Positions 1 to 64,000 of a stretch of 64,000 bases of DNA are shown here, piece by piece. Numbering within the stretch: position 1 is the stretch's first letter; each line of letters opens with the position of its first letter. Origin of the DNA: Bolinopsis microptera (Eukaryota; Ctenophora; Tentaculata; Lobata; Bolinopsidae); assembly GCF_026151205.1 (NCBI RefSeq), contig NC_087080.1, forward strand, positions 5,621,096-5,685,095, in the 5' to 3' direction. A program made the translations under genes and the position numbers. Under the pieces are notes generated by a model. That model ran no database searches, was not told where the DNA came from, and worked only from the letters and a program-made list of their open reading frames with translations.

Positions 1-1594
1 TGTGGCTGTGCTTGAAGAACCTCCATCTAGTAATAGCTTGGGCGCCAGTGCTTGAAAAAGAGATCAATGCTCTCAAACCACACCAAAACTTCAGACTGTG
101 GTTGACAGCTGAACCGCACCTGAAGTTCCCTCTAGTCCTACTTGAGAGCTCTCTAAAAGTCACATACGAGTCGCCTCCTGGCGTGAAAAAGAATCTGCTC
201 CGAACCTACGAGGCGTGGACTCCTCAGTTTATTGAGAAGGGACATCAACCTGTTAGGAGCCAGCCTTGTTCGCTCTTGCTTGGTTCCACGCTATCATCCA
301 GGAGAGAAGAAACTTCATTCCTCAGGGCTGGACTAAGTTCTACGAGTTCAGTAACGCTGATTTGAGGTCAGGTGCAGATATTATAGATAGACTCTGCACC
401 AGCACTGGCAGCATTCAATGGGACTTCATACACGGACTGTTTGAGAACGCAGTCTTCGGAGGCAGGGTAGATAACAACTACGATCTGGAGGTTCTCCGAG
501 CTTATCTTCACCAGTACTTTGACCGGGATGTACTGGGTGGGAAGGGAAGGAAGAAGCTTGCTGGTATCCTGGAACTCCCACTCTCAGTCAACCACAAAGA
601 CTTCGTGAAAGCAATCACAGCACTCCCTGAAACTGATACACCTGCTATGTTTAACCTACCCCAAAACGTAGACCGATCGCAACAGAGAAGCGTGGCTAAA
701 AGCGTGCTATCTCAGCTAGTTCTGGTTTCCCGACCTAACCTGGAGGACGAACAGTTCGACAAGGCCCGCTGGACCAAGGATCTGTCCCCATTCCTACACT
801 TATGGAAGAGATTAAACCAGGGCAGTGAACTTGTGAAGCTATCTTCAGATCAGATCCCGAACCCTGGGGAGAATGACCCACCTCTACTGGCCTTCCTTCT
901 TCTGGAGAGACAAGTTGCTATCAAACTCCTGCAACTAGTCCACACTGATTTGTCCAGAATCAGCAAGGTCATACGTGGAACTCTACTCCTGACAACCGAT
1001 GTGAAAGACAACGCAACAGCTCTTCTGAAGCACGAGGTTCCTGGTTCCTGGTGTAGGAAGTGGGAAGGACCTGTTGCTCCTATACACTGGCTACGATCTC
1101 TAGTTAGCAAGACTTTAGCGCTTGGAGGCTGGGTGGAGAGATGTCAGGCTGGTGCCTTGCTCACATCCCCTGCCGACTTATCAGAACTATTTAACCCTGC
1201 AGTGTTCCTGAATGCTTTAAGACAGGAATCAGCCCGGAGACTGAATCTACCGATCAACAGTTTAGAGTTTGTTTCTCACTGGGGACCCAGTTCGGGACTA
1301 AGCAAAGCTAAATGCCCGGTAACTATCGAGGGGTTGACTATTGAAGGGGCTCTGTTTGATGGTCACAAGTTGGTGGAATGTGCCCGAGACTCACCCTCCA
1401 ATTCTCCAATCTCCAATTGTAGTGTAGCTTGGGTACCAGCTGGACAGGGTGGCAATAAAGACAACCAGTTGGAGACACCAGTATATTACAACAGTTTGAG
1501 GGAGCAACAAGTTACATCTATCAGGATACCCTGCCCGGGATCACCAGCACTCTGGAAACTTAAATCTGTGGCGCTCATACTCAAGAATCAGTGA
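1..1594 (+). CDS. DYNC2H1: Cytoplasmic dynein-2 heavy chain, C-terminal end (partial, frameshifted)
   Basis: This is the motor heavy chain of retrograde intraflagellar transport. The window opens inside the coding region, in frame from base 3, and the block ends in the dynein C-terminal domain. Recognisable stretches are KNLHLV, FRLWLTAEPH, YESPPGVKKNLLRTYE, ERRNFIPQGWTKFYEFS, KVIRGT, FLNALRQE and the terminal LILKNQ, all in the order and spacing of DYNC2H1. The frame changes at about 261-265. Frame 3 reads through KGHQPVRSQ, and homology then resumes one base out of step with LFALAWFHA, as if one base were missing. The stop is TGA at 1592-1594 and an AATAAA lies near 1805. About 1.6 kb is without introns, unlike every other conserved gene here, so a retrocopy or an assembly indel are both possible. 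The family call is secure; whether the gene is functional is not. Confidence 0.93.
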
Positions 1595-1994
1595 TTCATG
1601 TTGGATCAAACCAGTGTATAATAATCTATAAACTGCAAAAAGACGTTTCACTTTTTGTTTAATTTGTGTTTACTGTGTAGGTTTTATTTAAAACGAATCG
1701 GTGTTATTTAAAAGTAATGTATAGTGTATACTCTGTACTCTGTATTGTTTGAAAAATTTGACAAGATGATGTATTTAGAACTTGTTAGACACTATAGTAT
1801 TATAAATAAATATAATAGGGGTCACTCAGCAGATAAAAACATGTGCGATCATTCAGGAAATTGATAATTCGTGGTTAACTTACGGCGCGGTGATCGAATC
1901 AAAATCATGTTAATACGCCTAAGCAGTGACTTCACAGTTCACCGCATGTTTACTGTTGAGTTTACTCGCGAACTCTTAAAAAAGTAAAAAGTTC
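1595..1994. other. 3' flank of DYNC2H1
   Basis: AT-rich sequence with an AATAAA near 1805, about 210 bases after the stop codon. I see no other gene or repeat in it. Confidence 0.5.
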
Positions 1995-2189
1995 TTGCCT
2001 CTCTACTGTCCTCAACTACTTGTCCTAACTATCTGTCCTCAACTACTTGTCCTAACTATCCGTCCTCAACTATTTGTCCTAACTATCTGTCCTCAACTAC
2101 TTGTCCTAACTATCTGTCCTCAACTACTTGCCCTAACTATCTGTCCTCAACTACTTGTCCTAACTATCTGTCCTCAACTATTTGTCCTA
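1995..2189. repeat. 27-bp minisatellite between convergent genes
   Basis: About seven copies of a unit near 27 bp, made of TGTCCTCAACTACTTG followed by TCCTAACTATC, with small variations. It abuts the stop codon of the SLC22-type gene on the minus strand. The open frame through it is a repeat artefact. Confidence 0.9.
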
Positions 2190-4492
2190 CTAAATGTCCT
2201 CATCCTCTTCTCGGAGCCTCTTCACTCCTTGCAGATCAGCTGGTGTTTCTGGTATCTCAACACCAGTAGTATCCTCCAACAAGAACCATGTCCCTACTGC
2301 AGCCAGCACAGCACTTCCAGCAAAAATCGCAAGCACGATCCTGCGATCCAGTACGTTGTAAAGAAGACTGAGGTAAGGGCCGAGAAAGGAGCCAATTCTT
2401 GCAACTCCGGAACACGAACTCAATATCATGCCTCGGTGGGAGGTTGGGGACAGCTCAACCGTGTACAGGAACACTGTGATAAACTCGGCCCCGATAAATA
2501 TGATAGCTATGAGACAAGCCACTTGCCGGAGGTGCCATGTTGAAGACAGCGGAACGTCAATCATGGCAATCCCGAAACAGATTGCAATACCAAGACACAC
2601 CAGCATCTGTGTTTTCTTTCTTCCTGTTGCACCAATTAGAGCGAAACTTGTGGTACAAGCTACAACCTCGGAAATGCATGCGAACCCTTGACTTGCCATT
2701 ATGTTCTTGCCCATTTTGTGCCACCCGAAGCTGAGCCCGTAGTAAAATAGTGAGACCATGAACCAGCATATCATCAGAAAGAGCGTCCTCCTCAACATCA
2801 CTGGGTATATGATGAAATCTTTCATTTGTTTTAGAAGCCCCTCACTCTTACCTTTCTGTTCAACCTCTCTCTGGAGAACATTACTTTGGAGCGGAGGTGT
2901 GTTGTAGAATTTTGCCATCTTGTTCAGAATCTTCAAAGCCTGTTCCTCTTTGTCTTTGTAAACTAAGAATCTTGGTGACTCAGGGCAAATCAGAAGTTGT
3001 ATGTAGAAAAGGATTGAGATAATGGCTATAATCCCGATGTTGTACCTCCAGTTAGTAACCATGTAGGAGATGAAAATAAGGATTCCAGTACCACTAGGCC
3101 AGGTGATTGACAGTAGGGTGTTGGAAAGATTTCTCAGTCGGAGAGGAGTGAACTCCATTACCCACACATAATGTCCCGTTACGAAACTTAGCATGCCGAG
3201 ACCCTGCATTATCCTTAAGCCACACAAGGTCTGTATGTTTCCTGCGAATGCCATGCCGATGGTTGCAGAGACTGCAATCAAACCAGCCGCTAGTGTAACC
3301 TTCTTCCTCCCGAACATCTCGTATAAAGTAGAACTCCCTATCAACCCCACGAAACCACCTATAAAGTAAAAACTGTTGACATTGGAATTTTGGGATTCTG
3401 TGCCGCAGTAAATTCCAAAGTCAACAGCATAACTGGAGCGTTTTGGTGTCCAGATAAAGTCGACATCAGCTTTAAGTTTGTTGGTACACATAGTATCTCT
3501 GGTGTAAAATGTGTTGTTTTCTCCAGTGTGGTTCTGGAGAAGGGAAAAACACTGTTCTGAGGAGCACTCCCAGTCCGTGTACGGTATGTAGCCTGAAGAA
3601 AGTTTAACATTATCGACCATAGATGTATTTATGATCATAATTTATGCGATATTAAAATAAGACGGACGAAAATGTTAATTTTATGCTAAAAACTAAAATG
3701 TTCCCCAACATGATCATCTTGAAAGATAATATTGTATAATTATAATTATAAATAATAGAAAGCCTTTGAGCCTTACCAGTGAAGACCGGCAAATAGCACA
3801 TCATGGAAGCGGTTGATTTAGAAACCAAAAACATCAGGAAGAGAAATCCAACGTATCGCCCTGTAGATGTGCCTACCGTCCTGAGGAGAAAGTTAACCTC
3901 TCAGTAGATTAGATTTTTTTAGATTTGAAAAATTTTCAAAACGGTATTTACAAATCAACAGGATTATAAAACATAAAAATAAAAACCGCTTTGTCGGCAA
4001 ATGCCAGGGCCCTAACAATCCACTCAAAAAATTCAAAACAGGACCCAGAAGCTTGTAAGCCACTGGTCAAAAACAAAGTGAAATCTAATTAAATAAAGAT
4101 TTTGTTCAAAAATCAAATAAAATCAAAATTACGCGACCAAAATTCAAAAACTCTCGTAAATATGAAAATCTTAGTATCAATCAATATCCATGATCAGAAT
4201 AAATGAGGAAAAACGCGAAAATCACATACATTACTGTATTACAACAGATGTCAAAAATTGTTATTATTATTAACAAGTACTGCATTTATCACCTCAATTT
4301 AGTACCGCACAATGATAATGCGGTCCGCATTATCATTGTTTTGAAATTAATTGCCCAATCAGTGTGGTTAAAAATGTTTTCTAACCTGTCAACCAATTCA
4401 TCCATTGAAAGTTTCTCTGGAGACAGATTTTCACTGCCTTCATCATCTTCTTTCATCGATAATGGTTTAGATTCTTCCGTCTTATCGTTCAT
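2190..4492 (-). CDS. SLC22-type organic ion transporter (MFS), three exons
   Basis: Twelve-helix plasma-membrane carrier of the SLC22 (OCT/OAT/OCTN) branch of the major facilitator superfamily. Exons, in transcript order, are 4492-4386, 3880-3777 and 3592-2190, joined in phases 2 and 1, giving about 536 residues. Exon 1 starts at the ATG at 4492 and is a hydrophilic N-terminus ending MDELVDR, matching the family's short N-terminus before helix 1. Exon 2 carries helix 1 (GRYVGFLFLMFLV). Exon 3 opens with a cysteine- and N-glycosylation-rich loop, then shows GRKK after helix 2, the SLC22 signature PESPRFLV, and VELSPTSHRG with a following R-IGSFLGP in the second half. The substrate cannot be told. 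An acceptor further upstream in exon 3 is ruled out because there is no AG before 3593 in frame. It ends acidic (REEDEDI). Confidence 0.88.
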
Positions 4493-5259
4493 TTGAAGTG
4501 AAGACAAATCTCTCTGTTACCAATACTTTAGACCTAAAGCTGGAAAGTGACCTATGTTATCAAGATCAGAGGATGAAGGATCAACTCATAGTCATAAAAG
4601 AGATCATCAACGATGATACAAATTGATATAAGTGTAACGGCTTTCCGCTTTATGTTTTAGTTTTTGCATAAATTAACTTAAATTTAATACCATAGCGCAA
4701 TGCTATAGGATTTTTCTACAGAAAAAAAGGTAAACTCGATCTCGAACGTGTCAAAATTAAACACAAAAGAATATTCCTGAACAAAATTGGGAAGCAGCTT
4801 TAACTAATTATACAGTTATACCATTACGAAAACAAATATACCGATTATCGATACCAACCAGTTACTGAGTTAGTTAGGCAGTACTGTGGTAGAGGACTAC
4901 CAAAACATAGTTTGTTGATCAAATTATCAATTCTTATCCGGCAAATTTCGCACATTATAGACTCATTACCTGCAAAATTATTATCGAATTCGAATCTGCT
5001 TTGAAATCTGGCTACAGTACAGGGTGATACTGATTACTTAAAATAAAAAACTAGACTTATCTTGGGTATTGATGGATGATATTGATACGTGTCTAAATTT
5101 CCTTATATATTAATATATATTAGTATATTTGACCAAAACCCATAATCATGGGTAGAGTGGACCGCTGCTAGTGTCTCTCTTTTCCAAACAAAAGGAAATG
5201 ATATTAATTTGAATAACCGTCCGAAAATGCAAATTGATACCGAGAATGAAATCGGTCGC
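4493..5259. other. Intergenic DNA 5' of the SLC22-type gene
   Basis: AT-rich, with no coding similarity that I can see. It should contain the promoter of the SLC22-type gene near 4500, but I recognise no specific element. Confidence 0.4.
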
Positions 5260-5343
5260 TCGCTTTTCCCATTCATTCACGGCTTACGAATTGTAATAAA
5301 GCTTTATTACAATTCGTAAGCCGTGAATGAATGGGAAAAGCGA
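5260..5343. repeat. Perfect 84-bp palindrome
   Basis: Two 42-base arms meet at AAAGCTTT, with the centre between 5301 and 5302. Every base pairs with its partner and there is no spacer. The arm begins TCGCTTTTCCCATTC. Such a sequence can extrude as a cruciform. Confidence 0.95.
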
Positions 5344-5743
5344 TCCCTGATTGGTTGGAGACTGCTTATAGGATGCGAATATCTCCCTATGATATTACTG
5401 ATTGGGTGACGGAATCACTGATTAAGTGCCGAGGTCACGTATCTGCAATATCTTAAAAGGGTCATAACTCGGTTAAATTGTGAACAACCAACTTGAAATT
5501 TTGGGAAAGCACTTCAATTATGAAACCAAATATGTCTAGAAACTTTGAAGCTCCTAGCTGAAAGCGTTCTCACTTTATGGTGACAATAGTGAAAAAGAGG
5601 GATTGGCGTGCCACACCCACTGTAATTAATTAAATTTGACGAAACTTTCAGGAAATATAAGTTTGACCCATATCTATAAGTATAATCTCTGAAATTTTTG
5701 TGCAATTCTAAGAGTAAGAAGAATTACGTGAGTTATTAAAGGG

Positions 5744-5937
5744 ACCGTAATATACAACTTAAACTTTTTTGACTGGTTCAAATGCTTTAATGGCGTTCAT
5801 ATCAGCATGAAAAAAAAAATGAAAATTCGGCCAAGGAATAATAATTTTAGTGCCCAAAATTTGGACCCCAAGTGGTGTCAAAAACGCGAATTAAATGGGT
5901 AATAATTATTTTAGCCTCTCTCGACTTGACACCACTA
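5744..5937 (-). repeat. Dispersed repeat family D, copy 1 (partial)
   Basis: The reverse complement matches the middle of the two longer copies at 46283-46614 and 63016-63326. It shares ATTCGCGTTTTTGACACCAC, the run ending in CATGCTGAT, and CCAGTCAAAAAAGTTT. Moderately diverged and lacking the outer ends. Confidence 0.8.
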
Positions 5938-6062
5938 TACTTATAGGATTAGACGGATTCCTGCTAGTAATTATAATGGTTATGAGTTGCGTAATTGTTG
6001 ATACTAGTTCGAATTCGATCATCTGGAAATGTTCATATATTTTACGTGCTCACTTAGAGTTA

Positions 6063-7624
6063 GGGAGCGTTCACATATGACGTCAGCAGCCGAGGGGGGA
6101 GGGGGGTTTGGAAATGCTGACGGTTGCTGACGGGGGGAGGGGGGGGGGTCTGACGTCAGCAAAAATACACGAATTTTGACAAAAATTGTTGCTTCAAATC
6201 AATTTGATTAACAATAAAACTTCGCTAATTTATTTGGGAACTAGAACGAACACCGATGCAACAATAAGACAACATTAAGACAACATTATGACAACAATAA
6301 GAGTAAGACAAGAATAAGACAACATTAACGCAACAAACACCAATAAGACAACAAACGATATAAGACAACATTAAGACAACATTGTCATTAAGGCAACATT
6401 AAAGCAAAAATTAAGGCAACAATAAGACAACATTATTAAGACAACAAATTCATTTAAAACAACATTAAGACAACAAACTCGTTTAAGACTACATTAATGC
6501 AACAAAATGTTTAGAATTTGTAATATACTTTAACCCGTTAATTAAAAGTCGGTTTAACTTTTAATTAATCCCTTCGGCCGGGATTTCACTGCCGCAGTTA
6601 AAAAGGGTAGGTATCTACTTCCGACCCAAAGTGTTCATTGTCCATTGAGCATCATGCCATGCTGCTACCATCGTGATCGTGTTACTCTCGTGGTCGCCAC
6701 ATGACAGCTTACCAAACTGCTATTGGACAGCGCACGTTTGTCACGTGACGATTTGATTATTGATACTTATTGAGCACTGTATTTCATAGATCACATTTAT
6801 TGAGTACAGTACTGAATAAATGTTAAATTCCTGTTAAATTCCTTTATGAAAGTTATTCCTTTGCGATAGATACTCCTGTAATTTCCAACGATTACAGTGA
6901 TATTTCAAGCTTGACTCAACCCTTGCTGTTCTCTCAAACTATAAGGATGTGAAGGCAATTCGGTAATATGCCGATGCACATCTGGGGCACACCTCGGGCA
7001 CACATATAGTTTAATACTGTCACCAATATAAGTAATATAAATAATGATATCTAACCACCAGGTGTGCTCCAGGTGGTTCTGCCCGAGGTGTGCCCGAGGT
7101 GTGCTTTATGCCCGAGGTGTGCCCGAGGTGTGCCCGAGTTTGTGCCCCAGGTGTGCCCCAGATGTGCATCGGCAGATTACCGAGTTACCGATGTGAAATG
7201 TGAATCTAATTTTGCTTGAGCATGAAATCCAGCCCTTCTCGCTGGCTAATATAGGTCACGTTATCTATCAGCTGACTGTACCTCGTGACTGCGTCACTCG
7301 GTTACCACGTGCCCGACAAACTGGTGCCGTACCATAATACTACATACAGCGAGACGATATATTAATTTAATGCTCTGTAAATTTGTATTACCTGATAAAT
7401 AATGAGACCTAATTATTTCATTTTCAGAGTTTAAGTCACAATTTCGTATAACTCTAACTCAGTTGATGAAGTAAAATATCATTTAACAAAGTAAAATATA
7501 TTCGAAGAAATAGTGTTATACCTAATTTGTTGCCTTATTAAGTTTGACAGGGGGAGGTGGGGGGGGGGGGGGGTTAAATTTGCCAAAATCTTGCCGTCAT
7601 TGCAAGTCATATGTGAACGCTCCC
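6063..7624. mobile_element. Non-autonomous TIR element with TTA target duplication (PIF/Harbinger-like)
   Basis: The left end GGGAGCGTTCACATATGAC is mirrored by GTCATATGTGAACGCTCCC at the right end. TTA sits directly outside both ends (6060-6062 and 7625-7627), the target-site type of PIF/Harbinger elements. No transposase frame is visible. Inside are G-runs next to both ends (6095-6150, 7551-7573), a tract of AAGACAACATT-like units (about 6260-6500), and a nested inverted repeat at about 6960-7190. Confidence 0.85.
6960..7190. repeat. Nested inverted repeat inside the Harbinger-like element
   Basis: CGGTAATATGCCGATGCACA near 6961, followed by TCTGGGGCACACC, is mirrored near 7140-7185. The centre is filled with repeats of GTGCCCGAGGTGT. 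It looks like a small foldback element nested in the larger one; I could not define a target duplication. Confidence 0.7.
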
Positions 7625-8390
7625 TTACCACGTATGTTAATGTTATGTGTCGGCCCTGATCACGGCAACGCAAATGATAGGCGTGGCTTCATTTGTTACT
7701 GGTTACTGTTTAGTGTTTACTGTTGACGTGTTGTTATGTTTAACTTTGTGATTGCTTCAAGTTCATGTGTAGCTGCCGTGGCCTGATTCTTCGGCTGTTA
7801 CACTTACAGATCACTAATTCACTCGCTAGATCCCGATATATTATTATATACATGACCCCATGGTAAGTCGATCAAGATTGGGCGAGAAATTCATACCGTC
7901 AGGACCCTTTTCACAAAACTTTTAAAAATTCTTAGAGAGATTTAGTTGAAACGAGGTTTGTCATGCTGCTAAAATCTACACTTAAAGAACTAGTATTTAT
8001 TGATATTTGAAATTAATCTGTGCATTTAATTGTTTCGGTTTTAACGATAAAAATACAATATCTTTAAAAATTTGTTTCAAATCAAAAAATATTTACAAAA
8101 TAAAATAAATAAATAGTTATAGTCATACATCAAAACATTAAGTATATTATAAATCAGTCGCAAAGGCGTATACAGTATAACGTAACGAAACTGAGATCAA
8201 TCAGGAAAATTAAAGTATAAATATGTGAACATTTAAACATAACCCATTGTTCGTACAGAAATCAAATATCGAATGGTATTACCACATACCAGAGAGATGT
8301 CTGTTTCGACACACAAATAATTATAACACTCTGCAGCCTGAATGCTGTGCATATCCATATCCTAATCCCTAATTAAAGGCCCTCTAGAGT
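7625..8390. other. Intergenic DNA 3' of TMEM94
   Basis: AT-rich. It presumably holds the TMEM94 3' untranslated region on the minus strand. No other feature seen. Confidence 0.4.
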
Positions 8391-35637
<27,247 letters not shown>

Positions 35638-35842
35638 GGTGAGTGTCTCAACAGTGTTCAGTGAAGTGGTTCATTCATTATCAGGGATTCCGATATTAGT
35701 AATTTGTACCATGCTGAGAAGAAGACTGTCAATGTGACAATAAATACTTGTGATTAATGGTGGCATATACCTGAATAATAGATGTACGTGTTAAAGTTTC
35801 TAGATCATCTCATAACTATTTTCACTGCACACAGTAGACGTT

Positions 35843-36175
35843 TATGGACGTGTTCTGTTCAATGCAATTTTGAGGATATTAGTACAATATTAGTAACCTT
35901 ATTATCCTCTAGGCAAATTTTGTCACAAAACGATATCTTGCTGGCAGCGAGATGTAAACTTTGTCACACTATAAAAATGTGACAGAGTTAACATGGCCTG
36001 GGGCCCTTGTTGTTTGACAAAATTTTTGAATTTCCAGTTCAATAGATAGTTCCATATGACAATTATCTAAAAATTTAACGACTTTTTCGTTAAATGGTAC
36101 CACCAGGTAAATTTCGTCACACATTTAAGAAATATTTATGAGGGATTTTTAGGACACCCTGACAAGGAAGAAAGA
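35843..36175. repeat. Diverged partial copy of TIR family B
   Basis: Starts TGGACGTGTTCTGTTCAATG and keeps TTTTGAGGATATTAGTA, AACGATATCTTG, AACTTTGTCACACTATAAAAA, TGACAAAATTTTTGAA and GGACACCCTGA in the same order as 17021-17430. It has no right end. Confidence 0.8.
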
Positions 36176-36717
36176 AGAAAAGTTGGTACGGTAAGAAAAC
36201 ATTTTACACTAATACACAACACAAAACCCAACTAATTTTATACATGCTCGAACTCAATAATACAGCAGAAACTGAATGCAGAAAAAAATTATAATAATAT
36301 TCAACAAACATTTATGTAACTAAGACCTAGCTACAGTATCCCAAATCTTAATTTATAGATGCAAACTTTTGTCAAATCAGCAAGAGATATGTAAACAGAA
36401 TCTAATTCTTTGACATTGCTGTCGAAAAGATAAGGTTTCACTAAAAAAAAGTCATACACCAAATGGGCATTATATTTTATGAATTGTTTTACATCTTTTT
36501 ATTCTGTAAAATGTGCTAAAATTAAATTTCTTGTTTCATTGAATTTCTTGTTTCACTGAATTTTTATTCTTAGAAAATGAGATTTATTATAGCATTTAAT
36601 TTAAGCTAACTTTGCTACTATTATGATAAAAGATGGACTACCAAGTATATTGAGGTGTAGTAAAGTCAAATATTTTGTTCATTGAACATTTATTCTAGTA
36701 TTTTGAAGTGTAGAAAT
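36176..36717. other. Intergenic DNA 5' of TMEM94
   Basis: AT-rich, with no gene or repeat recognised. Confidence 0.4.
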
Positions 36718-38148
36718 CAGAGGCACATATTAGGTGCGGTAAAAAATCGAAATTATGCGGTACCGCACCCGACTATAAAGGTAAAATGTGCGGTAAGGTG
36801 CGGTAAATTTTTACCAATTATGCGGCAAATGTGCGGCGATTTTTTCGAAATTTGTGCGGGAATTGTGCGGGTTTTTTTTGCATTTTCTCGAGGACTTTGG
36901 AAATTCTAAACGTATAACCGCCGCTCTTATCAAAAATAGGTCTGTTTATGTGTTACTGAGGGTGTAGTTCTTTACTAAGACCATGATTGAACCTATATTG
37001 AGATTCAGTTATCTGGGAACAGTGACTTGATCTGGTAGAGATCAGGAATCAGGATACAGTTATTTGAAGACGCCTCTTGATAGAGTCGATCAGATCCCAT
37101 GCGTGATCGCAAATATGTGACACGCTTGTTGGCATTGATCGTCAGTATTTGTGAACCATTTGATCCAAGATCCATTAAGCCCACTATAAAGCCAACGCTG
37201 CAACGAATAAAGCTCATTACCCTTTACACCTACTTCTTCTATTATCACCTACGAATGATAACTGATACACTATAATCGAAGTACGGTAACGACGAGGGTT
37301 CCATAATGGCCTGGGTCACGGTCCCGAAAGGGCCTGGATCACGGTCCCGAAAGGGCCTGGGTAACGGTCCCGAAAGGGCGCGGGTAACGGTCCCGAAAGG
37401 GCCTGGGTCACGGTCCCGAAAGGGCCTGAGTCACGTGGCCTAAGCATGAGTTCCAAAAGGGCCTGGGTCACGGTCCCGAAAGGGCCTGGGTCAGGGTCCC
37501 GAAAGGGCCTGGGTCTGGGTCCCGAAAGGGCCTGGGTCACAGTCCCGAAAGGGCCTCGGTCACGTGGTAACCGGGTCACGTGACCTAAGCATGAGTTCCA
37601 AAAGGGCCTGGGTCACGGTCCCGAAAGGGCCTGGGTCAGGGTCCCGAAAGGGCCTGGGTCACGGTCCCGAAAGGGCCTGGGTCACGTGGTAACCGGGTCA
37701 CGTGACCTAAGCATGAGTTCCAAAAGGGCCTGGGTCAGGGTCCCGAAAGGGCCTGGGTCAGGGTCCCGAAAGGGCCTGGGTCAGGGTCCCGAAAGGGCCT
37801 GAGTCACGTGGTAACTGGGTCACGTGGCCTAGGTATGAGTTCCAAAAGGGCCTGGGTCACGGTCCCGAAAGGGCCTGGGTCAGGGTCCCGAAAGGGCCTG
37901 GGCCAGGGTCCCGAAAGGGCCTGAGTCACGGTCCTAAAAGTGCCCAACTTTTAACATATGTTGGTTTTACACTCGAAAATCTTAACGCGAAAATTTCAAA
38001 ATTATGCGAAATTACGCGGAAAATGCTAGATTATGCGGAAATATGCAGATAATTACAAAATGTGCGGAAAACAATAAATTATGCGGAAGTGTGCGGAAAA
38101 CGGTAAATTGTGCGATCCCGCACCCATCGCACCTAATATGTGCCCATG
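36718..38148. mobile_element. hAT-like non-autonomous element (1.43 kb), family A, carrying a minisatellite
   Basis: The left end CAGAGGCACATATTAGGTGC is mirrored by GCACCTAATATGTGCCCATG at the right, with small mismatches at the tip. GTAGAAAT is duplicated exactly outside (36710-36717 and 38149-38156), an 8-bp hAT-type duplication. Subterminal zones are rich in short TGCGGTAA and TGCGGAAA motifs. Same family as the MITE at 11107. No transposase. Confidence 0.92.
37307..37945. repeat. GC-rich 23-24-bp minisatellite inside the hAT-like element
   Basis: More than 20 copies of GGGCCTGGGTCACGGTCCCG followed by AAA. A higher-order unit contains GGGTCACGTGGTAACC, then GGGTCACGTG, then CCTAAGCATGAGTTCCAAAA. 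CACGTG E-box-like sites recur. The open frame of 87 codons on the minus strand is a repeat artefact. Confidence 0.93.
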
Positions 38149-38656
38149 GTAGAAATTGTAAAGATCTTTAATTTTATACTAAACTAGAAAACCCGTGGTC
38201 ACAGGGAGGAAGCTAATAGTATTCTATTTATTTGGCAGTCAGTTTAAATTGCATCAAAAAATATCCTACACAACCGAAGATACAGCCGATTATAATGTTG
38301 CTCGCACTAAACACAATTTAGTATCAACAAAACCGATAAAAATGCTGGTCTTACAATCTTTGCACGTGCACGTGCTTGTAACAACCCTCGTTACCATGGT
38401 TACTTTGCAACCTTTTGCTTTTTACCTAATTTGCACGTGGGCAGTCGTACAGACATTATTATACCTAAATCTTTGAATTATAGTATAGATTATTGATGTT
38501 TTATAACGTTTTAGAGGGATGTAATTTGTAAGCTGGATATTTAAAATTATAAGTCTGTTGGAAATTAAAGTTTTTGATCTTTACTATTTATTGTTAATAA
38601 AATGCTCATTTTAGCCAGTTATTTTAAGATTTTCATCATCATCATCATGACATTGC

Positions 38657-39196
38657 TTACCGATCTTCATAATCAGGATTTGCTGGCAATTCAAACACAG
38701 TGCCTTCATTTCCCATAAAACCATTATTCTTTATACCTCGAAGAAACTCCATGTATTCACCGGGCAAATTATTCTCCATAGCTCCCTTAAGAATAATACT
38801 ATGATACACTCCACTGGGAACTGGATCCAATTCCAGCCCTTTAACCAAATGATACGTTAAAACAGAAAGTTTCTCCGATTCTATAGTTGTAACTTCTTTG
38901 TCTTCCAGTCGCTGGTAAACATATGGGACTCCTTCTTGTTTATCAAGAGATGGAAGATGCTTAACATCAATTTCCCATACAACTCCCCAGACCTGTGATC
39001 CTTTTTGAGGTTTAATAGTTGCAGTTGCTCCACCCCATCTTTTGGAAAAATGCCCAAAACTGAGCTTGTAGTCATCCAATCGAGCAATAGAAACTTTCTT
39101 AGCAGATGGATTGTTTATGTGAATTCGTTCAGAAAACAAATTGCTTCCATATCCAAAATAAAGGAAAGCACCTACACCAGGTATTTTGATCGACAT
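38657..39196 (-). CDS. GGCT: Gamma-glutamylcyclotransferase
   Basis: Cytosolic enzyme of glutathione turnover that converts gamma-glutamyl amino acids to 5-oxoproline and a free amino acid. The coding block is 179 residues from the ATG at 39196, close to the usual length. It shows the substrate-binding YGSNL near residue 15 (in FLYFGYGSNL), then RLDDYKLSFGHFSKRWGG, and VWGVVWEI, the usual order for this fold; the catalytic glutamate is probably in LDKQEGV. The open frame extends upstream to 39355, but an acceptor-like TTTAG at about 39215 suggests a spliced 5' leader, so I use the internal ATG. The stop TAA lies within GGTAAGC, which also reads as a splice donor, so the true C-terminus could continue in another exon. 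Confidence 0.9.
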   Translation of the reverse strand: MSIKIPGVGAFLYFGYGSNLFSERIHINNPSAKKVSIARLDDYKLSFGHFSKRWGGATATIKPQKGSQVWGVVWEIDVKHLPSLDKQEGVPYVYQRLEDKEVTTIESEKLSVLTYHLVKGLELDPVPSGVYHSIILKGAMENNLPGEYMEFLRGIKNNGFMGNEGTVFELPANPDYEDR

Positions 39197-39459
39197 ATTA
39201 TCCAGATTTTTGCCTAAATAGATAATTAACCATGTTAATGTTTTTAAAAATTTAAAAAAAGAAGGGGGACCCCCAACCCATGTAGCTGAGACACTGTAGC
39301 TGAGACACAACAGCAAGTAGACCAAGGTGGCTCTTGTTTGTGGAAGGTGAATCAACTACCTGCCGAAGTGGTGGGTTGGTAGTCCCCCCTGGAATCATTT
39401 TGTCTGTAAAATTGTACACAATATAAAAATTAGAATAAATCATCTATAAAATTTACATA

Positions 39460-39777
39460 AACAAATCTAGGAGACCTCAAAGCTTCTCTTCTGAGGGATG
39501 CGTTTTTCAGTCCAAAATTCTGGGCTGTTTGTTTTCCTCTAATTCCCCTCATAATGCAAAAATGTGCTTCGTAGCAGATCAAACCTGAATCGTGTTCCGA
39601 TGTACAACCACAGTGCAAAATGGTCCCATACCACCCATCATGCCCAGACTAGACTCCCCATTTCCTGGAACAACAAATTCAAATACCTTACAACACGCTC
39701 TCAACTAGCTGGGGGCAATCTAAGTCTGAAGTCCAAGCTTTTCTTTTTTTCAAATTAAAAAAAAGAAAAGCTTGGAC
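39460..39777. repeat. Possible LINE remnant ending in a 20-bp-arm hairpin
   Basis: The plus strand, about 39564-39750, reads a short frame whose end (LPISWN...SLKSKLFFF) is reminiscent of LINE C-termini. It runs into a near-perfect hairpin, GTCCAAGCTTTTCTTTTTTT, loop CAAATT, and the complement (39731-39777). Weak evidence. Confidence 0.35.
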
Positions 39778-40756
39778 GTGTATACGCGTACTGCGTGACG
39801 CGCTTGTTTCACAAGTAAATAAGGCAAATATCTTATATCCAAGACCTCAAAATAAATGGGGAAACATTAAAATGGCCATCGACCGTAAGACGCGCGCACT
39901 GACCATTGAATGGTTTTTTAGCTCGTATTTCGGCCAGCACATTATTTCGGAAACAATCAAAACGTTATAATTTCTTCCCATATAAAAATTTTGTTGAAAT
40001 TTGGTCAGCTTACGTAAACATTTATGTTCTACTGAACCTAAATTAGTTTGAGCAATTTCGATGGTCAGAAGTTGAGTTATCAATGAATTTATACCTATTT
40101 TGTCATTTTTAGACCTCTTAGTCAAGGCCAATCTCTCCCAACTAATTTAAGTTGGGCGGGTAGTAACTAAACTTAAGTATGATTGGAAGGTTCTGACAAA
40201 TTTTCAGCATGATTTATGTTCAGGAACCAAAGATATGACAGATTAATATGACTAAAAAAAATGAATTTCGTCAAAACTCACTGATCATTCCAAAAAGGTA
40301 TGACAAATTTGGTACAGTGAAAATTCTCACAGTCTCTAGAAAACAATATTACAAAAATTTTGAAAATTAGAGCAAGTTTATTTTTACCGTGCACCCCTTA
40401 ATATTAGAGTTAGGTTTAGCGTTAGGGTTAGGGTCAAAGTTAGGGTTAGAGTTAAGGTTAGGGCTAGACAATCAAAGATACGAGTGTTATATTTGAAGTA
40501 AATCGGAATAGATCGACATGAGCTTGCTATTATGATGTTGCCCAAATAAATGGTATAACGCGCGCAGTGCTGCTATTACCCGGGTTGCCAAACTTTGTGC
40601 ACGGTACCTGTTCAGAATTCGGGAAGCTTGAAAAAGCACCGCAATGTGCAATCAATCTTTTCGCTTGTGAGTTGATATCAGTTGTCTCTTATCAGTAAAT
40701 AGGTAATTGCACTGCCTTTTACTGTGCAGCTTTGCTATACACGAAGTATACACAAT
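39778..40756. other. Intergenic DNA with degenerate telomere-like repeats
   Basis: A short interstitial tract of TTAGGG-like units lies at about 40402-40468. The rest shows no gene that I recognise. The minus-strand frame at 39847-40131 (94 codons) is unrecognised. Confidence 0.45.
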
Positions 40757-41598
40757 ATGGAATTTTCGGTCAGTACACTTCACGAACTGGAGAAACAGAT
40801 TGAGGACTTATCAGACTCGGTTTTAGCGAATCTTAATTGCAGGAAACTAGAGGACCTCACTCATGACTTGTTCAAGCCAAAAGGCGTTACAAAGGATGTA
40901 ATAACCGAAATAGTTTTGAAGATGGGGTCTATGATATGTAAATCGAGAAATGTTTTGAGATCAGCAGCAGAGACGCTTGACCAACAGAAATCAGAACAGA
41001 TAAAAACTCAGAACGAGCTCATCCAATGCAAATCTGGTAAACTAGCTTCAGTGAAGGAGACAGTGAAAACAGAAATGAAACTGTTTACAGATGTTGTGAA
41101 GAATAACAGCGTAGCTTCTGATATCTCTCCAGCTAAAATCAAAATGGCTGTGAAATCGGCGATTACAGAAGATGATCGGTCGAAAAACTTTATCATCTTC
41201 GGGGCCCCAGAACAGCTCGAATGTGAAGAGCAAGAAATGAACGAACGGGATCTCGTGGGTGATATTTGGGGTTTTATGAAGTTCATTGGAAGGCCGACTA
41301 TAACAAACATTGAGAGAGTGGGAGTAAAGAAGTCTGACAGCCCTCGATCACGGCCGATAAAAGTTACTTTGCGAGATCCTGAAATTGTACGTGAATTTCT
41401 GAGCAGAGCAAAAGTCTTGAAATCGGTTGATGTGGCAGACTACAATTTCAACTACAACAAACTCTACTTATCTCCAGGACAGGTCGCAGGATGAGCGAAT
41501 CTCTCGCCAAAGCTCGTACAGGAAATGAAAGAGGGAATCAAGAAGGACCCGAGCAAGAAATATTACATTAAAAACAACAAAGTTTGTGACGCTGAGTG
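40757..41598 (+). pseudogene. Non-LTR retrotransposon ORF1-like protein with one internal stop
   Basis: From the ATG at 40757 the frame reads 245 codons to TGA at 41492-41494, then continues in the same frame for 34 codons to TGA at 41596-41598. Layout: an N-terminal helical segment, a charged probable coiled coil, then an RRM-like block beginning RSKNFIIFGAPE with RPIKVTLRDPEIVREFL, then LYLSPGQV. After the stop the text SPKLVQEMKEGIKKD then YYIKNNKV is what usually follows such ORF1 domains. That makes the TGA a mutation within a once longer protein, or a readthrough stop. No ORF2 follows. Family inferred from pattern. Confidence 0.7.
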
Positions 41599-44500
41599 AC
41601 TAATTATTTGAGAAAGTCAAGCATTTGTGTATGTGTGTGACGTTAATTTCATGGAGTTAAAACTTTTTGTATAAACTGAGAACAGAGGTTAGAGGAACTA
41701 CTGATAAGAGTATGATTAGACTGTGTTGCGTTATCAGTTGACTTTTTGCATCACTCTTCTAGATTATACGTAATAGGGTAACTTAGTTATAGAATAGGAT
41801 TTTAGTTGTTGCAAGCATTGCACTAAGGTTTTAAGTTAAGGTAAGTAGGCCACGAACTGTTGAGCAAACTGGGCTGGAAGCCCAAGCAATATGCAGTTCT
41901 GGTCTTGAGGCTATTTTACAATGTTTTATAACATGTGCTTGCAACTAGAATCTTGAATGTCGCGTGCCCCACGGGGGATTTGATTTATTCATACAATTTA
42001 TTATATATTGGTTCCCAAAGCCCTTATGGGTACCAGCAAAAACTGGTTTTCAAACAAACAATGCTGTTTTCAAGCTTCCTGAATAGCAATGTTTCACCTA
42101 ACCATGTGCTTTCGAGCCATTGCGGGCGTGCTTGTAATTTCGCCTAGTCATACGTTGTATTGTCACGAACAATAGAATCATTAAAAACCAATACAATAAA
42201 ACATCTTTATCAATAAATGCCTAGCAGCACCAGACAGCGGCCGTGTACCTTTTTCGACTCCACGGAGTCCCTAATGGACTTTTGTTTACTTTTGTTAATA
42301 ATCGGACCAGGCCAACCTTTCTTCTCGAAAAATGTATCCTACTGTATTTCATTATAGTATCACAATGCTGGCAAGCATTACCGTCGCCCTTATATTCACA
42401 ACACTATTTACCCCCTATACGATTATATCCCCTTTATTGTTTTCCAGGCATTAAGACTCATCGAAAGTAGTTCAGCAGGTACATTTAAGTTCAAAACATT
42501 CTAATTCAATGTTGAAGATGACAGGAATAAGAAATAGTTATATGGAGGTTTTTAAGAAATTTGCGCAAAATACGCGCCAGCATGTTATACGAAATTAGGT
42601 AAAAAACCCAAAATCGCCATATTCAGGTGCCTTAAAAACCATGTTAAAATTGAGTTAGAGATCTGAACCTTTGCAGGCCGTCTAGACCTTGTCCAAATCG
42701 ACTGTAAAAAAAATGTCATGTTTCAGGAGTATCGGGAAGTGGGTTTTCTGGAACCCTGTTTTACAACAGATTGTCGTGAAGATATATATGTATATATATA
42801 TGTATATATGTATAGACGCTTTTTGCAGCTCAATTGTAGCCTACATTTAAGTGTCCGTAGATTCAAAAGTATAAACGATACAGTCCTCTCGAACCACAGG
42901 TTTTAAAGATAATTGTTTAAGCTTTAGTTACATTGTATTGAAAAATAATTTAACGTCATCATCATCACTTGATGACGTCATCAAGTTAAGTGTTTTTAAA
43001 ACTTGACTTTTGACAAAGTAACAACTTTTTAAATCGATTTTACACTATTAAGGAGTAATTTTTATTCAAATCTGAGGACATTTTCATCTTAGATAATTGT
43101 TCAAGCATTCCGAAATCTACGGGAATAGTTTCCTACCTTGCTCCCTTCATAAAGATATTTGCTATTGAAGTTAGTGCTTTTTTGAAGAATAATTTTATAA
43201 AAACACAAAGTTGTGAATTAGTATTCTCTGGTGTTGGGCCATCCCTTGGGTTGTGGAGCTCAATTTTGCTTCTTAAAGGTGTAAATTGTGTTATAGGAGT
43301 TCTTTAGTTATAAAAATCGAAAGATGCACACAGTGGGGAGCAACACCAATTACTGTTTGAAAATAGTAAAACGCTAAAATTGAATTTCACATCTTCTTTC
43401 AACTTTGAGTCCATGTGATCCAGGTTTTTTGAGTTCTTCTGAACTTGAGCTATGATAAATACTATATTTTAAATCTCACTATTGCAAAAATTACGGTGAT
43501 TCAATCATTGTACGCGCGCGTCTCAAAGTTGCACGATGCGAAAGGCTAGAGAATTTTGTCATTTGATTCGAATATATTCTGCTTCACGATAGTTAATGGC
43601 TCATTAAATGTGATTTAGTGCACTTTCTGAAAAACGAAAGTGCATATCATCGGTTAATCGACAGATAAAACCTAATAACACATGGGTTAAACGTTTTCAA
43701 AGCCTTATTATTTCGAAATCGTCAATAATTCCTCTTTAAGAGTTTCGACTAGCTGTGAAATTTACTGAATTAATAATCAAAAAAGTGATTTTGACTCTAA
43801 AACCATAATTCAGGTAGAGTGTTCCTGCATTGTTCTCTTTTCCATCAAAGGAATTGATATTTTGGGAAAAAATTCAATCAAAGAAAAAAATGTAATGCAA
43901 AATTTGAGTATTTCGAAAAAACTCTTTCTCCGCTGTTTTCCATTCCAATCACTTTCGAGCATGAAAAATTATTGATTTGAAAAATTGCTAGATAGCTACT
44001 GATAATTCATCATGTATCATTTGATATTGAGGGAAAATTGTTCTCAACATAATTCTTTCTTTTGTAATTGAAACGGTTAATCTGGCATACGGTTCACTCT
44101 ACCATGATTAAGGGTTTTGGTCAAATTAAGATAAAGCAAATGTGAAGATATTACAACGAAATAGAGTATACCAAATTTTCCATGATATTAACTAACCGTG
44201 TTGATGGTTTTTAGATTTTGTATGTTGTAAGTATTTTAATGTGGCCCCAACGTTAATGTGGCTCTTGCTATGTGTTGGTTCAGCCGAATTAATTATTATA
44301 TAATCAAGTTTATTTTTCTTGTTAGTTGTCATCCGGCCAAACATTAAGCAACTTATATTGCAGTACCATTTACCATTTAATATATCAAAATATGTCATTG
44401 TAATTTTGCATGGCTGAAATGTAACGCTTGATTTATATATATAATGATTAATTGAATTTTCAAATAAAAAAGTGAAGCATTTACTCCTCCCCCTCAGCAA

Positions 44501-44640
44501 GACAGTTAGATTGTATGTTTTAGATTAATAATAATAATAATTCTATACAGTTACATAATTGAAACAATTATGGCCCCTTATTGTGGGCAGAGTATGTGTC
44601 TTTATTGAATTCTCCTGATATAAACTTATCGAGTGACTGC
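41599..44640. other. Gene-poor AT-rich stretch
   Basis: No gene recognised. It holds a 20-bp perfect palindrome, ACTTGATGACGTCATCAAGT, at 42967-42986 that contains a CRE-type TGACGTCA. A (TATATG)n-like run lies near 42785-42815. Confidence 0.5.
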
Positions 44641-44648
44641 ATTAAAGA

Positions 44649-44716
44649 TAAGAAGATAAGATAAGATAAGAAGATAAGATACGATAAGATAAGATAAGAT
44701 AAGATAAGAAGATAAA
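44649..44716. repeat. (GATAA)n-type microsatellite
   Basis: Tandem GATAA units, in places GATAAGAA, about 70 bp. Confidence 0.9.
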
Positions 44717-44777
44717 ATAATTTAAGGTGAGTTCTCTTAAAACTTTAAGACAATAGGAATAAATACTAGGACCTAAT

Positions 44778-44814
44778 CAGTGGCGTAACCTAGGGCCCCG
44801 CAGACCCGCTGTAT

Positions 44815-44845
<31 letters not shown>

Positions 44846-45793
44846 TATAATATAAGGGGGGCGCAATTTTCCTGAATTTTAGGCCCCAGTGACATAAAGT
44901 GAGGAATCTAAGAATCTAATTCCTAGCCATATTAATTTCCATAGCCACGCCGACTAATTTTTGTCAACAAAATTATTAAATCAACTTTAAAATAGTCGCT
45001 CTCGGTTGTTACACACTGTAACGCCGCGTACTGTACTTTAATTCTATATTTATCTGAGAAGATGTTCGAATCGAGCGCAAATGCCAGATTCCTGTCAGGA
45101 TCCTAGTTCTTGCGCTTAACTTGCGCGTTACCAAATAATCCAAGATATTTTTGTCAGGATCCAAGATTTTCCTACTACCAGTATGGTAGTATGGATTGTT
45201 TGGTAGTATGGTAGTATGGTAGTTGCAGGAACGCGCGAAGACCTATATGTAAATATTACTAAAGCGTACACGGAATCGTATCCTAGTCGGTTAATCCGTC
45301 GGTACTATACTAGCAGATCGCGAGTTCGAGACCTCGAAAGGAATTTTTTCACAATCTTTTGGCAATTATGAATAACTATACTAATGAATTAATAACTATA
45401 CTAATGAATAACTAAACCTCTGTAATATAACTAGCAAAGTAAAATGAAATCGTTATCCGGCCGCGGAGCGGCCGAAAAATTTATGGTAGTCGTTTTAAAA
45501 ATATATGGTAGCCGTTTTTTCTTTCCAGACTGGATTCCTAGTCCCTTTTTAAATTTATGTCACTGGGTTTTAGGCCCTAAAACGTCTTGTTTGTGTATTT
45601 CCCTGCCCAATTTAGCGTTCGGTCGACACGAAAAAAATATTTGGGGTACCTTTTTTTTGCTTCAGGGGGGCGCAAAAAGCCTTAGGGGGGGCGAGAAAAA
45701 AAGTACCCGACCTTTTTTTTTTTTTTTTTTTTTTTAGGGACACAAAAAATTTTAGGGGGGCGCTTTTCGTCATTGAGCGGGGGGACGCCACTG
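44778..45793. mobile_element. hAT-like non-autonomous element, family C
   Basis: The left tip CAGTGGCGTAACCTAGG and right tip GGGGACGCCACTG are inverted over 9 bp. GACCTAAT is duplicated exactly outside both ends (44770-44777 and 45794-45801). G-runs followed by CGC lie just inside each end, with several GGGGGGCGC blocks near the right. The interior includes a tRNA-like segment (45268-45340). No transposase. Confidence 0.9.
45268..45340 (+). other. tRNA-like segment (possible SINE head)
   Basis: CCTAGTCGGTTAATCCGTC resembles an A-box/D-arm, and GCGAGTTCGAGACCTCG lies about 35 bases later like a B-box/T-arm. Stems are imperfect, so I do not call a functional tRNA. Confidence 0.35.
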
Positions 45794-46282
45794 GACCTAA
45801 TAAAATGAAAACAAAATGCAGCCATCTAATTTGTTGTTGAGCTTTCTCTTCTCCTACGGTTGACTAGAGGAACCATCTTTGGGGAGTATTAGGAACTTAG
45901 ACCATTACAAATACTGTGCTGTAAGTTTGCAAGGCATGTGGACTAAGTGGGTCGAGAGTACTCAACTTGAAAGTGGGTGTTGAGAATCCTCAACTATACT
46001 AAAGATAATGATGTTCAGAAGATGAGGCAGTAGAGTGAGTAGTAGAGGCTGAAGAAGAATAAATGTCACAAGAGATGAGCACTATAATAATCATCTTTAT
46101 GATAGTTCACCAATGGCAATTTGTGCTAGAGAGCGGAAGGCAGTGATGCTATCACTATCATCTCTTAAGATAGACCATGATGGTTGGTCATTAAAGGAAT
46201 GGTCCTGCAGGGTTTCCCTGTAAGAGCAGCTGCACAGTGGACAGTAGAAGAGTCTGTGATAAGATGTTTTAGACTAACTAAC

Positions 46283-46614
46283 AGGAACCCGTATAACCCT
46301 AAAATGGTGTCAAGACTCAATGCTCAAGAGACTAAAATAATTATTACCTAATTAATTCGCGATTTTGACACACCTTGGTGGTCCAAATTTTGGGCTCTAA
46401 AATTCCTATACCTTGGCCGATTTTTTATTTTTACATGCTGATTTGAAGGCCATCAAAGCATTTGACCCAGTCAAAAAAGTTTCAGTTTTATATCATTTAC
46501 GGTTTTTGCGGAAAGTCGCGTTAAAGTTGATGCCGTGGTGTCAGTAAAATGGCACGGATAAATATATATATATATATCGTCTCGCTTTTTATATAGTAAG
46601 ATGATAATAATTGT
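46283..46614 (+). repeat. Dispersed repeat family D, copy 2
   Basis: Begins AGGAACCCGTATAACCCTAA and ends TTTATATAGTAAGATGA. It matches 63016-63326 along its whole length with scattered changes. It contains TGGTGTCAAG and TTTTGACAC as a short internal inverted pair. Confidence 0.88.
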
Positions 46615-49084
46615 CAAATGACGTTATGTATTATAAAACAGTTATAAATGTTCAATAGTTGTAGAGCGATTTCAAGAGTAGTGGTCCACAGGGGTCCGAA
46701 AAAGCCGTACAGGCACTTGGGTCCTTATCCTTGTCACTAATCTTAATTGGATTCGGCTTACACAAAACATGAACATTTAGACGTACACATTGACACAATA
46801 TTTATTAGAAAGCAAAACGTATAAAATAATACGTGCGTGCGCGGCTTGAGCCGCGACACATAAGAACAAATGCGTGTAGGGGCTGGAGTACGCTTGTCTA
46901 CAGATTAATGAAATGTTGCATTGTAAATATTAACAATTGACGATATATTATGATCTAATAGTAATTTTACAAAGCTGGCTTTGGATTTAGGTGAGATTGT
47001 AATTTATTTAAAAAACCACTGATAGTTTTAAATTTATTTCTGTTTGTTGTATAATCATAAACAAGTTTATAATCCTGTTTTCATGAATGCGCGGCTTTGG
47101 CGGCCAGTTATTGATTTATACATTAAATTGAATTTAAAATAGAAATGTGAATATATTAAAATTTAAAATTTTCAAAACGGAGGCTTATAAATATTATTAT
47201 ATTATAATTATAAAATAAAGGATAAAATTTTAAATTTGTTTCACTAAAATTTGTTTCACTTGTATGACCCGCCGCGCACGAGTGCGCAGCCGCTCTCCCT
47301 GTATCGTAAAAACGATAAACCCAAAGTGAAACGACCGTGGGGGTCACGACGTGATACAAGTTTCGCCACTGCAAGCGCAAAGGCTTTGGATTGACGGATG
47401 TTACTCGTCTAAGTTTCTTCGAAGTAGCGCGCGCCGCTTTCTTCTCGAAACGATGGCAAGAGCTACGAAGTAGCGCGCGCCGGGCCAGATCATTAACAAT
47501 GGTCAAGCTTTGGATAGAGCATGCAACAGCAATGTTTGAAGTTGTTGTAGCGCGATTCGTTACTGTGCCGCGCACTCAATAAAGCTTCTCACAGCTAGAT
47601 CGGCGAAATGCGCTATTGTGCCACGCCGAGCTGCGATGAATCTGGAATTGACATCGTTAATTAACAATGTTGTTAATGTTACTTGTCTAAATTCATTCGC
47701 AGTATAGCGCGCGCCACTTTCTTCCCGAAATGTCATAAACAAATTACCATGCCTGAGGCAAGTGCTACGAAGCTAGTCCGTTAACAATAGACCATGCGGA
47801 TGACTACATGACGCGTTTGTATACTGCGCGGGCCATAAAGTTGATCGCGCACCACTGCAACTGCAAGCATAAAGGAGCTTTGGTTACATGTTACAGGTTA
47901 GAGCAACATTGCATTTTAACTTGCAAATTAAAATTTGACGCCAAAAAGTAGCAACAAATTTGTTACACGTTGTATACCTCTCGTTCACGCGAAGCGTGCA
48001 GTGTACGCCGATCAAAAAGGGTTACAGCGTGTGTCAACAAAAAAAGCAAAATAAAAAGTAAAAAGTGTTCAAATCAAGGTGTTTTGTGTTAAAACACAAA
48101 GTATTGTGATTTTTTTTCATTTGTTGTTATGTCCATGTCATTTGTATAATTGATATTATTTATTTGCTCTAACCAGAGCCCTCTCGCTTGCAGTAGCGCG
48201 CGTCACGCAGTACGCGTAGGCACATGGCTATGTGAAATTATCTATTATCATATTAAGATATTGTTATTATATTACTGGTGTCGATTTCCAGTTTTTTTTT
48301 GTTCAATGCTTATTTAACATAAAAATAGTATATCAATATAACGTTTCAAAATAAATTTTCATCCGGGTTTCTCAAACCTTGTTTTTTATTTATACATAAC
48401 CGTTTGGCATTATTAAAAACCGAACTTTAACGATAAAAATCTGTTTTTGGCCTCCAATTTTTATGGCCTTCCTCAAAATTACGATAAAAGCATGCCAATA
48501 CAATTTAAGTATAAGCAACAATATTCAGCTATTTGCTTAACCATCAACCTGAACGTATACATTTTAGTTTAGATGGGTTATACATTTTTGGTCCAGAATT
48601 ATTGCTTCTGGTACTACTTAACTGTGTCAGGATACTAGGTTGTAGGTTTACAACCTACCAGGACCCGCGGCGAGTATGGAACAAATATTCTACGAGTATC
48701 ACCCGTTAAGAATACTAGGTTATAGTGTGTCATTACCATTTGGTTTGATTTGATTTGATTAAAAGGGATAGGAATAGAGGAGTCAGACTTAAGTCATTTA
48801 AGAGGACGGTAATTATAACTCATTCGTCAAATAAAATAATGAAGATGTTAATTTTTTTCAAATGAACAATTAATTTCGCATTCTTTAAATATTCAAAATG
48901 ATTCGAGCGTGCTCTACGCTCGATCATCTTCGATTAGATTTTTCTAAAAGGGACCCCAACAGTTCAAACCAACTAGAATCGATGTATTTTCGGACGCTGA
49001 TTCCGAATCACCCCCATTACATGACATAGGGTTAAAATGCTCTCCTGGCAAGATATTGGGTAAAAACTGTCTTGATCACGTGAT
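46615..49084. other. Gene-poor stretch with CpG-rich islets
   Basis: Segments near 47270-47830 repeat TAGCGCGCGCC followed by CTTTCTTC at least twice (47430 and 47705), with nearby GGCAAGAGCTACGAAG-like text. It looks like a decayed duplicated repeat. No gene seen. Confidence 0.45.
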
Positions 49085-49165
49085 ATGACTGTAGGATACA
49101 AGGATACAGGAATACAAAAGTGATAATTACTTTATTGAGTACACAATAGTTGTAATTCTGAAATA
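49085..49165 (-). mobile_element. 3' end of the same LINE family as 15978-17016
   Basis: The reverse complement reads ATTTCAGAATTACAACTATT, then GTAATTATCACTTTTGTATT, then CCTGTATCCTTGTATCC, matching the end of the LINE fragment at 16930-17015 including its tandem tail. Confidence 0.85.
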
Positions 49166-50006
49166 TTTATATGGAAGTTGATATAATTTCTCCTTAGGGT
49201 TAGGGTTTCAGTATATGCTTTTGTTAGGGATTGGATTAGGGTTAAGTTTATGATCAGATTAGAGGGTAAGGTTTTGAACACGAACAGTCGTTCAGGGCCA
49301 GCTAGAGAACAGGTTGAAAAAGTCACCTGACAGTTGAGTGTAGAGTGATTAATCATCATCCCGACTGCAGAGTGTAAATCATCATCCAAAATGATTGGAT
49401 TGAGCCAAATTGTAATGCATTGTAATTTGCCATTAAAATGACACTTGTCCTGAAACGATAGAAGCTCTAGCTTCTGAGATATCAAGCGTAACAATTTTAT
49501 TCATTATGTGGGATCAGATGATTGGGTTGACACTAGATCGTGCAGGAAGCCCAAATGGTCACCCAATCAATTTTGGTAACGATTTCAACAAAATGTTTGA
49601 TAACTTTGTCATTTTAACTATGTTTGACACCTAATTTTTTATATCATTTGCCATATCTTCCACACTGCCATATGTAAAATTGAATTTTCTAGCATGTTCC
49701 ACAGAACAGGCATAATAAGCTATTTAATGTTGAAAGGTTTTGCCTCCAAAAATCGACTATATTGACTCAGACAGTTTTGAAATTGATATCGAAAGGTAAC
49801 ATTCAGTGAAAAAATGTAAATTTTTCACATTTTTGAATCATATAATATTTAACAACTTGCAACTGTAAGTTTTTCTAAACTCCCTGGCCTCTTCCGAGGG
49901 GCAAATGGCTTATGTAATATTTGAACGATACTTTAATATTAAATCATTTAATAGCAATTTAGGAAATGATAATAAATAAATAACATCAGTTTAGTACCAA
50001 ACGAAG
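49166..50006. other. DNALI1 upstream region
   Basis: Includes degenerate TTAGGG-like units (49195-49250, plus strand). No gene recognised. The DNALI1 promoter presumably lies near 49950-50006. Confidence 0.4.
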
Positions 50007-51381
50007 ATGACTCCCACAAATACCTCTCTTGTGAAATATGACAATCCAAAGCTTGTGAGTCGAAGTACTGATGCCAAAGCACAGAGAAAGCAAAAAAGTC
50101 CACAACAATCACCAGCACCTGGTGTACCAGGTATACTGAAATTTGAATTATTTACTGAAATTTATTGATTTATGAGGCAGCATGATAAGATTGTGATTCA
50201 CTCGCAGTAACAGTTAAATACTGACTATTTGATTGAGCTCAATATCTGTTACCATTCTATTGTCTATGTACATTAATTTGTGAATTCGAAAGGGAGCACG
50301 AGAGATGGCAAATTGCCACCATTGGAGGTGAAGAATCAAGCAGAAGATATTTTGAACTCAATTCTACCCCCAAGAGAGTGGACTGAAAGTGGGCAGCTCT
50401 GGGTTCAACAGGTTGATAAATAAAGTGTGATTAATTGAAAAGGCTTATATTATACTATGAATCATCTTGAGCTTTCGTTAATACCATTTTGTTAGTTAAT
50501 GATAGATTCAGACCTCCTGTCAATGTACCTTAACTAATCTAGCTCTTGTATTAAAGCTTGAAAATCAAACTTAAATTAACGTTGTTCTCTGCCACCTATA
50601 GGTATCAAGCACTCCTGCCACAAGATTGGATGTTGTTAACCTACAAGAACAGTTAGATATTCGTCTGCAGCAGAGACAGGCCAGAGAAACTGGTATTTGC
50701 CCTGTCCGCAGAGAGCTTTACTCACAGGTATTTGATGATCCGTAAACTAGGTGTGTGAAAAGAGAATTTCAAACTGTTTAACATCTCAATTAATATTTTT
50801 TAAATCTCTAACAATCACTGTAATTGTGAATATTTCTAACACACAACTGGCAACTCTTTTAGTGTTTTGATGAGCTGATAAGACAAGTAACTATCTCCTG
50901 CGCTGAGCGTGGACTTCTGCTCCTTCGTGTGCGAGATGAAATCAGGATGACGATAGCTGCATACCAAACACTCTATGAGAGCAGTGTCGCATTTGGCATG
51001 CGCAAGGCTCTCCAGGCTGAACAAGGTCCGATCATCTGCATACTTTATACCCTTTTCTCATCAGTTTTCATCGATTATTAGTGTATAGAATTGAACATTA
51101 ATATACAATATACATTTTTGTAAGCTAAACTTTTTAACACGTGAAATGTAACAGGTAAGACTGATATGCAGAGGAAGATTGAGGAACTTGAGGAGGAAAA
51201 GAAAGATCTGGAACGTCAAGTAAACGAGTTGAAGTCCAAATGCGATGCTATCGAGAAGAGAGAAGCAGAGAGGCGAGTTGTTGAAGAGAAGAAACATGCA
51301 GAGGAGATACAGTTCTTGAAGAGGACCAACCAGCAGCTGAAGACACAGCTAGAGGGAATCATCCAGCCAAGCAAGAAATAA
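50007..51381 (+). CDS. DNALI1: Axonemal dynein light intermediate chain p28
   Basis: Inner-arm dynein subunit of motile cilia. Exons 50007-50130, 50293-50411, 50602-50727, 50863-51025 and 51155-51381 join in matching phases (1, 0, 0, 1) and give about 252 residues, the usual size. The start is MTPTNTSLVKYDNPKLVSR. The middle has EDILNSILPPREWTESGQLW, then QRQARETGICPVRRELYSQ and CFDELIRQVTISCAERGLLL. The last exon is a long coiled coil (RKIEELEEEKKDLERQVNEL) ending FLKRTNQQLK...GIIQPSKK. These blocks are highly conserved in this family. The next gene starts 500 bp downstream on the same strand. Confidence 0.97.
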
Positions 51382-51884
51382 ACTCTAGAGACGAGGATTT
51401 TAGTTTGAGTAGATCAAAACTCGAATGTTATACATATCTGTACATAGTTTTCATTAAAAGGTTCCAGTTATCTATAGTATTGAATTGTAAAGGTTGTCAG
51501 AATGTTCTGTCGGTGCTCTGAACCATTCCCTAGGGTAACCTTGTAATATTATTTATTGATTCCAAACGCAAACTTAGACCTTTGTCAGCAGGTATGATAA
51601 TTTGTGCAACTGGGACCTTACATACTGGGACGTTATAATACTGAAACAAGTTCTTGCTTTTGATAAAAATAACTTTGTATATCTTCCTTTCAGTTTGCTG
51701 TTTTCATTCTTTAATGAGCTTCTTAACTCCACAATTGATGATCTTAAAATCCTTCTCGCTTTAAAATCGCAGTGAGAGATACAAATCGTGATCAACAACA
51801 TAAATCTAATCATAGAAATTTCATACTTAGAAATGCTGAAAACTTGCTTCATGAATTGACTGCCAGCAGAATAACACTACCATC

Positions 51885-54800
51885 ATGGTCGAAGGAGGAA
51901 ATGACGACGGAAACATTAAACCATATCATGCTAGATTTTTAGCACGGATCCTCAGGTGTTTAAGACTTTATGATTTTTCAACAATTATTGATTTCCTAGC
52001 AATAAAAGCCTAAAATATAGATTAATGCAGTATCACTTTTGTTAGACTAAAAATGTGGAACCGACATCACAAACCCTAAATGAATCTAAAATAATGCCAA
52101 AATAGTAACACAGGCAATAATATTACCAGGTCGAGTCAGTTCACTGTAGGTATAGACAAGAAGCAATGTAATTTAACTCCAGTTGTCCTTGACACCAGAA
52201 AATACCAAGCTGTCTTCAGTGAAGAACGTACCTCCTCTATTTACGAGGTTTGTTAACTTCTGCATCTTTATATTACATCCTGGGTACATCCTGCTTCAGT
52301 ACCTGTCCTTACTACTAGCTAAAGAGCACATCTAAAATACTCAGTTTTGTGTACTGCAAGATAACGGCGGTCTTGTTCCAGGTCCCAGACTGGGAGTTGC
52401 TACACGCCATAGTTGGGTTATACGACAGTTACCTCCCTGAAATAACACCTGAAGTGTTGTACAACACCCTGACATGTCGATCTTCTCTCACTCTCGTCTT
52501 TCTTAAAGAACCTGAAGGTATTTCTAAAGTAAATGGGGAATTGACAACTACAGAACATTTACTGACTACTCAATTAATTCTTCTTAAATTATTGACTGTT
52601 TTAAATAAACCACTTGCACTTTTTGATCGTAAAATTTGAAACAATATGTGCAAGACTGGTTTATTTGATTTACTTTTTAGATGTATTGAAAGAACGAGAC
52701 AGGGACGGTCCAAAAGAGCAGAAAGAAATTCCAAAACCCCAGAAAAAGGAAGGAGTAAAAGCAGAAGAAAGTAAGGATAAGAATAAGGAGGAAAAGGAGG
52801 AGGAGAGTGAGGATGAAGAGAGAATATTCACAGGAGTTTTTAGTGACGATGAGACAGATGATGAAGACAGCAGGTGGGTTTTAAGTACAATCCTCAGGGT
52901 CACATGACTATTGCTAAAGTATTGTCGGTATTGAACTACTCACTGAAACTTAAATGGTGGAGCTGTATCCACTTTAAAACATAATTAAATAATGTACGTG
53001 GCTGATAACATTACGTCAACAGTGAAGAAGAAACAGAAGATGACGAACACTACGCTGCAAGTGTTGAGGAATATTTGGAGCAGGTTGAGAAGAGAAGAAA
53101 ACTCAGGGAAGAAAACCACTTAGAGTGAGTAAAATGTAAATACTGATCTCATTAATAAATAACAAAATAGGTTTGGAAATATACCGCATTTACCGAACAA
53201 GTAAATAAGACAGCCCCTTTAAGATAACATACTTTATACTCTGCTGCTTAATTAACTTCACCAAAATCACCAAATTTAGAAAAAGAACACCTGAAATATT
53301 TTCAATCCAAGTCACGCATCTTCTGAAACTATGCTCCTTGACGTCATACCATTTTCTCTCGAGTCTGCTGCTGAGTGGCCTCCAGCTGAAATTGTAGTTG
53401 GACTATAAAGCTGGTTTGTTTGTGTGCTCGGATATTTTCTTGTTGCCACGTAATCCGATCGACTGAGTACTAAGCTTGGAGAATTCCTGGATAACGATTT
53501 ATTCCGCCTGCGAAAAATTCGACACAAAAATCGTCTCATATCCTTCTTCCTGAACAAATACACGAACGGATTCAACGCTGAGTTCATGGGAATAGCTGCA
53601 GTAACGACAACGTGTCTAAATAGAACAGATATAGTTTCTTTTCCAAGCACAAAATTGAACAGCACCACCACATACAGTAGATTGAAGAAACCAAAAAAGG
53701 TTGAGAGGATAAGAATTGTGCCTGTTGCTTGCCGACTGAGGTCTGTCGAACAAGGTCCGTCTGGAGAGTGGTTAGAAATTTTTCGTTTCAGAAGTTTCCA
53801 GATCGTCATCAAATTCGCGCTCAGGACGACAGTTAAATCAAGAATTAAAGAAATGAGGAGGATGTAGTTGTAAACATCGACAAACTGTATGAGTCTGTCT
53901 CCTTGAACCACCAAAACATAGTACCATGATAGTCCCTCTTTTATTACATTGTAAGACAAGAATGCCGCAAAGGATATAATTATGAGCTTAGTGTTGGGAT
54001 TGTAGAAAGGGAAGTAGGTTGAAACAGACCGAGCGACCGTTAACAGTGTCGTCACAAATCCAGTGCATTCTACAAACATGAAGAAGTTCAAGTGAAAGAA
54101 ACTCTGACCTATTTTGTTGACTTGCCAGTAATTGAAAGTCAGGTAGAATGTTGCAAAAAGACAAACGAGAAGATCTAGAATATTCAGGAGAGCAAGGAGT
54201 CTTTCTCCGAGTTTCTTGCTCTGATGAGTGACGAAATAGGACAGTGAGATAACGTTGGAGACTGTTCCAATGGCACTGATGCTGATAGAAATTAATATCA
54301 TTACTTTTAGCTCGGTTTTAGTAAGATATGTTTCGGTAACGGAAACTGCACTGTCTGAATGGTTGGTCGGGTATCCTTCGAAAAGCTCAGTGGTGGCCAT
54401 GTCTTGATAGCAAAGTATGTAATGCTCAGCAACAGAAGGTTCTGACTCGGCTAACAAATATCAAATGTTCTCAAACAAGTGTCGAAACAAGGTATTGGTC
54501 ACGTTAACTGATCGATATACCATATATATCATGAAATGAGTCTAACAGCTGTGCGAGATTTCTGTCAGGCGTCGGCGCATAAATATTGTAGTATGTGTGT
54601 ACCACTATTATATATGTGGGATTCATGAAAACCTAAGAGCAGCGATATATAGACGTCCCAGAATGACGACCATCTGGTTTTCATTAGATAAAGTCAGATT
54701 GATTGACCTGTGATATGGGCATGAAACAGCTGGTGCATTGCTCACCCCCAAAAAAGTGTGTTAATTCTAACACGACAGAAACATCACGTGTATGCATTAT

Positions 54801-57800
54801 ACGGTGTTTTAGTTAATAATAATATGGCTAACAAAAATACTGTGCGAATTGCTCAAAAATCATTGTTATTGGGACCCTGAGAAAGATGAGACCCTGAGAG
54901 TGGTGCAGTGGTTCCCTGAGAGGAGTGCAGTGGTTCCCTGAGAGGAGTGCAGTGGTTCCCTGAGAGGAGTGCAGTGGTTCCCTGAGATGAGTGCAGTGGT
55001 TCCCTGAGAGTGGTGCAGTGGTTCTCTGAGAGGAGTGCAGTGGTTCTCTGAGAGGAGTGCAGTGGTTTCCTGAGAGGAGTGCAGTGGTTCCCTGAGAGGA
55101 GTGCAGTGGTTCTCTGAGAGGAGTGCAGTGGTTCTCTGAGAGGAGTGCAGTGGTTCCCTGAGAGGAGTGCAGTGGTTCCCTGAGAGGAGTGCAGTGGTTC
55201 CCTGAGAGGAGTGCAGTGGTTCCCTGAGAGGAGTGCAGTGGTTCCCTGAGAGGGGTGGGACCCAGATTTCAGTTCCAACATGTCACCCATATCTAAGGAA
55301 GCATCTCATCAGTGACATGGCCGCACCCAAAAAATCTGTTTCTGAACTGGACTTATTGTGGCATCCAGATGGCTAGCAAGATTAGTTTAAACAACGTCAA
55401 AAATACTAAAATACCGACTTTAACGAAAAAATTAATTTCTCTAACTCCATCCTTCTCCCCAGTCCAGCCAGTATTGGTGCAGAGTCCTTGTTGGTCGCAG
55501 CAGCCACCTTCAAGCGTGTTCACAACACGGAGGACTCTCCTCGCCGCGACAAGGAACGGATCATCCAGCTAGCACTGCTCGCTGTGAGGATAAGGTTCCG
55601 GAAACTGGGTGTTGGCAGACAGCTCCTTAATGTGAGATATCTATTGTCGCGTTCGTTGAGTCAAAGTCGTTTTATTTTGATCACTATTCTTAAAGAAAAA
55701 TAAAATAAAAAAAAAAGTTACAGTTATTTAATTGAGAAGCTGGTAAGTATACTAATGATAAAATTTCAGTTCGTACGTAACCCAATTGTGGTAGGAGAGT
55801 ACGATGCTTTAGTGTCGTATGTTGATCCCGGTGCCACAGGATTCTTCGTCAGAAATGGGTTCTCAAGTGACCTCATTCTTAATCATCGCTTCAGGTAGTG
55901 CCTCACTGCTCACCTCAGCGTCAAGTCTATTTTTCTGCTGCAAATTGATCGATCAGACGTGGTCAAGTGTCAAAAGTCAAAACACTTTTTTCTCCCCCCC
56001 ATCCCCAGCCATTATTAAATTTATTTCTCCTCAGTGACTTGGTGGATCATTGGGATAATTCTACGCTGATGAGCTACCTTCCGCCTTACTCCGGTAATAT
56101 TTTATTTGTTACCAAAATTTAGTTGTAAGACTGAAAACTGCACTTCTCCTTCATGTCAAACCTAAAAACAGCAAATACGAATCCGTTGAAAATTAGAAGT
56201 TAATTGGATCTTTATGATCACTCTTTCTCCATTCTTACCCAAGAAAGTTATCTTAATCTTCTACTTACCTTGACTGATCCCCACAGAGTGTCTATCATCG
56301 GGTACGGTATCACTGCTGCGCGAGATGAGCTCAAGTCTCGGAGATGACATAAAGCGGTGGCGCAGCACGAGCGTGGAGGCATACCAGACGCAGCTCAGCT
56401 GTTTGGAACGCATGAGACACGAGATAATGTTGCTAAGGACTACCGTATCTTCTCAGGTCAGTGTTATTCGATGCTATTTATTATTACTCTGAAGTTTTGT
56501 GATAGTTCCTGTTTGAATTTCAGAGCCGATCGAAAATATTGCGCTGTGAAAAGCTGCCTCGTAGATTATTTTATGGTCGTAAAATTTTTAAGAATTTTGG
56601 TCGTATAATTTTTTGCCATGCCCATATTTTTCGTGTTTAATGAAATATATTGCGATCAAGTATGGTTGTGGAAAGCTTGCTTGCAAGATCAGAATAAATT
56701 AAACAAAATAGTAAGCTTGATGCATGTTATTCGTTACAAATAAAGAGTAAGCAGCTTGATTTTCAAAAGATCAATAATCATTATTCGTTCATAATGAATG
56801 CAATGTATGCCTGTTATGCTACATTGCCTACATATTAATATGAATATTATAATTATGCAGCTGCATTGCAATTTTAAAACCGTACATGATGAAAAATGGT
56901 GTTTAGGAAACGACAATGAATTCACTGACGAATGAGATTGATAGGTTAAGACTGAGCAAAGGGGTCTGTGAGCGGGAGTTCAGAGAATACAGAGCACAGG
57001 TTTGGAACTATTTTAAATTTCTATGCACAAATTTGAGAAGCCCATTGCATTCTATACATACAGATCGAAGCAATTCCATTCTTCATACGTAGATTGTACA
57101 TTTCGGTTCAATGATGCGAATTTCACGTAAACGCTGTACACTTATTTTTGATCATTGACAATAACAAGTAATTAGCTTATCACTTACACAGGTGCGAGCC
57201 ATGTTGAGTAGACTCAAGAACGGTAAAGAGGACTTGGAATCAGCCGAGAGCGAAATCATGAGTCTCTCCTTAGTGGGAAATAAAGATAGTCTTGTGAATG
57301 GGCATGTGTCAGAAAATGTTGCAGTAACGGTAGGTTACGTCGAAAAAAGTACCACATATAAATGAATAAAGTACCACATCTAAATTGCTCCACGGTTTCA
57401 TTTACAAATTAACATTAAATTACTTTGATAAGTAAGTTTGGAATTTATTTCTTTATTGCAGTTTTGTTACGTTTCGATAAGTAATTAAAGCTGTCTTATC
57501 TATATCATATCGCTACAATTTAAATTTCCTTTTTTATTGTTTTATTATGATTATTAGTTACCATTATTTCTCTCCATGTTGAGCGCTCATTATCTTTGAC
57601 ATATCTCTCAGATCGGCGAGGAAGAATTTAGCGATCTAGAGGATGAAATAAGATCAGCCATATGTGCTGTACCTTCCTATAAGTCGATCAGAATAACCTC
57701 AATTGAAAAGGTATTTTAAGTTTTCCTGGAAATTAACAGTTTAAGCTTTTAGTAATCCATTCATTTTATCTTCATTGCTAGAATTGGATCTTGAAAGTAA

Positions 57801-59672
57801 TGTTTTTATGCAATATTTTGCGTTTAATTTTAAATGTGATCCGTTCATCAGCAAAACGCAGAAAAGTCAGCATTGCTTCGAAATGTGTACAAAGCGCGGT
57901 GCAATGCACTACGTGACCCCAACATGACCATGAAGCTCTACTACTGTGGTGGCAAAGGTGGCACATTGCACAGGGTGCTAAAAGAGGGGTTCCAACCCAA
58001 GGATATGGTGGTTGGAGATTTCGGGGTGGGCATGTATTTCACCCAAAATCCTGTCAGAGCAATGCAGTATTCTGAGGTCGGCTAAATTTTTTGCTGGACG
58101 TTTTCTGTACATTGGATCTAGATTTAATACCCAACGTTCGCGTTGGTTAGATATTGAAATTTCATGATTCAGATATTTGAAGTATAGTTGGTAGTAGATT
58201 ACACTATTTTGTATTTCAGCCTGGGCTGCTATTGCAATGCGAAGTTGGGATCGGTAATGCAGAATCTGTACTTAAAATGGACCAAACCAGGTGACCTCCC
58301 CTATAGCTTTACAATTATATTTATCGTCTAATTATTGAATACTAAACAAGCTCTCAACCAGTGATCTGTTGACTGGCCACATCATTCTTCGATGTTCTTC
58401 TAAATCATTCCTCTAATCGGGTTAAGGAATCTCTGGCTTGAAATAAAGTCCAGAAGTCCTAAAACTAATTTCGCCTCCATCAAAACCCTAGCAACGTAAA
58501 ATCCCGGACTGCATTTGTACAAGACCACTTTTGGAAAATTTGCCATTTAAACTGGTCCGGAAATAGTGTTTTCATTACCTTGCTCGGGAATATTATAGTG
58601 GGTTAATTTATGACTGGGAAAATTAATGAACGGGAAAAATATGGCGGAATTTTTCAAAACCCACCAAGCATCAAAACGTATTACTATTAGTTTACCTTAC
58701 TCGGAAACATTATAGTGGGTTAATTTATGACTGGGAAAATTAATGACCGGGAAAAATATGGCGGAATTTTCCAAAACCCACCACTTTATCCCAGTCATAA
58801 TATTCCCGAGTAAGGTATGTTTTGAGGATAAATTAAGCGATATGGCAATATTTTAATTACAAAGGGTCTACTTATATATTTCACGGAACGCGCGAAAGTT
58901 GATATACTACCGCAACTTTTTTTGTTCAGCAGTCAGTGCAACAGAATTTTACTGCGCGGTGTGTACAATTCTTCGTTGCTAAGTGACGAGCACATCCGTA
59001 GCAACGAAAGACATTTCAGCTAGGGACAAAGGTCCTCTTGTTATGTCGTCAATAAACCTCGCAGATATTTTGGCGGTTGCAAGATTAATCATGGTCCTTA
59101 ACCCAATTTATCACTCTTATTTGATTGTTATGCAGCATGAATTGTTTCGATTCCTGTTTCAATGTTCTTGACATACGTTGCATGCCACATTTCGCGCGCG
59201 AAGCGCGCGCCGCCGAAGGCGGAAATAATATCTCTGATATTTGTGATACGTAACATGTATCAACAATGTTCAAAGATACGCGTGAGGTACATACTAATAA
59301 AGTTGTTTCCCAGAAATCGACCACCAGTGGGATTTGACTCGATATTGACGGGAGAAAGAGACGTTGATCATATAGGGATATACAGTCATCAGAGGCACAA
59401 TGAACTGCAATATTTAGTTTTCGATAGTAAGCAGGTAAGCACAAAGCAGTGCAATGTGAAACTGAAAAAGAATACAACTACAAGATCTATCAGTCGTTAG
59501 TCGTACATATACAATATATTTTAATAGGGGTTGTGTTGTTCACATATTTACAGATAACCTGACTAAACAGGAAACTAGAGATAACGAGGATTTCATTTTA
59601 AATTTCCATTATGAACTAAATAATCCCCATTTTCAGGCAGTACCTCTCTACCTGATTTATTTCACTGTTTGA
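51885..59672 (+). CDS. GNAT acetyltransferase - PARP-type domain fusion protein, 14 exons
   Basis: Exons: 51885-51955, 52130-52247, 52382-52517, 52681-52873, 53023-53124, 55463-55631, 55770-55894, 56035-56093, 56287-56456, 56907-56999, 57192-57329, 57612-57710, 57852-58076, 58220-58290, 59314-59434 and 59637-59672 (16 pieces; the last two pairs are short). All junction phases agree, giving about 641 residues. Residues 1-206 include a lysine/glutamate-rich insert (exons 4-5). Exon 6 has SLLVAAATFKR, LALLAVRIRFRKLGVGRQLL with the acetyl-CoA loop pattern R-x-x-G-x-G, and exon 7 the GNAT-typical GATGFFVRNGF. Residues 320-490 are predicted helical or coiled and charged. From residue 492 comes a PARP-like fold: VLKEGF, GDFGVGMYF, LLLQCEVGIGN, GFDSI and LQYLVFDSKQAVPLYLIYF. 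The function is unknown. Exons 1-5 could be a separate gene, but GNAT needs them and the phases fit. Confidence 0.75.
53312..54400 (-). CDS. Rhodopsin-type (class A) GPCR, orphan, nested in an intron
   Basis: Single-exon coding block of 362 residues from the ATG at 54400 (MATTELFEGY). It has an N-terminal glycosylation site (NHS) and seven hydrophobic segments. Helix 1 contains IGTVSNVISLSYF, helix 2 LLNILDLLVC (the sodium-site Asp), helix 3 ends LTVARSVSTYF where DRY is expected, and helix 7 has AAIPMNSALNPFVYLF followed by basic helix 8 (RKKDMRRFLCRIFRRR). The canonical D-R-Y is thus A-R-S. The serine-rich C-tail is about 75 residues. The frame is open back to 54457, where TTAG may be an acceptor, so a short upstream exon is possible. 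It lies wholly inside intron 5 of the GNAT-PARP gene on the opposite strand. Confidence 0.88.
   Translation of the reverse strand: MATTELFEGYPTNHSDSAVSVTETYLTKTELKVMILISISISAIGTVSNVISLSYFVTHQSKKLGERLLALLNILDLLVCLFATFYLTFNYWQVNKIGQSFFHLNFFMFVECTGFVTTLLTVARSVSTYFPFYNPNTKLIIISFAAFLSYNVIKEGLSWYYVLVVQGDRLIQFVDVYNYILLISLILDLTVVLSANLMTIWKLLKRKISNHSPDGPCSTDLSRQATGTILILSTFFGFFNLLYVVVLFNFVLGKETISVLFRHVVVTAAIPMNSALNPFVYLFRKKDMRRFLCRIFRRRNKSLSRNSPSLVLSRSDYVATRKYPSTQTNQLYSPTTISAGGHSAADSRENGMTSRSIVSEDA
54880..55255. repeat. 22-bp minisatellite
   Basis: About 17 copies of CCTGAGAGGAGTGCAGTGGT followed by TC, with few changes. It lies upstream of the nested receptor and 200 bp before exon 6 of the GNAT-PARP gene. 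The minus-strand 145-codon frame is an artefact. Confidence 0.95.
58565..58815. repeat. Duplicated segment with inverted ends in a GNAT-PARP intron
   Basis: A unit of about 95 bp (GGAATATTATAGTGGGTTAA ... AAAACCCACCA) occurs twice in tandem, at about 58588 and 58704. TTACCTTACTCGGAA upstream is mirrored by TTCCCGAGTAAGGTA at 58803. It looks like a small foldback element with an internal duplication. Confidence 0.75.
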
Positions 59673-60304
59673 AATTCCGGATTACAATTGCTTCATTTTA
59701 ATGACGCAATTGTGCCAACGAATTAGGAGCTAAAGAACTAAACTTTGAAGCTATAGCTATTATCTATGTTGACGTAGATAAAGAATAATCTGTAAATGGT
59801 AAAATATCATTCTCGAAATGCGGGTTTCTAGACTGTTCTGCATCATGAACGACATGAAAATCTGGTTATGTTTTCGACAATCATAATCCTAGATTTTAGT
59901 ACTGATGATGTTCCTGGACAATATTGATTACCTTATATATTCTTAAGGGTGCATTTGCATTGGCAGTTTCTGATATCTTTTCTATAACGTTTTTAGCTGG
60001 TTATGGCTTATACGTAATTTTAGATTTACTTTCTTTTTTATAGGAATTATTCTTATGAAGCTTTGTGAGATAATGTTCTTGGTTTATTTTATTTGAAGAT
60101 GTATAATTTTGATTATATGAAATACTTTCTTTGCCTTATTGATAGAACAGAATCATAGTTGCGATTTCATCAACGCGAATTTTCTGTTATACTTACATTC
60201 GACACTTTTCGACGTATTCTAATTCTAACGACCCATCTATCTCAATGGCGATTCCGTCATCATTCTGAACTGCTCGAGAAATTGATAAAAAACTTCTGTA
60301 TAGG

Positions 60305-61463
60305 ATGGCGGAGGTTCATATTATTGGTAACCTAGATGGCGGTGAAGGATTTTCCTCCCCAAATTTGTCATGCAAATGGTGTTTTGAAACTGGAGGAGCT
60401 TGGAGACTCTTAGAAGGAGTCAAAGACGGTCAAACTCAGGTATTTCAACATTGTCATAATTTCTCAGCTTTCTCACATTTTCTTTAGATTCTAATATATA
60501 TCTCCTTTCTAATATATATCTCCATATATCTCCATCAAGATCGGTAGTTCCCGCAATCAAACAACGAATGAGTTTTTAAAAGTTCCAATTAAGTTCCAAT
60601 TTAAGATGATTTAAGAATTCCTCATCTATATTCTATGAGCGTATAAATGCACTAATTAATTCGATTCATTGACAGTGTACTTTAACTTATCCGATGCTAC
60701 CATCCACACTGTCAATATAAGCTAATCTATTATTGTTTCTGTTAGGTTGATCATCCTATAGATGAGGGAATAGCACACTGGTCTCATCCCATAGATCTAC
60801 ACTACGCTATAAAGGGGATCCAGGGCTGGCCCAAACTCTCACTCCAGGTTTCTAAGCCTATACTGTATTTAAAGCGATGCCAACATGACGTAATAATATG
60901 ATTGTTTAGTAATACTTCTAGGTCCCTGTTATCACCAATAAATCAACATGATTGGTCCAACATGTCAGGTATACAGTGAAGATATGTACGGCAGAACCCA
61001 ACTAGTTGGGTATGGTTTTGTACATTTACCCACCTCTCCTGGATTTCACAAGATTGAGTGTCCTACTTGGCAACTGGCAGGTTAGTAGTCTATATTAAGT
61101 GGTCGATGTTTCAGAGTATTTGTCTTTCATAGTGATACCTGGTGATGACAGAATTTCCTTTTTTTTGGATAACTGGATTGAACTTAATCATTTTAATGCC
61201 TATTCTTATGAGATTTGAGCTTTTTTCATATAAATTGTTAAATTGAAACATCAGAGGGACTGGTTTTAACTGTTTTTTGCTCAGGAAGTGCGATGGATCA
61301 AGTACAATCATATTTCGTTGGCAGTGGGCCTCAGCTTATTAATGATGACGTCATAGCATCTGGCTCAGACCGATATAGATTACAGACAATCGCCTCAGGG
61401 ACTGTTTACCTTTCTTTATTTCTTGTGACAAGGAACTTTAACAAGTTTGGTATAGAATCGTGA
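60305..61463 (+). CDS. B9D2: B9 domain-containing protein 2
   Basis: Component of the ciliary transition-zone (MKS) complex. Exons 60305-60439, 60746-60847, 60969-61080 and 61285-61463 join in phases 0, 0 and 1 and encode 175 residues, the family's usual size. Conserved blocks are MAEVHIIG at the start, [17 protein letters not shown] then [65 protein letters not shown] and the end [16 protein letters not shown]...NFNKFGIES. This covers the B9 (C2-like) domain completely. An AATAAA lies near 61903. It follows the GNAT-PARP stop by 630 bp. Confidence 0.97.
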
Positions 61464-61920
61464 AATTTTCATAAGTATAACTCTTAAAGTGGAAATGCTG
61501 GGAAAATTTGCTTTTTATAGCTGGAAGTGCTGGGAATATTTGCTATTACACAGAGAATAGAGATTGATGTTGTATTTTGTATATGCTGACGGATTTTTAT
61601 TGACCTACTCTGTAATCATCAGAAGTTTTCCATTTTTACCTGACGTCTCAGTTATTTTGACCAAATTTAATGCTGACAAATTTATTAATCTTATTTTTGT
61701 ACGCTTCTTGTGATGATATTTGAATATTTAACGTTTAAGTGATATTCGTATTATTTTGCACAATCAAAGATTTAAAAACGTTTCATAATGATACAATTCA
61801 AATAGTTAAGTGTACCAGCCACTTTTACATGTATTTTACAATTTGTACTAGCAGTATATATCACCATAATTGTATATAGAGTCTACATTTCATATCATTG
61901 AAAATAAAAAATAATAATAA

Positions 61921-62060
61921 GGGATCGTTCACATATATAATGGGTCCGTCACATATTACGTAATCAATATTTTAGAAATTTTTACCCCCCTCCGTAAACA
62001 ACCGTAATCAAGACCCAACCCCCCCTGACAGCAATATTACGTAATCATGGCATGGCCGGA
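61921..62060. repeat. Possible Harbinger/ISL2EU-like element end
   Basis: GGGATCGTTCACATAT followed by several ATTACGTAATCA-type motifs (61957, 62036) resembles the ends of such DNA elements. No matching right end found, so this is tentative. Confidence 0.4.
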
Positions 62061-62233
62061 CCCGGGACCCCCTCCTCCCCTTGACTTTTTTCCCTAGAAA
62101 ACACTTTTCTCTACGTTTCATGCAACCCTGATCATGCTATCATGATGAGCCGAAATTATTGTTATCAGTTATGATATCCGGCCAAGCACCTTCTAAACTA
62201 CTTACTATTATGGGGGGGGGGGGGGGGGTCAAC

Positions 62234-62306
62234 CTCATTTTACCTCATTTTACCTCATCCCAATTTTGCCTTTTTTGGCTGGCCTCATGAGGTAAAATGA
62301 GGTAAA
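62234..62306. repeat. Short inverted repeat beside a poly-G run
   Basis: A G-run (62212-62228) is followed by ACCTCATTTTACCTCA, mirrored by TGAGGTAAAATGAGGT at about 62287-62303. Confidence 0.7.
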
Positions 62307-62339
62307 TCTCGGCAAAAATTTTTAACAGGTAAAATTCTC

Positions 62340-64000
62340 TAAATCGTCAATTTAGTCACGAAGGAGTATGGAAGGAGTTCTAAATGTGTGCTCCTCTAAT
62401 ATAAACAGTAGGAAATGGTTAACTTTAGTCGAGGTCTCAGGTCTCTACAATGTCGGAAAGTTCCTGCAGGAATTTGCGCATTGCGCTTGAAGCGCAAGAT
62501 TCACAGCGCCAAAAGCGAAGGTCGTAGAGACATGAGACCTTGACTAAAGTTAACCATTTCATACCATTGCTATAAGAGTATGCCACTTTCAGAGTCCTGA
62601 ACACACTCCCATATCTCTTAATCGTCAATTGTATGAATTTTACCTGTTAAAATATAATATCATCTTTTACTGATATCAATTTAGTTTAACACTGTTAGTT
62701 TTAAAAAAGAAAATAATACTTCACACCAAACTAACACACAATATGAGAATATAAAGAGGAAGGTTTTCTTGGAGACCTGGACCATCAAAATAGTGTACAT
62801 TGCTGCTGTCATTGTCAAGACTCCAGAATAAGAGGGTCTAGTTGTGGGATTATGCTGGATAACAGATATGATAAGTGGTAACAGCCTACAAAAGAATGTT
62901 AGCTTACTAAGGAATTTTCCTCTTACCGAATTATACAAGAAGTTAACTAAGTTCCTCCTAGTCCTAAGCATTATCTTGTTTCAGAGGGAATGAGTGATTT
63001 AAAAAGATGAGCAGCAGGAACCCGTATAACCCTAAAATGGTGTCAAGATTCAAGAGACTAAAATAATTATTATATATTTAATTCGCGTTTTTGACACCAC
63101 TTGGGGGTCCAAATTTGGGGCTCTAAAACTTTTATTTCTTGGCCAATTTTTTATTTTTTCATGCTGATTTGGAGGCCATTAAAGCATTTGGCCCAGTCAA
63201 AAAAGTTTCAGTTGTATATCTTTTACGGTTTTTGCGGAAAGTAGCGTTAAAGTTGATGCCGTGGTGTCAGTAAAATGGCACGGATAAACATATATATATC
63301 GTATCGCTTTATATATAGTAAGATGAGGCCAAAGAGTTAGTTGTGAAGAAGGCATTTGTACTCTGTAATTTCTAAGCTAATTTTTTTCGATATTTATAGC
63401 TATTTACTGATCTTGTTTTGACGTATCAGCAAGATATCACTGGACCTCGTTAGTTGTTAGTCATGTTATGCTGATCCAGTTAGTGACGAGCTATGAAGTA
63501 ATCATTCGACCTCATTTAATACTGATCCTATCAATGACGAGCTATGAAGTAATCAGTGGATCGGAGTCCAAGGAAAACCTTCCTTTTTTATATTATCATA
63601 TTGTGCGTTAGTTTGGTGTGAAGTAATATGTTCTTTTTCAAAACTAACAGTGTTTTAAACTAAATTGATATCAGTTAAAGATGATATATTTTAACAGGTA
63701 AAATTCATATAATTGATGATTAAGAGCTGTAGGAGTGTGTTCAGGACTCTGAAAGTGACATACTCTCATAGCAATGGTATGGAATGGTTAATTTTAGTCA
63801 AGGTCTCATGTCTCTACGACCTTTGCTTTTGGCGCAGTGAATCTTGCGCTTCAGCGCCATGTGCAAATTACTGCAGGAACTTCCCGACATTGTAGAGACC
63901 TGAAACCTCGACTAAAGTTAACCATTTCCTACTGTTTATATTAGAGGAGCACACATTTAGAACTCCTTCCAAACTCCTTCGTGACTAAATTGACGATTTA
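62340..64000. repeat. Large inverted repeat (arms about 435 bp), reaching the window edge
   Basis: Arm 1 (62340-62775) and arm 2 (63566-64000) are reverse complements with scattered differences, from TAAATCGTCAATTTAGTCAC to AAGGTTTTCTTGGA. Each arm contains a foldback unit bounded by TTTTAACAGGTAAAATTC, with internal arms GGTTAACTTTAGTCGAGGTC and its complement. The 790-bp spacer holds a family D repeat. The end of arm 2 is cut by the window. Confidence 0.88.
63016..63326 (+). repeat. Dispersed repeat family D, copy 3
   Basis: AGGAACCCGTATAACCCTAA to TATATAGTAAGATGA, collinear with 46283-46614 but lacking about 15 bp near its start and a few TA units near its end. Confidence 0.88.

Follow-up and report, generated by a model that had tools for sequence, protein, structure and literature searches.

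In animals studied so far, acetylation and ADP-ribosylation are, to our knowledge, each carried out by proteins of their own. A locus of the comb jelly Bolinopsis microptera raises the question of whether one chain can carry a fold of each kind and, if so, what such a chain would do. An initial annotation of the window (the whole analysed stretch of 64,000 nucleotides) had described about 641 residues encoded by phase-consistent exons, in which a GNAT acetyltransferase was fused to a C-terminal PARP-type domain, and had suggested that the product may write, or read, two modifications.

The exon reading was borne out. A chain of 641 amino acids (1926 nt) is assembled from 16 in-phase exons on the plus strand between 51885 and 59672, opening with the ATG at 51885 and closing with the stop that ends at 59672, with no internal stop. 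All 15 introns have GT-AG borders. If any of exons 1-15 is extended beyond its donor, its frame closes after 2-120 nt, and the ATG is preceded by an in-frame stop at a distance of 33 nt. The features of the locus are as follows:

51885-51955, 52130-52247, 52382-52517, 52681-52873, 53023-53124, 55463-55631, 55770-55894, 56035-56093, plus strand: coding exons 1-8 (splice reading, phases consistent).
56287-56456, 56907-56999, 57192-57329, 57612-57710, 57852-58076, 58220-58290, 59314-59434, 59637-59672, plus strand: coding exons 9-16 (splice reading, phases consistent).
52130..52517, plus strand: N-terminal half of the predicted GNAT domain, exons 2-3, mainly exon 3 (yeast GCN5 alignment, GCN5 profile).
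52681..53124, plus strand: acidic low-complexity insert, exons 4-5, approximately residues 110-206, 39% D+E (composition), between the two GNAT halves.
55463..56093, plus strand: C-terminal half of the predicted GNAT domain, exons 6-8 (phmmer against PDB; Acetyltransf_7 at 22.0 bits, below cut-off; GCN5 alignment).
56287..57710, plus strand: linker, exons 9-12, residues 326-491, probably helical or coiled by eye (sub-cut-off Pfam matches).
57852..58076, plus strand: first half of the PARP domain, exon 13, with the C-G-G motif (Cys523) and Y-F-T (Tyr553) (PF00644, alignments).
58220..58290, plus strand: middle of the PARP domain, exon 14 (splice reading, PF00644, PARP comparison).
59314..59672, plus strand: end of the PARP domain, exons 15-16, with E-L-Q where PARPs have x-x-E, followed by YLIYF (alignments).

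The PARP-type domain is the more readily recognized of the two. PF00644 matches the C-terminus with 33.4 bits in the whole protein (E 4e-8, starting at residue 462) and with 37.8 bits on exons 13-16 against a cut-off of 26.7, so that the C-terminal PARP domain of the initial annotation holds up in a profile search. The motifs FGVGMYF and YLIYF are retained, and the nearest PARPs are PARP4 (5e-4) and the tankyrases (0.07 and up). A six-frame search of the animal's own genome with PF00644 gave 18 matches at E <= 1e-3, none of which is an exon of the fusion gene; its PARP match depends on the exons being joined.

For the acetyltransferase part, profile searches supported it in one way and not in another: the Pfam models stayed under their cut-offs, while comparison with GCN5 by phmmer and hhalign was positive. 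Acetyltransf_7, with a cut-off of 27, scored 18.1 bits on the full-length chain, 22.0 when exons 6-8 were taken separately, and 20.1 with the insert omitted, and Acetyltransf_10 and Acetyltransf_1 likewise fell short of their own cut-offs. The best PDB match in phmmer was Tetrahymena GCN5 (1.4e-5), and in hhalign a three-sequence GCN5 profile aligned to the protein, insert omitted, over 141 columns that cover both halves (93.7%, P 1.9e-7) at 26% identity. The alignment with yeast GCN5 (E 0.002) spans exon 3 and the C-terminal half. Taken alone, the N-terminal half is weak, with 0.5 bits for exons 2-3, an hhalign value of 1.9% (P 0.026), and -2.0 bits in the uncut protein; exon 3 scored 2.9 bits against a two-sequence GCN5 profile, a value reached by none of 300 shuffles (top shuffle 1.4). 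The acetyl-CoA loop of GNATs follows the consensus (Q/R)xxGxG/A, which is matched by the intact RKLGVG at residues 253-258 (55599-55616). The mid-protein region is thus predicted to be a GNAT domain that is split by an acidic insert of approximately 97 residues and bridges a 2.3-kb intron. Neither domain was missed, the PARP part passing its Pfam cut-off and the GNAT part being found through GCN5, and the further motifs named in the initial annotation (RKLGVG, GFFVRNGF, an insert rich in charge, and a segment of helical appearance) are all present. For the linker, Pfam listed ten families at E values of 10 or less, all below cut-off and several of them coiled-coil families.

On the predicted sequence, the locus encodes one protein consisting of a divergent GCN5-type GNAT domain with an acidic loop, a linker, and a divergent PARP-type domain, in agreement with the pairing first proposed. 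An improbable alternative is that there are two transcripts, a short one ending behind exon 5 and another starting from 55463, with no fusion at all or with the fusion as one isoform. An in-frame TGA (53126) and an AATAAA (53154) directly behind exon 5 would suit it, as would the long intron 5 (2338 nt between exons 5 and 6), whose opposite strand bears a receptor-like open frame, and the final stop, behind which a scan up to 60937 found neither AATAAA nor ATTAAA and hence no canonical signal near the 3' end. AATAAA, however, occurs 18 times on the plus strand of the 12.1 kb scanned, and its chance proximity to a given stop is not rare. Furthermore, exons 2-3 and 6-8 are both required for the GNAT fold, which argues for a single transcript; exon 6 keeps the phase of exon 5, and exons 6-7 have no in-frame Met, so that a product starting at the first one, in exon 8, would lose most of the GNAT domain. 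For the same reasons, the fold spanning both blocks and the continued phase, exons 1-5 and 6-16 were rejected as unrelated genes.

Both active sites are altered. The catalytic Glu of GCN5 (E173 in yeast) is replaced by Gln242 (codon 55566-55568) in the GCN5 alignment; yeast GCN5 with the identical Glu-to-Gln change is called catalytically dead in the excerpt of PMC4398931. In the PARP part, alignment to PARP1, tankyrase-1, and three PARPs of the same genome places Cys-Tyr-Gln at the His-Tyr-Glu triad, namely, Cys523 (57945-57947, His in PARPs), Tyr553 (58035-58037), and Gln622 (59408-59410), the last position also being given by hhalign; Glu620 (59402-59404) lies two residues before Gln622. 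Since His and Glu have become Cys and Gln, at least the PARP half is probably not an ordinary NAD-dependent enzyme. Table 1 of PMC7955679 marks PARP13 (Y-Y-V) and TASOR (L-Y-Q), neither with His, as inactive. A missing His is nevertheless no proof of inactivity, as the same table marks as mono-active PARP9 (Q-Y-T), for which the paper says that a partner is required, as well as two members of a different ART class, ART3 (K-L-V) and ART4 (G-S-E), and enters the activity of TASOR2, TEX15, and LRRC9 as not determined. With Gln at the GCN5 Glu position and with Cys and Gln for His and Glu in the PARP part, the proposal that one chain writes two modifications is not supported, and dual writing by both domains appears unlikely.

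The animal has ordinary proteins of both kinds besides this one. A separate GCN5 elsewhere in the genome keeps the Glu and has a bromodomain-like tail by eye, and the three compared PARPs, also located elsewhere, retain H-Y-E; the locus was therefore rejected as the genome's GCN5 or as a canonical PARP. These PARPs are weakly similar to the fusion's PARP part (best 0.034 for a database size of 1000). A genome search with the protein gave no second copy: 21 candidates were scored, and all 15 matches at E <= 0.01 lie within the gene itself.

In comparison with known systems, the HAT domain of GCN5/PCAF (KAT2) shares the order of the GNAT halves, the acetyl-CoA loop, and a DxxAxGxFxxxGF stretch, and its end aligns with DNSTLM here for YEGGTLM or YDGGTLM, whereas the fusion is set apart by an identity of 26%, Gln for the catalytic Glu, and the acidic insert. 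A bromodomain was not listed in the whole-protein Pfam scan up to E 10, in which filters drop most matches above 0.1, nor were WGR, ankyrin, macro, or WWE domains. With the PARP catalytic domain, of which PARP4 and the tankyrases come nearest, the fusion shares the FGxGxYF and YLI motifs and a score above the Pfam cut-off, but it has C-Y-Q for H-Y-E and shorter loops. PARP13 carries zinc fingers. Like the fusion, LRRC9, TASOR, and PARP13 are animal proteins with ART/PARP-like domains lacking the His, and the L-Y-Q of TASOR comes close to C-Y-Q; the extra parts are leucine-rich repeats in LRRC9 and DUF3715 in TASOR (PMC7955679, excerpt). The Pfam PARP model, which misses LRRC9 and TASOR in Table 1 of that paper, detects the fusion protein.

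NCBIfam gave no match to the protein up to E 1, and Rfam none within the window. In tblastn, following pattern matching that gave two stretches for the PARP part, 26 for the GNAT part, and 59 for the whole protein, no relatives of either part were found in viral contigs and none of the whole protein in genome contigs, these collections being viral, bacterial, and archaeal sequence and uninformative on spread among animals. Among the matches listed from CC-licensed PMC full text, no GNAT-PARP fusion appeared. "GNAT" occurs 0 times in the main text of the PARP surveys PMC2964712 and PMC4245714, "acetyltransferase" appears once in PMC10450202, in connection with a cloning vector, and the latter word is absent from the main text of PMC7955679.

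A double pseudoenzyme with a binding or scaffolding role is our best reading of the predicted protein, with a probability of roughly 0.55. The ordinary acetyltransferase and PARP functions would have been lost; the GNAT half would probably still bind acetyl-CoA through its intact RKLGVG loop, and the PARP half would probably differ from ordinary PARPs in its dealings with NAD. The pair may then act as a binding or scaffolding unit, either an acetyl-CoA-responsive or a constitutive adaptor, to which the acidic loop and the linker could add contact surfaces.

Two other readings of the altered sites were weighed. It is possible, if doubtful, that the protein is an active enzyme with one or both functions, in which water or another residue serves as the GNAT base and the PARP half mono-ADP-ribosylates with Cys-Tyr-Gln, perhaps aided by Glu620 or a partner. 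There are working GNATs whose general base has not been identified (PMC8072286, excerpt), PARP1 E988Q still adds single ADP-ribose to itself (PMC7615817, excerpt), PARP9/DTX3L and HPF1 are precedents for help from a partner (PMC7955679, excerpt), and Tyr553 and the acetyl-CoA loop are retained here. Against this, two sites are altered together, Cys replaces the PARP His, and the C-Y-Q triad occurs in none of the 27 human ART-like domains in Table 1 of PMC7955679. Very unlikely is a decaying fusion on its way to a pseudogene, which would make the catalytic losses meaningless; the changes at both sites and the weak family scores of both domains would fit such a course, but 16 exons without a stop, a frameshift, or a damaged splice site, and the retention of RKLGVG, FGVGMYF, and YLIYF, do not.

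The gene lies between DNALI1 (PF10211, E 2.8e-94) and B9D2 (PF07162, E 8.2e-56), both assignments of the initial annotation now having Pfam support, and the evidence for a possible ciliary role is this gene neighborhood. No RFX X-box was found near the gene; the one match to the consensus in the window lies at 38390 (three mismatches), against 1.85 expected by chance in the window. The substitutions are known from one genome and could be peculiar to it. We regard it as a long shot that the protein belongs to an unnamed animal family joining GCN5-type and PARP-type domains, both with natural Glu-to-Gln changes at the catalytic position. As a double pseudoenzyme of cilia or chromatin, it would then read the acetyl-CoA/NAD state, or marks of acetylation and ADP-ribosylation, rather than write such marks.

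For the double pseudoenzyme that we favor, one chain holding both folds, with the dead-enzyme substitution of GCN5 and a matching loss in PARP, would be a natural test of the non-catalytic roles of these folds. The protein may also connect the metabolism of acetyl-CoA directly with that of NAD, and as a fusion gene of a comb jelly, it would bear on inventions and losses at the base of the animals.

The gene is composed of 16 exons on the plus strand (51885-59672), read by eye in 50000-61500 with the splice sites then checked by script, and these coordinates agree with the initial annotation. All 15 introns are GT-AG with consistent phases, and the 1926 nt of coding sequence, stop included, encode 641 aa: a GNAT domain in two halves (exons 2-3 and 6-8) on either side of an acidic insert (exons 4-5), a linker (exons 9-12), and a PARP domain (exons 13-16). 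An in-frame stop lies 33 nt upstream of the ATG, and reading past the donor meets a stop within 2-120 nt for each of exons 1-15. A search of the own genome with the protein scored 21 candidates and gave 15 matches at E <= 0.01, all of them inside the gene (exons 1-15), and no second copy was found there.

The initial annotation proposed profile searches for both domains, and these recover PARP (PF00644), with 33.4 bits in the whole protein and 37.8 bits in exons 13-16 against a Pfam cut-off of 26.7. The GNAT models of Pfam match at the expected place but all below their cut-offs; Acetyltransf_7 (cut-off 27) scores 18.1 bits for the complete protein, 22.0 for exons 6-8, and 20.1 when the insert is omitted. 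Among PDB sequences, however, the GNAT part matches Tetrahymena GCN5 (1.4e-5), human KAT2A (0.006), and others after these, while the PARP part matches PARP4 (5e-4, query 40-111 of 150), with tankyrases next, from 0.07. The PARP domain is divergent and visible only after splicing, since none of the 18 matches of the PARP profile in the own genome (E <= 1e-3) is an exon of this gene. Its similarity to the own-genome PARPs tested is weak (best L002, E 0.034, calculated for a database size of 1000); human tankyrase-1, run alongside them, gives 1.9e-4.

Exons 1-5 and 6-16 are separated by the 2338-nt intron 5, the junction that the initial annotation left to be checked, and they are assigned to one predicted chain, as had been claimed, because the GNAT fold appears to extend over both sides. 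With the insert left out, yeast GCN5 aligns at E 0.002 with query 6-149 of 156, a stretch made up of exon 3 together with exons 6-8, and hhalign with a three-sequence GCN5 profile covers 141 columns across both halves (93.7%, P 1.9e-7). Exon 3 by itself reaches 2.9 bits against a GCN5 profile of two sequences, more than any of 300 shuffles (largest 1.4). Against one chain, the higher-scoring Tetrahymena GCN5 aligns with the C-terminal half only, exons 2-3 jointly give 0.5 bits, and the N-terminal half contributes -2.0 bits when the protein is left uncut, takes the C-terminal half down from 20.3 to 18.7 bits when added to it, and alone reaches 1.9% in hhalign (P 0.026). A short transcript could also end just behind exon 5, where an in-frame TGA (53126) and AATAAA (53154) directly follow, while AATAAA and ATTAAA are both absent from the final stop to 60937; the 12.1 kb scanned nevertheless contain AATAAA 18 times.

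The gene does lie between DNALI1 (PF10211, E 2.8e-94) and B9D2 (PF07162, E 8.2e-56). With DYNC2H1, the 64 kb hold three cilia genes, a neighborhood that is suggestive but is no evidence of function for the gene. Other features of the window are:

257-1594, plus: C-terminus of DYNC2H1, a heavy chain of cytoplasmic dynein 2 (6e-125 for its best match in PDB)
2190-3641, minus: MFS-type transporter in a single frame (Sugar_tr, MFS_1)
about 10000-36000, minus: several frames (e.g., 10092-11105, 34512-34781), by eye presumably TMEM94-like; the frames 10092-10745 and 10746-11105 match nothing in Pfam at E 0.01
27443-31009, plus: single 1188-codon open frame combining LDL-receptor class A repeats with a rhodopsin-type 7TM domain
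38657-39355, minus: gamma-glutamyl cyclotransferase-like open frame (GGACT/AIG2_2)
54892-55257: minisatellite within intron 5 (22-base unit, 16.6 copies)

Intron 5 also carries, on the opposite strand, a 382-codon open frame (53312-54460, minus) of a divergent 7TM receptor, which matches sphingosine-1-phosphate receptor 3 in PDB (1.9e-7) but nothing in Pfam, even at E values up to 10.

GCN5 depends on a catalytic Glu and PARPs on a His, Tyr, and Glu. In MAFFT alignments, the Glu of GCN5 corresponds to Gln242, and the PARP residues to Cys523, Tyr553, and Gln622; hhalign places the same Tyr and Gln, its local match stopping short of the His. The sequences used for PARP1 and Tetrahymena GCN5 were compared residue by residue with PDB chains, and that of tankyrase-1 by length and score only. 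The comparison covers eight of the 18 own-genome PARP matches: the three aligned (L001, L002, L003) all have H, Y, and E, L005 and L007 have His and Tyr by eye, and L004, L006, and L008 are exons of a single place. The separate own-genome GCN5 (L009) retains its catalytic Glu.

Yeast GCN5 E173Q is described as catalytically dead (PMC4398931) and PARP1 E988Q as automodified with single ADP-ribose (PMC7615817), so Gln alone would not abolish PARP activity; the loss of His is the stronger sign. Table 1 of PMC7955679 lists 27 human ART-like domains, none with the C-Y-Q triad. It marks PARP13 (Y-Y-V) and TASOR (L-Y-Q) as inactive but PARP9 (Q-Y-T), ART3 (K-L-V), and ART4 (G-S-E) as mono-active, with TASOR2, TEX15, NEURL4, and LRRC9 "not determined". 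The word "acetyltransferase" has no occurrence in the main text of that paper, and no GNAT-PARP fusion appears among the matches listed from CC-licensed PMC full text.

The protein may still be an active enzyme, since some GNATs in which no base has been identified still function (PMC8072286) and a partner can complete an ART (PMC7955679). Judged from its residues, it more probably retains acetyl-CoA binding through RKLGVG, with catalysis lost or much reduced and normal NAD use unlikely; such a combination would make it a binding or scaffolding protein, whose contact surfaces would be the acidic insert (39% D+E) and the linker.
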